Positions 1-64,000 of a DNA stretch of 64,000 bases are shown here, piece by piece. The DNA is from Cryobacterium sp. HLT2-28. Its GTDB lineage: Bacteria; Actinomycetota; Actinomycetes; Actinomycetales; Microbacteriaceae. The notes below the pieces were generated by a model, which was not told where the DNA came from, did no database searches, and worked only from the letters and a program-made list of their open reading frames with translations. A program made the position numbers and the translations under genes. Every line of letters starts with the position of its first letter. Positions within the stretch are counted from its first letter, which is position 1. The stretch spans positions 62,001 through 126,000 of the forward strand of contig NZ_SOFH01000022.1 in the NCBI RefSeq assembly GCF_004402495.1. Reading direction: 5' to 3'.

Positions 1-3
1 GGT

Positions 4-633
4 TCAGTCGAGGGACTCGCTGCGCCACAGCCGGGCGCAGGAGCCGAACTCCTGGGCCGTGGTCGAGAAGCGCAGCGCGCGGGTGGTGAGTTCGGTGGCT
101 CGCGCCGACTCGGTTGATTCGTAGTCGTCGGCGACGCTCGTGCAGCCGATCGAGACCACCCGGCAGAACGCGGCGGCGCGATCGAGGGCCACGGCGAAGT
201 CACCGGCGAAGACCCCGCGGAGAATCTGGTCGGCCAGGGCGATGATCTCGTCGGGCCCGGTCGGCGCCGCGACGCCGGCGACGACCGGGTCGATCGCCAC
301 GGTGACTTCGGTGCCGCGCTGGTAGAGAAGGGCAGTGCCCTGCGGGTCCTGCCGGATCAGGAGCCGCACCAGATAGATCCGCCAGAGCGCACCCGGGAGG
401 CTGCGGGCGGTCGCGCTCGCCCACAGTTCGGCGACGGCGTCGATGCCGTGCTCGTCGGTATAGGCGACCAGACGGTCGACGACGGCAGGATCCGGGTCCT
501 CGCGCACCCGGGCGAGGAGAGCATGGGCCGTCTCGTGGGCGACCCGGCTGATCGAGGCGGGGTCGTCGCCGCCCTGGAAGGACTCGAATTTGCTGCCGGA
601 GAACTGGGTCGGCTTGTGGAAATCGTCAGCCAT
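4..633 (-). CDS. Conserved hypothetical protein, 209 aa
   Basis: I do not recognise a function. The 209-residue product is soluble, acidic and mostly helical in character, with an N-terminal MADDFHKPTQFSGSKF and no signal peptide, membrane segment or catalytic motif that I can name. The ATG at 633 is supported by an AGGAGG ribosome site five bases upstream, and the stop is a TGA at 4-6. It is the last chromosomal gene left of the tRNA-Lys gene and is transcribed away from it. I recall similar actinobacterial proteins carrying an RNA-polymerase-subunit label in databases, but nothing in this sequence supports that name. The gene call is solid; the function is unknown. Confidence 0.8.
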   Translation of the reverse strand: MADDFHKPTQFSGSKFESFQGGDDPASISRVAHETAHALLARVREDPDPAVVDRLVAYTDEHGIDAVAELWASATARSLPGALWRIYLVRLLIRQDPQGTALLYQRGTEVTVAIDPVVAGVAAPTGPDEIIALADQILRGVFAGDFAVALDRAAAFCRVVSIGCTSVADDYESTESARATELTTRALRFSTTAQEFGSCARLWRSESLD

Positions 634-741
634 CGCATCCTCCTGCTGGTCTCATCGGCACCGCCGCCCCGACGTTCACGGGACGCAGTTCAACGCTACC
701 CAGAAAAACGCCGCGCGAATCCACGCTAGATTATTAACCGC

Positions 742-814
742 GGGCCTCTAGCTCAGTTGGTAGAGCAAAGGACTTTTAATCCTTGGGTCGTCGGTTCGAG
801 CCCGACGGGGCCCA
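742..814 (+). tRNA. tRNA-Lys (anticodon TTT)
   Basis: This is a 73-nt cloverleaf. The acceptor arm GGGCCTC pairs with GGGGCCC with one G-T wobble, followed by discriminator A at 814. The D-arm is GCTCAGTTGGTAGAGC. The anticodon stem AAGGA/TCCTT (768-772, 780-784) holds the loop CTTTTAA with anticodon TTT at 775-777, which reads AAA/AAG lysine codons. The T-arm contains GGTTCGAGCC. No CCA is encoded. The 3' part from 771 onward is also the attachment site of the integrated element, whose integrase gene lies directly downstream, so the anticodon loop and the whole 3' half of this copy lie within the sequence shared by both att sites. Confidence 0.97.
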
Positions 815-815
815 C
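771..815 (+). repeat. attL, 45-bp core inside tRNA-Lys
   Basis: The core begins GACTTTTAATCC in the anticodon stem and ends GGGGCCCAC one base past the tRNA. It is identical to 37598-37642. Identity stops at 770 (G here, A at 37597) and at 816 (C here, T at 37643), so 45 bp is the exact repeat. This copy completes a functional tRNA gene, as is usual for integrases that use the 3' end of tRNA genes. Confidence 0.95.
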
Positions 816-831
816 CCTTGTATCCCAGTGT

Positions 832-1980
832 TTATGCGGGGAGTACGGTCACTTTCGCTGTGGCCTCAGCGCGCTCTGCCCACGGCGTGCCCACAACTGA
901 GGGATCGCCGGCGGCACTTAAAGCGTCTCCAACCGCGTCCAGATCATCATCAAACAGGTCGCTATAGACGTCGAGCGTCATTGCGGCCGACTTGTGCCCG
1001 AGCATCCGCTGGACGGCTTTCACGTTCGCTCCAGCGGAAATCGCTAGGCTTGCAGCTGTGTGGCGCAGGTCGTGAGGTGTCAGTCGAGGTAGAGAAGGGT
1101 GTGCTGCCCTCAGCTTGACCATCGCGGGGGTGAACGTTCGGATCCGCCAATTCCTGCTCATGAGCGGCCCACCTTTGGGCGCGGTGAACACGAGATCGTC
1201 GAGAGCCTTCCCTTGGCACCTGGCAGCGAGATCTTCAGCGAGGAACGCCGGAAAGGGAACGCTCCGCAGAGTGTGATTCTTTGGAGTCCCGTAGACCAGT
1301 TCCGATCCGATCAGTACGACCGCCTGCTCGACGCTCACCCGCCGGCGGAGCATATCGAGATCACGAACCCTCACCGCGGTGGCTTCGCCCCATCTGAGCC
1401 CGGTGTATCCGAAGAACAACACCAGATCACGATAAGTGCCGTTATACGCAGCGAGCTCATGCAACTGTGCGTGCGTCAGGTAACCGTGTTTGCGCTGGAC
1501 GATCCGCGGGAGAAGGATACCGTCCGCGACGTTACGCGAGATACGACCGTCTCGCACCGCGTACTTCAGCATCATGGAGAACACCCGGTGGTAATACCGG
1601 ACCGTTCGGGGAGAGACACGCTTCACCTGCTCCGAGATCCAGGATTGTAATCCTGAATGCGTGAGCTCGCCCAACGGCACTTGTCCCCACTTCGGGATGA
1701 TCCTGGCGCGCATGATGCTCTGATAGCTGACATAGGTCGACGGCTTGAGTTGCACTTGGGCCGCGAGCCATTGCTCGCCCCAATCCCCCACAGTCACTCG
1801 CGCTCGGCTCGCCTCAACGAAATCACCGCGCGCCTTCGAGACCTCGATCGACGCCAGGAAGAGCTCCGCCGCCTTCTTGGTCTTGAAGCCTCGCTTATCC
1901 GTCTGGCCGCGGTCAGGCTTTCGGTAACGAACCCTGTAGCGCTTACCGGCCAACGTTTCGTATGGCGTTATCGAACCCAC
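832..1980 (-). CDS. int: Tyrosine site-specific integrase
   Basis: This 382-aa phage-type tyrosine recombinase should catalyse integration into and excision from the tRNA-Lys site. An N-terminal arm-binding region carries an AP2-like YRVRYRKPDRGQTDKRGF segment. A SAM-like core-binding domain covers about residues 65-150 and the catalytic domain about 165-345. Expected catalytic residues are visible: R196 in GLRWGE, H303 and R306 in TPHDLRHTAA, H329 in MLGHKS, and the nucleophile Y339 in TLDVYSDLF. I chose the GTG at 1980 because AAGGAG lies five bases upstream; an ATG at 2037 would lie inside the preceding regulator gene and lacks such a site. The gene follows the regulator 14 bases downstream on the same strand. 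Its stop lies 17 bases from attL, the standard position for an integrase next to its att site. Confidence 0.95.
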   Translation of the reverse strand: MGSITPYETLAGKRYRVRYRKPDRGQTDKRGFKTKKAAELFLASIEVSKARGDFVEASRARVTVGDWGEQWLAAQVQLKPSTYVSYQSIMRARIIPKWGQVPLGELTHSGLQSWISEQVKRVSPRTVRYYHRVFSMMLKYAVRDGRISRNVADGILLPRIVQRKHGYLTHAQLHELAAYNGTYRDLVLFFGYTGLRWGEATAVRVRDLDMLRRRVSVEQAVVLIGSELVYGTPKNHTLRSVPFPAFLAEDLAARCQGKALDDLVFTAPKGGPLMSRNWRIRTFTPAMVKLRAAHPSLPRLTPHDLRHTAASLAISAGANVKAVQRMLGHKSAAMTLDVYSDLFDDDLDAVGDALSAAGDPSVVGTPWAERAEATAKVTVLPA

Positions 1981-1994
1981 ACTGACTCCTTGGT

Positions 1995-2624
1995 CTAAGG
2001 GTCGAATCTGGCTTGCGCCACCTCGACGGATGCCCAACCTGTCTCGATTCCGAACTCATCAAGCAGGTACTCACGGAGCATGTCCACCTCCGCGCTCTGC
2101 CTCGCCCACAGACCATTGAGCGCCTCAACGCGGGCCGGATCGGCATATTTCGGGACCCATACTTCGATCCCCTGAAGGGCTCGGAGCTCCATGGCCGTCC
2201 CTTCCCTCTGGTGCACCTGTATCGCAAGGCGCCGCAACGCGTCTACAGCTAACTCGTCGGTGAGCTGCGTGGGCGCAACAAATTCGAACCGCCCCTGGGT
2301 GTGCATCGAAACCCACTTGTCGAACTCGGCAATTGATGTGCGCTGAAGCGAAGAGACGAGATTCGGAAGGTCCAAGGGGTCTGCGGGGCGGCCGAGTGGA
2401 GCCAAAAGCAAGAGCGGCGATACTTTCAGCGCCCAAGCGATGTTAAGCAGCTGGCTCACACTCAAATCGCCCTTCCTGCCTGACTCGATGTTCCTCAAAA
2501 CGGGTCCCGACATCTTGCCCTCACCAATCGCGGCCGCTAGCTGGTCCGTTGAGCTGAAGCCCCGCGCCTTGCGGAAGGCCGCTATCCGGCCCCCCAGCGA
2601 GTCCTCAACAAATCCTTGTGTCAT
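1995..2624 (-). CDS. XRE-family transcriptional regulator (element repressor)
   Basis: The 209-aa protein has an N-terminal helix-turn-helix of the Cro/C1 type at about residues 10-65 (GGRIAAFRKARGFSSTDQLAAAIG and ISG-type recognition helix region, then NIESGRKGDLSVSQLLNIAWAL). The C-terminal half has no motif I can name. An AAGGTG ribosome site precedes the ATG. It is divergent from the excisionase and co-directional with the integrase, the usual place for the lysogeny-type regulator of phage-like elements. I infer that it represses the divergent promoter region and possibly its own operon with the integrase. I see no ImmA-type protease motif or LexA-type autocleavage site, so how it would be induced is unclear. 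Confidence 0.85.
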   Translation of the reverse strand: MTQGFVEDSLGGRIAAFRKARGFSSTDQLAAAIGEGKMSGPVLRNIESGRKGDLSVSQLLNIAWALKVSPLLLLAPLGRPADPLDLPNLVSSLQRTSIAEFDKWVSMHTQGRFEFVAPTQLTDELAVDALRRLAIQVHQREGTAMELRALQGIEVWVPKYADPARVEALNGLWARQSAEVDMLREYLLDEFGIETGWASVEVAQARFDP

Positions 2625-2744
2625 TTCGACACCTTATCGCGATCATAAGAAATGACAGAGCACAAGACGAGATAACATCATGCTATCGTGCGCTCACGGC
2701 ACAAATATCTACAATTTTGCGCTGAATCCAACCAAGGAGACTCC
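2625..2744. promoter_or_regulatory. Divergent control region between regulator and excisionase
   Basis: These 120 bases are visibly AT-richer than their neighbours and separate the two divergent early genes. An imperfect operator-like palindrome CTTATCGCGATCATAAG lies at 2633-2649 (perfect 5-bp outer arms). A second GATA/TATC pair lies at about 2670-2686. These are plausible binding sites for the adjacent XRE regulator. I cannot place the two promoters with certainty. Confidence 0.55.
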
Positions 2745-2963
2745 GTGGACACTGATTTCATCGATCCAGACACTGCGAGCGACATCGCCGGCCTCTCGGT
2801 GGCTGCACTTGCGCAGCTCCGCTACCGAGGAGACGGACCCCGCTTCTACAAGCCCACAGCACGCACCGTGCGATACAAGCGGTCCGAAGTCATCGCATGG
2901 ATCGAGGCGTCTGCCCGAACGAGCACGCATCGGACCGACGTCATCGCACGCGCTGTGCAGTAA
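2745..2963 (+). CDS. xis: Excisionase / AlpA-like DNA-binding protein
   Basis: This is a 72-aa winged-helix MerR/AlpA-type protein of the kind that directs excision. The sequence reads SDIAGLSVAALAQLRYRGDGP, then a RTVRYKRSEVIAWIE wing region, which is the standard HTH_17 pattern (helix-turn-helix, GxGP turn, Y-x-x-x-E-V-x-x-W). I chose the GTG at 2745 because AAGGAGA lies four bases upstream; the ATG at 2688 has no ribosome site and adds residues outside the domain. Its stop codon overlaps the start of the next gene by one base (TAATG), suggesting coupled translation. Its place opposite the repressor fits an excision or early regulatory role. Confidence 0.85.
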   Translation: MDTDFIDPDTASDIAGLSVAALAQLRYRGDGPRFYKPTARTVRYKRSEVIAWIEASARTSTHRTDVIARAVQ

Positions 2964-3166
2964 TGCCGACCGTAGAGGCTCGATTCTCCGGCGGGCACAT
3001 CATGATCACGGTCGAGTACTTCGACGCATCCGGAACGAAGATGATCAGCTTTCGATCTCCAAGCTCGGAATTCCCCCTATCCCCTGACGAGGCCCGCTCG
3101 CTGGCTCGGCGGCTCATCGAGGCGGCGAAAACGGCGGATCGTGACGGGGTATGCGAATGCCCGTGA
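2963..3166 (+). CDS. Small hypothetical protein, 67 aa
   Basis: The ATG at 2963 overlaps the excisionase stop in a TAATG junction, so this short gene is probably translated by coupling. The product begins MPTVEARFSGGHIMITVEYF and ends in a charged helix (SPDEARSLARRLIEAAKTAD). I do not recognise the family. Small proteins of this size are usual in the early region of actinophages and their satellites. The TAATG overlap and the operon position support that it is real. Confidence 0.65.
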   Translation: MPTVEARFSGGHIMITVEYFDASGTKMISFRSPSSEFPLSPDEARSLARRLIEAAKTADRDGVCECP

Positions 3167-3224
3167 CAACGGGCTGGGCGGGTGCTGAACGCCCCGAGCA
3201 GACGTCTGGGGGCGATGAGGGCTA

Positions 3225-4139
3225 ATGGCCCCCTGGTTCAAGGTCGACGACGGACTTTCGTCGAAGGCCCAGACAACGCGAATCCCACGTGCCAACAGAC
3301 GGGCGGCCCTAGGCCTGTGGGTGCTGGCCGGGTCGTGGAGCGCCAAGGAGCTCACGGACGGGCACATTCCCGAACACATGCTCGATGAGCTGACCGGTAC
3401 GCCGGCGGATGCCGCCTGGCTGGTCAAGGCTGCCTACTGGACGGTGGCCGAGGACGGTTGGCAGTTTGTGGAGTGGGCGCCGGAGCAGCCGCTGCGTGAG
3501 GTTGTTCTCGCGGGTCGCAAGAAGAACGCGGAGAAGGTATCGTCATGGCGCACACGTAACCGGCCCAGTAACCCAGTTACGCCCCCGGTTGCCAACCCGG
3601 TTAGTCATGCCCCTGTAACCCTGCCCCCGTCCCGTCCCAACCCGACCAATACTTCTAACGAAGTAGTTCATCTGCTGCATCCTGCTGAGCACTCGGATGC
3701 TCTCGAATCGGAATTTGCTGAGTGGTGGGAAATCTGCTGGCGCAAGCAGGCCAAAGCCGACGCGTTCAAGGCGTTCAAAGCTGCAAGGAAAGATACTGAC
3801 CTAACCACGCTGCTCGCTGGTGCACGGGCATACAAGCTGCTCAACATCGGGCAGGACAAGGTGCTCACGAAGCTCCCCGGCGGCTGGCTTCGCGATCGTC
3901 GGTGGGAAGACGAAGACCAGATTCCCTACACGCGTTCCAATTCTGGAGGCAGGCAGTCGAAGGCCCAGCGCGCAGTGGTGGTGACCGAGATGGACCGGAG
4001 CCTGGATCAATCGCGGGGCGCGATGCCACCCCGACAACGTGAGATCACCGGCATGTGCCTTTTGCACCCGGAGTACCCAGACCCGTGCGACCTGTGCCGG
4101 CGCATCGCAGACGAAGTGCACAATGATCGAGTGCTTTGA
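3225..4139 (+). CDS. Phage-type replication protein (probable initiator/helicase loader)
   Basis: The 304-aa protein starts MAPWFKVDDGLSSKAQT, a pattern I associate with actinophage replication-module proteins of the replisome-organiser kind. The N-terminal 100 residues look like a winged-helix DNA-binding domain. A Pro/Ser/Asn/Thr-rich linker (about 115-160) joins it to a C-terminal domain with FAEWWEICWRKQAKADAFKAFK and a KLPGGWLRDRRWEDE motif. Similar C-terminal segments occur in primosomal or helicase-loader proteins. A CLLHPEYPDPCDLCRR cluster (CxxxxxxxxCxxC, with His) near the end may bind zinc. The gene is the only replication candidate in the element. The family name is inference; the coding call is firm. 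Confidence 0.7.
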   Translation: MAPWFKVDDGLSSKAQTTRIPRANRRAALGLWVLAGSWSAKELTDGHIPEHMLDELTGTPADAAWLVKAAYWTVAEDGWQFVEWAPEQPLREVVLAGRKKNAEKVSSWRTRNRPSNPVTPPVANPVSHAPVTLPPSRPNPTNTSNEVVHLLHPAEHSDALESEFAEWWEICWRKQAKADAFKAFKAARKDTDLTTLLAGARAYKLLNIGQDKVLTKLPGGWLRDRRWEDEDQIPYTRSNSGGRQSKAQRAVVVTEMDRSLDQSRGAMPPRQREITGMCLLHPEYPDPCDLCRRIADEVHNDRVL

Positions 4140-4555
4140 GGACGAACATCTCGGTGCTAATGGCCGAGATGCGCCACGGAGCTTTCCCAACGCAGGACGC
4201 TGAATGCGGGCGCGCGCTCAACGTTTCTGAAGGGCGGCTTGCTCGATCAGCCGATTCTTGCGGCGGTTTGCTGCATGGCCAAATGCGCCGCGCTCGACGA
4301 GTATCAACGCGGTCTTTGAGCCACGTGATGATGGTTATGGGTCCTCCCCGCTCCGCCTCGCCCCGTTCAGAAGAGGATGACCCTCAGATCGGGTTCGAGT
4401 CCCTTCGGTCGACCAAGAAACCGCGCGAGATCCGCTCCCGGGAGGACTCCTGGCAAGGCCTCATGGGAGCCCGGCACCGCTGGTTGTTCGCTGATTCGCC
4501 CAAGGCCGGCAGGTGCTTGGCTAACGCCGCACACGAATCCAGCGATGCTCGGGGA
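4140..4555. other. 416-bp stretch without a convincing gene
   Basis: This stretch lies between the replication gene and the hipBA operator array. A 27-codon frame starts inside the end of the replication gene (ATG at about 4123) and ends at about 4203, and several broken frames follow, one with a short Cys-rich piece (AAVCCMAKCAALDEYQRGL) before a stop near 4319. They look like remnants rather than genes. No tRNA, terminator or repeat is convincing here. Confidence 0.5.
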
Positions 4556-4685
4556 TGTCAGCAGAACCTGACATGGCCGCCAATGTCACATCTGGCGGAC
4601 ATTCTGCACTCTGTCATAGTTGACGGACAATGCCGCGCTTGTCATAGTTGACGGACAATGCCGCGCATGTCATAGTTGACGGACA
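4556..4685 (+). promoter_or_regulatory. hipBA operator array: five sites phased at 28 bp, with overlapping promoters
   Basis: Five 18-bp sites with the form TGTC-N10-GACA start at 4556, 4584, 4612, 4640 and 4668, each exactly 28 bp apart. The last three are identical (TGTCATAGTTGACGGACA). The first two are diverged but keep the palindromic ends. The identical copies also make promoters: TTGACG in one copy (4620-4625 or 4648-4653) lies 17 bp before CATAGT in the next (4643-4648 or 4671-4676). The last promoter would start transcription about 34 bases before hipB. HipB-type antitoxins repress their operons through multiple palindromic operators, so I infer that these are HipB sites with promoters built into them. 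Confidence 0.75.
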
Positions 4686-4716
4686 CTCGCCCGCCAGTGG
4701 GTCTCAGGAGGACATC

Positions 4717-4938
4717 ATGATCGCAGATCGACCGGCCGACTGGGCTCGGATCATCCGTGAGCGCCGCATGGCGCTCAATATGTCCCAGGCAGACTTGGCA
4801 GTTGAGCTTGGTACATCCCGCCAGTGGCTGAGCAACTTCGAGAACGGACGCAGCACTGACGCTGCCCAGCTGCACGTCGTCTTGCAACTGATCGCCCTTC
4901 TCGACTTGACCGCGGTCCTCACCGCTGAAACGGAGTAG
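4717..4938 (+). CDS. hipB: HipB-type antitoxin, XRE family
   Basis: The 73-aa protein is almost entirely a Cro/C1 helix-turn-helix (WARIIRERRMALNMSQADL, then LGTSRQWLSNFENGR). I chose the ATG at 4717 because a perfect AGGAGG lies five bases upstream; an upstream ATG at 4648 would start inside the operator array. The gene ends two bases before hipA, a tight antitoxin-toxin pair. By analogy it neutralises the HipA kinase and represses the operon through the operator array upstream. The C-terminal TAVLTAETE tail is short, as in HipB proteins. Confidence 0.9.
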   Translation: MIADRPADWARIIRERRMALNMSQADLAVELGTSRQWLSNFENGRSTDAAQLHVVLQLIALLDLTAVLTAETE

Positions 4939-4940
4939 TC

Positions 4941-6326
4941 ATGGCAGCCGAACACCTCGCGGCCTACCTCAGCGGGAGGCGGGTCGGCACCTTCGATCGG
5001 GTGGCAGGTGTCGTCTCGTTCACCTTCGACGACGATTGGCGACACGAGAACAGTCGTCTGCAGCTCTCCGCTTCACTCCCTCGAACGGTGGGTCATCACT
5101 CGGGATCAGCACCAGAGAATTTCCTATGGGGGCTCCTGCCTGACAACACCGCGGTGCTCACCCGTTGGGGGCGCCGGTTCGGCGTGAACTCCAACAACGC
5201 GCTCGCGTTGCTCAATCACGTCGGCCTGGACTGTGCCGGCGCGGTCCAACTCGTCGAAGATGACGGCGCTCGAACCATCGACCGGCCGGGAGGGGCCGAG
5301 CAGATTGACTCAACTCGAATCCACGACCATCTGAAAGAGCTGCGCTCGGATCCCGAGGCTTGGACACTGTCAACGACGCATGAAGGCAGTTTCAGTCTCG
5401 CCGGCGCCCAGTCCAAGTTTGCGCTTGCGCAGACAGACGACGGCTGGGCTGTGCCATGGGGCTCCGAACCATCCACTCACATTTTCAAGCCTGGCGCCGA
5501 CGGGTTTGCTCAACAGGATGTCATCGAGCACGTGTCATTGGCCACCGCCGGGCGGCTTGGTTTGAACGCAGCCAGCAGCCGAATAGTGGACTTCGACGGT
5601 GAAACGGCGATCGTCGTCGAGCGCTACGACCGCGCGCTGGAAGACGGTCATCGGATCAGGATCCACCAGGAGGACATGTGCCAGGCGCTCGGCCTGCACC
5701 CGGCAGGGAAATACCAGAATGAAGGCGGCCCAGGGATCGCTGCGATTAGCGCGCTGCTCCGACAGGAGATACGTGGTCGCGGCGCACAGGCTGCAGTCGA
5801 AGAGTTCATGAACGCCAACGCGTACAATTGGTTGATTTCCGGGACCGACGCGCATGCCAAGAACTACTCACTGATCCGAACTGAACGGCGCACGCGGCTT
5901 GCGCCGCTCTACGATGTAGCTAGCGCCCTGCCTTACCCGGAGCTGCACGAACGGAAGATAAAACTCGCCATGTCAATCGACGGTGAGTACCGAATATTCG
6001 GGATGGCACCACGGCATTGGCAGCGTCAAGCCAAGGCAGTTGACGTCGACCCCGACGGCCTCATCGAACGGATGAAGACAATGGCCGAGCGGTTGCCCGA
6101 TGCGGTCAGCGATATCGTCGCCGAGCTGCCCTTGAACGAGACTGGAGCAGCCTTCCGCGCGCGTTTCGTTGATTTGATGGCGGCGCGTGCCGTGGCTGTT
6201 CGAGCGACGTTGAACCGTGCGATAGGACTGACTTCGCCGGCCGCTGCTAGCACTGTGTCAGCGCAGCCTCGGAAGAAGGATTTGGGCGCGACAGATAACC
6301 GTGGCCGGTATGCGGCGAAGGGGTGA
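4941..6326 (+). CDS. hipA: HipA-family serine/threonine kinase toxin
   Basis: The 461-aa length fits HipA (E. coli HipA is about 440 aa). The N-terminal subdomain (1-100) has the FxYxxxW-type fold features and FLWGLLPDN. A Gly/Ser loop SLAGAQSKFAL at about 150-160 matches the region of the autophosphorylated serine. The catalytic loop GTDAHAKNYS lies at about 302-311 and the metal-binding LAPLYDVASA at about 319-328. HipA kinases phosphorylate aminoacyl-tRNA synthetases (GltX in E. coli), stop translation and cause dormancy. The target here is not predictable from sequence. All catalytic motifs are intact, so it should be active when free of HipB. A possible alternative job is abortive defence, given the surrounding cargo. 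Confidence 0.92.
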   Translation: MAAEHLAAYLSGRRVGTFDRVAGVVSFTFDDDWRHENSRLQLSASLPRTVGHHSGSAPENFLWGLLPDNTAVLTRWGRRFGVNSNNALALLNHVGLDCAGAVQLVEDDGARTIDRPGGAEQIDSTRIHDHLKELRSDPEAWTLSTTHEGSFSLAGAQSKFALAQTDDGWAVPWGSEPSTHIFKPGADGFAQQDVIEHVSLATAGRLGLNAASSRIVDFDGETAIVVERYDRALEDGHRIRIHQEDMCQALGLHPAGKYQNEGGPGIAAISALLRQEIRGRGAQAAVEEFMNANAYNWLISGTDAHAKNYSLIRTERRTRLAPLYDVASALPYPELHERKIKLAMSIDGEYRIFGMAPRHWQRQAKAVDVDPDGLIERMKTMAERLPDAVSDIVAELPLNETGAAFRARFVDLMAARAVAVRATLNRAIGLTSPAAASTVSAQPRKKDLGATDNRGRYAAKG

Positions 6327-6521
6327 ACACAATCTGAGAGAGGCGTCGAACTCTAGGATGCGCCGCGTGCGGGCTGCCCTCCCCGCGCCTCTCCTGCACT
6401 GGCTAGGTGCATTGTTCCCACTACTACCCCCTTGTCGGCGCGCTTGGCACCGTCCCATCGATTGCGCAGCACAGTACTTGAAGGCGATAGAGCGTGGCTT
6501 TCTCCAGCCGACGCTCGAGGC

Positions 6522-7094
6522 TCATGGTTTGGCCAGGTGCCGGTAGATCGTGGGGCGAGTGACTCCGAACTCCTCGGCGATGTGCTGGACGGTGTGGGCA
6601 CGCTTGCCGTCGGCGTCCGTCTCCTCATACATTTCGCGGGCCAGCTTGACCTGGCGAGGCCCAAGCTTGGGTTTTTGCCCTCCTGTCCTTCCCCGGGCGC
6701 GGGCCGCGGCCAGCCCATCGCGGGTGCGTTCCGACATCAGCGCACGTTCAAACTCGGCGATTGACCCAAGGATCTGGAAGAACAATCGCCCGGTGATGCT
6801 GGACGTGTCGATGCCCTGGTCCAAGACCACCAAGTCAACACCGCGCTCCTGGAGAATGTTCGATAAATCGATGAGGTTCTCCAGCGACCGGCTGAGCCGG
6901 TCGAGTTTAGTAACGACTAGCTGGTCACCGGTCCGGTTCGCCGAGAGTAGAGCCTTGTCGAGTTCGGGCCGGCGGGCGAGTGTTCCCGAAGCAGTGTCGA
7001 GGAATATCTGATCACAGCCGGCCGCGGTCAGCACATCGTGCTGGGCCTCAGGGTGCTGATCCCTGGTAGAGACCCGGCCATATCCAATTCGCAT
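6522..7094 (-). CDS. Serine recombinase, resolvase/invertase family
   Basis: The 190-aa protein is a small serine recombinase. The N-terminal catalytic domain has the nucleophile serine in GYGRVSTRDQ (S9), the arginine-containing TKLDRLSRS segment (about 62-72), and FFQILGSIAEFERALMSERT leading into the long E-helix. The C-terminal Hin-type helix-turn-helix is AEEFGVTRPTIYRHL. It is full length and appears active. Such enzymes resolve Tn3-type cointegrates or invert DNA, but no transposase partner, res site or inverted crossover pair is obvious nearby. It may be a leftover of a transposon that brought in part of the cargo. Confidence 0.9.
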   Translation of the reverse strand: MRIGYGRVSTRDQHPEAQHDVLTAAGCDQIFLDTASGTLARRPELDKALLSANRTGDQLVVTKLDRLSRSLENLIDLSNILQERGVDLVVLDQGIDTSSITGRLFFQILGSIAEFERALMSERTRDGLAAARARGRTGGQKPKLGPRQVKLAREMYEETDADGKRAHTVQHIAEEFGVTRPTIYRHLAKP

Positions 7095-7376
7095 GCCAGC
7101 AACGTATCACTAACCCGGTAGCGCGTTACAGAGACGCGTACACGACAAGCATTACGAATACCGCCAAACGTTTCCGCGACCGAATGAATCTGTCCTGGAG
7201 TGTCTTGCAAACGATCGTTACCGTACGCCGCACTCCTTGGCGTCAGATATCGACGAATCCCATCGCCACCCCCCGTTGGTCACACTTGTTCGGGGGTCTG
7301 TCGGACTGCACTCCCGGCTGCTAAACAGAAGTGCGCCTGTATAGATGGGCGCTTGGGGGAATTGACGTGGGGCGAC

Positions 7377-8207
7377 ATGGGGCATGGTCCTAGAGACTGG
7401 AACCCGCCGGGATATTGGGACGCGCCGGCGGCCAACACGATCACACGCCCCCGCAGTAGGTACGTTGCAACCCAGCCGCGCGTCCGGTCGAGCAATTTGA
7501 CTGGATTGATGGCCGTCGCTTTGGGCCTCTTCGCCACTCTCCTGCCTCTGGCGCATCCGGACGTCAGCACGGGGTTCCGCGGATTCGCATTCACGACTGC
7601 CGGCATCACAGCGATCTCGCTCGCCATTCGAGCGACTCAGCTCCGACGGGAAGGCCGAGCGTCGAGCCGGCTACTGCCCGCAATCGGCGGAACTCTCGGT
7701 GTCGCCGGGACAATGTTATCAATTTGGAGCCTGGCGTTCTTCTACGCACCAAACGCCGTACCCCCCATGCCGAGCTTGGCATCGCTGACCGCTCTGACCC
7801 AGCCCATGGCCACCGCGCCTGATGTGCTCCCACAGGCGATCCCGGCAGCAGCGGCACCGCAAGTAGTTCCAGACGCCCCCGCTGCGACGCCGCTGGCCAC
7901 CGCGCCACGTTCTCCGGAAGAGACGCGTGCAGCCATGCAGATGGCAGCCGGCACGATCTCGTTTGTCCTCAAGAACCTAAGAACCTCTGGGCAACCATGG
8001 CCTGCTGAACTCCTCATCAACGCAGAAAACATGGTCTCGACACCAGAGGGCCAAGCGCTCTTTCAAATCCCTGTAGGCACAACAGGCGGATACGCACGGA
8101 GCACTAGTGGTGAGAATTACCGCCTCACGCTCACTGACGACTCCTCCGGCGCCGGCGTAACCTTCGATTCCGCAACTGGCCTCGTGACTGAGTATTTGAC
8201 GCTCTGA
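7377..8207 (+). CDS. Predicted membrane protein with Pro/Ala linker, 276 aa; 3' end set by a repeat
   Basis: I do not recognise the family. After a short Trp/Pro-rich N-terminus (MGHGPRDWNPPGYWDAP) there are three hydrophobic segments (about residues 43-63, 70-90 and 105-125). Then follow a Pro/Ala-rich linker of about 60 residues and a C-terminal domain of about 100 residues that is probably extracytoplasmic. The ATG at 7377 is the best start; the frame is open from 7200, but that part has no ribosome site. The stop codon TGA at 8205-8207 is the first three bases of the terminal repeat TGAGCACCACC, so the natural C-terminus may have been cut off by an insertion. Confidence 0.6.
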   Translation: MGHGPRDWNPPGYWDAPAANTITRPRSRYVATQPRVRSSNLTGLMAVALGLFATLLPLAHPDVSTGFRGFAFTTAGITAISLAIRATQLRREGRASSRLLPAIGGTLGVAGTMLSIWSLAFFYAPNAVPPMPSLASLTALTQPMATAPDVLPQAIPAAAAPQVVPDAPAATPLATAPRSPEETRAAMQMAAGTISFVLKNLRTSGQPWPAELLINAENMVSTPEGQALFQIPVGTTGGYARSTSGENYRLTLTDDSSGAGVTFDSATGLVTEYLTL

Positions 8208-8281
8208 GCACCACCCAGTCGTGCTGTTCAGCACCACCGATCGTGCCAGAGAGCACCACGAATTTGCATGGCTCAGCACCG
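8205..8281 (+). repeat. Left array of TGAGCACCACC-type repeats
   Basis: Four AGCACC(ACC) units start at 8207, 8230, 8252 and 8275, a spacing of 22-23 bp. The outermost unit reads TGAGCACCACC. The same unit occurs in inverted orientation at 19034-19123, again with 22-bp spacing. Phased subterminal repeats facing each other across a segment are typical transposase-binding ends of IS21- or Tn7-like elements, but no transposase of those families lies inside. Confidence 0.65.
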
Positions 8282-8784
8282 CTGGCCCACCGGGCCAATA
8301 TTTGCCCACCGATGAGGCTGTTTCTACCTGGCCCTGCAGTGCCGGTCCGGGGACACATCATGTTGAGGATGCCCCGATCCATCATGGCGTCCACGTCGAA
8401 CCTGTTCCGGTCCGTTGGCACCTACTCTTCGGTGAGCGCTCGATCATGACACCGTCGCCGTTGGCGACTAGCGCTCGTGGGTAGCGCTAGTCCGGGCAGG
8501 CGGTAGCGAAATTCCGCGAACTCGGCAGCACCCGGGTCTGTGCGCTGCCCTGCTATGAGGTGACGCCGATTTGGACGTTCCCGTTCATCGTTATGGGGCG
8601 GGTCCAGGAGGCCGCGTCATTGCCCGTAAGGGGATCCGCGAGAGACGGCACCTTCCACCTTGAGAACGATCACCACCGCGGGGAGATCCTGAGTCACCGC
8701 TCGTTACCCTGGGCACCAGACCAAAGTCGAATTTCGGCTTGCCACGGCCGACGAGCGCATTCGGAGCCGGGGAATTACGGTCTC
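8282..8784. other. About 500 bp without a convincing gene; contains a perfect hairpin
   Basis: This is the leader region of the large NTPase gene. The one clear structure is a perfect 10-bp stem GACTAGCGCT/AGCGCTAGTC with a 7-base loop at 8466-8492. It has no T-tract after it, so it is not a standard intrinsic terminator on either strand. The NTPase frame is open upstream to 8560, but that part lacks a ribosome site and its translation looks non-native. Confidence 0.5.
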
Positions 8785-11700
8785 ATGACACGACACGACA
8801 GGGCCCCGCGGATCAAGTCGGCGAGCTTCGTCTGGGGGCCCGACCATACTGGCACTGTGACTGCACACGAAGAAGCTGATCGGAACCTGACTGAGGACGC
8901 GCCTAAACCTGCCGAGGTGCCAGCACCATCAGTCGTCCTCCGTACTCTCGCGCCCCAGTACGAGGCACCGCACCACGCGGGTTATCTACGCCACCTTGAA
9001 GATGCGATCAAGGAGCCCAAGAATCGCAACATTGCGCTCACGGGCCGATACGGTTCGGGAAAATCGAGCGTGCTCGATCAGTTCGAACTCGCGCACAAGG
9101 CGGATACCCTCCGAATCAGCATCAATACGCTCGGCCCGGACGAGGACGACGAAGACCTCACCAATCGGATCCAAAAGGAGTTGGTCAAACAGCTCGTCTA
9201 TCGTGCGGAGCCGGGAAAGCTACGCCGTTCGCGATTTGCGCGAAGCAGACCGCTGACCCGTTGGCGCGCGTTTTTCGAAGCGCTCGGGATCACAACCGGC
9301 GGGCTACTACTGCTCTGGCTGGTAGGCCTCCGGCCCGGCGGCAACTGGTTCGGTGACACCAACCAGCCGCTATTGACGTTCGCACTGGGTGGGGTATTCG
9401 TTGCCCTCATCGTGGCGGTTGTGTGGCTAGCGCGGCTAATCATCGGCGATCGCATTGTCTCCCAGGTCACAACAGCCGGAACGACGATCACCCTCGGCGA
9501 CAAGCCGACCACATACTTCGACGGCTTTCTCGACGAAATCGTCACCTTTTTCGACGCCGTCGAGCCGAAGTACGTGATCTTCGAAGACCTCGATCGCTTC
9601 GACGATCCGCAGATCTTCGACTCCCTCCGTGAACTGAACACATTGATAAACGCGTCCTCGCACTGGATCGGCAAGGATGGTCCGCTTCGGTTCATCTACG
9701 CGATCAAGGACAGCCTCTTCGAAAAAATCGGCACAGCTCTCGACGAAACGGACACGGCTTTGGGCGACGAATCGCCTAAGCCGCCGACCGCGAACTCGGG
9801 CCGCAGGATCGATCTGGCTGCCGCGGCCGTGGAACGCGCGAACAGGACTAAGTTCTTTGAACTAGTAATACCCGTCGTGCCGTTCATCTCACATCGCAAC
9901 GCTCGAGACCTCCTTGCAGGAGCGCTGACCAAGCTCCGCCTGCCCGACAATCTTGTTACACGACCCCTACTGGATCTCGTCGCGCGCCACACGACCGACA
10001 TGAGGCTGCTGATCAACATCTGCAACGAGTTCGCGGTGTTCGCCGAGCAGCTCTACTGGACCGACAATCGCGCGCCGGGAATGACTCCGGACGATCTGTT
10101 CGCGCTGGTTTCCTACAAGAACTTCCATCTCGCGGACTTCGAGTCCATCCCGCAGCGCGGGAGTGCCTTGGACACTCTTGAGGACCGCCATAGAGAGCTC
10201 GTTCGGTCGACCATTCAGGATCTCCAGAAGAAGCGCCGTGAGCTGGTCCAGACGGAAGAGAAGCGCCGCCTCCAGGGCGAAACTGCGGCGACTCTGGGAG
10301 CATTGCTGGTTGCGGTCAAGGATCTGGTTTCGTTGCGATCCACGTACGGCTTTGCGGGAATCGAAGTCGACGGAGATACTCGTTCATTCGATGACGCCAG
10401 CAGCCCGATGTTGTGGCAGCGCGTCTCGGAAGTAGGCACGCTAACGCTGACGCCCGCGCGGCCGCAGCACGAGAAACCCGTAATCATCGGGACGGCAGAG
10501 CTGGCAACCTTATTTCCCGGCAGCATCGACGGCGAGGTATGGCGCAACTCGAACCCGGCCGAACTCGCCCATCAGGTGCAGCAGTACGACCACGACATCG
10601 CGTCACTGCGGGGTGCGGACTTCGAGACCCTCGCCCAGTACGAAGTACCTTCGGGCAAGACACCGTTCAACGACACGATCACTAGCACGCTCGATTCCGA
10701 ACTCGCACGAGATCTCGTGCGGCGAGGATTCCTAACCCGGAATTATTCGGAGTATTCAGCGCGCTTCTACGGGAGCTTCATTGGTGTGGACGTCGCCTTC
10801 TTCTACAACCACAGTGTCCAACCGAACCAAATGTACGTCGACTACACATTCAAGACGAAGAATGCAGTCACGAACCTACTTGAGCAGGTGCCAGCCGACT
10901 TCACGAGCTCTGTCAGCGCGCTCAACCTCGAGGTCACTGCACACCTCTTGATCAACGACCTGGACCTAGCGAAGGCAGTTGTCGCATTCATCTCGGCCCA
11001 CTACAGCAAGGACGCGCAGATCTTCCTCGATGCGGCGATGAATGCCCCCACGTTCCCACGTGAGGAGCTCGTCGAGGTGCTTGCAGCCCATCCCTGGAAG
11101 CAACTCTTCGACTACATCGCCAGCCACACCGGTATGCCTGACGAGGACACCAGACTCCGCTTGCTGGACTCGGCCCTGCTGAGTAGCGAGACCACGGACG
11201 CCTACGACCTCACCGCGGAGGTGCGCTCACTCCTCGCCAGCGAGTATTCGAGACTCAGCGCGTTTCGCGAACCTCAAGCGGATGCGCGCTCGGTGACAGT
11301 CCTCGGCTTCGCAAAGGCCGCCGGGATCGTTGTCGCCGACTTGAACGTTCTTGGTACACCCCTTCGGAAGCGTATCGTCAACGCTGAGATGTACGAACTC
11401 TCCAAGACGAACCTGCAGACCGCGCTCGAGATCTCGACAACACCGACCATCGACGAACTCCGAGAGCACGATGCGGTTTGGCACTACTGCAAAGGGGACC
11501 TGGACGCGTACCTCGACGCGATACTCGGAGATGATGCTGGTGCAATCGTCGTGCTGTCGGAAGCTGTCCTCGCGGCTGTCATCGCAGAGCAACACACCAT
11601 CTGGACAGATGAGCAACTTGCCGCGGTAATTGCGGCGAGCTCCCCTAAAGCGGAACTGGCAGACTTCTCGGCGGTCCCTCGCGAGTCTTGGCCGCTCATC

Positions 11701-12558
11701 GTTGCAGGTCACCGGGTCGTCCAGACTGCCACCAACTTGGAGGAATACATTGCTGCGCACGGCGTCGATGAAAGCCTTGCTCAGTACCTGGTCAGGGACG
11801 GAACTCCTATTGAACTGCATGGTGTTTCCGAGGTTGATGACGATGACCGGGTCGCTCTCGCGGTGCGACTTCTCAACGCCAGTTCGCTTCTCAAGGCTTC
11901 CGAGCGCGTCGCCCTCGCCGTCCAGCTTGACCTGCCAGACGGTGTCGAGGCGGTCGCACTGGTTCCCGCCGGGGACGACCTTCTGGCACGCACTTTAGAA
12001 GCAGGCATAGTTCCCGACGAGGCCGCGTCCTTCGCGCATTTCGCGACAGGCGGTTGGCGCTCAGTCGCAGACGCATTCTCCGTGTCGAAGAACGCGGATG
12101 TGTTCATCACGCCGGCGCTCGTGTCAGGGTATGTCGCAGAATTGATTCAAAGCGTTGATGTCCCTGGAAGCATCCGCAACAAAGTGACAGAGGACGTCGC
12201 TGCGTTTGTCCCCGAGGACGAAGTCGAATCGCTCCGGGCGATAGGCATCTACGCCGCCGAAAGGTGGATCAGGATTTCGCGCGAGCAGGTCAGCCGAATT
12301 GCGAGAGTCACCCTGGACGCCAGTGCCGTGCTCCCACATCTGGTTCGAGATAGAGACCTCAGCCCTGATCAGTTGATCGAGACGATGGCATTCCTCGGCG
12401 CACCATACAACGCTTTGACCAGCGGTCCGGGAGTGGAGTTCAACCTACCAACCGGCTCGTCTGCCAAGACACTCCTGGAGCGACTTGAGGCGGCCGGCCG
12501 TGTGGAGATCTTCAACCGCGGATGGGGATCTGGGAAGGGTGTACGCAACCGGATCTGA
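8785..12558 (+). CDS. KAP/YobI-like membrane-anchored P-loop NTPase, 1257 aa
   Basis: A giant NTPase. The P-loop LTGRYGSGKSSVLDQF lies at about residues 83-98 and the Walker B VIFEDLDRFD at about 262-272, followed by a sensor-like RFIYAIKDSLFEK. Two transmembrane helices (about 165-187 and 196-222) are inserted between Walker A and Walker B, the arrangement typical of KAP NTPases and of the related YobI-type proteins. The remaining roughly 800 residues have no motif I recognise and may be helical-repeat sensor modules. KAP-like NTPases recur in bacterial defence loci, so a phage-sensing, membrane-acting role is plausible inference. The start is uncertain: ATG 8785 (GGGGAA 13 bases upstream) is preferred, with GTG 8857 as an alternative. 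It is monocistronic, followed by an IS256 element. Confidence 0.8.
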   Translation: MTRHDRAPRIKSASFVWGPDHTGTVTAHEEADRNLTEDAPKPAEVPAPSVVLRTLAPQYEAPHHAGYLRHLEDAIKEPKNRNIALTGRYGSGKSSVLDQFELAHKADTLRISINTLGPDEDDEDLTNRIQKELVKQLVYRAEPGKLRRSRFARSRPLTRWRAFFEALGITTGGLLLLWLVGLRPGGNWFGDTNQPLLTFALGGVFVALIVAVVWLARLIIGDRIVSQVTTAGTTITLGDKPTTYFDGFLDEIVTFFDAVEPKYVIFEDLDRFDDPQIFDSLRELNTLINASSHWIGKDGPLRFIYAIKDSLFEKIGTALDETDTALGDESPKPPTANSGRRIDLAAAAVERANRTKFFELVIPVVPFISHRNARDLLAGALTKLRLPDNLVTRPLLDLVARHTTDMRLLINICNEFAVFAEQLYWTDNRAPGMTPDDLFALVSYKNFHLADFESIPQRGSALDTLEDRHRELVRSTIQDLQKKRRELVQTEEKRRLQGETAATLGALLVAVKDLVSLRSTYGFAGIEVDGDTRSFDDASSPMLWQRVSEVGTLTLTPARPQHEKPVIIGTAELATLFPGSIDGEVWRNSNPAELAHQVQQYDHDIASLRGADFETLAQYEVPSGKTPFNDTITSTLDSELARDLVRRGFLTRNYSEYSARFYGSFIGVDVAFFYNHSVQPNQMYVDYTFKTKNAVTNLLEQVPADFTSSVSALNLEVTAHLLINDLDLAKAVVAFISAHYSKDAQIFLDAAMNAPTFPREELVEVLAAHPWKQLFDYIASHTGMPDEDTRLRLLDSALLSSETTDAYDLTAEVRSLLASEYSRLSAFREPQADARSVTVLGFAKAAGIVVADLNVLGTPLRKRIVNAEMYELSKTNLQTALEISTTPTIDELREHDAVWHYCKGDLDAYLDAILGDDAGAIVVLSEAVLAAVIAEQHTIWTDEQLAAVIAASSPKAELADFSAVPRESWPLIVAGHRVVQTATNLEEYIAAHGVDESLAQYLVRDGTPIELHGVSEVDDDDRVALAVRLLNASSLLKASERVALAVQLDLPDGVEAVALVPAGDDLLARTLEAGIVPDEAASFAHFATGGWRSVADAFSVSKNADVFITPALVSGYVAELIQSVDVPGSIRNKVTEDVAAFVPEDEVESLRAIGIYAAERWIRISREQVSRIARVTLDASAVLPHLVRDRDLSPDQLIETMAFLGAPYNALTSGPGVEFNLPTGSSAKTLLERLEAAGRVEIFNRGWGSGKGVRNRI

Positions 12559-12734
12559 GACCGGGGACATCCCAGTTGACGGCGGAACGGAGAAATGATG
12601 GCGGGAGAGGCGCTCGGCGCCGACTCGCGGACAATCAAGATGATGGACCCACTCTCTTTCTCCGCGGAGCTTATGGGGTCACGTCCCGCTGAGTGGTGGA
12701 GTTTCTCAACGGAGCGGGGGTCAGTTGTTCTAGC
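12559..12734. other. Spacer between NTPase gene and IS256 transposase
   Basis: These 176 bases hold the 3' flank of the NTPase gene and presumably the right end of the minus-strand IS256 copy. A GGGGTCACGTCCCGCTGAG string near 12675 looks like a candidate terminal region. I cannot find its inverted partner beyond 13979, so the exact IS ends stay undefined. Confidence 0.35.
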
Positions 12735-13979
12735 TTAGGTGGCGGCGAGTTCTGGGAGGATCACCGCCTCGTCGAGGACCTCGATGGGGTTGTTCATGAC
12801 GGCCAGCTCGAGCATCGAGGCCTCGGAGAAGTAGCGGCGTTCGCCGGCTTCCCACTCGTCGTGCTGCTCGATCAACACAGACCCCGCCAGGCGCAGCAGG
12901 GCTGCGGCGTTGGGGAAGACGCCGACGACGTCGGTGCGGCGTTTGATCTCCTTGTTCACCCGTTCGAGCGGGTTTGTGGACCAGATCTGGCGCCAGTGCC
13001 GCCTAGGGAAGCCGGCGAAGGCGAGGAGGTCGGGTTGCGCGTCGACGAGCATCGCGGCGACCTTCGGGTGCGAGCGGTCCAGCATCGTGGTCACCTCGCG
13101 GAACTGTTTCTCGATGTGTTCGCGGTCGGGCTGGGCGAAGATGGTGCGGATGATCGAGGCGACCATGTCCTGCGATCCCTTCGGCACCACGGCGAGGACG
13201 TTGCGCATGAAATGCACCCGGCAGCGTTGCCAGCCAGCGCCTTGAAAGACGGTCCCGATGGCTTTCTTCAGCCCGGTGTGTGCGTCAGACATGACCAGCT
13301 TGACCCCGGCGAGCCCGCGGGTCTTCAACGACCGCAGGAAGCTGGTCCAAAAGCCCTCGTTCTCGCTGTCACCAACGTCGAAACCCAGGACTTCCCGGCG
13401 TCCATCGGCCGCGACGCCGACCGCGACGACGATGGCCTGGGACACGATCCGGTGGCCGACGCGGGCCGTGCAGTAGGTCGCGTCAAGGAACACGTAGGGG
13501 AAGTCCTGCGCGGCGAGGGTGCGGTCGCGAAACTGGGCGACCTCGGCATCCAGGCCCGCACAGATCCGGGACACTTCCGACTTCGAGATCCCGGTGTCAG
13601 CGCCGAGCGCCTTGACGAGGTCGTCGACCTTCCGGGTCGATACACCGTGAACGTAGGCCTCCAACACGACCGCGAACAACGCCTGGTCGACCCGGCGGCG
13701 CCGCTCCAACAGCGCCGGGAAGAAGGAGCCGGCGCGCAGCTTCGGGATCTTCAGGTCGAGGTCCCCGGCCGTCGTCGTCAACGTCCGCGGCCGGGTGCCG
13801 TTGCGGTGGGTGGTGCGGTCGCCGGAGCGTTCAAACGGGGCGGCGCCGATGAACGCGGCCGCCTCCGCATCGATCAATTCTTGATAGAGAGTTTCGGTCG
13901 CGACGCGGATTCGGTCGGTGACATCGGTGAGTTTGAGTTCTCCCAGCAGGTCAAGCAGGGCAGACTGGTCTAGAGCCAT
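12735..13979 (-). CDS. IS256-family transposase
   Basis: The 414-aa mutator-type transposase is full length. The DDE residues sit in YVFLDATYC (first Asp), LVMSDAHTGL (second Asp) and NPLERVNKEIKRR (Glu), with the family's C/D(2)H region CRVHFMRNV before the last. N-terminal TTHRNGTRPR and LKIPKLRAGSFFP are standard IS256 signatures. No frameshift is visible, so the enzyme is probably active. It lies inside the segment bounded by the 8205 and 19123 repeats. The neighbouring IS110 copy begins within about 270 bases of its 5' end and may have displaced one terminus. Confidence 0.95.
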   Translation of the reverse strand: MALDQSALLDLLGELKLTDVTDRIRVATETLYQELIDAEAAAFIGAAPFERSGDRTTHRNGTRPRTLTTTAGDLDLKIPKLRAGSFFPALLERRRRVDQALFAVVLEAYVHGVSTRKVDDLVKALGADTGISKSEVSRICAGLDAEVAQFRDRTLAAQDFPYVFLDATYCTARVGHRIVSQAIVVAVGVAADGRREVLGFDVGDSENEGFWTSFLRSLKTRGLAGVKLVMSDAHTGLKKAIGTVFQGAGWQRCRVHFMRNVLAVVPKGSQDMVASIIRTIFAQPDREHIEKQFREVTTMLDRSHPKVAAMLVDAQPDLLAFAGFPRRHWRQIWSTNPLERVNKEIKRRTDVVGVFPNAAALLRLAGSVLIEQHDEWEAGERRYFSEASMLELAVMNNPIEVLDEAVILPELAAT

Positions 13980-14246
13980 CTCTAATGGTTAGTTGCTGGC
14001 CTGGGGCTGGCTGGCAAGCTGGTATCGGCCTTTCCCAACGTGACTCAAGAGCCATCTGTCCCGCGCAAGCGGTGGCTTTCACACGACCTGTCCGCTGGGC
14101 TAGGTCGGTGCCGGCCTGACCCGTTTCGATGGCTTCATAGAAGGTTGTCCACCCACGCTCCGGCGGGGGTGTGACTCATTAGAGATCTGCCTCGCGACGA
14201 TTCTCCCAGGCCCGGATAACGAACCATTACCGGAAGAGGACACTTC
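13980..14246 (+). other. Non-coding left part of IS110 copy; candidate bridge RNA region
   Basis: This 267-bp stretch before the IS110 transposase contains no gene. IS110-group elements carry a structured bridge RNA in the non-coding end upstream of the recombinase, and this is where it would lie. Inverted short repeats TCTCTAATG (13979-13987) and CATTAGAGA (14178-14186) are visible. CATAGAAGG occurs here (14136-14144) and again just past the transposase stop (15277-15285), possibly near the element ends. I cannot fold the RNA reliably by eye. Confidence 0.4.
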
Positions 14247-15269
14247 GTGAGCACCGTGGCTGACACATACAAATACGTCATCGGCGTGGATACCCACGCC
14301 AAAACGCACACCTACGCAGTCATTGACACCGCTTCGTTTCCCACCACCGACGCTGGCACCGCCCGCGCGATCGCATGGATTGAGCGACGCTCGGATGGGC
14401 AGCAGCTTGCCGCTGTCGAGGGCACCGGCTCCTACGGAGCCACCGTGACTCGCGCTCTCACCACCGCGGGGATCCGCGTCTGCGAGGTCAAACCACCCAA
14501 ACGGCAGGCCCGGGATGGTCACGGCAAAACCGACCAAATCGATGCCGTGGCTGCCGCCCGCACCGCGCTTGGCACCGATGCGACCGCGCTGATTCTGCCG
14601 CGCGCCGACGGGCTTCGCAGCGCCCTTCGAGTTCTGCTCGTCGCGAGACACAGTATCGATTCCCAACGCACCAGCGACCGCGACGCGCTCAACGCGCTCC
14701 TGCGGATAATCAACCTGGGCCTCGACGTCCGCGCACCCCTGACCAACACCCAAGTCGACATCATCGCCGCATGGCGCGATCGCTCCAGCGATGACACTGC
14801 CGCTGCCGTCGCCCGATCTGAAGCCCGCAGGCTCGCCTCCGCGATCCACCAGCGCACTCGCGAGTTGGAAACGAATCACGCGGCCCTGTCAAAGCACGTC
14901 GACGAACTCGCTCCAGGCATCCAGGACATCCCCGGTGTCGGACCGTTCACGGCCGCTATCATCCTGACCGCTTATTCCCACCAAGGCAGAGTGCGCTCGG
15001 AAGCCGCCTTCGCGGCGTTGGCTGGCGTTAGCCCAATTCCGGCATCATCGGGAAATACGACCCGGCATCGCCTCAACCGCCACGGCGACCGTCAACTGAA
15101 CCGAGCGCTCCACATCATTGCCCGCTGCCGCATGATCACCGACCCCACGACGAAAAGCTACGTTGACAGAAGAACCGCCGAAGGCAAGACCCGGCGAGAG
15201 ATCCACCGCTGCCTCAAACGATTCATCGCCCGCAGCATCTATCGCTCACTGGCTACCCTTACTGCTTGA
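14247..15269 (+). CDS. IS110-family transposase (DEDD recombinase)
   Basis: The 340-aa protein has the two IS110 domains. The N-terminal RuvC-like DEDD domain has acidic residues in VIGVDTHAKTHTYAV, AAVEGTGSYG and KTDQIDAVAAA. The C-terminal Transposase_20 domain has DIPGVGPFTAAIIL (HhH-like) and GVSPIPASSGNTTRHRLNR with the conserved serine, followed by RQLNRALHIIA. It is full length without frameshift. IS110 enzymes move without terminal inverted repeats, guided by an RNA encoded in the element's non-coding end, here most probably upstream. Confidence 0.95.
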   Translation: MSTVADTYKYVIGVDTHAKTHTYAVIDTASFPTTDAGTARAIAWIERRSDGQQLAAVEGTGSYGATVTRALTTAGIRVCEVKPPKRQARDGHGKTDQIDAVAAARTALGTDATALILPRADGLRSALRVLLVARHSIDSQRTSDRDALNALLRIINLGLDVRAPLTNTQVDIIAAWRDRSSDDTAAAVARSEARRLASAIHQRTRELETNHAALSKHVDELAPGIQDIPGVGPFTAAIILTAYSHQGRVRSEAAFAALAGVSPIPASSGNTTRHRLNRHGDRQLNRALHIIARCRMITDPTTKSYVDRRTAEGKTRREIHRCLKRFIARSIYRSLATLTA

Positions 15270-15415
15270 CTTCAACCATAGAAGGGTCGTGTGGTGTCCT
15301 TTGTAAGTTCTTTGATCGGTACTCACTGACCATCCCACGGTGGCTCCTCACGTTGACGAAGCAACGCTCACGAGCCGGAAACCACACCACTCACAGGGAC
15401 GTAACCTCTTATGGC

Positions 15416-16083
15416 TCACCGAGCACCATCGGGCCCGAGTTCGGCCGGCTGCACGCACGCCCGCAGGTGGATCCTTTGGCGAGCATCCTGGCGTCGAGCG
15501 ATGACCGCCGCTTGAGGCCGCTGGCCTGCAGTTTTCCGCACATGCGATTCGACAACGTCGAAGCCGGCGCGGCCCAGCTCCGCGCTGATCGCGTCCACGG
15601 GCCACCGCTACGCCGGTGTGGTCGCGTGCGCGAACTTCTCGACCGCCGGGCCCTCAAAGAACCCAACAAGCAGTGTGCCTCAGGCTTGATCACCCGGCTG
15701 AATTCGCGCAATGGAACCTGGATCGCGCCGGGCTCGTAATGAATGTGTGCGTACCACGACAGCACCCCACCGACCGAATTGGTGTCAGCGTCGATGGAAT
15801 CGAGACCTTCGATGGCGAAGTCCACGGTGGGGAAAGCGTTTGTGGCATGAGCAATGAATTCAGGAACTTGATCGATGCCCCGAGCGATCAAGCCCTGCTG
15901 GGGCAGGAAGTTCGTCCAATGACCCGGGCCACAACCCGCATCAATGAGGTTGCCATGGACGGCGCCTGCCTACGTAGACACGATATGCAGATCCGATGGA
16001 TGAACCGAACTCATCGAGCCCAACAGATCTACGTATTCCGTCGCCCTGCCGGAGTATGCGGAGCTGCTCGCTTCGCTGGGCAT
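15416..16083 (-). pseudogene. Decayed SAM-dependent methyltransferase gene
   Basis: Read from an ATG at 16083, the frame gives an N-terminus with YVDLLGSM, then a TAG stop at about 15972, then the SAM-binding motif DAGCGPGHWTNFL and ARGIDQVPEFIAHA. Near 15650 the coding frame shifts: CLLG continues as FFEG and EKFAHATTPAYRW in another frame, then DAISAELGRAGFDVVESHVR. So at least one nonsense and one frameshift mutation separate a class I methyltransferase of the small-molecule type into three pieces. The gene is dead. Its position behind two IS elements fits relaxed selection. Ends are approximate. Confidence 0.8.
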
Positions 16084-16367
16084 GCCCTCAAGTCTAAGCA
16101 GACCGAATCGAGCTGCCCGCACGACGGTGGCTCATCGAGCAGCCTAAAAGTAAGTCTCCAGTTCTGAGCCAAGCGCCTGGTCCGGGAGCGAAAGTAATTG
16201 CTCAGTCATGGTGCGGCACGATATTTCGGGCGATCGCATTTCCCAGAACGCGGCCGGCGAACCGAGACTTTGTTGCTCGAGTGTTGACATAATGCCGGGG
16301 GTCCATTCCCCTGGCGCCGCCCGGCGGCCATCATTGTCGAAAGCGATGCGTTGGGAAAGGTGAAAAG

Positions 16368-18767
16368 ATGGGGAGCGAAGCTGTCACCCAACCCGCTGAC
16401 GTGGGAGTGCTTTTCGTTCATGGCATCGGCTCTCAGCGGAAGGGTGAAGGTCTCAATGAGGCAGGCAACGCGCTCCTCCGTTGGTTCCGGGCTCTCACAC
16501 AGGTAAAAGGGTTCGAGAAGAGCTCTGCTGAAATCGGCACGGTAACGACGTGGCTCGACCAGCCCGCGAACGCCGAACTCCGGCTTTCTCTACCCCACGG
16601 GGAAATCCGCCACTGGGTGCTGGCGGAGTCGCATTGGGCAAACGTGTTCCTGCCGCCGACTATCGCTTCGACGTTGCGGTGGACGTTCACTGTCAGCCCC
16701 GGCCTACTTCTGTCTCGGGCGGTGGAGTCGCTTGCCCACGCGTTCGCCGCCTGGTCCGGTTTTCCTTTGCATTGGTGGCGCATTCTCATCGCGGCCATGT
16801 GGCTGGTGGCTGTCGTGCCCGTATCTCTCGCCCTTATCGTTCTACTTTCGGTCCTGATCCTATTTCGCTTTCTCATCCCGATCGCCGGGGTAAGAGACGG
16901 GTTAGCAAAACTCGAAGTTCTGCTGACGTCCAGCCTCGGCGATAGTTTCCTCTTCTCCGAGAATGCAATGAGCCGTGGCGCCATGGTCTCAAAGGTTCGG
17001 TCTGAGATCGATTGGCTTGCCGACCGATCGAATCGCGTGATTGTCGTCGCACATTCCCAAGGTGCGGCCGTCGCAGTCCACGCGCTCGAAGTTGGTTCGG
17101 CCGTCGATACGCTGATCACTTTCGGAGCAGGAATTAGCCAACTTCAGTGGGTGCGATCGGGCTCCGACAGTGCCGCGACCTCGAGCGTGCGATGGCTCCG
17201 CCTCATTGCGTGGGTGGGGCTGCTACTAGTGGTCGGGGTGGCCACATTCCAATTCGTACGACTCGCTCTTGGGGAACCTCTCGAGCCCTTTCTATGGGCC
17301 GTTACCCTGGTGGGGTGGGTGCCGCTGGTGTGGTTCTCCGCGTCGATCTTCAAGGAGGTTTACGCGTTCTCGCGGGTTGGGCCGGGATGCGAAATGCCCA
17401 CCAAACTCGCCGACCGCTGGTGGGACATTTGGGCGTCTGCCGATCCCGTTTCGGGTGGTCCTTCCACGTCCTGGACCTATAGAGGTGTTTCCGAGTTTCG
17501 CGCCCTTAATGCGGGAAACGTCCTCACTGACCACACTGCTTATTACAACAATGCCGACGACTTTGTAGCGCGCATTGCTATTGCGGGGCTCATACCGCCG
17601 GCAAAATCTCTCCGACCGAGCTATTCGAGGAAGCTTCAGTCATGGGCATGGCGACGCTCCACTTTGCGGCTCCGACGCGGCCGCTGGTTGGAGATCTGGC
17701 GGCTGAGCATGCTGGCCCTTTTCGCGGCGGTTGCGTTGCGCTTCTACTCGTACGCAAGCGAGCAGGTCGGCAACATGGTGGACGGACTGCCGCTCCCACC
17801 TGACTGGGAAGTGTGGACGGGGAACGGCAGGGTGCAGGTCGGCATGGTCGTGCTCGCGCTCGGATGCACTGTAGCGGTCTGCTACTGGCTGGGCCTGCTC
17901 TACTGGAAAGTGTGGGCTTGGATCGACGCCGACTCTATCGCGGCAATTTTTCGCGGCGCCAAGCCTCTCGACAACGATCGACAGATTACCAACCGGCTAC
18001 AGCTATGGGCGCTGACCGTGGGCGCGGCCCTTCCGTGGGTCGCCGTTGCCACTGCAGTCGCCATCTTCTTTGGCGCCTCAACTCTGCTTGAGTTCTTCGG
18101 CTTGGCAGTCTCCGCCTTAGGCGTGGGCATTCTCGTCTACATTCTGTCCTTGCCGCTCAACGCGTTTCTCCGCAGGATTGTTGTGCGCGATCCGGCGGTT
18201 CGCCTGAGGTTACAGGTGTCATCTAGACATGCTTGGCTCATTGCCGTTCCCGTCTGGTCGATAATCTGGGCATGTTCCCTCGTGATTCTCGATCCAGACG
18301 AATTTCTCCTCGCCACGGGCTCGATGACATGGGCGCAGACCGGACCCGCGGTGTCCCTCATGTTGCCCTTGACCTGGTTGACACTCGGCCTGCGTGTGTC
18401 CCGTGGGACTAGACGTCAGCGACCGAATGTGCTCCTCAGATTCGTTCGGAACCCTGCTACGTATCAGCCGGTCAAATACCGGGTTCTGGACATCACACAT
18501 AACAGGGTTGAGGCCGCGGGCGTCGTAGCTGTGCTCGCCTTCCAAGTTGCCGTGATCGTGACGTTGCCCCTGATGTCTGATCAGGCTCAGAATATCGCGG
18601 TTGCGTTTGCAGGACTTGGCGGGTTCTTCTTCGTGATATTCGCGGTCGCCGTCGCTGTGGAAATGGACACGCGTTGGGGGAAGATCGCGGGAGCGGTCGC
18701 GGCAGCAGCGGTGCTGGGGCTGAGCGTCGGGGTGTTTGTGCGCGTGTACGCGCTGATCTTTTGGTGA
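16368..18767 (+). CDS. Polytopic membrane protein with alpha/beta-hydrolase motifs, 799 aa
   Basis: The N-terminus reads VLFVHGIGSQRKGE, the oxyanion-loop HG motif of alpha/beta hydrolases and lipases. At about residue 227 VVAHSQGAAVAVHAL matches the nucleophile elbow with serine between His and Gln-Gly. At least eight hydrophobic segments follow or interrupt the fold (for example about 142-175, 285-330, 440-455, 490-515, 550-595, 620-640, 660-690 and 720-795). I do not know a named family for this combination; a membrane-embedded lipase or esterase effector is one inference. A GAAAGG ribosome site supports the ATG. It stands alone inside the repeat-bounded segment, close to its right end. 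Confidence 0.75.
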   Translation: MGSEAVTQPADVGVLFVHGIGSQRKGEGLNEAGNALLRWFRALTQVKGFEKSSAEIGTVTTWLDQPANAELRLSLPHGEIRHWVLAESHWANVFLPPTIASTLRWTFTVSPGLLLSRAVESLAHAFAAWSGFPLHWWRILIAAMWLVAVVPVSLALIVLLSVLILFRFLIPIAGVRDGLAKLEVLLTSSLGDSFLFSENAMSRGAMVSKVRSEIDWLADRSNRVIVVAHSQGAAVAVHALEVGSAVDTLITFGAGISQLQWVRSGSDSAATSSVRWLRLIAWVGLLLVVGVATFQFVRLALGEPLEPFLWAVTLVGWVPLVWFSASIFKEVYAFSRVGPGCEMPTKLADRWWDIWASADPVSGGPSTSWTYRGVSEFRALNAGNVLTDHTAYYNNADDFVARIAIAGLIPPAKSLRPSYSRKLQSWAWRRSTLRLRRGRWLEIWRLSMLALFAAVALRFYSYASEQVGNMVDGLPLPPDWEVWTGNGRVQVGMVVLALGCTVAVCYWLGLLYWKVWAWIDADSIAAIFRGAKPLDNDRQITNRLQLWALTVGAALPWVAVATAVAIFFGASTLLEFFGLAVSALGVGILVYILSLPLNAFLRRIVVRDPAVRLRLQVSSRHAWLIAVPVWSIIWACSLVILDPDEFLLATGSMTWAQTGPAVSLMLPLTWLTLGLRVSRGTRRQRPNVLLRFVRNPATYQPVKYRVLDITHNRVEAAGVVAVLAFQVAVIVTLPLMSDQAQNIAVAFAGLGGFFFVIFAVAVAVEMDTRWGKIAGAVAAAAVLGLSVGVFVRVYALIFW

Positions 18768-19033
18768 CAGCGAGATATTCGACCATGACTGGACATAACC
18801 AATAGCTTGACGTGCTTCCGGAATGTCGACCGACAATTGCAGCCGCACGTCTCCCCAGCGCGAGTCAGCGAGGGTCTGTCTGGCACCCGTAGGCCGGTCC
18901 GCTTCGACGCCGAGCATGCCCGCAACTCAATTGGCCTCGTCCTCTGATCAACCATGACCACCTCCGCGTACTGCGCCGAGCGTGTCGGTCGCGCGCCTCA
19001 AGCGGCGCCCGCAAGCCGGTGATAGCAGATCGA
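18768..19033. other. Gap with possible remnant reading frame
   Basis: Together with the repeat array and spacer to 19162 this is about 395 bases without a clear gene. On the minus strand a frame (about 18917 downward) reads RWGDVRLQLSVDIPEA and looks protein-like, but it has no start, domain or ribosome site that I can support. It may be the relic of a gene interrupted when the neighbouring segment arrived. Confidence 0.4.
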
Positions 19034-19123
19034 GGTGGTGCTCAAGCACGCCGGCATTGGTGCTCAGTCGCACCAATCGCGCCACCGTGCCTTGGTGCTC
19101 AGGCGCACCACAGGTGGTGCTCA
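19034..19123 (-). repeat. Right array of TGAGCACCACC-type repeats, inverted
   Basis: Four GGTGCTC cores start at 19037, 19059, 19094 and 19116 (spacings 22, 35 and 22). The outermost reads GGTGGTGCTCA at 19113-19123, the exact reverse complement of TGAGCACCACC at 8205-8215. Flanks just outside the two ends (CGCTC on the left, CGGAAG on the right) do not form a target duplication. The two arrays therefore may be ends of one old element, or ends of two related ones. Confidence 0.65.
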
Positions 19124-19162
19124 CGGAAGCGAATATTCACGTGACCAACAACTGACCCCGCG

Positions 19163-19318
19163 ATGAACAAAGCAAGCCCAGTGAAGCGCCACCCCTACAA
19201 CCGCAACGACGAGTCCGCGACAGACGGCAGCCCTGTCGACGTCGATGCCGATCACACGAAGCCGTCCTTACCAACGACGACGGACGCGCCCGAGCGCACT
19301 CCCCTACAAACGAAATGA
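19163..19318 (+). CDS. Possible small ORF, 51 aa, coupled to DUF4190 gene
   Basis: An ATG at 19163 opens a 51-codon frame (MNKASPVKRHPYNRN, then an Asp/Thr/Pro-rich tail ending LQTK). Its TGA overlaps the ATG of the next gene as ATGA at 19315-19318. The four-base overlap and the absence of any other use of this stretch favour a real coupled gene, but the composition is low-complexity and no family is recognisable. Confidence 0.4.
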   Translation: MNKASPVKRHPYNRNDESATDGSPVDVDADHTKPSLPTTTDAPERTPLQTK

Positions 19319-19677
19319 GTGACCGGCAGATGTCTCCCTACCCGCAGCAGCAGATCATCTACCAGCAGGTCATCAGGCCGCCCACCAATGGCATGGCCAT
19401 CACCTCACTTGTTCTCGGCATAGTCGCCATCGTCACTGGGATCTGGATACCCATCCAGATCCTCGGGCTGGTCATGATGTTCTTGGCCTTCCTACCCGCA
19501 ATGCTCGCTGTGATCTTCGGCCACGTTGGATTGCGAAACGCAACCCGCCTCGGCGGCATCGGACGCGGTGCCTCACTCACAGGGCTCATCCTGGGGTACG
19601 TCACGCTCGGCATCTCCGTGATCACGACTTTCCTATGGATAGCCACCGCAGCGGCGGCATCAAGTTCAGGCCAATAG
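19315..19677 (+). CDS. DUF4190 membrane protein, 120 aa
   Basis: A Gln/Pro-rich N-terminus (PYPQQQIIYQQVIRPPTNG) is followed by MAITSLVLGIVAIV, an AVIFGHVGLRNATR turn and GIGRGASLTGLILGYV. This double-helix pattern, with a GH-x-A/G turn and an R-G-x-G-x-A-x-x-G-L-I-L-G motif, is diagnostic of DUF4190. It should be a small inner-membrane protein with two or three helices. Members are common in actinobacteria and have no settled function. It is convergent with the AAA ATPase gene of the restriction operon, 173 bases away. Confidence 0.85.
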   Translation: MSDRQMSPYPQQQIIYQQVIRPPTNGMAITSLVLGIVAIVTGIWIPIQILGLVMMFLAFLPAMLAVIFGHVGLRNATRLGGIGRGASLTGLILGYVTLGISVITTFLWIATAAAASSSGQ

Positions 19678-19850
19678 TCACCCGGGCCCGTCCCGCCCTC
19701 GTCCACCCCGTCAGTGTCAGAGAACCTCCAAGAGCCATGTCAGCGAGTGTCATGGAATGAAGAACGGACGCTATCCGACCGCAGCCCTACTCTCTGACCT
19801 GACGTCCATCTGGGGTGTACTCCACATTGGTACGCGGATTGGGTGTTGAC

Positions 19851-22292
19851 CTATGACACGAGTACAACTGGCGCCGCGACAACAACAGCACGTATCGATG
19901 CCGCCCCAAGACCATAATCGTTTGCTCCCATGACGGGCTCCGCCTCGAGCAGTAGGTCAGATGGTTCGACAGCGATTACCTTGCATAATCCCTCGAAGTG
20001 ATGCCGGTCGACAGCGTTCATGAACGTGAAGGCCGCAGTTATGGTGGCTCCGATCTCGTCGGGAGTCACAGCCGCGTCAGTCTCGGGCGTTTCCGCATGC
20101 GAGTTGGCATGCATGAAGCGCGTGAGCTGAAGCCGAAGCGCGTCAGCGTCACCCATGTACCCGAGGTCGTCCAGGGTTGCACCGATATCCCTCATGGCAT
20201 TGGTGAAGTTTCCCACCGAGGTCGGACTCTTGAATGCGAGAAAGGTCTCCAACATGCGCCGCAACACGTTCGGATAGAGCAGCATTGCATCGAGCCTCTT
20301 CTCCATTGAGGAATCGACAGCAAGAGCGGCGTGAGCGCGGGCGACGGTGATAAAGGCGTGGTGGTAGGACGATCGAACCTTCACTCGCGTGTCCTCATTC
20401 GGAGGCCAGACAATGAATCTGGGCACTCGTTTCTTTATGCCGGTCACATCTTCATGAGGTGCGATCAGCTCGAAGCAGTTCGAGGGGTAGGTCCTGTTGG
20501 TTGCCCCGCGCTTCCCAGGCAGGCCCTCGATCTGGATATCCCACTGGCGAAACAGTTCGAAGTTGTGCGTCAACAGAAAGACCTGTCCGATGTGACTCTT
20601 GGAGACAGTCTCGCTCCAGATATAAGTCGAGATGCCCATCGAAGCGCCATTGTCGAGGCTGGACACAGGGTCGTCAATCACGACGATCGGCTTGCCAGAG
20701 CGCGAGTCCGCACGCTTAACGTTCTCGAGGAAATGGATGAGCGTGATCGCTGTGCGCTCTCCGGTGCTTAGATCACGCGCAGGCTTGCCGTGGCGGGTTA
20801 CCTGATAGTGCTTGCCGTCAGGAAGCAACTCGAATGACAGCTCGTTGCGCCCCAGAATTCGGGTTAGTTCCTTTGCCATCACGTCAGCGCTCGGTAGAGG
20901 ATCGCCCTCGACGTTCTCGAGCGCGGCGGCTTCCTCGCGGTACTGCCTCAGTGTCTTTTCGAGGTCACCCATGGCCGTCCTGGCCTGCTTGGCATTCTCG
21001 TCCAACTCAATTATTTTGTCTTCTGACTCTTTGAGGAGATGCAGCTCAACCTTCTTTGCAGCCTGCCGTACCAGCGTCGCATGCTCGGAGACACGGGCAT
21101 TGTGATCTTTCAGAGCCTGCTCGATCTTTGCGCCATCGACCGCTGGCGCTTGGGTGAAGTCATACTCGACCCGCGCGACCACATTGGACCGCTTCTTTTC
21201 TAGTGCACCCAGCAACCTCTCGAGCCACTTGTCTAGGACGTCAACCTGGGTCTTCGCGTTGGCGTGGGCTTTCTTGAAGCCGTCACGGAGATCGTCGAAC
21301 AGTGAGCCAGAAATCGCACCATCGCCAAGCAGACCCTGCAGCGAGGCTCGTGTTGTTTTGATTTCTTGGATCAGAGCATCGGTAGTCCGCTGCGCAGCCT
21401 CGACTTCGTCTGAGAAGTGCTGCTCAATCTGCTTCTTCCTGTCCGCGAGGAGATCGCCGCCACAGAAGATGCACGTATCCAAATCTTCGTGGATGAGGCG
21501 ACCGTTCTCGACCCAGCTCGATGCCTCCTCGTGCTCCCTCAACGTGTCGAGGACCACGGAAACCGGCGAGGCTGCAAGTGCTTCCGCCGATTCGCAGGGC
21601 AATTCCGACCTAATCGTGCACGAATACGACTCGGTGGCGACGGCCTGCCGCTCGTCCGAGTTGACGGTTGCCAGCGCGGTGTTTTTGTCCTTGTCAGAAA
21701 GCAATGTCCACGCAGTGCGCGACCCTGCGAAACGTGTCCTGACCACGCCCTTGCTGTAGCTGCCGTTGGAGCGGTATTCGCCGCCAGCGCGACTGAGAGC
21801 GGTAACGACGCCTCGGGCGATCGTTGTGTGCTCCTCTGTCAGCGTCTTATCCGCATTCAGTGATGTCTTTGCGACCTTGGTCAATTCTCGACTGGTAGTC
21901 ACGATGACGCCGTTTAGTTCAGTAAGGCGCCTCTCATTCTCGACTGTGCGCTCACCGAGCGTAAGTACCGCTTCGACTTCACTGTCCTCGCCGAAGTCGT
22001 GGTTGCGAGCGACGTAGCCATCGCTAAACACGAAGACTTGCTCGAACTCCGCGTCGTGCGTTTGACTGCTCTGACGATCGTTGCCCTTGTTCACGTTGCT
22101 CATCCGGATCGAAACCCGGGGATACCCGCCGCTCTCGCTATCGAGACCATCGAGTGCGCGAGCGAGTGAAGTCTTGCCCGCGCCATTGGTGCCGTAGATC
22201 AGGTTGATGCGCTCGAAATCAGGAACAGACGTGTTCCACCGGTAGTTCTCGAAAATTCCGCAGTCTCTTATCGACTCGAAGCGTCGGAGCAT
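19851..22292 (-). CDS. RloC/PrrC-like AAA ATPase with CxxC hook and HEPN-type C-terminus
   Basis: The 813-aa protein belongs to the AAA_13/SMC-like group. Walker A is GTNGAGKT (34-41). Coiled-coil segments flank a CIFCGG motif (C274, C277), a likely zinc hook. The ABC signature is LSTGERTAI (508-516) and Walker B is IVVIDDPVSSLD (536-547). The C-terminal domain has LRRMLETFL and then RFMHANSH (R725 to H732), an R-x6-H motif with Asn as in HEPN ribonucleases, the superfamily to which PrrC and RloC anticodon nucleases are assigned. I infer a DNA-integrity-triggered RNase that stops translation when restriction is disabled. The start at 22292 overlaps the Res stop by one base (TAATG); an ATG four codons upstream is less likely. 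It is last in the operon. Confidence 0.82.
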   Translation of the reverse strand: MLRRFESIRDCGIFENYRWNTSVPDFERINLIYGTNGAGKTSLARALDGLDSESGGYPRVSIRMSNVNKGNDRQSSQTHDAEFEQVFVFSDGYVARNHDFGEDSEVEAVLTLGERTVENERRLTELNGVIVTTSRELTKVAKTSLNADKTLTEEHTTIARGVVTALSRAGGEYRSNGSYSKGVVRTRFAGSRTAWTLLSDKDKNTALATVNSDERQAVATESYSCTIRSELPCESAEALAASPVSVVLDTLREHEEASSWVENGRLIHEDLDTCIFCGGDLLADRKKQIEQHFSDEVEAAQRTTDALIQEIKTTRASLQGLLGDGAISGSLFDDLRDGFKKAHANAKTQVDVLDKWLERLLGALEKKRSNVVARVEYDFTQAPAVDGAKIEQALKDHNARVSEHATLVRQAAKKVELHLLKESEDKIIELDENAKQARTAMGDLEKTLRQYREEAAALENVEGDPLPSADVMAKELTRILGRNELSFELLPDGKHYQVTRHGKPARDLSTGERTAITLIHFLENVKRADSRSGKPIVVIDDPVSSLDNGASMGISTYIWSETVSKSHIGQVFLLTHNFELFRQWDIQIEGLPGKRGATNRTYPSNCFELIAPHEDVTGIKKRVPRFIVWPPNEDTRVKVRSSYHHAFITVARAHAALAVDSSMEKRLDAMLLYPNVLRRMLETFLAFKSPTSVGNFTNAMRDIGATLDDLGYMGDADALRLQLTRFMHANSHAETPETDAAVTPDEIGATITAAFTFMNAVDRHHFEGLCKVIAVEPSDLLLEAEPVMGANDYGLGAASIRAVVVAAPVVLVS

Positions 22293-25279
22293 TACAGATT
22301 CCACTTCTCCGGCACTGAACGCTCATAGTCATCGATGCCGATCGCAGCGAAGTGTTTCTTGGCGGACTTGATCTTCGCGAGCTCGCTCGGGCGTAGCTTC
22401 GAGTCGTCGAGGGTGCCCTTGGTCTCGCGGATCATGTAGATCCGATCCTCGCCATCCTCCTGCTTGATAATCGCCCAGTCCGGGTTGTAGGGGCCGACCG
22501 GAGTGTCGATCTTGAACTTGGCCGGCAGCTTCATGAACAGCTTGATGTCCTCGCGGGTGTCGAGCTTCTCCGCAAATTGCCGCTCGATGTCGGAGTCGTA
22601 GACGACGTAGTCGAAGTCAGCCTTCTGCTTGTTCTTGACCAAGTACATATGGTCGAGGAAGCGCTCCTTCTCCTCCAGCCCATCCTTCTGCAGTTCGCGC
22701 AGCTCGTACACACTGCCGGCGATCTTCTCGTACTGGATACCCTCGACAACGATCCTCGCTAGTTCACCCTGGAGGACACGCTTGGTCATCGCGATGAAAT
22801 CGTTCGGGTTGCCAATGAACTCGCCCAATCGCTCACTGCCGATCAGGATGTCGACGATGGTCTTTCGGGTCAGTGACGTCGCCTCTTGCAGCTCGGTGAC
22901 GATGTTGGGCAGGTCGTAGCTGCCCTTGAGATCGGCCGATCGGGTTCCGAGCTCTTCTCCCTTGGCCCCGCCGCGCAGCACGCGCACGCCGGCCCGGGTG
23001 ACCTGGATGCGAAGCGGCTCGATGGCTGGCGCGTCCTGAATCGCGCTAATTGTCTTCTGAATGATCTCGTCGCGGTCCACTCTCACCCGGTAGGTCGTCT
23101 TGCGGCTGATAGCGTGCCAGAATTCCTCGAACTCGGGAGTCGTGTAGAGCTGTTTATTCAGGGTGAGCGGCGCACGCTGGCTCTTCGGCTTGACGTACTT
23201 CTCGATGCTGGCACGACCGACGAGTTCAACGATCTCCGTCTCGTAAGGCTTGAGATGCGCCGGAAGCCCAAGCGAAAACCCGATGGTATTCGGCAGGAAC
23301 TTCGAGGTGACCTTGCCGACCTTAATGAAGCCATCGGCTGCGAGATGGTCGTAGACCTCCTTCGACCATGCGTAGCCGAACGGATCCTCCGTGACTACGC
23401 CGTCCTGATCTTGGCGCGGAATTTTGGCGAACTCGTTGACACGCACTTGGCCGATCTCGACACCAGCGGCCTTGTACTCATTCTGGAGGCTCTTGGCGAA
23501 CGCCTGATACGACTCGTTGGCGATGACGGTCAGAGTGGCGACGCCGCGATCGCCAACACGCTCGTAGCCTTTGTCGGTCTTGGTTACCGGAAGGCGCAGC
23601 CCACGCCCGATAGTCTGACGGCGCTCGACTTCGGCGCCCATCTCTCGCAAGGTACAGATCTGGAAGACATTCGGATTGTCCCAACCTTCACGCAGCGCCG
23701 AGTGGCTGAAAATGAACCGAACAGGCTCATCTTGATCGAGCAGACGCTCCTTGTCCTGCATGATCAGTTCGTACGCGTCATCATCTGCTTTCGTTTTCCC
23801 AGTCGAGTCCTGCGCCAGGACATTCTTTCCGCGCTTGATCTGGGAGAAGTAGGCCCGGCGCAGCTCGCTCGGTGCCTGCGGCAACAGTTCCTGCCAGCGG
23901 GCAGACTTGGTGCGTTCCTCGACGAAGACCTCGTCGAACCACTGCACAAAGTCTCCATCGGCGTTGTCGTTCGTCGTTCCAGCGCCGAGATAGCTGGCAA
24001 CCTTGTCGACAAAGAAAAGACTGAGCACCTTAATTCCCTTGTCACGCAGCATCGATTCCTTGCGGAAGTGCTCGCGAATGGTCTCACGGATCATCTCCTT
24101 GTAGATCGCACCAGTAGCGCCGCCGATGGTCTCGCCCTCGTAGAGCAGGCCGTGCGTGGTGAGTTCGATGGAGGCTGGTTCACCACTGGAGGTGATGCTC
24201 ATCTCATTGATTCGCCAGCCCTCATATGCCGGGTTGTTGGTAAGGCGTTCACCTGAGAGTTCCTGATGCTGGCGCACACCCACCTCACGGCGCTCCAGCG
24301 CGCCGTCCGCCCTGCGGACGGAAAGTTCAAGCCGAGCTGACCAGCTAGGGTCCCGCTTGACCGATACGAGCTTGATGTACGGAGCGGCGTCAGCTCCCTG
24401 TTGTTGCACCTCAGCGACGACGATCTGCTTAACCAGCCCAAGGTCGTGCGCGTCGACCGGGTCGAGCCGGTAGACGACGTTGCGCTGCTTCTTGTGGGTC
24501 GCCGAGTAGCGGAGGGTGAAGACTGGATCGAGTTCCCCAATCGCCGACTGGGAAAGCTGGGACTCCATGTTTTGCGGCTCGTCCATGATGACGACCGGGT
24601 GCGTGGCCTTGAGGTAGTCAATCGGGCGCAGGCCGTTCAGTTTGTCGCGGGTCTGATGGATGATCCGTGTGTTTGCGTCGCCGCGGATCGAGTCAATGGT
24701 CATGACGAGAATCTGGACGTTTGTCGACGTGGCGAATGCCTGCACTTCCTCGGCGTTCTTACCGGAGTAGACCGAGAAGTCGAATGGGAATGCCGGGTAA
24801 AGCTCGCGAAAGTGTTGACGCATGAGGCGGATGCTCGTACTTACACCCTCACGGATTGCCACGCTTGGCACGAGAATCACGAATTTAGTGAAGCTGTATT
24901 TGTCGGCCAACTCGAATATCGTGCGGAGGTAGACGTAGGTTTTACCTGTGCCCGTCTCCATCTCGACGTCGAAATCGAGCGCGGAGTCGAATAACCTCGG
25001 TGCAACCTCGAGGCCGCCCTGGTCCTGGACGTGCTGCATATTGTCGAGAATAAGTTCGGGTTCGAGCACAAGGCAGTTGCCGATCGCACCAACCTCCTGT
25101 GTCAGATCGATGTCCAAGCTGACCTGGCCCTCAGAGTCGTGCACGTCCACTGATCCGCGAAGCGTCGTGATGAGTTTTTCGGCGTCTTTCGGCTGGCCGT
25201 CAAACAATCCGATGACCGAGTTGATGGCGTCGAGCTGATACTGCTGGCTGGCGTCGAACTGGAAACCCGCACTACTCAT
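22292..25279 (-). CDS. res: Type III restriction endonuclease subunit Res
   Basis: The 995-aa protein is a superfamily 2 helicase-nuclease. Walker A is METGTGKTYVY (motif 108-114) and the Walker B variant is MDEPQN (D233-Q236). Motif VI lies in RRQTIGRGLRLPV. The C-terminal PD-(D/E)xK nuclease is seen as YNPDWAIIK followed by IRETKGT near residues 930-960. Res translocates along DNA with ATP and cleaves when two Mod-recognised sites meet. The start at 25279 overlaps the Mod stop by one base in TAATG, so Mod and Res are translationally coupled. All key motifs are intact and the length is normal for the family. Confidence 0.95.
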   Translation of the reverse strand: MSSAGFQFDASQQYQLDAINSVIGLFDGQPKDAEKLITTLRGSVDVHDSEGQVSLDIDLTQEVGAIGNCLVLEPELILDNMQHVQDQGGLEVAPRLFDSALDFDVEMETGTGKTYVYLRTIFELADKYSFTKFVILVPSVAIREGVSTSIRLMRQHFRELYPAFPFDFSVYSGKNAEEVQAFATSTNVQILVMTIDSIRGDANTRIIHQTRDKLNGLRPIDYLKATHPVVIMDEPQNMESQLSQSAIGELDPVFTLRYSATHKKQRNVVYRLDPVDAHDLGLVKQIVVAEVQQQGADAAPYIKLVSVKRDPSWSARLELSVRRADGALERREVGVRQHQELSGERLTNNPAYEGWRINEMSITSSGEPASIELTTHGLLYEGETIGGATGAIYKEMIRETIREHFRKESMLRDKGIKVLSLFFVDKVASYLGAGTTNDNADGDFVQWFDEVFVEERTKSARWQELLPQAPSELRRAYFSQIKRGKNVLAQDSTGKTKADDDAYELIMQDKERLLDQDEPVRFIFSHSALREGWDNPNVFQICTLREMGAEVERRQTIGRGLRLPVTKTDKGYERVGDRGVATLTVIANESYQAFAKSLQNEYKAAGVEIGQVRVNEFAKIPRQDQDGVVTEDPFGYAWSKEVYDHLAADGFIKVGKVTSKFLPNTIGFSLGLPAHLKPYETEIVELVGRASIEKYVKPKSQRAPLTLNKQLYTTPEFEEFWHAISRKTTYRVRVDRDEIIQKTISAIQDAPAIEPLRIQVTRAGVRVLRGGAKGEELGTRSADLKGSYDLPNIVTELQEATSLTRKTIVDILIGSERLGEFIGNPNDFIAMTKRVLQGELARIVVEGIQYEKIAGSVYELRELQKDGLEEKERFLDHMYLVKNKQKADFDYVVYDSDIERQFAEKLDTREDIKLFMKLPAKFKIDTPVGPYNPDWAIIKQEDGEDRIYMIRETKGTLDDSKLRPSELAKIKSAKKHFAAIGIDDYERSVPEKWNL

Positions 25280-27159
25280 TAGGCCGTCCAGACTTCGATG
25301 CCCTTGCTCTTTGCGAGCTGGGCCAGGTTGGTCTTGAGTTCGTCGTCGCCGTGGAAGGCGTCTTCAAGGATGATGATGCGCGTCGGCGATTCATTGACGA
25401 AGTCCCGGAGTTGGTCCAGCGTCGGCTTGACGTGCTCGTTTAGGTAGGCGAGCACGCCAACGTCACCGTCCGGGTCACGAACGATCCTGACTTCGAGGCC
25501 AGCCACCTCCGCAGCGGAGACTGCTTCGGTCAGGGAATAGCCCTGTTTAAGAAGTATCTCCGTAAGCAGTACGTCTGCGGTCGCGTCGTCAGTAGCACTG
25601 TCGCGGAGGCTCAGCAGATGGTGCTGCAGTGCGTTCTCCTCTACGTCGCTGGAGACTTTCCACTTCGAGAAATTCGTATCGGCGAGCTTGAATGCCCGGA
25701 ATCCTAGGTCGAGTGGAGCGTCCGGCGTATCAAGCTGGTCGCCAGACTCGGCAAGGATCGTCTCACCGGCCAGCACGATTCGTCGGCGAGAGATATCAGC
25801 AATTGTATTGAAGCCTGCTTCTCTCGCTTCCGACTTGTCGGGCGTTGGCTCCGGTAGCTGAGTCATGATGAACCGACGCCTCCCACCGTCTTCAGCGTTC
25901 AGTTGCATTACAGCGTGAGCTGTGGTGGAACTGCCCGCAAAGAAATCCAACACAATCGCGTCTGGACCAACGGATGCCAGCTGCAGAATGTATTTCAAGA
26001 GTTTGACTGGCTTCGGGGTATCGAAAACGTCCTCAGGCATGAGTCTCATCAACTCGTACTTGGCTTGTCTGTTGTGCCCAGTCCGGTCGAGGTCAATCCA
26101 TAAGCTGGATGGTGGCAGCCCTTTCGTGTCCCAAAGGTAGGTTCGCCGCCGAATGCTCTTGCCATCGGGTGTAAAACGTATCTCGCCAGAAGCAATCTTC
26201 TCTTGCATGGCCTCTTTCGACCATCGCCATCCATTCTTCGGAGGATCAATTCCGATGCCCTGGGGAGAGGTGAGGATGTAGGTCAGGTTCTCTCGATAAT
26301 TGGGTGAGTTGAGAGGGTTGCCATCAAAATACGGGCCTCTGGGATCAGCGTCCGGGTTCTTGAAGTGCCCCTGCTTATTTTCGTCCGAGATCCTTGCGGG
26401 AACCCACTGGCTACTTCTGGCATAGATGAGGGTGTGATTGTGGTCTAGAGAGAACCGCTTGGCGTCATTGTTACTATTATCTTTTGAGCGCCAAATCGCG
26501 TCCGCGATGAAGTTATTCTCACCGAAGATTTCATCACACAGACGACGAAGGTTTGCCACTTCATTGTCGTCAATCGAGATGAATATCACACCATCGTCAG
26601 TCATCAAGTTGCGCGCGAGTTTGAGCCGCGGGTACATCATGTTGAGCCAGTTCGAGTGGTATCGCCCCTCGGCCTCGCTATTCGTCGAGACCTTCTTTCC
26701 CTCCTCGTTGACCTGGCGGGTCCATTCGAGGTAGGTGTCCAGTCCCTCCTTGAAATTGTCCGGGTAGACGAAGTCCTTGCCCGTGTTGTACGGCGGATCG
26801 ATATAGATCAGTTTGACCTTGTTGTGATAGTGCTTCTGCAGCACTTTCAGCACTTCGAGGTTGTCGCCCTCGATGAAGATGTTCTGCGTCGTTTCCCAGT
26901 CTTTCGAGTTCTCGAAGTCGGGATTCAGAGTCGCTGTCGTAGGCTCCTGCGCAGCACGAAGGGCGCGCTTCTTGCCGGGCCAGAACAGACCGAATCGCTC
27001 GCTGCTGTCAGCGACGTCCGACCCGAGCAACTCCTTGAGCTTCTCCACATCAAGTTTGCCGTCGGCAATGGCCTCGGGGATCAGATCGGCAAGTTGCGCT
27101 GCCAGTTCGGTCTGAAAGTTCGGGGTGGCAGATGCCGTTTCGTAGATATCGTGAGTCAT
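25279..27159 (-). CDS. mod: Type III DNA adenine methyltransferase subunit Mod
   Basis: The 626-aa protein is a beta-class N6-adenine or N4-cytosine methyltransferase. The catalytic DPPYNTGKDF is at about 121-130, preceded by the FIEGDNLEVLKVL segment. The SAM-binding LDFFAGSSTTAHAV comes after the central target-recognition region, the beta order. It provides recognition and methylation for the Res partner. I chose the ATG at 27159 because AAAGAG lies nine bases upstream and MTHDIYETAS is a natural N-terminus. An ATG at 27237 would add 26 unusual residues and overlap the helicase gene. It is separated from the helicase stop by 59 bases and coupled to res. The specificity site is not predictable by eye. 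Confidence 0.95.
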   Translation of the reverse strand: MTHDIYETASATPNFQTELAAQLADLIPEAIADGKLDVEKLKELLGSDVADSSERFGLFWPGKKRALRAAQEPTTATLNPDFENSKDWETTQNIFIEGDNLEVLKVLQKHYHNKVKLIYIDPPYNTGKDFVYPDNFKEGLDTYLEWTRQVNEEGKKVSTNSEAEGRYHSNWLNMMYPRLKLARNLMTDDGVIFISIDDNEVANLRRLCDEIFGENNFIADAIWRSKDNSNNDAKRFSLDHNHTLIYARSSQWVPARISDENKQGHFKNPDADPRGPYFDGNPLNSPNYRENLTYILTSPQGIGIDPPKNGWRWSKEAMQEKIASGEIRFTPDGKSIRRRTYLWDTKGLPPSSLWIDLDRTGHNRQAKYELMRLMPEDVFDTPKPVKLLKYILQLASVGPDAIVLDFFAGSSTTAHAVMQLNAEDGGRRRFIMTQLPEPTPDKSEAREAGFNTIADISRRRIVLAGETILAESGDQLDTPDAPLDLGFRAFKLADTNFSKWKVSSDVEENALQHHLLSLRDSATDDATADVLLTEILLKQGYSLTEAVSAAEVAGLEVRIVRDPDGDVGVLAYLNEHVKPTLDQLRDFVNESPTRIIILEDAFHGDDELKTNLAQLAKSKGIEVWTA

Positions 27160-27218
27160 TCGGTGAATCTCTTTCGTAGTATCAACAATTTGCATCGGGC
27201 TTCTGAATGGCCCGTCGT

Positions 27219-30131
27219 CTATGCGGCAATCCGCCATCGGATCGTAAACAAGTGCTCAGTGTTCTGCGTGCCCTGAAGTGACTGCTCGATGAGATCCAGG
27301 AATTTGTCTGCTTCGGCGCGGAGTTGTTGGCGAGTCCCTCGGAAGTTCTCGTCCGCATCCTCAGCGCGCTGCTCCCACTTACGGGCTTCTTTCTTCAAGC
27401 GAAGCTGCTCCATCGGGTCGTCGGCCTGGCGGGCAAGCTTGCGCGCTTCCTTCTCCTTGGCCCGGTAGTCCCGGATCGCACCCTCGTGCTCAGCCTTGCG
27501 GTCCTGTTGATTGCGGTAAATCAGTTCCTCTTGCTGGTCGTAGTAACGAGAGTTGCGGCCTTGAACTTCCTTCCCCAACTCGCTGCGTCGGGCGGTGAGC
27601 TGAGGCGTGAATCGAGCCTCGTCAATTGCCACCGCCTGCTCACCGATACTGGTGCACGCCAGGTCGAGTATGTCAGCGGCATACTCGTCGTCCAGCCACC
27701 CGCCATCGTCAGTCAGCCCACCCGCCAGGATGTACGACTCGGAGACATCTTCGTCGCGGGCCTTCATGCTGAACGTGACGAGGTTAACCGTCAGCTCACC
27801 GCTGGAGCCTTCCAACGCCTTGACAGCGCTGCTCGCGCGCTCAGACGCGCTCAACGAAAAGGTCAGTTCCCGAGGAGGGGTGTACTGGGACTTCGAAGTG
27901 TCGACGACATGCTGGGCCAGCGCGCTCGAGTATCGGTACTGGTGTGCGTTCTCCAGCGGCCGCGACTTGAAGAAGTATCGCCCGGTCGGTGCATCGTTGA
28001 TCGGTGACTCGTGAAGCACGAAGTTTCGCCCGTCACCCTCAAAGGTCGCAAGAGAGTGGAGCCCGTGCCTGGTCACCGCTAGCAGCAGGCGCTCAAACTT
28101 GTTGAGGACCTCGCCTGACTGCGCGTCATATGCCTTGAGACGGTCTTGGACGTGGGGATCAAGGTTGTCAAATACCTTCGCCTTGGCAGTTGCCATCTCC
28201 CGGGAGATTTCAGATGCATACCGCCCTTCGAGCTCCTTGAACGCGATATTGAGATCATCGGCCGTCCGACAGCGAGTCAGGATCTCGCCGATCATCTTCT
28301 CGAAGTCGAGCCCGTCCTCGATCGCACCCAAAACCTCATCACTGGCACCAAAGACGCTCTCGAAGAGGTGGAACTTGTTCGCTAGCAGTTCGAGAATGCG
28401 CTGCTCTGCAATGTTGCCTTTGTTGGAGAAGTTGACGACCACGACGTTGTGCTTCTGTCCGAATCGATGCACCCGTCCGATGCGCTGCTCAACTCGCTGC
28501 GGGTTCCACGGCAGATCATAATTGACCAGCATCGAGCAGAACTGCAGGTTGATGCCCTCGGCGGCTGCCTCAGTCGCGATCATGATCTTGCCTTCGGCAC
28601 GGAAGTAGTCCACTAACGCCTTGCGCCGATCGGCGGAGACAATGCCCGTGATCAAGTCTCCGTCCTTGTTGGCCCTGAGCCATGCCTGGTAGATCGACGT
28701 CTGCTCCGGCGAGTTGTTCGAGCCGTTGAAGAGCACAACACCCTCGCCACGGCCTGAATCCTTCAGAGTGCGGGCAATGTACTCTTGCGTTTTGGTCGAG
28801 TCGGTGAAGATGATCGCTTTCTCCGGTGCCCCCAGCTCATGGAGACGTTCAAACCCCAGGTCGATCGCCTCGCCAAGCTTGACCGCCTTCTGATTGACAG
28901 TGATCGACCGTGCAAGTTCGGCGTACTCACGTAGTTCCCCGACCTCGGCCTGCATTTCCCGCGCAAGCGTCTCGTCCAGCGAACCCTCCCCGAGCGCCGA
29001 GAAGCCTGCCGTGGTTTGAATGGTGGCCTCGATCTCCTCAGCCTCTTCCAGCTCTTCGCCGGTGATTTCGTCATCGACCACGAAGTCAGCAGCGACTAGT
29101 CCACCGCGGTTGTCTCGACGCTGGCCGGCCGCCACTTCGCTCGCGAGGCGGTTCGCAATATTCTCGAGCGTGCTCGCCACGGCGTACGTCGAAGATCCCA
29201 GTCGCTTGCGGATTATGAGCGCTGACAGGTGACGCTGGGATCCAGCGAAGGCGAACAGCTCGTCGCGCTGTAGGTAGTCGTTGACGAGGTCGTACAGCTT
29301 CACTTCGTTGGGGGAGGGCGTGAACTCCACCGTCAGCGGTAGACGCTTGGTGAAGTGGATGTACTTGTCTGCATCCCGGCGCAGCGTTCGTTTCGAAATC
29401 GTTGCGACTCGCTCGACCAAGTCGTCGTCACCATTCAGATCACGGTTTTTGACGTACCGCTCCCGGAACGCTTCGAGCGAGTAGAAATAGCTCGGATCAA
29501 ACACGGACACCAGTCCGTAGAGCTCCTCCAGCTTGTTCTGCAGCGGGGTGGCTGTCAGCAGAACCGTCTTGTGTGCGCTGCCGACGACATGGGCGACGGC
29601 CTCGGCAGCCTTCGTCTTACCCGTCCAATAGTTACGTAGGCGGTGGGCCTCATCGGCAACGACGAGATCCCATGCTTTTAGCAACGACTGCTCGTGCCGC
29701 AATACGAACTCGTACGAGCAGATCAGTACCTGCGATGAGTGCGAACCGGACTGTGCCAGAACCGCATCCATCGTCTTTCGATCAAGGATCGAGGACGGGA
29801 TCAGGAACTTCTCGTGCAGCTCCTGTTGCCATTGCTGGCGAAGACTCGATGGAGTGATGATGAGGATACTGCGCCGCCGCTCAGCCCAATACTGCGAGAT
29901 GACTATGCCCGCCTCGATTGTCTTCCCGAGGCCGACCTCGTCGGCAAGGATCACACCCGGCAGAAAGGGTGTCTGAAGCGCGAAGAGTGCCGCATCGATC
30001 TGGTGAGGCTTCGGCTCGACTTGAGCGTCGAACAAAAGGCCGGCGAGCTTGCCCACGTGATCGTTGGCGTAGCTGCGCTGCAATTCATGCGCGTAATACT
30101 TCGCCTGGTAATTGGTGAGTGGATACGTCAC
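27219..30131 (-). CDS. SNF2/RapA-like helicase, first gene of the restriction operon
   Basis: The 970-aa superfamily 2 ATPase has a Q-motif region KPHQIDAALFAL (41-52), Walker A LADEVGLGKTIEAG (62-75) and DEAH in VVADEAHRLRN (158-167). Motifs V-VI are in GINLQFCSMLVNYDLPW and VEQRIGRVHRFGQ (about 530-565). The last 100 residues are a highly charged coiled coil. SNF2-like enzymes translocate on duplex DNA and displace proteins. Similar helicases act in DISARM and other phage-defence loci. The GTG start lacks a strong ribosome site. As first gene of a four-gene unit with Mod, Res and the RloC-like ATPase, it probably assists detection or remodelling of invading DNA; this role is inference. Confidence 0.9.
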   Translation of the reverse strand: MTYPLTNYQAKYYAHELQRSYANDHVGKLAGLLFDAQVEPKPHQIDAALFALQTPFLPGVILADEVGLGKTIEAGIVISQYWAERRRSILIITPSSLRQQWQQELHEKFLIPSSILDRKTMDAVLAQSGSHSSQVLICSYEFVLRHEQSLLKAWDLVVADEAHRLRNYWTGKTKAAEAVAHVVGSAHKTVLLTATPLQNKLEELYGLVSVFDPSYFYSLEAFRERYVKNRDLNGDDDLVERVATISKRTLRRDADKYIHFTKRLPLTVEFTPSPNEVKLYDLVNDYLQRDELFAFAGSQRHLSALIIRKRLGSSTYAVASTLENIANRLASEVAAGQRRDNRGGLVAADFVVDDEITGEELEEAEEIEATIQTTAGFSALGEGSLDETLAREMQAEVGELREYAELARSITVNQKAVKLGEAIDLGFERLHELGAPEKAIIFTDSTKTQEYIARTLKDSGRGEGVVLFNGSNNSPEQTSIYQAWLRANKDGDLITGIVSADRRKALVDYFRAEGKIMIATEAAAEGINLQFCSMLVNYDLPWNPQRVEQRIGRVHRFGQKHNVVVVNFSNKGNIAEQRILELLANKFHLFESVFGASDEVLGAIEDGLDFEKMIGEILTRCRTADDLNIAFKELEGRYASEISREMATAKAKVFDNLDPHVQDRLKAYDAQSGEVLNKFERLLLAVTRHGLHSLATFEGDGRNFVLHESPINDAPTGRYFFKSRPLENAHQYRYSSALAQHVVDTSKSQYTPPRELTFSLSASERASSAVKALEGSSGELTVNLVTFSMKARDEDVSESYILAGGLTDDGGWLDDEYAADILDLACTSIGEQAVAIDEARFTPQLTARRSELGKEVQGRNSRYYDQQEELIYRNQQDRKAEHEGAIRDYRAKEKEARKLARQADDPMEQLRLKKEARKWEQRAEDADENFRGTRQQLRAEADKFLDLIEQSLQGTQNTEHLFTIRWRIAA

Positions 30132-30589
30132 AGTGAAGGGCCATCCGTCATCGGATCAAGAATCCAGGTGCTGGAAGAAAACGAGTGCCCCACGATCGGC
30201 AAGTAGATTCGACAGCGCGCATCCATTCACCCTCCCCCTTGTCCACACAAATGCATGCGCGTCCTATTCCCCACGCCTGATCAAACAATACTGGCGGATT
30301 GCCACATGAGGCTTCTTGCTCTGACTGTCTGCGCGCGTGGGTTCGCTTGCAGGTGGGCGTTTTCGCAAGGCTGAGCCTCAGATCGACAACATGTTCTAGG
30401 TCTGGAGACCCGCCGTGGACCTGCGGAGAAGCGGCGGTTCTGGGGGTATATCGACCATTCGGAACGAGGGGAAACGGTCCAGTCCAGCGGTAACCTCTGG
30501 GGAGTCAGCAATCAGTCGGACGGAGCGGGTTCCCGCGTTCCCGGCCCGCACTGCATCTACAACATCGCCGAAGATTCAGGCAAGGATTA
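30132..30589. other. Divergent intergenic region between helicase operon and NERD gene
   Basis: These 458 bases separate two divergent transcription units and must hold the promoter of the restriction operon. It is AT-richer near 30240-30310. I see no confident -10/-35 pair, no long repeat and no RNA gene. Short frames on either strand lack ribosome sites. Confidence 0.5.
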
Positions 30590-31630
30590 ATGCCTGCTTT
30601 GCGGCGATCCGAGCGAATGGAAGTAGTCATGGAATCCCAGGGGGGAGGGAACCAGGCAGCAGACCAGACGGCAGTAGACCAGACAGTGGCGCGCCCGCAC
30701 ACGCCCGGAGCCGGGCGTAGAGCGGCGCCCCGGGTCATCCGGGACCTCCGGGGCAACGTCCCCGGGCAGGGCCTCATGATCGAGGTGCTCCGCCGCCAAG
30801 CGGAATCCGGAGAGATCGTCCCCGAGACCGGCGCCGTGCTCTTGACAGACGCCGCTGTGCCGTGGCGGATCGGCGCGCTCGGGGAGATCCAGGTTGGCGC
30901 GCACCTCGCGCAGCTCGGCCCGGAATGGTCCGTTCTGCACTCCGTTCCCGTCGGGAAGGGCGAGAGCGACATCGACCACGTCGTCATCAGCCAAGCCGGG
31001 GTGTTCACCATCAATACGAAACGGCACGCGGGCCAGAAAATCTGGGTCGCCGGGCGCGGGTTCATGGTCGGCAATCATAAGCAGCCGTACATTCGGAAGG
31101 CCAGCCAGGAAGCGAAACGTGCGGAGAAGATGCTCTCCCTGGCGACCGGGATGACGGTCCCCGTCTGCGGTGTCATCGCTCTCGTCGACCCGGCCAGCAT
31201 CACCCGGAAGGCCCCGCCCGAAGGCGACGGTGTCGAACTGCGCATCATCGACTCCCGCGACCTCTGCGCCACCGTCAGCGGCCGCCCCATCTTCAGCGTC
31301 GAACAGGTCGCCGCCATCGTCGCCGCGGCAGCGCAACCCGGGACCTGGCACGCGGGCCCACACTCCATCGAGGAACCCGCCGAGATCGCCGAAGCATTCC
31401 ACGCGCTAAGCGACCGCGTCGTGGACGAGGCGACGCCACCCGTCATCCTGCGCCCGCGCACCACGGCCTCCCCGGCAACCACGCGCACCCGTCAGCCAAC
31501 GGCGGTGAAGCCCCGCGCCGCCCGGCCCAGCAAGAGAGCCCAGAAAGCGAAGGAGAAGCGCCAGGCCGAGATCATCAAGCTCGTCGCCATCTGCGTCGGG
31601 CTGACCATTTGGTACGTCAGCACCCGCTAG
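30590..31630 (+). CDS. NERD-domain protein with C-terminal membrane anchor
   Basis: The 346-aa protein carries a NERD (nuclease-related) domain at about residues 90-220: WRIGALGEIQVGAHLAQLG, then SDIDHVVISQAGVFTINTK. These give the E, D and T/N-x-K residues of the restriction-endonuclease-like fold. The catalytic Q/E-x-K is here N-T-K, so nuclease activity is uncertain. A Pro/Arg/Ala-rich linker leads to a lysine-rich stretch and a single C-terminal hydrophobic helix (IIKLVAICVGLTIWYVS). The ATG at 30590 has AAGGA close upstream; ATG 30629 with GGAAG is an alternative start. It is divergent from the restriction operon. Confidence 0.85.
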   Translation: MPALRRSERMEVVMESQGGGNQAADQTAVDQTVARPHTPGAGRRAAPRVIRDLRGNVPGQGLMIEVLRRQAESGEIVPETGAVLLTDAAVPWRIGALGEIQVGAHLAQLGPEWSVLHSVPVGKGESDIDHVVISQAGVFTINTKRHAGQKIWVAGRGFMVGNHKQPYIRKASQEAKRAEKMLSLATGMTVPVCGVIALVDPASITRKAPPEGDGVELRIIDSRDLCATVSGRPIFSVEQVAAIVAAAAQPGTWHAGPHSIEEPAEIAEAFHALSDRVVDEATPPVILRPRTTASPATTRTRQPTAVKPRAARPSKRAQKAKEKRQAEIIKLVAICVGLTIWYVSTR

Positions 31631-31861
31631 CCGCAGGTTGGCATGTCGAGTGTACGGCGCGCCCTGGCAGAGGACACCCTCGAGCACGAATCGAAGGCGT
31701 CCTAGACGCCTTGCCCGGCCACACAGGCATTCATCACGCCGAGAGTCTTTCGTTCCAGGCCGTGAGCTGCGCCTCCCAGTCGTCGACGCTGGATCGTAGG
31801 TAGCGGACGGACTTCTTTGTGAGAGTAACGAAGGCCGGGCCTTCCCCGAGGCCAACTAGGG

Positions 31862-32410
31862 ATGTTTGCATGGGTTGTCGGCCGTCCGATTGGCAGTCTT
31901 GATCTATCCCTCCCCGCCGCGTTGCCCACCGATGTACTCGAGGACGATGTCAGAGATGCCTATAACGGCCTAATGACACACGTTGCCCAAGCCGTTGAAG
32001 GGCATGATTGGCCCGAATTGCACCGAACTGCGGTCCTTTGGCGGCTGGCGGGAATCGCAGAAGGTCTCCAAGAGTCCAAGAGCCTTCACACTTCCATGGA
32101 CATATTGGTCCGATCTCTCTCCGCGACCATGCCCGTCGGCCTCTACAACAGGATTTCGAGAGGCACATGGCTCAGCGATTTTGTAGAGGATCGCAATGGG
32201 TTCACTCACGTAAGGCCAGACGACACTGGACGACGCGCGTTCCAAGCCAGCCTGGTGAGGCATGCATCGGCAGCCGAGATCGTGGACTATCTGCGGGTCG
32301 CCACGTACTTCGCTGCGGGGGCCATCAACACCAGTATTCGCCGCGTCGACAGTAGCAAAGCTCGGAGTTGGATGGACCGGATCGACGACGATTATTCTTG
32401 GGTGACGTAG
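31862..32410 (+). CDS. Small HEPN-motif protein, candidate RNase
   Basis: The 182-aa helical protein has EDRNGFTHVRP near residue 115. The RNGFTH string fits the R-N-x3-H active-site signature of HEPN ribonucleases (R-x4-6-H with a polar residue after Arg). The family is otherwise unknown to me. It has no partner antitoxin of the MNT type next to it, so it is not a standard HEPN/MNT pair. The frame is open only from about 31829, so the ATG at 31862 gives a complete short protein; the ribosome site is weak. Location in a defence-rich element supports an abortive-type RNase, but this is inference from one motif. Confidence 0.6.
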   Translation: MFAWVVGRPIGSLDLSLPAALPTDVLEDDVRDAYNGLMTHVAQAVEGHDWPELHRTAVLWRLAGIAEGLQESKSLHTSMDILVRSLSATMPVGLYNRISRGTWLSDFVEDRNGFTHVRPDDTGRRAFQASLVRHASAAEIVDYLRVATYFAAGAINTSIRRVDSSKARSWMDRIDDDYSWVT

Positions 32411-32822
32411 GCCCAGATTCGCCCGCGGAGGTTCTCGAGTCGACTTGAAGAATGGCAGTTTCGTCCCTTGTCAAAGCGGCAAGAAGGTTGTGCGCGGCCA
32501 TGCAGATGCCAAGCATCGATTTCTGTCGCCTCGTCACAAAATTGGCTTGCAGGTTCGTACAGGGTCCCTGCCGATGCCAGCATCGGAATTCCCCGTGCTG
32601 GGAAGTCGAGAGCCGGCCTCTCCAAAATCGCCGACTGTCGAGAGCCAGGCTTCGGTGCCAAGCAACTCAACAGGCTCGTCGTCGTCCGGTCCGTGGCCTG
32701 GTAGCCGAGAAATGTGAGCGTCCATGAAAGCAGGGTACCCGTGAGCCGGGCTCGGTGTTCGTGGGGCTGGCTGGCATGAGACGAAGCATGTTCGTTGCAT
32801 CCGATGCGAACGGCGCTCTTCC
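32411..32822. other. 412 bp without a supportable gene
   Basis: Frames on both strands run through here (for example a minus-strand frame ending near 32534 with DDDEPVELLGTEAWLS), but none has a ribosome site, a family match or a consistent end. The stretch may be a frameshifted former gene upstream of the HEPN-type gene. I see no repeats or RNA genes. Confidence 0.4.
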
Positions 32823-33413
32823 TCACTTCTCCCACCACCAGTACTTCAGGGCGCCAACCTCGTCGGCCCGGTGTTTCGGGAGTGTCCCTTGTCGCATCCT
32901 GCTCCGCACGCGAGTGGCCCACCCAGCGGCGAGTCGTTCTTCCTCCTCGTCGCTCGTCACGATCGGAGCGCGACCGACATGTTCGACAACTCGGTTGTAC
33001 CGCTCGATCTGCGCATCCCATTGGTTGCTATGCGGGTCCAACTCGAAACTGGGAATACATAGCAGGCGTTCTCGCTGATAAGTGCATAGCGTGTCCCATG
33101 CGCCTCGGCGGTAGTCAACCCATTCCGCCAGCCTGTTTTCTTCCCGCGCGGCCTGGTCTCGGGGCGGGTACGCCTGTTTGTGAGGCGCACGCCTGTATCG
33201 GAGATTGAAATCGTCGAGCTTGGCGACGTTGACGATCCACTTGCGGACCTTCAGGGGTGCGTGCACATCGTCGACGTGTCCGGTCCTCATGTACCGCATC
33301 TCTGCGCGATAGAAGTCGAGCGAGCGCCGGTCGTCCTCGGAGAGATCAGAGTCTGGTGACTTGTCCAGTCTTTCATAGCGGTCGAGCAACGCCTGGTAAG
33401 TCTTGATATCCAC
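32823..33413 (-). CDS. Hypothetical protein with helicase-associated-type repeats, 196 aa
   Basis: The GTG start at 33413 is set by AAGGAG six bases upstream. The protein has a charged helical N-terminus (LLDRYERLDKSPDSDLSEDD), then RLAEWVDYRRGAWDTLCTYQ with RLLCIPSFELDPHSNQWD. The spacing of W, R/Y and G in this region resembles the HA (helicase-associated) repeats of actinobacterial proteins. There is no helicase core. It ends YWWWEK. Function is unknown; DNA binding is a weak inference. Confidence 0.6.
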   Translation of the reverse strand: MDIKTYQALLDRYERLDKSPDSDLSEDDRRSLDFYRAEMRYMRTGHVDDVHAPLKVRKWIVNVAKLDDFNLRYRRAPHKQAYPPRDQAAREENRLAEWVDYRRGAWDTLCTYQRERLLCIPSFELDPHSNQWDAQIERYNRVVEHVGRAPIVTSDEEEERLAAGWATRVRSRMRQGTLPKHRADEVGALKYWWWEK

Positions 33414-33535
33414 GTGGGACTCCTTCGTGGCACACGGTGTGTGCCGTCGGAGGAGTCATGCGCGGAGGGTGAGTGAAACTTACCGGCGCGCGCAAAGAGA
33501 AAAATTCAGGGATCTGAAAGCTGTACCGTCCCTAC

Positions 33536-34237
33536 ATGAGCAACGTGTTGGCCTCGACAGAGCACCCCGGCCCAAGGGTCAGAATCGAATCCAGGGGAAG
33601 CGGCAGCCGTGGATTCAGCGTGGACGTACGCCAAGACACGCTGCCCCGTCCTGCCGAGGCTGATCGCGCCAACCTCTGGTGCATGTGCGATGAATGGGGC
33701 TACATCGAGCTCTACGCGGTTCTCGATGGGGTCAGCGCGTTAACGTTCTGGGACGGGCCGAGCACCCAGATCAGGCAGAAGGCTCACCCAGCCGTGCCCG
33801 AACACTTCCTCGCCTGGTGCCGACGAGTCCACATGAACTTGGTCACGTCCTACTGCCAAATCGCCAAAGCCCACCTGACCCTGCGATCTAGCGACAACGT
33901 CTTTGGGGCGGCGGCGGGTCATAGGAACCAGACCAGCTACCTAGTAGACAAATACCTGGAGGTCCTCGGTGAAGCCTGCCGATGGGGAGGCGTTAACAAA
34001 CTATTGGCGACCGGACCCGTCGCTGACCGAACCGACATCGCAAGCACAGCAGCCGTTGAGTTCATCTTCGAGACGACGGGTGAGGCGTCGGCCCGGTCTG
34101 CCGAAATCCTGCGGCTGTACCTCTCCCGAGTACTAGGCCGCGACGTTTCCCTCATCTGGCGCCGACACCGGGTTGACGGCGAGCCAGCACACATCACCAT
34201 CAAGAAAACCCGCGAACTGTGGACGGCTGAGCAATGA
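33536..34237 (+). CDS. Unknown protein opening a compact operon, 233 aa
   Basis: I do not recognise the family. It is a soluble protein with a Cys/Trp-rich segment NLWCMCDEWGYIELYAVLDG near residue 47 and long amphipathic helices after residue 100. Its TGA overlaps the ATG of the metallophosphoesterase gene by four bases (ATGA, 34234-34237), so the two are translated together. That coupling is the best clue: the protein is probably a partner or specificity subunit of the phosphoesterase. The start has only a weak ribosome site. Confidence 0.7.
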   Translation: MSNVLASTEHPGPRVRIESRGSGSRGFSVDVRQDTLPRPAEADRANLWCMCDEWGYIELYAVLDGVSALTFWDGPSTQIRQKAHPAVPEHFLAWCRRVHMNLVTSYCQIAKAHLTLRSSDNVFGAAAGHRNQTSYLVDKYLEVLGEACRWGGVNKLLATGPVADRTDIASTAAVEFIFETTGEASARSAEILRLYLSRVLGRDVSLIWRRHRVDGEPAHITIKKTRELWTAEQ

Positions 34238-35025
34238 ACACCTGGGAACTAGACGATGGCTCAACGACGGTCGCATTCGCCGGCGACTGGCACGGAGTGT
34301 CAGACGGTGTATTTCAGACCCTGAAACGACTCTCCGATGCCGGGATCACCAGGGTCTATCACGTCGGTGACTTCGCGATTTGGCCGGACAAGAGTGGCAC
34401 GAAGTTCCTGAATACCGTCAACGGCTACGCGGCGGATCTGGGGATCGGAATCTCCGTGACGCCGGGTAACCACGAGGACTGGGCCTATCTAGATTCAGCC
34501 CTGAGCGTGGCGGACCCAGAACCGTTCCTTGTTCGCCCGCGTATCGCTGTGTTTCCCCGGGGGTATCGATGGGTGCATGGCGGGCGCTCGTTCGTGAGCT
34601 TCGGCGGGAGCGCGTCGATCGATTACGAATACCGAACTCCTCGACGCAACTGGTGGCCTGAGGAACTACCCACCGGCGCCGATCTCGAGCACATCAAGGC
34701 CGGAGGGCGGGCCGACATCATGATCACCCATGACGCCCCGATACCGGGAACGCCAATGGTCGAGCAAATCCGATCGATTAACCCCCAAGGGTGGAGCGAG
34801 GCGGCTCTGGACTACGCCGCCGGCAGCGCACGAATGATCACGGACGCCTGGAACGCCGTTCAGCCGCACACGCTCGTCCACGGCCATTTCCACGTTCGGG
34901 ACACGACGACTTTGCCCACCGGGCAACGCATATTCTCCCTCGCGGCCGAGCAGGCCGTCGGCAACGTGCTGGTTCTCAACCTCAAGAACCTGAGCACGAA
35001 GTGGCTGGAGGACCTCGGTGCCTGA
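34234..35025 (+). CDS. Calcineurin-like metallophosphoesterase
   Basis: The 263-aa protein has the five metallophosphatase blocks in order: FAGDWHG (about 15-21), HVGDFAI (about 44), TPGNHED (about 76-82), MITHDAP (about 167) and LVHGHFHVRD (about 213). All metal ligands (D, H, D, N, H, H, H) are therefore present. These enzymes hydrolyse phosphomonoesters or phosphodiesters such as nucleic acid ends or cyclic nucleotides; the substrate here is not given by sequence. It overlaps the preceding gene by 4 bases and the next gene by 8 bases. A copy of its last codons and of the following gene start recurs near 36590, showing that its 3' end was duplicated. Confidence 0.92.
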   Translation: MNTWELDDGSTTVAFAGDWHGVSDGVFQTLKRLSDAGITRVYHVGDFAIWPDKSGTKFLNTVNGYAADLGIGISVTPGNHEDWAYLDSALSVADPEPFLVRPRIAVFPRGYRWVHGGRSFVSFGGSASIDYEYRTPRRNWWPEELPTGADLEHIKAGGRADIMITHDAPIPGTPMVEQIRSINPQGWSEAALDYAAGSARMITDAWNAVQPHTLVHGHFHVRDTTTLPTGQRIFSLAAEQAVGNVLVLNLKNLSTKWLEDLGA

Positions 35026-35395
35026 ATCCGACAAAGCGAATAGCCGTGGCACCGACCAGAAAGAGTTGCTCACCCTCATGGACACCGCCACCGGTTGCTA
35101 CGTCGTCACATCGGCATCCTCCGCCCAACACGCGATCGACTTCGACTCCGGAACGCTGACCCGCACAGCAGGGGAACTCGGCGATGAACCGACCAAGCTC
35201 CGCTGTGACGGCACTCCTGTTGGGCTTCAAGCTGTTATCTCGTGTACGGTCGGGCGCCCCGCCCAGTTCCAGGTCAGGCTCAGCCCTGACCGGGTCATCG
35301 ACACGGTACGCACAACGACAACAGTCGTGCGCATCGAGCGTCTTGTAGAATCTCAGACTCCGCCCGTCCTCCAGGCTGAAGCGGAGAGGCGTTGA
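35018..35395 (+). CDS. Tandem small protein paralogue 1, 125 aa
   Basis: The GTG at 35018 is preceded by GGAGG five bases upstream and overlaps the end of the phosphoesterase gene. The product has a core GCYVVTSASSAQHAIDFDSG, then TLTRTAGEL and ISCTVGRPAQFQV, ending in VVRIERL. The same layout (aromatic-V/T, D-x-G-T-x-T-R, S/T-C-x-V-G, R-I-E) returns in three further genes of this operon, so it is one member of a four-copy family. I know no function. Tandem diverged copies of small acidic proteins are typical of immunity or inhibitor proteins; that is an analogy only. Confidence 0.75.
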   Translation: MPESDKANSRGTDQKELLTLMDTATGCYVVTSASSAQHAIDFDSGTLTRTAGELGDEPTKLRCDGTPVGLQAVISCTVGRPAQFQVRLSPDRVIDTVRTTTTVVRIERLVESQTPPVLQAEAERR

Positions 35396-35946
35396 TGCGT
35401 GCCCGGCTCTATCTAGATGTTGACGGCGTACTCAACGCGCGCAACGCAAAGTTCATCTGGGGAGAGGCGACAAGTACCTCCATGACGATCCATCACCCCG
35501 GGGGGTACACCGACGACTTCACCATCCACTGGGCACCAGACCTGATCCTCGCCTTGGATGTCCTCCGAACCACGTTCGATATCGAGCTGGTTTGGCTGAC
35601 CACCTGGAACGAGAACAACTTCGTGCTGACACATCTGGTGCCGACGATCCAAGGCCTTGCGGGCGGCCGAGTGCTGCCCTACGACCCGCCATTCAGCCCG
35701 GTCATCGAAGCCTCGGGCTGGTGGAAAGGCCGAGGCCTAATCAAAGACCAAGCAGCCTCACCAACACCCTTCATCTGGATAGACGACCAGGAAGTGTCCT
35801 TGCACGGTCACAAGATCCTGGCAAAGACAACAGGGACGCCGTCCCTCTTGATCCCCACCAGCCCGATAGCCGGCCTGACACCCGAGCATGTTGAACAGAT
35901 GAGTGAATGGCTGGAACGACTGCCTGACGATGCCAAGACAATCTGA
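35395..35946 (+). CDS. HAD-superfamily protein, RNA-repair-associated type
   Basis: The 183-aa protein starts with MRARLYLDVDGVLNARN, the DxDG nucleophile motif of HAD phosphatases. It has a WLTTWNEN block (the T/S motif II in a W-T-T-W context) and an acidic FIWIDDQEV motif IV. This W-T-T-W variant is the one I associate with the HAD domain family described from RNA-repair multidomain proteins. The ATG at 35395 has GGAGAGG five bases upstream and overlaps the previous stop (TGATG). A TTG just before it is a worse start. Together with the upstream phosphoesterase, it gives this operon two candidate phosphate-removing enzymes. Confidence 0.85.
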   Translation: MRARLYLDVDGVLNARNAKFIWGEATSTSMTIHHPGGYTDDFTIHWAPDLILALDVLRTTFDIELVWLTTWNENNFVLTHLVPTIQGLAGGRVLPYDPPFSPVIEASGWWKGRGLIKDQAASPTPFIWIDDQEVSLHGHKILAKTTGTPSLLIPTSPIAGLTPEHVEQMSEWLERLPDDAKTI

Positions 35947-35983
35947 CGGTGCCCCTTCTTCGGAAGATGCCGAACGAGAGGTG

Positions 35984-36310
35984 ATGAACGAACAGGCGAA
36001 GGATACTGATGTCCCCGAAAAGCTTGAGCTGACTGGGACAGAAGGAGGACTGTGGTGCGTTTACACGAGGGACAGCAACCACATATTCGACCTAGACCGC
36101 GGAACCGTCACACGCGTTCCTGGCGCCGATGCACCAGCCAATATCAACGACGGCCCACGAAGGCTGAAAGAACTCTTCACGTGCCGCGTGGGCGAGAGAG
36201 GCTATTGGACGATGCCGGGCGACTATCTAATCGACTTTCGCTTTAACCTCACTTCCACAATTCAGCGCATCCAAAAGATCACGGGCGACACAACCCAGCC
36301 GCCGTCGTAG
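35984..36310 (+). CDS. Tandem small protein paralogue 2, 108 aa
   Basis: The core LWCVYTRDSNHIFDLDRG, TVTRVPGAD and LFTCRVGERGYWT aligns with paralogue 1. The start is uncertain: ATG 35984 gives an N-terminus of the same length as paralogue 1, while in-frame ATGs at 35930 and 35903 would overlap the HAD gene. None has a good ribosome site. No other domain is visible. Confidence 0.65.
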   Translation: MNEQAKDTDVPEKLELTGTEGGLWCVYTRDSNHIFDLDRGTVTRVPGADAPANINDGPRRLKELFTCRVGERGYWTMPGDYLIDFRFNLTSTIQRIQKITGDTTQPPS

Positions 36311-36392
36311 CCGGGCTGGAGTTCAGGGCAAACCGGGATCAGCGAGCACGACCAGAACCATCGATGAACGAAATTTCGAAGGGAGCCTAGCT

Positions 36393-36566
36393 ATGAGGAC
36401 TGACAACCGTGATGCTGCGCTGGACCTCGCTCAGGAAATCTTCCGGATTCTCGACGCAATCAATACGCCAAACCCGAAGTGGCTTCATCGCCAGGACTCA
36501 GTGGCAGCAATAGTGAACGTACTGGTCAGCATCCACGCGACGCGGGCCTTGCGCTCAGACGTTTGA
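36393..36566 (+). CDS. Small helical protein, 57 aa
   Basis: An ATG at 36393 with GAAGGGAG upstream opens a 57-codon frame ending in TGA at 36564-36566. The product is one or two amphipathic helices (AALDLAQEIFRILDAIN, then DSVAAIVNVLVSIHATRAL) without known family. The good ribosome site and protein-like composition support a real gene within the operon, between paralogues 2 and 3. Confidence 0.6.
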   Translation: MRTDNRDAALDLAQEIFRILDAINTPNPKWLHRQDSVAAIVNVLVSIHATRALRSDV

Positions 36567-36630
36567 CTTCCACCGCCAAGCGTGGGGATGCGACCTGGCT
36601 GGAGGACCTCGATGCACACAGTGAACAGCG

Positions 36631-36987
36631 GTGGCATGGAGCAAAAAAGAGTCACTCACGCTCATGGACACCGCCACCGATAGCTTCGTGGACACGTCCG
36701 CATCCTGCACCCAGCACACGATCGACTTCGGCTCTGGGACACTCACCCAGATCCCTGCGAAGCTAATCGACGAACAGGTCAGGCTCCGCAGTGAAGACAC
36801 CCCGCTTCAGCTACTGAACATACTTTCGTGCACGGTAGGGCACCATAGCGAGTTCATGGTCAGACTTCACCTAGACCGGCTCATCTACGGTTCCGACGAG
36901 AACAACGACTCGGTGTCTGACCGCAAGGAGTTTTCAATGAACGAAACCCGTCCGTGTGACCGCCAAGCCGGGGAGCACACCAAATGA
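36631..36987 (+). CDS. Tandem small protein paralogue 3, probably degenerate, 118 aa
   Basis: The stretch from about 36590 repeats the end of the phosphoesterase gene and the start of paralogue 1 (TGGCTGGAGGACCTCG, then CTCATGGACACCGCCACCG). Relative to paralogue 1, one extra base in or near an A-run at 36642-36647 puts the original ATG (36612) out of frame. Translation would have to start at the GTG at 36631. The C-terminus also differs: the V-x-R-I-E strand is lost and the frame runs into unrelated sequence. It is either a newly adapted copy or decaying. It overlaps the next gene by four bases (ATGA). Confidence 0.5.
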   Translation: MAWSKKESLTLMDTATDSFVDTSASCTQHTIDFGSGTLTQIPAKLIDEQVRLRSEDTPLQLLNILSCTVGHHSEFMVRLHLDRLIYGSDENNDSVSDRKEFSMNETRPCDRQAGEHTK

Positions 36988-37274
36988 CTGTCGACGAGAT
37001 CGTTGGCCCAGGCCAGTTCGGTACCTGGCGTGTGACCACGTCAATGGGTGACATCGCAACGATCGTTCTGACACCGGAGAGATGCATGATCCACGGGGAG
37101 TGGACACCCCTCACCCGCTCAAGGCATGGACTGCCACAGATCGGGCCAAGCGCACTGAGGAGCCTCGTGTGCAAGGTAGGCCAACCGCTGATTTGGACCA
37201 CCCATGGCGGGGTTGGTGGTGTTGATGAATGGCGTGTCGGAGAAGTTATTCGAATTGAGCGCCGCGAATCTTGA
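36984..37274 (+). CDS. Tandem small protein paralogue 4, 96 aa
   Basis: The most diverged copy: GTWRVTTSMGDIATIVLTPE, then LRSLVCKVGQPLIWTT, ending VIRIERRES. The conserved skeleton (W-x-V-T, S/T-x-V-C-x-V-G, V-x-R-I-E) is kept and the length is complete. It overlaps paralogue 3 by four bases and is the last gene of the operon before attR. Confidence 0.7.
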   Translation: MTVDEIVGPGQFGTWRVTTSMGDIATIVLTPERCMIHGEWTPLTRSRHGLPQIGPSALRSLVCKVGQPLIWTTHGGVGGVDEWRVGEVIRIERRES

Positions 37275-37299
37275 CGAATTGATGCGTTAGCTTTGCGTC

Positions 37300-37467
37300 A
37301 TGAGCAATGCGTCAGGCGCACTGAATTTCGGCAGGCTCTTGGCTGGACGAGTTGCCAAGGTCGCCATCGAACCAAGCGAACTCTACGAGGGACTACCAAA
37401 CAAAGGTCGAGGATATGGCCACTTGAGATTGGTGCAGGGTCAGACCGATTCACGCGATCGGCAGTGA
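37300..37467 (+). pseudogene. Truncated N-terminus of a DEAD/DEAH-helicase-like protein
   Basis: A 55-codon frame reads GALNFGRLLAGRVAKVAIEP, then SELYEGLPNKGRGYGHLRLV and QGQ, and stops shortly after. This matches, as far as I recall, the extreme N-terminus of actinobacterial DEAD/DEAH helicases found in accessory regions (IEP-x-E-I/L-x-x-x-L-P, then YLRDVQ before the P-loop). The P-loop and all the rest are missing. It is probably what remains of a cargo gene deleted beside the attachment site. Confidence 0.5.
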
Positions 37468-37597
37468 CGATGGTGCCCATTTTTTGCCCACACTTGCCCA
37501 CGCTATTGCGTGATTTCCTGTTATTGCCGGTTACCATAAACCGTTGAATTCACGGGCGATTACGGGAAAACTCGGGCTATGGTTGAACCCTGCCAAA

Positions 37598-37642
37598 GAC
37601 TTTTAATCCTTGGGTCGTCGGTTCGAGCCCGACGGGGCCCAC
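37598..37642 (+). repeat. attR, orphan 45-bp tRNA-Lys 3' half
   Basis: The sequence is identical to 771-815, with the anticodon loop, T-arm and acceptor 3' strand of tRNA-Lys but no 5' half, so it cannot be a tRNA gene. It marks the right end of the element. The chromosomal gene order resumes beyond it with markedly higher GC. Confidence 0.95.
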
Positions 37643-37694
37643 TTGTGTCGCGGTCGGGGTGCGCGGAACCGGATGCCACCGGCACCCGAGTGAG

Positions 37695-38978
37695 TCAGGC
37701 GTGACTGGCCTGCCGGGCCAGCTCGCCCTGAACAGTGAGAGCGAGTTCTCGAAGCAGAACCAGGTTGACGTCCGCCTCCGCTCGCGGCTCCGCCCCGAAC
37801 ACGCACAGGGCCCCGATCCGTTCGCCGGAGGGAGACTCGATCGCGAACCCGGCGTAGAACCGAACCTCCGGCCTGCCTGCGGCAGTCGGACCGTTGCGGA
37901 TTCGTTCATCGGCCCGGGCGTCGGGAATGACCGTGACTCCCGATTCCTTGATGGCGAGGTTGCAGAATGAGCCGGCACGGGGCAACTCGCCGCGGTCGCG
38001 CCCGGCGGTGCACGACATCCTGACCCGCTCGCCGTCCACGAGGCTGAAGGATGCCCCGTCCGCGCCGAACGAGGTGAGCGCAAGCTCGACGATCGGGCCG
38101 AGGAGCCCCTGATAGTCCGGGTCGGGCCGGTCGAATTCATCGACAGCGCGTTGCCGCCTTGCCTCCCTCCGCTGTGCACCGTCAGGCTCCAACGGATCGG
38201 CCTCCCCACTCTCGTGCCGATGCGGCGCCGGATCAAGGGCGGGCGTCAGGACAGAGGCCAGCAACTCAGCCCACTGCTCGTAAACCGGGGCCGCCCGGTA
38301 GTCCTGGTACTGACGGCGTTCCGGCAGATCGGGCGCGATCGACAGCAGAGTGGTGCGCGGCATCGGCGCGGAAACCGCTCGGGTGATCCGGTTCAGGCGC
38401 TGCGCGTGCCGCTCGGCGAGTGTGCCCAGCACGGAGTCGAAGATCGGAATGGAACGGATGCCCGCGGCCTCGACGATATAGACCTGCGTGGTCTGGGAGG
38501 TCGAGCGCTCCAGCCGTGCGAGCAGGTCGGTAACGGCGCGCCGCCACTGGCTCGTCGCCGTGTAGAAGACGGCGTCGCCGACGCCGAGGAACACGACGAT
38601 CGCGTCGTAGCGGCAGAGCCTGGCCCCGTCGAGGGCACCGACGGCCGACCCGATGAGCATCCGGGGGTCGGCAATGACGTCGACGTCCGCCCCGCGGCCG
38701 GTGCGCCGGGTCAGCGCCCTGGCGAGTGCCCCCGGTATGCCCAGGTCGTGGCTGAGCACTCCCCAGCCGACCAGCGGCCCGCTGCCGAAAAGCAGCACCC
38801 GGTCGGAGTCGAGACCGGCGGAATGGGCCTGGGGCGCATCCGAGGGCCGGGGGATGTTCTCCAGGTCGCGGAAGTTCAGGATCACCCAGGCGCGCATCAG
38901 CGGCGCCAGCGCCAGTCGGAACGGAGCGGATGTCCAGCCGTCGAACGGGTGGGCCGGCCACCGAGTCATCTTCGCCAC
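37695..38978 (-). CDS. SGNH-like domain plus GAF domain protein (copy 1)
   Basis: The 427-aa protein has an N-terminal SGNH/GDSL-hydrolase-like domain (about 25-235) and a C-terminal GAF domain (about 285-420, with [20 protein letters not shown]). In the SGNH part, block I reads LLFGSGPLVGWGVLSHDL, where GDSL would be expected, and block III reads LGVGDAV instead of G-x-N-D. The usual catalytic Ser and Asn are therefore not in place, and a non-catalytic binding role is likely. The GTG start at 38978 has GGGAGA upstream. A paralogue of the same two-domain order lies at 41412-42641. The GAF part may sense small ligands or redox state. Confidence 0.75.
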   Translation of the reverse strand: MAKMTRWPAHPFDGWTSAPFRLALAPLMRAWVILNFRDLENIPRPSDAPQAHSAGLDSDRVLLFGSGPLVGWGVLSHDLGIPGALARALTRRTGRGADVDVIADPRMLIGSAVGALDGARLCRYDAIVVFLGVGDAVFYTATSQWRRAVTDLLARLERSTSQTTQVYIVEAAGIRSIPIFDSVLGTLAERHAQRLNRITRAVSAPMPRTTLLSIAPDLPERRQYQDYRAAPVYEQWAELLASVLTPALDPAPHRHESGEADPLEPDGAQRREARRQRAVDEFDRPDPDYQGLLGPIVELALTSFGADGASFSLVDGERVRMSCTAGRDRGELPRAGSFCNLAIKESGVTVIPDARADERIRNGPTAAGRPEVRFYAGFAIESPSGERIGALCVFGAEPRAEADVNLVLLRELALTVQGELARQASHA

Positions 38979-39195
38979 TGAGCGTCTCCCGCCTCGGGCC
39001 CGTCCGGGCAGTCTGCCCGTGTCGGAGTCAAACACTCGAGCAGCTCCCCCACCAGCCCATCTTCGGGGAACGCAGACGGCCGGATTCCGGCCGGTCCCAC
39101 TACGCTCAAGCTATCGACCAGATGGTTACGACCGGGAACTGGCCGGAACGAGCCGGAACAAGCTTCAGAACGACGAGACACGAGGAGAGGTCAGA

Positions 39196-39579
39196 ATGTC
39201 CAGGAAAGTGAAGTGGCTCGACCAGCCCGACGCCGACGACTTCCCGAAGGCGGCGAACTACCTGCATCTGCTCGTGAACGACAGCGCCGTCGACGCCACC
39301 GTCGGCGCGCTGGAGGCGGCCCCGCTCACCCACCACAAGGCCAAGGACATCCTCCGGGCCAGCGGCTTGCCGCTGCTCGACGCCGCCAATCCGCACGTGG
39401 CCGCCTACCTGAAACTGATCCGTGACGGGGTGAGACTGTCCCCGATCCTGCTCGTGCGCGGCAATCTCCCCGCCGGGGTGCCACTGCACATCGCAGACGG
39501 GTACCACCGGGTGTGTGCCACCTACCTCACCAACGAGAACACCGACATCCCCGTGCGGCTCGCCGACCTGACGCTCTGA
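39196..39579 (+). CDS. ParB-nuclease-like small protein, 127 aa
   Basis: The ATG at 39196 follows GGAGAGG by five bases. The product ends with LSPILLVRGNLPAGVPLHIA, then DGYHRVCATYL, resembling the ParB/Srx fold motif in which a G-x-H-R sits after a strand-turn. The N-terminal half has no motif. Function unknown. It lies divergent from the SGNH-GAF gene and just before the antiporter gene. Confidence 0.65.
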   Translation: MSRKVKWLDQPDADDFPKAANYLHLLVNDSAVDATVGALEAAPLTHHKAKDILRASGLPLLDAANPHVAAYLKLIRDGVRLSPILLVRGNLPAGVPLHIADGYHRVCATYLTNENTDIPVRLADLTL

Positions 39580-39600
39580 CCGACCCTGGACCCGGCCGCG

Positions 39601-40773
39601 ATGACCTTCCAGACCCTGGCGATCATCTCGGTCGTCGCACTGCTCGGCCCTCTCCTGGCGATCCCGCGCCGCGCCCGCCTGCCGGTGATGCTCGGTCAGC
39701 TTCTGGCGGGGATCGTCGTCGGGCAGAGCGGCCTCCGGCTGGTGGATTCGACCGACCCCTCGATCACGCTGCTGGCCGACGTTGGCTTCGCACTGATGAT
39801 GTTCGTCGCCGGAACCCACGTGCCCCTGCGGGACGGTCAGAACCGCTCCGCGCTGCGCAGGGGGGCTGCCCGCGCGACCGGCACTGCCGTGGTCGCCGCC
39901 GGGCTCGGGGCGGGGATCGCCGCGCTCTTCGGCATCAACCACGCCCCCCTCTACATCGTGCTGCTCGCGTCGTCGTCTGCCGCCCTGGTGCTTCCGATCA
40001 TCGACTCCCTGCGGCTGAAGGGCACCCCGGTGCTCGAGGTGATCGCGCAGGTCGCCATCGCGGACATCGCCGCGATCGTGGCGCTGCCGCTGGCGATCGA
40101 CCCGCCCAACGCCGGCCGGGCGGCGCTCGGCGCGGCCGCGGTGGCCGGCGCATCCGTGGTGCTCTACCTCGTGCTCTCCCGGCTGGAGGCGACCGGGGCC
40201 AGGCTGCGGCTGCACCACCTGTCGGAGTCGCGCAAGTTCGCCCTGGAACTGCGGATCCAGCTCGCGGTCCTCTTCGGCATGGCGGCCCTGGCCGTCTACA
40301 GCCACGTGTCGATCATGCTGGCCGGGTTCTCATTCGGGCTGGCCGTTGCCGCCGTCGGCGAACCGAGGCGACTGGCCAGGCAACTGTTCGCCATCGCCGA
40401 CGGATTCCTCGGCCCGCTGTTCTTCGTCTGGCTCGGCGCCTCCCTCAACCTGCTCGACCTCCTGAACCGGCCGCAGATGATCCTGCTCGGCCTGACGCTG
40501 GGGGTCGCCGCAGTGCTGGCGCACGCCGTCACGCGCGCCCTCGGGCTGCCACTGCCGCTCGGCCTGATGTCGGCCGCGCAGCTCGGGGTGCCGGTGGCCG
40601 CGGTGACGATCGGCAGCCAGTCGAACCTGTTGCTGCCCGGCGAGGCCGCGGCGCTGATCCTGGGGGCCCTCGTCACGATCGGGGTGTCCGCGATCGCGGG
40701 CGGGCGGGCGGCCGCGCCTCCGGAGGCCGAGCCGGTCTCCCCGCGACGCCCCCCGGAGACCGCGACCCCCTGA
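39601..40773 (+). CDS. Cation:proton antiporter, CPA2-type
   Basis: The 390-aa protein has about twelve hydrophobic segments and an overall Na+/H+ exchanger (KefB-like) layout. PVMLGQLLAGIVVGQSGL near residue 30 and FALMMFVAGTHV near 70 are typical early helices. The conserved polar residues lie in DIAAIVALP and in FLGPLFFVWLGASLN. No RCK/TrkA domain follows. It should exchange Na+ or K+ for protons at the membrane for pH or salt balance. It starts 22 bases after the preceding gene without a clear ribosome site. Confidence 0.85.
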   Translation: MTFQTLAIISVVALLGPLLAIPRRARLPVMLGQLLAGIVVGQSGLRLVDSTDPSITLLADVGFALMMFVAGTHVPLRDGQNRSALRRGAARATGTAVVAAGLGAGIAALFGINHAPLYIVLLASSSAALVLPIIDSLRLKGTPVLEVIAQVAIADIAAIVALPLAIDPPNAGRAALGAAAVAGASVVLYLVLSRLEATGARLRLHHLSESRKFALELRIQLAVLFGMAALAVYSHVSIMLAGFSFGLAVAAVGEPRRLARQLFAIADGFLGPLFFVWLGASLNLLDLLNRPQMILLGLTLGVAAVLAHAVTRALGLPLPLGLMSAAQLGVPVAAVTIGSQSNLLLPGEAAALILGALVTIGVSAIAGGRAAAPPEAEPVSPRRPPETATP

Positions 40774-40919
40774 CGCGGCGGGCCTCCTCTCGGACTCCGG
40801 AGGGCACTCTTCGGAATTCCCGGCGGGCGCACAGCGTTGATGCGGTCAGTGCACGGGTTTCCCGCTCATACTGCAGAACAGAACGGGCACGGCCCGGCGA
40901 CGAATCAAGGAGGTCGCAC

Positions 40920-41372
40920 GTGGAAAGAGTGAATGAAGAGGTAGAGGTCAACACCGGAGTGATCGAGAAGTACCGGCGCCACGGGAATGGGCGCGGACTG
41001 GTCTCCCCCGCTGCCCGGGTGCACGCGAGCGCGTTCGTGTCGAGCACGGCCTATGTGGAAAGCGGCGCGCAGGTCAGCGCAGAGTCGTGGATCGGACCTG
41101 GAAGCTGGATCGACCACGGGGCCGTGATCGGGTCGAAGGTCTTCATCGGCCAGAACGTGCATGTGGGCGCGGACGCGCAGGTGGGAAACGGAGCCCGGCT
41201 GGGCAGCCACTCCCGGATCGGCCGGAACGCCCGCATTCCCGCCGGCGCCGTCCTCGACCGGGACCTCCGGGTGCCCGACAACGCGGTGGCCGCCGCGACC
41301 GCGTCACGCGCCGCCCACGCCGCCCACCGTCGGGCCGACCTGCCGGGGACCGGGCTCCGGTCGGCCGCCTGA
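40920..41372 (+). CDS. Left-handed beta-helix (hexapeptide-repeat) protein
   Basis: The 150-aa protein consists mainly of hexapeptide repeats ([LIV]-G-x4), such as WIGPGSWIDHGAVIGSK, VFIGQNVHVGADAQVG and RLGSHSRIGRNARIP, which form a left-handed parallel beta-helix as in LpxA-like acyltransferases and gamma carbonic anhydrases. It lacks the His triad of the carbonic anhydrases and any CoA-binding extension that I can see. The GTG start at 40920 has a perfect AAGGAGG six bases upstream. The substrate is unknown. Confidence 0.8.
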   Translation: MERVNEEVEVNTGVIEKYRRHGNGRGLVSPAARVHASAFVSSTAYVESGAQVSAESWIGPGSWIDHGAVIGSKVFIGQNVHVGADAQVGNGARLGSHSRIGRNARIPAGAVLDRDLRVPDNAVAAATASRAAHAAHRRADLPGTGLRSAA

Positions 41373-41411
41373 CCCGGTCGGCCGCCTGAGCCGGCGTCAC
41401 TCGGTGGCCGG

Positions 41412-42641
41412 TCAGTCGGTGCGGGACGGATGCCGCAGCTCGCGCTGGACCATCAGCGCGAGCTCCCGCAACAGGACCAGGTCCACCTCCCCGTCGGAGC
41501 GAGGCTCCGGGTCGAAGACGCAGAGCGCGCCGATCCGCTCCCCCGAGGGAGATTCGATCGGGAACCCGGCGTAGAAACGGATGTGCGGCTCGCCGACCAC
41601 GAGCGGGCTCTCCCGGAAGCGCTCGTCGAGCAGGGCGTCCGCGACCACCATCGGCTCCGGTCCCTGGATCGTGACCGTGCAGAAGGAACTGCTCCGCGGC
41701 ACCTCATCGTGGTCGAGGGACACCCGCGCCTTGTGCCACTGCCGGTCACGGTCGATCACGGTCACCGCGGCGGACCGGGTGCCGAACATGATCCGGGCGA
41801 GGTCGGCGATCCGGTCGTACCGCTCCTCCGGTGCCGTGTCCAGGATGCCGAGCCGGTCGACCGCATGCTGCCGCATCGCCTCGCGGGTGGCGGCATCCGT
41901 GTGGGCGACGGGGATGGCCTCCCTCGCGAAGGCGAAACGCTCCGTCTCCAGCGCGGGCACCATCGACGCCGCGAGCAGCCCCGCCCAGTGCGAGTACACC
42001 TCCGGCGAGCGATACCGACCGGAGGCGGGCGGCGGAGCCCCGTTGAGGGGCAGGAAGTCGGCACGCGGGATGTCGGCGCAGATCGCGGCCGTGGCCCGGT
42101 TCAGCCTGCGGGCGTGAGCGTCGGCCAGGTCGCCGAGCGGGCTGTCGAAGACGGGGATCGACCGGATGGGCTGGACCCCGGCGGCGAACACCCGGGTGCT
42201 GCCCGATGAGCTCCGGACCAGCTGGCGCAGCAGCCTGTCCAGCCCGAGCCGCCAGACCCGTTCGGAGGCCAGGGTGACCGACTCGTTCACCCCCAGGGTG
42301 ACGACGATCGCGTCGAACCGGGTCAGCCTCAGGTCACCGAGGTCGGCGAGGGCGGTGACCGACGTCATCCGGGACCGGGAGAGGACGTCGACGTCCACGC
42401 CGCGCCCGGTGCGCGCCGACACCGCGCGCGCCAGCGCCCCGGGCAGGGCGAGATCGTGGCTCATCACCCCGCGGCCGACCGCCGGCCCGGAGCCGAAAAC
42501 GAGGATGCGGTCGGAGTCGACGCCCGCGGCGTGCGCCTGCGGGGCATCCGTGGGCATCGGGATGTCCGTGGATTCCCTCTCGGCTGCCGCGGCCCAGGCG
42601 CGCATTGTCGGCGCCAGCGACCGTCGAATGAGTTCGTGCAC
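41412..42641 (-). CDS. SGNH-like domain plus GAF domain protein (copy 2)
   Basis: This 409-aa paralogue of the 37695-38978 protein shares its domain order. Block I is [19 protein letters not shown] and block III is LGVNESV. The GAF domain is in the last 150 residues ([20 protein letters not shown]). As in copy 1, the GDS motif is replaced by GSG. The GTG start at 42641 is chosen because AAGAGGA lies four to five bases upstream; the frame is open to 42791, but the extra residues look non-native. Two such paralogues within 5 kb suggest a local duplication. Confidence 0.75.
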
Positions 42642-42756
42642 CGGTTCCTCTTGCGATTCCGCACGCGAGGGCGGTCCACGCGGGTTGGCCCAGTATCCCG
42701 CATCCGCCGAAATTGTATGCAATCCGGGGCAAGGGTGTCGCCGCCGCAGGCCCCGC

Positions 42757-44076
42757 TCAGAGCAGTGACACGACGGCTTGCGCGGCCGCAAAGATGGCCA
42801 CCCCGGCGAGGGCGCCGACGACGGTGCCGTTGATGCGGATGAACTGCAGGTCCTTGCCGACCTGCAGTTCGATCTTCTCCGACGTCTCGGCCGCGTCCCA
42901 CCGCTCGACGGTCTCAGTGATGACGCCGGCGATCTCGTGCCGGTAGCTCCGCACGAGGTGGCTGGCCGAGTCGGCCAGCCACCGGTCGATCCGCGCCCCG
43001 AGGGCGCCGTCTCCGAGCAGGCGGGCGCCGACCTCGATCACGGTCGAACGGATGCCGGCGCGCAGCGCGCTCGCCGGGTCGCCAAGGGAATCGACCAGGG
43101 ATGCCTTCACCGCCTCCCAGGTCTCCCCGGCGAATTCGCGCAGCCGGGCGCTGTCGAGCAGCTCGAGCTTGAGCGTTTCCACCCGGTTGATCATGGCGGG
43201 ATCGTGCTGCAGGTCACCCGTGAGTTCGACCAGATAGCGATCGATCGCCGCCCGCAACGGGTGGGCGGCATCCGTGCGAACGGCGTCGAGGAAGGCGAGC
43301 ACCTCCCGGTGGGCCTTGTCGTCGACGAGCTTGTCGACAAAACCGGGCAGCCAGCTCGGCAGGCGCTGCGACACGGCCCGGCCGAATGCCTCGGGGTGCG
43401 CGAGGAGCCAGCCCTGGGCACGCTCGAGCAGCAGGTCGACGACGGCGTGCTGTTGCCCCGACTCCACCAGCCGTTCACCGATCCGGCCGATCGGCGGCGC
43501 CCAGTCGGCCTGCACGAGGTGCTCGCGGGCGACGGTCTCGATCAGGTCCTTGATGGCGTCGTCACTGAGCAGTTCGAGCAGCCCGGTGCCGGCCACCGCG
43601 ACCTCGTCGGTCAGCCGGCCGGCGTTCTCCGGCGTCGACAGCCACGCGCCCAACCGGCGGGACACCCCCATCGAGTCGAGCTTGCCCCGCACGACGGTCT
43701 CGGAGAGGAAGTTCGCCTCGACGAACTCGCCCAGACTCGCGCCGATCTCGTCCTTGCGGCTGGCGATGATGTTCGTGTGCGGGATGCGCAGGCCCAGCGG
43801 GTAGCGGAACAGTGCGGTCACCGCGAACCAGTCCGCCAGCCCACCGACCATGCCGCCCTCGGCCGCCGCGCGCACGTACTGCAGCGCCGGGTAGCGGTCC
43901 TGGAGCGCGAAGGACACGGCGAAAACGACGGCCATCACGAGGAGCAGGCCCACCGCGAGCCGTTTCATCCGCACGAGGGCGCTCAGGCGCGCGGCATCCG
44001 ACGGGCTCAGCCGTGCCGGGGCCGGCGCCAGTGCGTGTTCGGACATGTCGTTTCGCGGTGACGTCGGTCTGGCCAT
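42757..44076 (-). CDS. DUF445 (YjiN-like) membrane protein
   Basis: The 439-aa protein has an N-terminal membrane helix ([20 protein letters not shown]), then the DUF445 hallmark [20 protein letters not shown] with [16 protein letters not shown] long helical middle region follows, with a final membrane helix ([18 protein letters not shown]) at the C-terminus. It is probably an inner-membrane protein with a large soluble helical domain. No function is established for the family. ATG 44076 or the ATG ten codons later could be the start. Confidence 0.9.
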
Positions 44077-44191
44077 CCCCCCAGCCTGCCCGATCAGGCC
44101 CCGCCAGCGAAACCCGCGGTCGGCGCCATCCGGCCCGGCCGAGCCCGAGCGCGTTCCGAATTCAGCGGTTGAGAGGCTGGCGCTGGGGAGG

Positions 44192-46135
44192 TCAGCAGTG
44201 GCAGTGGTCCTCGCCCGCTGCGGCCGGGGTGCTGGCCGGCACGTCGAGGACCGGGCTGCGGTCGAAGAAACCGTCCGGCTTGAGCTTGAACCCGGCGGTG
44301 TCGACCGGCATGATCGGCCAGTCCTCGATCCGCGGATAATGGGTCAGGCCGAAGGTGTGCCAGAGCACGATGTCCTGCCCGTCCAGGTCACGATCCGCCG
44401 CCAGGTAGGCGGGAAGACCGGCGCCACCCGCGTGCTGGTTGACGAAGTCCCCGGTGGGGTAGCGCTCCTCCTCGGCGAAACGGGTGATCCAGAGGTCCTT
44501 GGTCGCGAATGCCGCCCGGCGCGCGACCGACGATTCCTCGTCCGCGAGCAGGGTCGGCTGGCCCTGCGGGTAGAGCTTGTAGCCGACCGGCTCGCCGAGG
44601 CGGTTGAGCACGTTCGGGTTCGAGACCAGCCAGGTGCGGCCGTGCCGCATGTCCGCCTCGCGCACCCCGTCGGCCTCGCGGGCCACCACCGTGCGTTTGC
44701 GGGTGAAGGCGTTGCCGCGTTCGTTGCCGACTCCCATCGGCACCCGCACCGCCTCTTCTTCCTCGACCCGGTTGGTGAGCCCGTCGACGGCCATGTCCAG
44801 CCGGGCGCTGAACAGGTGCTGGTGGAACGGGGCGCCGAGCCCCGGGGCCAGCTCCGAGGCATACGGGTAGCCCTTGCCCGGGTACGCGCTGGTGAAGACG
44901 ATGCCGGTGGCCTTCGCCTCGAACTCGATGGTGCCGTCGAGGTAGAGGTACCAGTAGAAGCCGTAGTCGTAGTTGCCGATGGTCGTGAAGAAGGAGATCA
45001 CCAGGCGGCGGTTGCGGCGGGTGTACTCGATCCCGGTCCAGAGGTCGCTGTGCTTGGAGAGGATGCTCCAGTCCTCCTCGTGCATGCAGATTCCGTTGCG
45101 GATCTCCCGAGGGTTGCCGAAGCCGTCGGTGATGACGGGGCTGAGGTAGGTGATCTCACCGAGGCAGTCGCAGCCGAGTTCGAGCGAATTGGCGTACTGG
45201 CCGACCAGGTACTCACCGGTGTCGAAGTAGTTCTGCCAGGACCGCACGGGCGACGGATCGCCGTAGGGCACGACCATCTCCGCGATCGACGCCCGGCGGA
45301 TGATCGACCGGCGCACCCCGGCATCGTCGAAGCCGATGTTGTGCAGCACGACGCCCTCGCGCACATCGAAGCCCACATCGAGGCTCCACTTCTCCCACTC
45401 GACGTGGTTCCCGCCGGTGACGGTGAAGCTCGGGCCCTCCGGCTGGGTGATCTCGATCGGCTTGAGCGTCTCCCGCAGCGGACCGGTGAGCGCGGGGTCG
45501 GTGTAGTTGCCGTGCTCGGCCGGGATCGGCACCACACCGTAGTCGATGACCTGGTCGACGGTCTTGCTCACAATGTCGACGTAGGCGACGAGCCCGTCGA
45601 TCGGGTGGGCCCACGGACTGTCCTCCGGGAACTGCTGCACGAAGGCGAGCCCGCGCAGGATGCGCCGGCCCTTCTCCTCCGGATACTCGAACACGCCGGC
45701 CGACAGTGGGGCGACCCGCACGGTGGCGACATCCAGCCCGCGCGCGGCGAGCGCGGCCAGCCAGCGCGCGTCGTGGGTGAGAAGTTCCTCGACCGCGCCG
45801 AACTCCTCCTCGAGCACGGGCAGCTCCCCGGTGACCGCGGTGTCGAGCAGGGTGACCGATTCGACGGCCCGCCGGGTGGCCGAGACCGTGACGTCCCGGG
45901 GAGCGGCACCGGAGATGTCGTGCAGGAAGGCCCGGAAGCGCCGGTTCGGCTCGCCGGACTCCGCGCCCCGCGGCGGATCGAGCAGGCCCAGGTAGGCGAA
46001 CCGCACGTTCTCCCCGAGCAGCCCGGCGTCACCCAGGATGGCCCTGACCGACTCGAGTTCGGCGGTGGTGGTCAGCGCGTGCGCACCGGCGAGCGGTGGC
46101 AACGCCGTGGTGGCGTCAGCGGAGGCGAGTGTCAT
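44192..46135 (-). CDS. Copper-containing primary-amine oxidase
   Basis: The 647-aa enzyme oxidises primary amines to aldehydes with release of ammonia and H2O2. The TPQ cofactor tyrosine is in [11 protein letters not shown] (N-Y-D motif). The catalytic base aspartate is in YFDTGEY. Copper ligands include His-x-His in [13 protein letters not shown] and a later His in the C-terminal part ([12 protein letters not shown]). The length matches bacterial amine oxidases. There is no signal peptide, so it is cytoplasmic as in Arthrobacter enzymes. The ATG at 46135 has AAAGGG five bases upstream. It is divergent from a tetR-type gene, which probably controls it. The C-terminus HCHC is unusual. Confidence 0.95.
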
Positions 46136-46287
46136 GGGAACCCTTTCGAGGTTGTAGGCCGGGCAGGTGGATGCGCGGGCATCCAAATGCGTCACTGCAT
46201 TTATTTCCTATGGTTGTAGAAGAATAGGGCTCACTATGCTCGGGGGCAAGGGTCAATTCCTGCGAGGACTGTCGGAGACGGGGAAGC
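46136..46287. promoter_or_regulatory. Divergent promoter region, amine oxidase / TetR regulator
   Basis: This short AT-rich region contains a clean inverted repeat AAATGC-GTCACT-GCATTT at 46185-46202, 50 bases before the amine oxidase start. Its placement between divergent regulator and target genes makes it the best operator candidate for the TetR-type protein. Promoter boxes are not clear. Confidence 0.55.
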
Positions 46288-46884
46288 ATGCCAAAGGTTG
46301 TCGACCACGACCAGCGTCGGGTCGAGCTGGTCAACGCGACCTGGCGCATCATCGCCAGGCACGGCATCGAGGGTGCCACGATGCGCGAAATCGCAGCTGA
46401 GGCCGGGTTCGCGAACGGCGCCCTGAAGCCTTACTTCCCGACCAAGGACGACCTGCTCACCTTCGCGTTCGGGCACGTGTTCAGCCAGACCAGCGAACGG
46501 ATGCGCGCCGCCACGACCGGGAAGACCGGACTCGTCGCACTGCGGGCCTACTGCCACGAGATCCTCCCCCTGGACGACATCCGGATCAGCGAGGCCCGGA
46601 TCGTCATCCCGTTCTGGCAGAAGGCGCTCGGCGACCCGGCGAAGGCGACGCTGCACGACGCCTCCATGCTGCAGTGGCGGCAGGCCCTGCGCGCACTGCT
46701 CACCGAGTGCCGCGAGAGCGGCGAGGTGCACACACTGGTCAGCGACGCGGACATCGTCGGGCACCTGATGACGGTGGTGCTGGGCGCCCAGATCACGGCG
46801 GCCCTCTCCCCCGCCGACCACTCGCCGAACCAGCTGATCACCCAGCTCGACGGCTACCTCCAGCTGCTGGCGACGGGCGACTGA
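46288..46884 (+). CDS. TetR/AcrR-family regulator
   Basis: The 198-aa protein has the N-terminal TetR helix-turn-helix (RRVELVNATWRIIARHGIEG, ATMREIAAEAGFANGALKPY, FPTKDDLL) and a helical ligand-binding domain with a BetI-like layout. It is divergent from the copper amine oxidase gene and most likely represses it until an amine is bound. The inverted repeat at 46185-46202 lies in between. Confidence 0.88.
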   Translation: MPKVVDHDQRRVELVNATWRIIARHGIEGATMREIAAEAGFANGALKPYFPTKDDLLTFAFGHVFSQTSERMRAATTGKTGLVALRAYCHEILPLDDIRISEARIVIPFWQKALGDPAKATLHDASMLQWRQALRALLTECRESGEVHTLVSDADIVGHLMTVVLGAQITAALSPADHSPNQLITQLDGYLQLLATGD

Positions 46885-46892
46885 TCCGCACC

Positions 46893-46922
46893 CTCGTTTT
46901 TCAACATCTGTCGAAAAAAGAG
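46893..46922. repeat. Inverted repeat after the tetR-type gene
   Basis: CTCGTTTTTC (46893-46902) and GAAAAAAGAG (46913-46922) pair in 9 of 10 positions with a 10-base loop. It lies 9 bases after the TetR stop and 70 bases before the AraC-type gene. It may end transcription or be a binding site for the AraC-type regulator. The A/T-rich arms are exceptional in this GC-rich setting. Confidence 0.5.
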
Positions 46923-46992
46923 TGACTTTGCCGGCGAACCCGGCTAGGTTACTGCCACAGCGAGTCTGTACACGACGGCAAAGGAGCCCACC

Positions 46993-47967
46993 GTGACGAT
47001 GACCATGGCCACCCAACCCACCCCGGTCGGCGGCAGCGCCGACTCTGTCCGCCGCGCGGAGGCGAACTCGTTCGGCGAGTGGCGCACCCTCGTCTCGGAT
47101 TCGTTCGTTCCGCTCGAGGTGCGCACCGACGCCAGGGACTTCCACGGCACACTGCGCTCGCGGGTGCTCGACGACCTCTCCATCGTGGAGGTCACGGCCA
47201 ACGGGCACCAGGTCCTGCGCACCCCGTCGCTCATCGCCAGGTCCGACCGGCAGTACTTCAAACTCAACCTGCAGCTCTCCGGCAGCGGGATCCTGATCCA
47301 GGACAACCGCGAGGCCACCCTCCGCCCGGGCGACCTCGCGGTCTACGACACGAACCGGCCGTACACCCTGGCGTTCGAACGGGACTTCCGCACCCTCGTG
47401 CTGATGTTCCCGCACGATGCGCTCGACCTGCCGGCGGATGCCATCGCGCAGCTCACCGCGGTGAGGATGGCCGGCGACGCCGGCCTCGGCCGGATGATCA
47501 GCCCGTTCATGGTGCAGCTGGCCGAGAACCTCGACGCCCTCTCCGGGGCGACCGGCCACCGGCTCGCCTACAACGCCGTGGACCTGGTCGCGACGATGTT
47601 CGAGAGCGAACTGAGCATCCGTCGCGACCCGGCGCCCGGAGCCCGCGCCGACCTGCTCACGAGCATCCACCGCTACATCGAGGCCGAGCTCGGCGACCCG
47701 GCGCTGTCACCGGCGGGGATCGCCGCGGCCCACTTCATCTCGCTGCGCCAGCTGCACAACGTGTTCCATGCGGCCGACACCACCGTGTCCGGCTGGATCA
47801 GGTCCCGGCGGCTGGAGCACTGCCGCCGGGATCTCCGGGACCCGATCCTGTCGCCCCGCTCGGTCGGCGTGATCGCCGCGCGCTGGGGGTTCATCGACGC
47901 CGCGCATTTCAGCCGGATCTTCCGCACCGCGTTCGGCGAACCGCCCAGCAGCTACCGCCGCGGCTGA
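46993..47967 (+). CDS. AraC-family regulator with AraC-binding-like domain
   Basis: The 324-aa protein has an N-terminal AraC-binding-like sensor domain (about 45-190, with KLNLQLSGSGILIQDNREAT and PGDLAVYDTNRPYTLAF). Two C-terminal helix-turn-helix units follow (about 215-320: SPAGIAAAHFISLRQLHNVF, then GVIAARWGFIDAAHFSRIFR, ending AFGEPPSSYR). The overall type matches FeaR-like regulators of aromatic amine oxidation. The GTG start has AAGGAG six bases upstream. It probably activates the downstream permease and/or the amine oxidase genes. Confidence 0.88.
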   Translation: MTMTMATQPTPVGGSADSVRRAEANSFGEWRTLVSDSFVPLEVRTDARDFHGTLRSRVLDDLSIVEVTANGHQVLRTPSLIARSDRQYFKLNLQLSGSGILIQDNREATLRPGDLAVYDTNRPYTLAFERDFRTLVLMFPHDALDLPADAIAQLTAVRMAGDAGLGRMISPFMVQLAENLDALSGATGHRLAYNAVDLVATMFESELSIRRDPAPGARADLLTSIHRYIEAELGDPALSPAGIAAAHFISLRQLHNVFHAADTTVSGWIRSRRLEHCRRDLRDPILSPRSVGVIAARWGFIDAAHFSRIFRTAFGEPPSSYRRG

Positions 47968-48146
47968 CCGGGAACCCGGCATCCGTTTCATCACTGGTCG
48001 TCAACTGCCCTACCCGGAATGGCAACTCCGCGACCGGGCCTTCGGGCAGAGTCGTCACACCGGCACCGCCGGCGACACCGGCTGCACCCGCCGGCCGGCG
48101 CCCTCACCCCCTGAATTTTCGTTGTCAACTCGATGAGGAGTACCCC

Positions 48147-49646
48147 ATGACGACCACCCGCACCGAGGCCGAACCGGAGACCACCCTGCACAAGGGCAGG
48201 CTCGGCGTGATCGGCATCGTCTTCTTCGTGGTCGCCGCCGCGGCCCCGCTCGTCGGGATGACCGGCGCGGTTCCCGTGGCGATCGTGCTCGGCAACGGGG
48301 CGGCCGCCCCGGGGGCCTACCTCATCGTCGGAATCACCCTGCTCCTCTTCAGCGTCGGCTACGCGGCGATGAGCCAGCGGGTGACCAACGCCGGCGCCTT
48401 CTTCGCCTACGTCGGCCGCGGCCTCGGCAAACACCTGGGCACCGCCTCGGCGTTCGTGTCGATCCTCGCCTACCTGGCCATCCAGCTCGCGATCTACGGT
48501 TTCTTCGGCGGGCTCCTGGCCGCCCAGGTCGGACTGCTCCCCTGGTGGGCCTGGACGCTCCTCGCCTGGGTCCTGGTCACCCTGCTCTCCCTGCTCAGCG
48601 TCGACGTGGGCGCCAAGGTCCTCGGCGTGCTCATGCTGCTCGAGCTCACCGCCCTCATCGTCACGTCGGTCGCGATCCTCGCCGACGGCGGGCCGGAAGG
48701 CATCAACGTCTGGGCCTCGTTCAACCCGACCGCGATCCTCGCCGGCGGGCTCACCGGTTCGGCCGGGATCGCCTTCGCGTTCGCGTTCGCCTCCTTCATC
48801 GGCTTCGAGGCCACGGCCATCTACGGGGAGGAGTCCAAGGACCCCAAGAAGGTCGTGCCGCGGGCGACCTACCTGGCCGTCGGTGTCATCACGGTGCTCT
48901 TCGCGCTCACGGCCTTCGCCATGGTGACCGGGATGGGCGCCTCCGCCGTCGTCGAGAAGACCGTGGAGCTCTCGACCCTCGACGGCGTGCCGCTGGCCGA
49001 CCCCGCCGCCGTGCTCTTCGCCCTCGCCACGCAGTACGTCGGCCCGTGGATGGCGACCCTGATGGGGATCCTCGTGCTGTCCAGCCTGTTCGCCGGGTTG
49101 CTCGCCTTCCAGAACGCGTCAGGCCGTTACCTGTTCGCGCTCGGTCGCGGCGGGGCCCTGCCCGCGCCGCTCAGCCACGTGAACCCGCGCGGCGCCCCGA
49201 GCACGGCGTCCCTGGTCACGTCGGTCGTCACCGGGCTCGTCATCGCGGCCTTCGCGGTCTTCCAGCTCGACCCGGTGCTGAACATGTTCTACTGGTTCAG
49301 CGGTCTCGCCGTCGTCTCGATCGTGCTGATCGAGGTCCTCGTCTGCATCGCCATCATCGTCTACTTCCACCGGAACAACGGCAGCGAGAACCCGTTCCAG
49401 ACGGTCATCGCGCCGGTCCTCGCCGCGATCGGCCTGGTTCTCGGCGAATACCTCCTGATGAGCCGGTTCGGGCTCCTCGCCGGCACGGTGGCCGAGGGCG
49501 TCGACCCCACGACGACCTCGTGGGGCCTGAGCCCGATCGGCTGGGTCCTGGTGGCGCTGCCGTTCGCGCTGCTCGCCGCCGGCTACGTGCTGTCTCTCGT
49601 CACCCACAGCGAGAACGAGGAACTGGTCATGGACGTGCTGTCCTGA
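48147..49646 (+). CDS. APC-family amino acid/amine permease
   Basis: The 499-aa protein has about twelve transmembrane helices. It carries the APC signature near the N-terminus (GVIGIVFFVVAAAAPLVGMTG) and FIGFEATAIYGEESKDPKK, the family's helix-6 region with E-E/E-S-K-D-P. It should import an amine or amino acid with protons. The ATG has GAGGAG upstream. It follows the AraC-type gene by 180 bases, so it is a likely member of the amine-oxidation locus. Confidence 0.88.
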   Translation: MTTTRTEAEPETTLHKGRLGVIGIVFFVVAAAAPLVGMTGAVPVAIVLGNGAAAPGAYLIVGITLLLFSVGYAAMSQRVTNAGAFFAYVGRGLGKHLGTASAFVSILAYLAIQLAIYGFFGGLLAAQVGLLPWWAWTLLAWVLVTLLSLLSVDVGAKVLGVLMLLELTALIVTSVAILADGGPEGINVWASFNPTAILAGGLTGSAGIAFAFAFASFIGFEATAIYGEESKDPKKVVPRATYLAVGVITVLFALTAFAMVTGMGASAVVEKTVELSTLDGVPLADPAAVLFALATQYVGPWMATLMGILVLSSLFAGLLAFQNASGRYLFALGRGGALPAPLSHVNPRGAPSTASLVTSVVTGLVIAAFAVFQLDPVLNMFYWFSGLAVVSIVLIEVLVCIAIIVYFHRNNGSENPFQTVIAPVLAAIGLVLGEYLLMSRFGLLAGTVAEGVDPTTTSWGLSPIGWVLVALPFALLAAGYVLSLVTHSENEELVMDVLS

Positions 49647-49688
49647 CAGTGGTCGATCGGGTCACCGGTCGGGCGTTCAGCCGCAGGT

Positions 49689-50687
49689 TCAGCCGGCCAG
49701 GCCGGTGTGGCGGATGCCCCAGCGCACCGTCCAGGTCTCGCCGGGTTCCAGCCAGCGCAGGCCGGCCCCCGTGTTGAAGGCGTTCGCCGGCGCCGTCATC
49801 GGCTCCACCGCGACCGCACGTCCCGGGGTCGGCCCGTCGGGGGTGTCAACCGGAAAGGCCCGTGGGGTGAAGACCTGCACGTAGCGCATATTCTCGTCGC
49901 CCCAGAGGATGACGCTGCGGCCGTCGGGCGCGGTCAGCGAGTGCTCCACCGCACCCTTGACCTCGTCACGCGAGTCGTCGTCAAGCTCGTCGCCGTGACC
50001 GATCGCGGTGGTCTCCCGCATCGTGGCGGTGAAGCCGTCGTCAAGGTCAAGCTCACGCACGAGGCGGCCAGCACGCAGGTCGTAACCGGTGCCGTCCACG
50101 GCCGTCTCGCCGACCGGATTCAGCCGCTCGTCCACCAGGATGCGGGTGCCGGCCGCCACCGTCAGGGTCAGGTCGTCGGTGGGCACCCCGCCGATCTTGA
50201 GGTACGGATGTGCTCCGATGGCCACCGGAGCGGCATCCGTGCCGACGTTGCGCACCGTGTGGGTGACGTCCAGCCCGTCGTCGGTGAGGGCGTAGGTGAC
50301 CGTGGTGTCGAGCTGGAACGGGTAGCCGAGTCGGGGGAACACCGTTGCGGCCAGGGTGACGGCATCCGGGCTACGGTCGAGCAGCCGATAGGGCGAGGCG
50401 TAGAGCAGCCCATGGATCGCGTTCTGTTCGATCGGTTCGTTCAGCGGAAGCCGCCGCTCAACACCGCGATGGAGCCAGACGCCGTCGCGGATGCGGTTCG
50501 GCCACGGTACGAGCACGATGCCCGCCGACTTGGGCGGGATGACCTCGGCCGGGAATGACTCGACCAGGTCTATGCCGTCCACGGAATATGCCCGGAGTCC
50601 GGCCGCGACCTCGGTGATGATCGCCCTGGCCGGCCCGCTCGGAGAGGCCGCCCGCAACTCGTACTGTGTTCCTGTCGCTGCTCGCAT
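49689..50687 (-). CDS. Aldose 1-epimerase family protein (GalM-like)
   Basis: The 332-aa mutarotase-type protein interconverts alpha and beta anomers of galactose or glucose. The substrate-site motif is VPWPNRIRDG (about 61-70). The catalytic His is in AIGAHPYLKI (about 157-166) and the catalytic Glu in AVEPMTAPANAFN near residue 292. It overlaps no neighbour but ends in the same region as the gal regulator (5 bases apart at 50687/50692), so the two minus-strand genes form a unit with the regulator first. Context with galT and galK supports a galactose role. Confidence 0.88.
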   Translation of the reverse strand: MRAATGTQYELRAASPSGPARAIITEVAAGLRAYSVDGIDLVESFPAEVIPPKSAGIVLVPWPNRIRDGVWLHRGVERRLPLNEPIEQNAIHGLLYASPYRLLDRSPDAVTLAATVFPRLGYPFQLDTTVTYALTDDGLDVTHTVRNVGTDAAPVAIGAHPYLKIGGVPTDDLTLTVAAGTRILVDERLNPVGETAVDGTGYDLRAGRLVRELDLDDGFTATMRETTAIGHGDELDDDSRDEVKGAVEHSLTAPDGRSVILWGDENMRYVQVFTPRAFPVDTPDGPTPGRAVAVEPMTAPANAFNTGAGLRWLEPGETWTVRWGIRHTGLAG

Positions 50688-50691
50688 GACT

Positions 50692-51552
50692 TCAGACTAT
50701 GCCCGGCTGGAGAACGGTCAGACCGGCGTCGCGGAGGGGCGTCAGCCGATCGAACGGGGCGTCGGCATCCGTCACCAGGGTGTCGAATGAGGTCAGCGCC
50801 CCGATCCGGCCGAGGTGTACCTGGCCGAGCTTCGAACCGTCGGCCACGACGATGGCCCGGGTCGCGGCGGCGAGCATGAGCGTCTTGATGCCGGCCTCCG
50901 GAAGGTTGATATTGGTCACCCCGCGCTCCGCGTCCACCCCGTTGCAGCCGATGAAGGCCAGGTCCGCGTGCACCTGGCCGAGCACGGTCTGGGCCATCGG
51001 CTCAACCAGGGAATGCTGCAGGGGGCGCAAAGACCCGCCGGTGACGATGACGGTGAACCGGGGAATGGCCGGTTCGAGCTCGAGCGCGATGCTGAGCCCG
51101 TTCGTGATGATCACGACATCGGTCAGTTCGGTTCGGGCCAGCAGCGCCCGCGCCACCGCGAGCGTGGTCGTTCCCACGTCGAGGATCACGCTCTGGCCGC
51201 TGGAAACGAGCGAGGCGGCCAGAACGCCGATCTGCTGCTTGGGCAGCACGGATGCCGCCAGCGCCTCTTCAAAGGAGGCCTCCCGGTCTGGTCTGATGCC
51301 GGCTCCCGTCGTCGGCGCCGGCACCGCCCCGCCGTGCACGCGCTGGAGGGACCCGGCCGCCTCGAGGGCGTCGAGGTCGCTCCGGGCTGTCACTCCGGAC
51401 ACCCCGAATGCCTCACGGAGCTCGCTGACCCGCACGAACCCCCGCTCGTCGACGAGCATCCTGATGCGCTCCCGCCGCTGGTGCGGCGGCAGGGCACCCC
51501 GATCGGCTTGCAGTTCCGGGTGCTGGTCCTTCGACGATTCTGATTCGGGCAT
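50692..51552 (-). CDS. DeoR-family sugar regulator of the gal genes
   Basis: The 286-aa protein has an N-terminal DeoR helix-turn-helix (RRERIRMLVDERGFVRVSEL, REAFGVSGVTARSDLDALEA, LQRVHGGAV). The sugar-phosphate sensor domain has ILDVGTTTLAVARAL and FIGCNGVDAERGVTN. It is divergent from galT and probably represses galT-galK until a galactose-derived phosphate is present. The ATG at 51552 is preferred because the residues encoded upstream look non-native. Confidence 0.85.
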   Translation of the reverse strand: MPESESSKDQHPELQADRGALPPHQRRERIRMLVDERGFVRVSELREAFGVSGVTARSDLDALEAAGSLQRVHGGAVPAPTTGAGIRPDREASFEEALAASVLPKQQIGVLAASLVSSGQSVILDVGTTTLAVARALLARTELTDVVIITNGLSIALELEPAIPRFTVIVTGGSLRPLQHSLVEPMAQTVLGQVHADLAFIGCNGVDAERGVTNINLPEAGIKTLMLAAATRAIVVADGSKLGQVHLGRIGALTSFDTLVTDADAPFDRLTPLRDAGLTVLQPGIV

Positions 51553-51637
51553 AGAGCCATCTTCACTTAGTTTGCTTTGGTTTTCAATCCGAAACCTCTG
51601 GTTTCTGATACGCAAATTTGTTATCGTGGTCAGTGCC
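51553..51637. promoter_or_regulatory. gal divergent promoter with operator palindrome
   Basis: The 85-base AT-rich spacer between the DeoR-type gene and galT contains GAAACC-TCT-GGTTTC, a perfect palindrome at 51591-51605. It also has a run of TTTG/CAAA elements (TTTGCTTTGGTTTTC and CGCAAATTTG). The palindrome is the probable binding site of the DeoR-type regulator and sits about 33 bases before the galT start. Confidence 0.65.
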
Positions 51638-52917
<1,280 letters not shown>

Positions 52918-52921
<4 letters not shown>

Positions 52922-54081
52922 GCGACCTCCACCAGACGGTGACCACCGGCTTCCAGACCCGGTTCGACACGGAGCCGACCGGCCTCTGGTCGGCCCCCGG
53001 CCGGGTCAACCTGATCGGCGAGCACACCGACTACAACGACGGCTTCGTCTTCCCGTTCGCAATCGACCGCCGCACGGTCGTGGCGCTGGGGGTGCGCGCC
53101 GACCGGCTGGTCCGCGTGGCCAGCTCCTTCGCCGAGGAGACCGTCGAGCTGTCACTGGACGACCTCACCCCCGAGAACCTCGAGGGCTGGTCGGCCTACC
53201 CGCTCGGTGTCGCCTGGGCGCTCGGCCAGTTCGGCGCCGACCTGGCCGCCGTGGCCGGCTTCGAGGTGTTCATCGACTCGGACGTGCCGATCGGCGCCGG
53301 GCTGTCCTCCTCGGCCGCAATCGAAAGCGCGGTCGCGGTCGCCCTCAACGACGTCTGGCAACTCGGACTGGACCGGCGCGTGCTGGCCAGGGTCGGGCAG
53401 CTGGCGGAGAACCGCGCCGTCGGGGCGCCGACCGGCATCATGGACCAATCCGCCTCCCTGCTCGGCCGGGCCGACGCGGCCGTGTTCCTCGACTGCCGGA
53501 GTCTCGCCGCCGAGGTCATCCCGCTCGGTTTCGACGCGGCCGGGCTCGAACTGCTCATCATCGACACCCGGGTGAGCCACGCCCACTCCACCGGCGGCTA
53601 CGCCTCCCGCCGGGCCTCCTGCGAGAAGGGCGCCCAGCTGATGGGAGTGTTGTCACTGCGGGACCTCGACGTGGACGACCTCGCCCGGGCCCGCGACCTG
53701 CTCGACGACGAGACCTTCCGCCGGGTACGGCACGTGGTCACCGAGAACCAGCGCGTGCTCGACACCGTTCGCACCCTCCGAGAGCAGGGCCCGACCGCGA
53801 TCGGCGCCCTCCTGGACGCCTCGCACGTGTCCATGCGCGACGACTTCGAGATCTCGGTGCCCGAGCTCGACCTCGCGGTCGAGACCGCCCGGGCCACCGG
53901 AGCGATCGGCGCACGGATGACCGGCGGCGGGTTCGGCGGGGCCGCGATCGCCCTCACCCCGCACGCCCTGATCCCGGCCGTCACGGCCGCCGTCACGGCC
54001 GCCTTCGCCGCCCGCGGCTTCGGCACGCCCGACCTGTTCGTCGTGCGTGCCGCCGACGGTGCCGCCCGCGAACAGGACTGA
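52918..54081 (+). CDS. galK: Galactokinase
   Basis: The 387-aa GHMP kinase phosphorylates galactose. The galactokinase signature APGRVNLIGEHTDYNDGF is at about 26-43. The ATP-binding GAGLSSSAAIESAV lies near 130, and the third motif TGGGFGGAAIAL near 340. It is translated by coupling to galT. With galT, the GalM-like protein and the DeoR-type regulator it forms a Leloir pathway block; galE is not in this window. Confidence 0.96.
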
Positions 54082-54083
54082 CG

Positions 54084-54180
54084 CCTCCCCTCCCCTCCCC
54101 TCCCCTCCATACCTCCCTCACCCTCACCTCCCACACCTCCCTCGCCTCCCACACCTCCCACACCTCCCATACCTCCCTCG
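54084..54180. repeat. Pyrimidine-rich tract with (CCCCT)4, G-quadruplex type on the minus strand
   Basis: Right after galK the plus strand is almost pure C/T/A for 97 bases, with CCTCC repeats. At 54087-54105 four CCCC runs are each separated by a single T, so the minus strand has four GGGG runs with one-base loops. The tract then degenerates into ACCTCCC(A/T) repeats. It leads directly into a palindromic repeat at 54179. Confidence 0.75.
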
Positions 54181-54242
54181 CCGAACTGTGAGAAAGACCG
54201 CCCAAGCCCCCGGCAAAGGGTGGACTTTCTCACAGCTCGGCG
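54179..54242. repeat. Palindromic intergenic repeat, copy 1
   Basis: The arms CGCCGAACTGTGAGAAAG (54179-54196) and CTTTCTCACAGCTCGGCG (54225-54242) pair with one mismatch around a 28-base middle. A second copy is at 54870-54932. It lies downstream of galK and could act as a transcription end as well as a REP-like repeat. Confidence 0.75.
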
Positions 54243-54306
54243 GTGCTCGGGACGCTTGGAGGAGCAGGACGTTCAGGGGTGCGGGACGTTCAGGGGTGCG
54301 GGACGT

Positions 54307-54783
54307 TCAGGGCGCCACGACGGTCGGTTCGCCGGCGGTGATCCGCACCAGCTCGTCGAAGGTGGTCGGGAAGACGGTGTGGGCATGGCCCGCGGCGGCC
54401 CAGACCACCGGGAACTCGGCGAGCGCGACATCCACCAGTGTCCGAAGCGGCGACGGATGCCCCACCGGGGCGACCCCGCCGATCACCTGACCGGTGGCAG
54501 CCTTGACCATGTCCTTCGACGCGCGACCGATGGTGCCGCCGAGGCGCTCCCCCAGCCACTGCGCGTCGACCCGGTGGGCGCCGGAGGTCAGGACCAGCAG
54601 CGGCTCGTCGTCGAGCAGGAAGACGAGCGAGTTCGCGATCGCGCCGACCTCGATGCCCAGCGCGGCCGCGGCGGCCGGCGCGGTCGTGGCCGCGTCGTCG
54701 AACCAGCGGATCTCGGGATCGAGGCCGTGGCCGCGAAGTGCCGCACGCACCCGGTCGACGGCAGGATGAGCGGTGTTGACCAT
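54307..54783 (-). CDS. YbaK/EbsC-type aminoacyl-tRNA editing protein
   Basis: The 158-aa protein belongs to the YbaK/ProX deacylase fold. It has GIEVGAIANSLVFLLDDEPL, then LVLTSGAHRVDA and TGQVIGGVAPVGHPSP, the conserved G-G-V/S-P-x-G-H substrate loop. Such proteins hydrolyse mischarged tRNA (for example Cys- or Ala-tRNAPro). The gene is bracketed by the two palindromic repeats at 54179 and 54870. Confidence 0.88.
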   Translation of the reverse strand: MVNTAHPAVDRVRAALRGHGLDPEIRWFDDAATTAPAAAAALGIEVGAIANSLVFLLDDEPLLVLTSGAHRVDAQWLGERLGGTIGRASKDMVKAATGQVIGGVAPVGHPSPLRTLVDVALAEFPVVWAAAGHAHTVFPTTFDELVRITAGEPTVVAP

Positions 54784-54869
54784 GCAGCCAGACTAGACGT
54801 CCCACCCGGCCTCTGCCGGCATCCGCCGTTCCTCGCCCGCCCCACCCGACCCCAGCGCCGCTGAACCTT

Positions 54870-54932
54870 CGCCGAACTGTGAGTAGAGCCGACTTTGCCG
54901 GCAAGAAAGGGCGCATTTCTCACAGTTCGGCG
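54870..54932. repeat. Palindromic intergenic repeat, copy 2
   Basis: CGCCGAACTGTGAG at 54870 pairs with CTCACAGTTCGGCG ending at 54932, with a GC-rich centre (GCCGACTTTGCCGGCAAG) unlike copy 1 except for a shared CCGGCAA core. It is the same repeat family as 54179-54242, in an intergenic spot between two divergent genes. Confidence 0.75.
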
Positions 54933-55024
54933 GGGCGGATACGGGGCAGAGGAGGGGCAGATGCGCGGGCGACGCCGGACGCGAGTTCGGCCGCGCGGGG
55001 AGGCCGCGCACTAGGCTGGCGCAT

Positions 55025-55573
55025 ATGACTGCCGACAACGCCGCCCGCATCATCACCCTCTCCGACCGCCCCGGACCGAGCGTGGCCGCCACCGCGTTCG
55101 TCGCCCCCGGCGCCGTGCTCGTCGGCCACGTCATCCTGGCCGAGCACGCCAGCATCTGGTACAACGCGGTGCTCCGCGCCGAGGCCGAGCCGATCCGGAT
55201 CGGGGCCGGCTCGAACCTGCAGGACAACGTCTCCTGCCACGTCGATCACGGCTTCCCGCTGATCGTCGGCCAGGGCGTCTCCGTCGGCCACGGCGCCGTG
55301 CTGCACGGCTGCACGATCGAGGACGACGTGCTCGTGGGCATGTCGGCGACCATCCTCAACGGCGCCGTCATCGGCGCGGGCTCCCTCATCGCCGCGGGGG
55401 CCGTCGTGCTCGAGGGCAGCGTCGTGCCGCCGCATTCGCTGGTCGCCGGCGTGCCGGCGAAGGTGCGCCGGGCGCTGACGGATGACGAGGTGGCCGGCAT
55501 CCGTCACAACGCCGAGGCCTATCTGGAGCACTCGGCCCTGCACTCCGGCTCCCTCGCCGCCACGCAGGACTGA
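55025..55573 (+). CDS. Gamma-carbonic-anhydrase-family protein
   Basis: The 182-aa hexapeptide-repeat protein keeps the metal-site pattern of the gamma class: one His in SCHVDHGFPL and two in SVGHGAVLHGCTI (H-x4-H). The repeats IWYNAVLRAEAEPIRIG, DDVLVGMSATILNGAVIG and PHSLVAGVPAKVRR are typical of the YrdA/PaaY group. It should form a trimer with zinc or iron between subunits. Many members lack strong carbonic anhydrase activity, so the substrate is uncertain. Confidence 0.9.
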   Translation: MTADNAARIITLSDRPGPSVAATAFVAPGAVLVGHVILAEHASIWYNAVLRAEAEPIRIGAGSNLQDNVSCHVDHGFPLIVGQGVSVGHGAVLHGCTIEDDVLVGMSATILNGAVIGAGSLIAAGAVVLEGSVVPPHSLVAGVPAKVRRALTDDEVAGIRHNAEAYLEHSALHSGSLAATQD

Positions 55574-55665
55574 GCCGCACCCAGGCCTGAGCCGCACCCA
55601 GGCCTGAGCCCGCAGGGGCCGACTCGAACGGCGAGCCGGCACCCTCAGCCGGCACCCCCAGCCGG

Positions 55666-57363
55666 TCAGTCCAGGACGACCGGCGCCAGTTCGTCCCAGA
55701 CGTTGCCGGGTCCCGGGTTCTCGGCCGCCGATTGCCCGCCGAGGTGCCGCACGGTGCCCCAGACCGCGTTGAGGGCCGTGGTCACCGCGCCCTCGGCCCA
55801 GCCCGCGGTGAAGGAGATGTCGTCGCCGGCGAGGAAGACGCCGCGCTGCGCCTCCGGCAATCCGTCCTGCACGAAGTGCCCGAAGAGCCGTTCCTGGTAG
55901 CGGTAATGACCGGGCAGGTTGTTCTTGAACGCGCCCATGAAGTTGGGGTCCGCCTCCCACGACACCGTGATCGGCTCACCCACGATGTGGGAGGCGATGT
56001 CCACGGTGGGGTAGATTTTCTTCAGCGAGTGCAGCATGAGGTCGGTGCGCTCGTCCGCGCTGAGCGAGAGGAACTTCAGCGCGTCGTCGTTCCAGGTGTA
56101 GGAGAGCAGGATGACCGCGGGCTTGTCCGGGCCGTCGTCGAGCAGGTAGGTCGCCCGCGGCAGCCGGTCGGTCAGCGTCATGCTCAGCACGTGCCGGCCG
56201 GTCTCCGGGTCGATGTCGTTCCAGAACGGGCGGTCCACCATGACGAAGGTCTTGGACGACTGCATGTAGTGGCTGCGCTCGATCGCCGTCCACATCTCCG
56301 GCGCGAAGAGGGTCTCCTCCGTGTCGATCCGGGCGGAGAGCAGCCAGGACTGGCAGGTGACGATGGCCGCCTCGAATTCGCGAGTCGCCCCCCACTTCTC
56401 GGTGATCCGGATGCCGCCGTCCTCGCCCCGCTTGATCGAGGCGACGGCGCCGCGCGGCACCCCGCCGTTCAGGCTCGCGACCGAGGTGCCCTTCGGCCAA
56501 TGCACCAGGTCGTCGGGGGCGTGCGACCAGAGGCCGTCGGGCAGCCTCTGCGCCCCGCCGAGGATGCGCCGGTGCTTGTCGTCCGCGTCGGTGAAGACCA
56601 CCCGCAGGATCTCGAGGATCGAGTTGGAGAAGTCGGTATCCCAGCCGCCGGTGCCGAAGCCGACCTGCCCGAAGGCCTCCCGGTGGGCGAAGGACTTCTC
56701 CCTGAACGCGGCGCTGCCGGCAATGAAACCGTAGAAGGTCTGCTCGTCGAGTTCGGCGACGATCCGGTTCCAGATCCGCTTGATCGTGGCGACGTCACGG
56801 GTGCGGAGAGCGTCCTGCATGGCATCGAAGTCGACCTCCTCGCGCAGGGCCCGCCGCCAGGCCTCGGCAACCTCGGTGAAGAACGGCGGCAGGTCGTCGG
56901 CCGTCTCCGCATAGTGGGCCTTGCCCTCCAGCTCGATCAGAGTGCTCGGCGTCACGGCGGACAGCGGATTCGGGAACTCCCGGGTCTCCAGGCCGACCGT
57001 GTCGACGTAGTGGTAGAACGCCTTTCCCGACTCGGGGAAGCGCATGCCGCCGAGGTCGGCGACCACGCCGGGCGCCGCAGAGAACTCGGCCGTCTTCAGC
57101 CGGCCGCCGATCCGGGCGGCCTCGTAGACGATCGGCTTCAGGCCCAGCCGGAGCAGCTCGTAGGCGGCGATCACGCCGGACAGCCCGGCGCCGACGACGG
57201 CCACCTCGGTGCCCAGCTTGAGGTCGGGCACCCGGCCGAGCCCGGCCGGGTGCGCCAGGTAGCGGTCGTAGCTGAACGGGAAGTCCGGGTTAAGCATGGT
57301 GATCGGCGGGCGCGCGGCCTCGCCGGGCACCGGCGGGTGAGGGAGTTCGGATGCCATTGTCAT
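55666..57363 (-). CDS. davB: L-lysine 2-monooxygenase (DavB-like flavoprotein)
   Basis: The 565-aa FAD enzyme has the dinucleotide motif VAVVGAGLSGVIAAYELL near residue 50. Strong DavB-like blocks follow: FPFSYDRYLAHPAGLG, LGGMRFPESGKAFYHYVD, AFGQVGFGTGGWDTDF, YMQSSKTFVMVDRPFWNDID and GDDISFTAGWAEGAV, ending PGPGNVWDELAPVVL. These match my memory of Pseudomonas putida DavB along the whole length. DavB converts lysine to 5-aminovaleramide, CO2 and water with O2. The ATG at 57363 overlaps the permease stop by four bases (ATGA). A davA-type amidase is nearby, which completes the step to 5-aminovalerate. Confidence 0.9.
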   Translation of the reverse strand: MTMASELPHPPVPGEAARPPITMLNPDFPFSYDRYLAHPAGLGRVPDLKLGTEVAVVGAGLSGVIAAYELLRLGLKPIVYEAARIGGRLKTAEFSAAPGVVADLGGMRFPESGKAFYHYVDTVGLETREFPNPLSAVTPSTLIELEGKAHYAETADDLPPFFTEVAEAWRRALREEVDFDAMQDALRTRDVATIKRIWNRIVAELDEQTFYGFIAGSAAFREKSFAHREAFGQVGFGTGGWDTDFSNSILEILRVVFTDADDKHRRILGGAQRLPDGLWSHAPDDLVHWPKGTSVASLNGGVPRGAVASIKRGEDGGIRITEKWGATREFEAAIVTCQSWLLSARIDTEETLFAPEMWTAIERSHYMQSSKTFVMVDRPFWNDIDPETGRHVLSMTLTDRLPRATYLLDDGPDKPAVILLSYTWNDDALKFLSLSADERTDLMLHSLKKIYPTVDIASHIVGEPITVSWEADPNFMGAFKNNLPGHYRYQERLFGHFVQDGLPEAQRGVFLAGDDISFTAGWAEGAVTTALNAVWGTVRHLGGQSAAENPGPGNVWDELAPVVLD

Positions 57364-58862
57364 TGTGATGCCTTCACGGTCGACAGGGAGAAGTCGGATG
57401 CTTCCGCGTAATCCTCGGCGCTCAGGGCACCGACGACGGAGTGCTTCCGACCGTAGAGGAAATACAAGCCGGTGCCAATGAGCATCCAGATTCCGAAGAC
57501 CAGCCAGGTGGTGCCGCCCAGGGTGATCATGAGCAGGACGCACATGGCGAAACCCGCGATCGGGACCAACGGGTAGAACGGGACCTGGTAGGAGCGCCGG
57601 AGTTCGGGCCGTGCCCGGCGGAGGTAGATCACGGAAAGGTTGACCAGCGCGAAGGCGCAGAGCGTGCCGATGCTGGTCGCATCGGCGAGCTCGCCGAGAG
57701 GGATCAGGGCGGCGGCGACCGCGACAACGATCCCGACGATGAGGGTGCCGGCGACGGGGGTGTTGGTGCGCGGGGAGATGCGGCCGAACACCCTGGGCAC
57801 CATGCCGTCCCGGGACATGGTCATCAGGATCCGGGTCTGGCCGTAGAGCACGGTCAGCACGATGCTGGCGATGGCGATCACGGCCCCGACGGAGAACAGC
57901 AGGGCGACCCACGGCTGCCCGGTGAGCTGCTGCAGGATGACGACGAGGGACGCCTCGCCGCTGTGGAACCAGGTCCACGGCCGGGCCCCGATCGCGGCGA
58001 CCGCGACCAGGATGTAGATGCCGGTGATGATCAGCATCGACAGGATGATGGCCTTCGGCAGATCGCGCTGGGGGTTCCGGGCCTCCTCCCCCGCGGTGGA
58101 GGCGGCGTCGAAGCCGATGTAGGAGAAGAACAGCCGGGATGCGGCCGCGGAGATCCCGGCGACTCCCATCGGGGCGAGCGGTTCGAAGTTCCGGGCGGAG
58201 AAGGCAGTGAACGCGATCGCGACGAAGATGAGCAGGATGACGATCTTAACGCCGACCATCACCGTGTTCACCCAGGCGCTTTCCTTCGCGCCACGGATGA
58301 GCAGCAGCATCGACAGGATCACGAGACCGGCGGCGGGCAGGTTCACCACTCCGCCGAAGCCGGGCGGCTGGGCGATCGCGTCCGGCAGGTGCAGGCCGAA
58401 CGTCGCGAGGCTCTCGTTGATGTACTGGCCCGCGCCGACGGCGACGGCAGCGATCGACACGGCGTACTCGAGCACCAGGCACCACCCGCAGACCCAGGCG
58501 ATGCCCTCGCCCATGGTCGCGTAGACGTAGGAATAGCTCGAACCGGATGCCGGCACGCAGCTGGCCATCTCGGCGTAGGACAGGGCGGAGAGCAGGGCCG
58601 CGACCCCGGCGACCAGGAAGGCGATCCAGATCGCCGGCCCGGCGAGCGGGATCGACGCACCGAGGATCACGAAGATGCCGGTGCCCAGAGTGGCGCCGAC
58701 GCTGATCATGGTGAGCTGCCAGAGGCCGAGGCTGCGCTTGAGGTCCCCATGCGGCAGGGGCGACTCGTCGGGGTGCGGAAGCAGGTCGATCGGTTTGCGC
58801 CGGCCCAGCTGGGCGCGCAGGGAGGTTTTCGCCTCGGTTCGGGGCAGGCTAGTGGTCGTCAT
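57360..58862 (-). CDS. APC-family cationic amino acid permease, probably lysine
   Basis: The 500-aa protein has about twelve to thirteen membrane helices with the CAT/YfnA pattern: LWQLTMISVGATLGTGIFVI in helix 1, then LSYAEMASCVPASGSSYSYV and FFSYIGFDAASTAGEEARNP. It precedes and is coupled to the lysine monooxygenase gene, so lysine or a related basic amino acid is the likely substrate. It is divergent from the PucR-type regulator. Confidence 0.88.
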   Translation of the reverse strand: MTTTSLPRTEAKTSLRAQLGRRKPIDLLPHPDESPLPHGDLKRSLGLWQLTMISVGATLGTGIFVILGASIPLAGPAIWIAFLVAGVAALLSALSYAEMASCVPASGSSYSYVYATMGEGIAWVCGWCLVLEYAVSIAAVAVGAGQYINESLATFGLHLPDAIAQPPGFGGVVNLPAAGLVILSMLLLIRGAKESAWVNTVMVGVKIVILLIFVAIAFTAFSARNFEPLAPMGVAGISAAASRLFFSYIGFDAASTAGEEARNPQRDLPKAIILSMLIITGIYILVAVAAIGARPWTWFHSGEASLVVILQQLTGQPWVALLFSVGAVIAIASIVLTVLYGQTRILMTMSRDGMVPRVFGRISPRTNTPVAGTLIVGIVVAVAAALIPLGELADATSIGTLCAFALVNLSVIYLRRARPELRRSYQVPFYPLVPIAGFAMCVLLMITLGGTTWLVFGIWMLIGTGLYFLYGRKHSVVGALSAEDYAEASDFSLSTVKASQ

Positions 58863-59031
58863 TGACAGTCCGTTCCGACGTTGAAGATGGTGGTGTCGTC
58901 AGCGTAGGTTGCGGGATTGCCCGGCCCGGCGGGCGGAGTGCCCGGCGCTGCCCGGTTCGGTGGCCATTCGCACCAGCGGGCTGCGCGGGGATCAAATTGA
59001 CGGGCTCCAATGCTGCAGGCATGATGGGACG

Positions 59032-60564
59032 ATGCTGCCAGCCTCAACCGACGGGCTGCCGACGATAACCCTTGTCCAGCTGCTCTCGCGGCTGGCCGGG
59101 CGGGTCAGGGCCGTACCTGCGACGGCCCCTCCCACCCTACTGCGGTGGGTTGCCTGCAGCGAGCTGGCCGACCCTGCCCCGTTCCTGCTCGGCGGCGAGC
59201 TGCTCCTCACCGCGGGCACCCCGATCACACCGGGCGACGCGGCGGGCATCCGTGACTACGTCGCCCGCCTCGTGGCGGCCCGGGTCGGCGCGCTCGGCCT
59301 CGGCCTCAGCCCGGTGCATTCCGAGGTGCCGCCCGAACTGGTCGACGCCTGCGCCGATGCGGCCCTGCCCCTGCTCGTGGTGGCCCAGGGCACACCGTTC
59401 GTCATGGTCACCCGCACCTTCGCCGAAATCCTCGAGCTCAAACGCATCGAGACCCTCAAATCGCTCGCCGACACGAACAAGCGCCTGATGCGGGCCACGA
59501 TGCAGCCCCGGCCGGAGCACGAGCTCCTGATGGTGGCAGCCGAACGCCTGGCCACCTGGGCTGTGCTGTTGGGAGTCAACCGGCAGGTCAGGGCGCAGTC
59601 GCCCGGCGCGCCCGACGCGCACCGGCTCGCCCCGGTGCTCGACCGACTCCTGACCGGATCCGGACCCCGGGTGGCGGTCGACCTCGCCGACGAGACCGGG
59701 CTCGCGGCGGTGGCGCATCCGGTGAGAAGCGTCGACGGCACGAACCTGGGCGCGCTGGTCGTGGGGCACCGGCCGGAGTGGGGCGCCGCCGAGCAGAGCG
59801 TGCTGGGTTCGACGGTGGGCCTGGTGGAACTGCTGGCCCGCCAGCGCGCGGCCGGCGACATCGCCCCGGCGCAGCTCGCGGTCACCCTGCTGCTGGACTC
59901 CGCCCCCGAGCCCGCCGCCCTAGCCGACCTGGTCGCGCACGCGGTGGGACTGGAGCAGGCGGCGCCGCTCCGGGTCGTCGTCGGCGTGGCCCCGGCCGGC
60001 GAGGCGCCCCTGGCCGCACCGGACGCCCTCGCACGCCTGCTCGCCTGGCGCGGACTGTTCGCGACCCGGCTCGCGGCCCTCACCGGCGAGGGCGTGGTGG
60101 CGATCACGGCGCTGGCCGTGACCCGCGCCGACCTGGCCCCGCTCGAGGAGCTCGGCTGGGTGTTCGTGGTCGGCCGGGCCGTCGCCGCCCGCGACCTGCC
60201 GGGGTCCCACGATGAGGCCGCCGCCCTGCGCCACCGGGCGGTCTCGGATGCGAGGTCCGTGCTGGTCGAGGACGGCCACCGGGACGTGCACGCCTTCATC
60301 GGCCGCGAGGCCGGGCAGGTCTTCGCGCGCGCCCTGCTCGAACCGGTCACGAGCCTGCCCCCTGCCCGGGCGGAGCTGCTGCTCGGTGTGCTGCGGGCCT
60401 GGTTGTCCCAGAACGGCAACTGGGACGCATCCGGTCGTCTCCTCGGCCTGCACCGCAACAGCGTGCGCCGGCACGTGCTGCAGGCCGGCGCGGTGCTCGA
60501 CCGCGACCTCGATGACGCCGAGGTGCGCGCCGAGCTGGTGATCGCGCTGCGCTACCTGGGCTGA
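59032..60564 (+). CDS. PucR-family transcriptional regulator of the lysine locus
   Basis: The 510-aa protein has an N-terminal PucR domain (ITLVQLLSRLAGRVRAVPAT, then LLLTAGTPITPGDAAGIRDY), a middle GAF/GGDEF-like region and the C-terminal HTH_30 (LRAWLSQNGNWDASGRLLGL, HRNSVRRHVLQAGAVLDRDL). It is divergent from the permease-davB operon and convergent with davA, so it probably activates lysine catabolism on substrate. The ATG at 59032 is chosen because the upstream in-frame residues look non-native. Confidence 0.88.
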   Translation: MLPASTDGLPTITLVQLLSRLAGRVRAVPATAPPTLLRWVACSELADPAPFLLGGELLLTAGTPITPGDAAGIRDYVARLVAARVGALGLGLSPVHSEVPPELVDACADAALPLLVVAQGTPFVMVTRTFAEILELKRIETLKSLADTNKRLMRATMQPRPEHELLMVAAERLATWAVLLGVNRQVRAQSPGAPDAHRLAPVLDRLLTGSGPRVAVDLADETGLAAVAHPVRSVDGTNLGALVVGHRPEWGAAEQSVLGSTVGLVELLARQRAAGDIAPAQLAVTLLLDSAPEPAALADLVAHAVGLEQAAPLRVVVGVAPAGEAPLAAPDALARLLAWRGLFATRLAALTGEGVVAITALAVTRADLAPLEELGWVFVVGRAVAARDLPGSHDEAAALRHRAVSDARSVLVEDGHRDVHAFIGREAGQVFARALLEPVTSLPPARAELLLGVLRAWLSQNGNWDASGRLLGLHRNSVRRHVLQAGAVLDRDLDDAEVRAELVIALRYLG

Positions 60565-60624
60565 CCGGGGCACCGGGGCTGACCGGGGCAGACCCGGGGG
60601 CCGGGGCTCAGGCGGGGCCGGGGC

Positions 60625-61503
60625 TCAGGCGGAGTTGCCGCCGCGGTCGTGCTCCGCGTCGGTCCAGGACCGGTACAGCTCGGGCCGGCGGTCGGCGAGA
60701 TAGTCCACGTCGGGTCCGGCGGCCGTGACGGTCGCGTAGCTGAGGCCCGTGGCCCGGCCGGCGTCCGCGACGATGTTGCCGTCGGGTCCGACGATCACGC
60801 TGGCCCCGGCCAGGTCGAGCCCGGCCTCGACCCCGACGTGGTTGGCGTAGGCGACCGTGACGGCGTTCTCGAGGGCCCGGGCCGGCACGAGCACCCGGGC
60901 GACGTTCTCATACCCGCGGGTCAGCGCCGTCGGCACGAGCACGAGGGTCGCGCCGTGCAGGGCGGCGTCACGCACGACCTCGGGGAACTCCACGTCATAG
61001 CAGATCAGCAGGGCGATCTTCAGGCCGAGGAAGTCGACCACCGGAGGCGGTGCGGTGCCGGGCCGGAAGCTCGCCCGTTCCTCGGGCCCGAACAGGTGCG
61101 ACTTCACGTATCGCGCCAGCACCCGGCCGGTGCGGTCGACGAGGGCGGACGTGATCCCGCGCGCCTCAGCCGGTCCCTGGCCGGGCGCGCTGAAGACGAG
61201 GGCGATGTCGTGCCGGGCCGCGATGCCGGCCAGGTCCCGGTCGAGGTCGGCGGCCGCAGCGGCCGTGACCGAGTCGCGGATCAGCTCGGGGGCGTACCCG
61301 GTGGCGAAGAGCTCGGGGGTGAGCAGCAGGTCGGCGCCGGCCGCCCTGGCCTCCCCGGCCGCCTGATCGAGCATGGCGAGGTTCGCCGGGAGGTCCAGCG
61401 GTTCGGCCCGGCCCTGGAACAGGGCCAGTCGCACGCTCGGTCCGGTCCCCGGCGCGGGCGCAGGCGCGGGCATCGCACCGCTCATCGCTGTCGGCTCTGA
61501 CAT
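60625..61503 (-). CDS. davA: Nitrilase-superfamily amidase, 5-aminovaleramidase (DavA-like)
   Basis: The 292-aa carbon-nitrogen hydrolase has the catalytic triad Glu in LLLTPELFATGY, Lys in ARYVKSHLFG and Cys in ALLICYDVEFPE. The start VRLALFQGRAEPLDLPANL and the motifs around the triad resemble P. putida DavA, which hydrolyses 5-aminovaleramide to 5-aminovalerate and ammonia. Proximity to davB and a PucR-type regulator supports this. The first 20 residues are a Pro/Ala-rich extension, so the real start may be a later codon. Confidence 0.85.
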   Translation of the reverse strand: MSEPTAMSGAMPAPAPAPGTGPSVRLALFQGRAEPLDLPANLAMLDQAAGEARAAGADLLLTPELFATGYAPELIRDSVTAAAAADLDRDLAGIAARHDIALVFSAPGQGPAEARGITSALVDRTGRVLARYVKSHLFGPEERASFRPGTAPPPVVDFLGLKIALLICYDVEFPEVVRDAALHGATLVLVPTALTRGYENVARVLVPARALENAVTVAYANHVGVEAGLDLAGASVIVGPDGNIVADAGRATGLSYATVTAAGPDVDYLADRRPELYRSWTDAEHDRGGNSA

Positions 61504-61559
61504 GGCTGGCGACCTCCGGTTTCACGCTCGTTCTCCCGAGCGTAGTTCAGGGCGGCCCG

Positions 61560-62444
61560 TCAGGGGCGCAGGGCCTGCTCGGCGGCCTTGACGACGTTGC
61601 TCAGCAGCATGGCACGGGTCATCGGCCCGACGCCGCGCGGGTTGGGCGAGAGGTGGCCGGCGACCTCGGCTACATCCGGATGCACGTCCCCGGTCAGCCG
61701 GCCCTTGCCGGTCTCCGGGTCGGTCACCCGGGTGATGCCCACATCGAGCACGGCGGCGCCCGGCTTGACCCAGTCGGCCTGGATCAGGTGCGGCACCCCG
61801 ACCGCCGCGACGACGATGTCGGCGCGACGCACCTCGCCGGCCAGGTCGACGGTGCGCGAGTGGGTGAGGGTGACCGTGGCGTCCAGGCCCTTGCGGGTGA
61901 AGAGCAGGCCGAGCGGTCGGCCGACGGTGAGGCCGCGGCCGACGACGACGACCTTGCGGCCGACGATCGGCACCTCGTAGCGGCGCAGCAGTTCGACGAT
62001 GCCCGCCGGGGTGCACGGCAGGGGGGAGCGCAGTTCGCCCTCGATGCCGAGCACCAGCCGGCCGAGGTTGGTCGGGTGCAGGCCGTCGGCGTCCTTGGAC
62101 GGGTCGATGAGTTCGAGCATGGCGTTGTCGTTGTGGCCGACGGGGAGCGGCAGCTGGATGATGTAGCCGGTCACCTCGCGGCTGGCGTTGAGGTCCTTGA
62201 TGGCGGCGCGGACATCCGCGCTCGTCGCCGACCCCGGCAGGTCGATCCGGATCGACTCGATGCCGACTTCGGCGCAGTCGCGGTGCTTGCCCGCGACGTA
62301 CGAGCGGGAGCCCGGGTCGTCGCCGACGAGCAGGGTGCCGAGCCCGGGCACGACCCCGTGCGCCCGCAGGTCGGTGATGCGGTCGATCAGTTCGTTCTTG
62401 ATCGTCGTCGCGGTCGCGACGCCGTCGAGGGTGATTGCGCTCAT
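61560..62444 (-). CDS. folD: Methylene-THF dehydrogenase / methenyl-THF cyclohydrolase
   Basis: The 294-aa bifunctional enzyme interconverts methylene-, methenyl- and formyl-tetrahydrofolate with NADP. Visible motifs: the catalytic Lys in [22 protein letters not shown] (signature 1), and the NADP-site [13 protein letters not shown] with [14 protein letters not shown] (signature 2). It lies 171 bases downstream of glyA on the same strand, a common pairing in C1 metabolism. A large inverted repeat sits between the two genes. Confidence 0.96.
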
Positions 62445-62519
62445 GGGTGATCCAATCCTTCAGAACTCGCGACCGCGGCAGAACTCCGCACTCGCCAAAC
62501 CAATTCGGCCGTTCCGCCC

Positions 62520-62606
62520 GGTCGAATTCGACGGAGATTCTGGCTGAAAACCCTTGATACGGGCTTCAAACCCACGATTTTCCCAAAATCTCCGTCGAAT
62601 TTGACC
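62520..62606. repeat. 20-bp inverted repeat between glyA and folD
   Basis: GGTCGAATTCGACGGAGATT (62520-62539) and AATCTCCGTCGAATTTGACC (62587-62606) pair with a single mismatch around a 47-base loop. The right arm begins 10 bases beyond the glyA stop. There is no T-tract, so it is not a standard terminator. It could be a small non-autonomous mobile element, an attenuating stem, or a protection site for mRNA ends. Confidence 0.7.
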
Positions 62607-62615
62607 AGACAGGGG

Positions 62616-63914
62616 CTACTGCTGCAGGCCCGGGTACAGCGGGAAGGCCTCGGTGAGCACCTTGACCCGGGCCCGGAGACCCTGGATGTCGGCGTCCGGC
62701 TTGAGCGCCTCGGCGATCACGTCGGCGACGACGGTGAACTCGGCGTCGTCGAAGCCTCGGGTCGCGAGGGCGGGTGTGCCGATCCGCAGGCCGCTGGTGA
62801 CCATCGGCGGGCGCGGGTCGAACGGGACTGAGTTGCGGTTGACCGTGATGCCGACGTCGTGCAGCGCGTTCTCCGCCTGCTGGCCGTCGATCGGCGAGTT
62901 GCGGAGGTCCGCGAGCACAAGGTGCACGTCGGTGCCCCCGGTGAGCACGTCGACTCCGCCGGCCTTCGAGTCGTCGGCGGTGAGCCGGGCGGCGAGGATG
63001 CTGGCGCCGCGGAGGGTGCGCTCCTGGCGCTCCCTGAACTCGGGTTCGCCCGCCAGCTTGAACGCGGTGGCCTTCGCGGCGATCACGTGCATCAGCGGGC
63101 CGCCCTGCTGGCCCGGGAAGACGTTGGAGTTCAGCTTCTTCGCCAGGGTCATGTCGCGGGAGAGGATGAAACCGGAACGCGGTCCGGCGAGCGTCTTGTG
63201 CACGGTGCTGGAGACGACATCCGCGTAGGGCACGGGCGAGGGGTGCAGGCCGGCGGCGACGAGGCCGGCGAAGTGGGCCATGTCGACCCAGAGCAGGGCG
63301 CCGACCTCGTCGGCGATCTGGCGGAAGGCCGCGAAGTCGAGGTGGCGCGGGTAGGCCGACCAGCCGGCGATGATGACCTTCGGCTTGTGCTCGAGGGCCT
63401 TGTCGCGCACCACGTCCATGTCGACGCGGAAGGTCTCCGGGTCGACGCCGTAGGCGACCGGGTTGTAGAGCTTGCCGGAGAAGTTGAGCTTCATGCCGTG
63501 GGTGAGGTGGCCGCCGTGGGCGAGCTCGAGGCCCAGGATGGTGTCGCCGGGCGTGGCGATGGCGGCCAGCACGGCGGCGTTCGCGGTGGCGCCGGAGTGC
63601 GGCTGCACGTTCGCGTATTCGGCGCCGAAGAGGGCCTTCGCGCGGTCGATCGCGAGCTGCTCGGCCACGTCGACGTACTCGCAGCCGCCGTAGTAGCGGC
63701 GGCCCGGGTAGCCCTCGGCGTACTTGTTGGTGAGCACGGAACCCTGCGACTGCAGGATGGCGCGGGGCACGAAGTTCTCGCTGGCGATCATCTCGAGGTA
63801 GTCGCGCTGGCGGCCGAGCTCCTGCTCGAGCACGGCGGCGATCTCGGGATCGACGACCTCGAGGGGCTCGTTGAACGTGGAGTTCAGAACGGTGGATGGC
63901 ACGGGATCGGACAC
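62616..63914 (-). CDS. glyA: Serine hydroxymethyltransferase
   Basis: The 432-aa PLP enzyme interconverts serine and glycine with tetrahydrofolate. [32 protein letters not shown] and the PLP-lysine motif [16 protein letters not shown] are all intact, as is the C-terminal [16 protein letters not shown]. The start is a GTG with AAGGAGA close upstream. The 5' leader carries the 3' part of a ZTP riboswitch, so expression should rise when ZMP/ZTP accumulates under folate shortage. Confidence 0.97.
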
Positions 63915-63961
63915 GGGGTCTCCTTAGACGAATTGGTTAACGACGTGATGATTAATCGTCG

Positions 63962-64000
63962 TGGCCCAGGCGTGCGGCCACTAACCGTGTCAGTCGCTCC
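63962..64000 (-). promoter_or_regulatory. ZTP (pfl) riboswitch, 3' part, upstream of glyA
   Basis: Read on the minus strand, the leader from the window edge gives GGAGCGAC, then a variable hairpin loop region, then CGCCTGGGC at 63972-63964. These are the two invariant blocks of the 3' domain of the ZMP/ZTP riboswitch (pfl motif). The 5' domain with its GUGACUGGCG-type block lies beyond 64000. The distance to glyA is about 50 bases and includes a possible CGACG/CGTCG stem as expression platform. glyA and folD are classic members of this regulon. Confidence 0.8.

Follow-up and report, generated by a model that had tools for sequence, protein, structure and literature searches.

A predicted type III restriction-modification operon with a conserved SNF2 helicase and a probable exchange slot for back-up antiviral genes, filled by RloC in Cryobacterium sp. 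HLT2-28

The window, a 64,000-nucleotide stretch of the Cryobacterium sp. HLT2-28 genome, probably carries a type III restriction-modification (R-M) operon with an obligate SNF2 helicase and, at its 3′ end, an exchangeable slot for a back-up antiviral effector, which is RloC here.

The operon and its core proteins

On the minus strand of the window, between positions 19,851 and 30,131, the open reading frame listing gives four consecutive genes for an SNF2 helicase, Mod, Res and an ATPase (Table 1). The helicase stop and the Mod start are separated by a gap of 59 bases, and the Res start overlaps the Mod stop by one base (ccTAATGagt); longer in-frame alternatives begin with ATG at 27237 for Mod and with GTG at 22304 for the ATPase. 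A preliminary description of this DNA had reported four same-strand genes with 1-base TAATG overlaps and a 59-base gap, all of which is confirmed by the reading frame coordinates. The comparison with defence databases that it had proposed gave the same picture, since PADLOC and Pfam profiles name an SNF2 helicase, a type III methyltransferase, a type III restriction endonuclease and an AAA_13 ATPase. The arrangement of four genes of these families is far beyond chance.

Table 1 Features of the window operon and genes found at or near the position after Res in homologous loci
Feature	Location	Strand	Remarks
SNF2-family helicase/translocase, first core gene	27219..30131	-	GTG start at 30131, 970 aa
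Type III Mod, N6-adenine methyltransferase, second core gene	25279..27159	-	ATG start, 626 aa
Mod hypervariable middle, aa about 200-400, presumed target recognition region	25960..26562	-	Identity to relatives
Type III Res, SF2 helicase with C-terminal PD-ExK nuclease, third core gene	22292..25279	-	ATG start, 995 aa
Res/ATPase TAATG junction (ctgTAATGctc)	22290..22294	-	1-base overlap of Res stop and slot-gene start
RloC, AAA_13 ABC ATPase with HEPN-type RNase end, slot occupant	19851..22292	-	ATG start, 813 aa
RloC zinc hook CIFC, aa 274-277 (C274, C277)	21462..21473	-	Both Cys invariant in 10 RloC proteins
RloC triad residues R678 and E682 (RRMLE)	20247..20261	-	Alignment; motif of PMC2610378
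RloC triad residue H732 (NSH)	20097..20099	-	Alignment; 49 residues between E682 and H732
Whole inserted unit by homology breakpoints	19832..30363	-	Flank homology to genus mates
Occupant: OLD/GajA-like	L001, L026
Occupant: Dodola DolA-DolB	L002, L028
Occupant: AAA with TOPRIM-like C-terminal half	L005, L006
Occupant: Ppl-type	L005 (second gene), L009, L036; L013, L016		L013 and L016 more distant
Occupant: QatABCD	L017		QatA and QatC by profile
Occupant: Hachiman	L011, L033		HamA-like frame starts on Res stop; HamB by profile in L011
Occupant: ApeA-type gene	L021
CBASS cyclase and 4TM effector	L032		0.9 kb down from Res
Occupant: other AAA_13 ATPases	L019, L023, L038
Occupant: STAND protein	L012
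Occupant: RNase H/helicase protein	L014
Occupant: unknown protein, then GmrSD	L024
Occupant: IetA-like AAA and DUF6414 protein	L035

Mod matched the N6_N4_Mtase profile and the PADLOC type III methyltransferase profile (MTase_III, 651 bits), and it has the intact DPPY motif (aa 121) and the variable target region that are required of a type III Mod as a beta-class N6 methyltransferase. Its middle part has a mean identity to relatives of 25-39%, compared with 77-88% in the N-terminal part; this hypervariability of aa 200-400 is as expected for what is presumably the target recognition region. Res matched ResIII, RE_endonuc (PF19778) and the PADLOC type III endonuclease profile (REase_III, 872 bits), and all motifs by which a type III Res is recognized (Walker A, DEPQ, motif VI and PD...ExK) are intact. 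Sequence matches in the PDB were the EcoP15I Res for Res (E 2.8e-55), and one Mod of known structure together with the EcoP15I Mod for Mod; the entries matched by the two proteins are 4zcf and 6k0w. Type III R-M enzymes are Mod2Res1 complexes that act on an asymmetric site and, in an ATP-dependent manner, cut at sites lying head to head. The operon resembles EcoP15I in its Mod, with DPPY and a variable middle, and in its Res, with SF2 helicase and PD-ExK parts, but it adds an upstream SNF2 helicase, and its relatives often have a slot gene as well.

In the helicase, profile search identified the domains SNF2-rel_dom and Helicase_C, and the motifs are intact (Walker A GLGKT at aa 67-71, DEAH at aa 160, QRIGRVHR). 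Its best profile match is DrmD_b with 588.7-592 bits against an equivalog cut-off of 950. The protein is thus related to DrmD and RapA, yet under the cut-offs of both models. Its sequence matches in the PDB are RapA and chromatin remodellers.

A best match to DrmD_b of 589-592 bits could also mean that the operon is a decaying relative of DISARM or BREX, in which a DrmD or BrxHII remnant acquired a type III R-M pair. We give this reading almost no credence, since the match is below the equivalog cut-off, DrmA, DrmB, DrmC, PglZ and DUF499 are absent among the operon and flanking proteins scanned, and the helicase is conserved across homologous loci as well as Res is. The operon shares with class 1 DISARM (DrmD-DrmMI) a related SNF2 helicase next to an adenine methylase, but differs from it in having no DrmA, DrmB or DrmC and a helicase under the DrmD cut-off. 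We rejected an assignment to DISARM (588.7 bits against 950; a scan of ten proteins from the operon and its flanks found no DrmA/B/C); the helicase itself gave a weaker cross-match to the DrmA model.

Conservation of the SNF2-Mod-Res core

Homologous operons were collected by a helicase scan of genome contigs, which returned 40 loci, nearly all of them actinobacterial. SNF2, Mod and Res are consecutive on one strand in all 35 loci with a long enough contig, and Mod is broken up by an insertion in L007. Helicases encoded on plasmids are 37-41% identical, and all distinct lineages opened combine this gene in a single locus with one gene like Mod and one for a Res-like helicase (Rhizobium, Deinococcus, Salmonella, Hymenobacter, E. 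coli, Roseomonas, Cupriavidus, Aeromonas, a planctomycete, Ketogulonicigenium and Paracoccus). Some plasmid loci have a Mod and Res of other families by BLAST, one locus is split by transposases, and defence-type genes often lie between the core genes (DUF262; AIPR with VapC; an Abi protein; AAA with DUF4276). Of the 297 class genomes, a single one apart from the genome of the window has this helicase subfamily, in a trio with Mod and Res (62% and 61% identity), and the class genomes whose Res is only 34-36% identical are without the helicase. From this gene order and homology, we conclude that SNF2-Mod-Res is a genuine conserved unit and that the fourth gene lies outside it. The earlier interpretation is supported in part: helicase, Mod and Res stay together in 35 of 35 complete loci and, in distant form, on plasmids of other phyla. 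A fixed four-gene system is not supported, as the window ATPase is absent from all 40 homologous loci. In L010 (1-11701), the tail end of a Mod and a whole second Res directly precede the full trio, apparently by tandem duplication of the operon.

An additional SNF2 protein was also found in viral contigs, which were scanned with Res as the anchor and without selection for helicase presence. Close relatives of the window helicase occur in five of these loci (L114, L115, L118, L120, L134) and weaker ones in two (L148, L154), and in many more the gene upstream of Mod encodes another kind of SNF2-type helicase, about 1,080 aa long, its subfamily reaching only about 60-100 bits to the window helicase. 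In two tested loci, a DUF4391 gene stands between this helicase and Mod (L124, 2976-12033, and L131, 547-9533; order SNF2-type helicase, DUF4391, Mod, Res), and their helicase-gap-Mod-Res spacing recurs in many of the Res-anchored viral contigs. These two loci are like the window operon in having an extra SNF2-type helicase upstream of Mod and Res, but unlike it in the helicase subfamily and in the DUF4391 gene. The provirus locus L114 (7030-17525) has the core order Mod-Res-SNF2; a DUF3644/restriction-endonuclease-like gene and a gene for a 547-aa protein without family follow this rearranged core. Because both the Res-anchored viral loci and the class trio carry such helicases, an added SNF2 motor is, as far as gene content tells, a common feature of type III loci and comes from more than one subfamily. 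Where gene content is concerned, the earlier view that Mod and Res normally suffice for a type III system is too simple, since many loci have an upstream SNF2-type helicase.

The position after Res

Related operons are homologous in DNA up to the stop codon of Res and no further. Of 595 locus pairs, 540 share more than 600 bases of alignable DNA in the final 1.2 kb of Res, but just about nine share any immediately after the stop. The Res reading frames end in a conserved tail, and the next start overlaps the stop in many loci (ATGA, GTGA or TAATG). We assigned the occupants of this position by profile search (Table 1). Where at least 1 kb beyond Res was available, the next same-strand gene is of defence type or its remnant in 24 of 32 loci, window included; a same-strand defence gene after Res is absent in the other eight (L004, L010, L015, L020, L022, L025, L027, L040). 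By these assignments, diverse genes occupy the position after Res, making it a variable slot. The slot of the class relative G139 (L107, 13363-19427) holds genes for a PD-(D/E)XK protein and a UvrD helicase-nuclease, which resemble an AddAB/AdnAB-type pair. Proteins in or near the slot with no or weak family match are encoded in L024 (8568-9653, 361 aa), L040 (18301-21921, 1,206 aa) and L012 (13427-17899, 1,490 aa); they are candidates for undescribed defence genes, for which the slot is a place to look.

The occupants have changed repeatedly: on a tree of SNF2 and Res, a minimum of 17 changes is required to account for the 14 occupant classes of 24 loci. L026, with which the window groups on this tree, has a 78% identical core and an OLD-type gene in its slot. 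Even near-identical cores have unlike occupants (L001/L028 97.3%, L005/L032 96.4%, L003/L008 96.8%, L012/L013 94.9%), the occupant of L003 being truncated by the contig end, with a resemblance of its first 43 residues to a SIR2 domain that was judged only by eye. Remnants were detected at four junctions. In L009 (12803-12910), the first and last codons of an AAA-TOPRIM gene are joined over 35 codons, L021 (17896-18045) has 49 codons with a QatA-like beginning, L008 (17916-18140) has 74 codons with a DolA-like beginning, and a further slot-gene remnant lies after 6369 in L036. All four are short, in frame and overlap the Res stop, and we read them, from their sequences, as fossils of former slot occupants. 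Evolution would exchange the occupant and preserve the core, so that lineages with a common restriction chassis would each have a second line of their own.

Could the Res 3′ end be a mere recombination point of a passive defence island, where slot genes act alone and are linked to the core just by mobility and expression? The conserved sequence upstream and free sequence downstream of this end would fit, as would homology breakpoints that bound the whole unit (see below), complete stand-alone systems among the occupants (Dodola, Qat, Hachiman, CBASS) and the activity of RloC alone in a heterologous host (PMC2610378). However, a mere insertion point needs no overlap between the starts of unrelated occupants and the Res stop, which is seen in many loci and would keep translation of the occupant coupled to that of Res. 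We consider a passive island unlikely.

The fourth gene and its relatives

RloC was described by Davidov and Kaufmann in 2008 as an ABC ATPase of 658-897 aa that is marked by a CX2C zinc hook and by the triad R-X3-E-X36-52-H, in which a serine often precedes the histidine (PMC2610378). The fourth protein of the operon, which matched AAA_13 (PF13166, 480 bits) and PADLOC PDC-S06 (404 bits), is within this size range with 813 aa and has both the zinc hook and the triad (R678-X3-E682-X49-H732, with S731). An alignment of ten RloC homologues, the others being 20-27% identical to the window protein, shows no variation at R678, E682, H732, C274 and C277. By the published marks, and as far as sequence can tell, the fourth gene is a real RloC; the earlier name, RloC-like HEPN ATPase, fits the ABC ATPase, zinc hook and triad. 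The residues proposed earlier as key were R725 and H732. The latter is invariant, but R725 was rejected as the catalytic arginine, being not conserved in several RloC homologues, whereas R678 is invariant. We also rejected an identification as PrrC (813 aa, zinc hook, type III partner; 21.5 bits with the PADLOC PrrC model), and other AAA_13 slot genes (third gene of L002, L019, L023, L038) as RloC, since they keep CX2C and lack the aligned triad. A search for PDB sequence relatives of the window RloC found none.

RloC proteins in general have an ATPase head interrupted by the insert that bears the zinc hook, a triad near the C-terminus, and as their activity the cleavage of the tRNA anticodon with loss of the wobble nucleotide. 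According to published reports, RloC responds to DNA breaks and is active without an R-M partner, and for this reason the window RloC may be independent of Res.

A class-wide search with the ATPase found just two true relatives, 25-27% identical; their surroundings are unrelated, with STAND, OLD, kinase and NERD genes and no Mod or Res homologues nearby. None of the ten plasmid relatives opened is next to type I or III R-M genes: they sit alone or near unrelated genes, one of them convergent with an McrBC pair. These neighbourhoods agree with the published rarity of the linkage, 8 of 72 RloC genes being in type I or III loci (PMC2610378). The window gene differs from published RloC in that its start overlaps a type III Res stop. 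The preliminary description had named two observations that would speak against its system, and both were made: the ATPase is missing from homologous loci, and its relatives stand beside unrelated genes.

A form of that proposal is a dedicated four-gene machine, in which the type III enzyme would specifically keep RloC silent, as EcoprrI does with PrrC. The single strand, the overlapping start codons, the intact RloC motifs, the PrrC/EcoprrI precedent and the eight RloC genes in type I or III loci all fit such a machine. Its probability is low in our view, since RloC is in 0 of 40 homologous operons, 0 of 10 plasmid and 0 of 2 class relatives adjoin type I or III R-M genes, and different occupants stand at the same junction. 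A specific partnership of RloC and a type III enzyme would have a single example, because RloC is in the slot only at the window locus.

The inserted unit in the window genome

The left flank is homologous to genus mates up to 19,831, a position 20 bases away from the stop codon of RloC, and the right flank is shared with another genus mate from 30,364. Since the flanks match different genus mates, the ends of the unit come from two separate breakpoints; no single contiguous empty site was found among the genus mates, and there are no terminal repeats of at least 10 bases at the unit ends. The G+C content of the four genes is 55-59%, compared with 64% for the window. Because of the flank breakpoints and this difference in G+C, the four genes seem to form a single insert here, the last of them being exchangeable over longer time. 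Next to the left end of the insert, at 19795-19831, lies a GACCTGACGTCCANCTGGGGTGTAC-form sequence that recurs with different neighbours in four genus mates (L099-L102) and may be a terminator or a repeated boundary sequence. A divergent gene for a NERD-domain (nuclease-related) protein (30590-31630) is just upstream of the operon, outside the inserted unit.

Discussion

According to our preferred reading, a restriction chassis with an exchangeable back-up effector, Mod would methylate host DNA, and Mod and Res would cut unmodified phage DNA, as their families suggest. The SNF2 motor may move on DNA and aid the complex, either by clearing bound proteins or by helping long-range communication. 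Co-expressed RloC would be silent until DNA breaks or failed restriction alter its ATPase state; once activated, it would cut the tRNA anticodon, so that translation stops and phage release is forestalled by death or stalling of the infected cell. The earlier proposal of restriction first and RNA cleavage second is thus reasonable for this strain, because the core is conserved and the last gene is of real RloC type, but RloC is not a fixed member.

Since the same junction serves unrelated systems, we consider it more likely that core and occupant are co-expressed and complement each other than that they are specific physical partners. Defence genes cluster anyway in defence islands, and a shared junction therefore need not mean joint function. 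Alternatively, the Res 3′ junction might be a docking point at which the type III complex silences whichever effector is encoded there and frees it upon anti-restriction or stalled cutting. We think docking unlikely; if true, one R-M chassis would guard chemically different killers (a tRNase, a TOPRIM nuclease, Qat, Hachiman, Dodola).

The principle of a back-up effector is already published for type I R-M and BREX. The rlo genes and PrrC in type I loci, and RloC in a few type I and III loci, were described as back-ups (PMC2610378), and HEPN genes with R-M systems have been described (PMC3710099). The operon resembles EcoprrI-PrrC in having an anticodon-nuclease-type gene in an R-M operon as a second line of defence. 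EcoprrI, however, is type I, and PrrC is about half the size, is without zinc hook and is embedded, whereas the window gene follows the core. BREX and the DUF499-centred, BREX-related Hma operons likewise have a core for modification and restriction, some subtypes including an SNF2 helicase, and contain swappable OLD/TOPRIM, HEPN or GmrSD auxiliary and back-up effectors (PMC12839542), but their core has DUF499 or PglZ and no type III Res. In comparison, the core studied here is Mod and Res, and the occupants stand at one fixed 3′ junction in Actinomycetota; a BREX or Hma assignment was rejected, as the ATPase is AAA_13 and PglZ or DUF499 matches are absent in the proteins scanned. The open-access literature searched yielded no description of a fixed 3′ slot on an SNF2-Mod-Res chassis, an absence that is weak evidence. 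The arrangement is therefore a variant of a known principle, and what may be new is the type III SNF2-Mod-Res chassis and its junction.

These operons are a near-ideal natural experiment on whether restriction and the neighbouring abortive systems cooperate or only travel together. Since cores that are 95-97% identical carry different systems at the same codon, slot swaps can be tested directly in one host.
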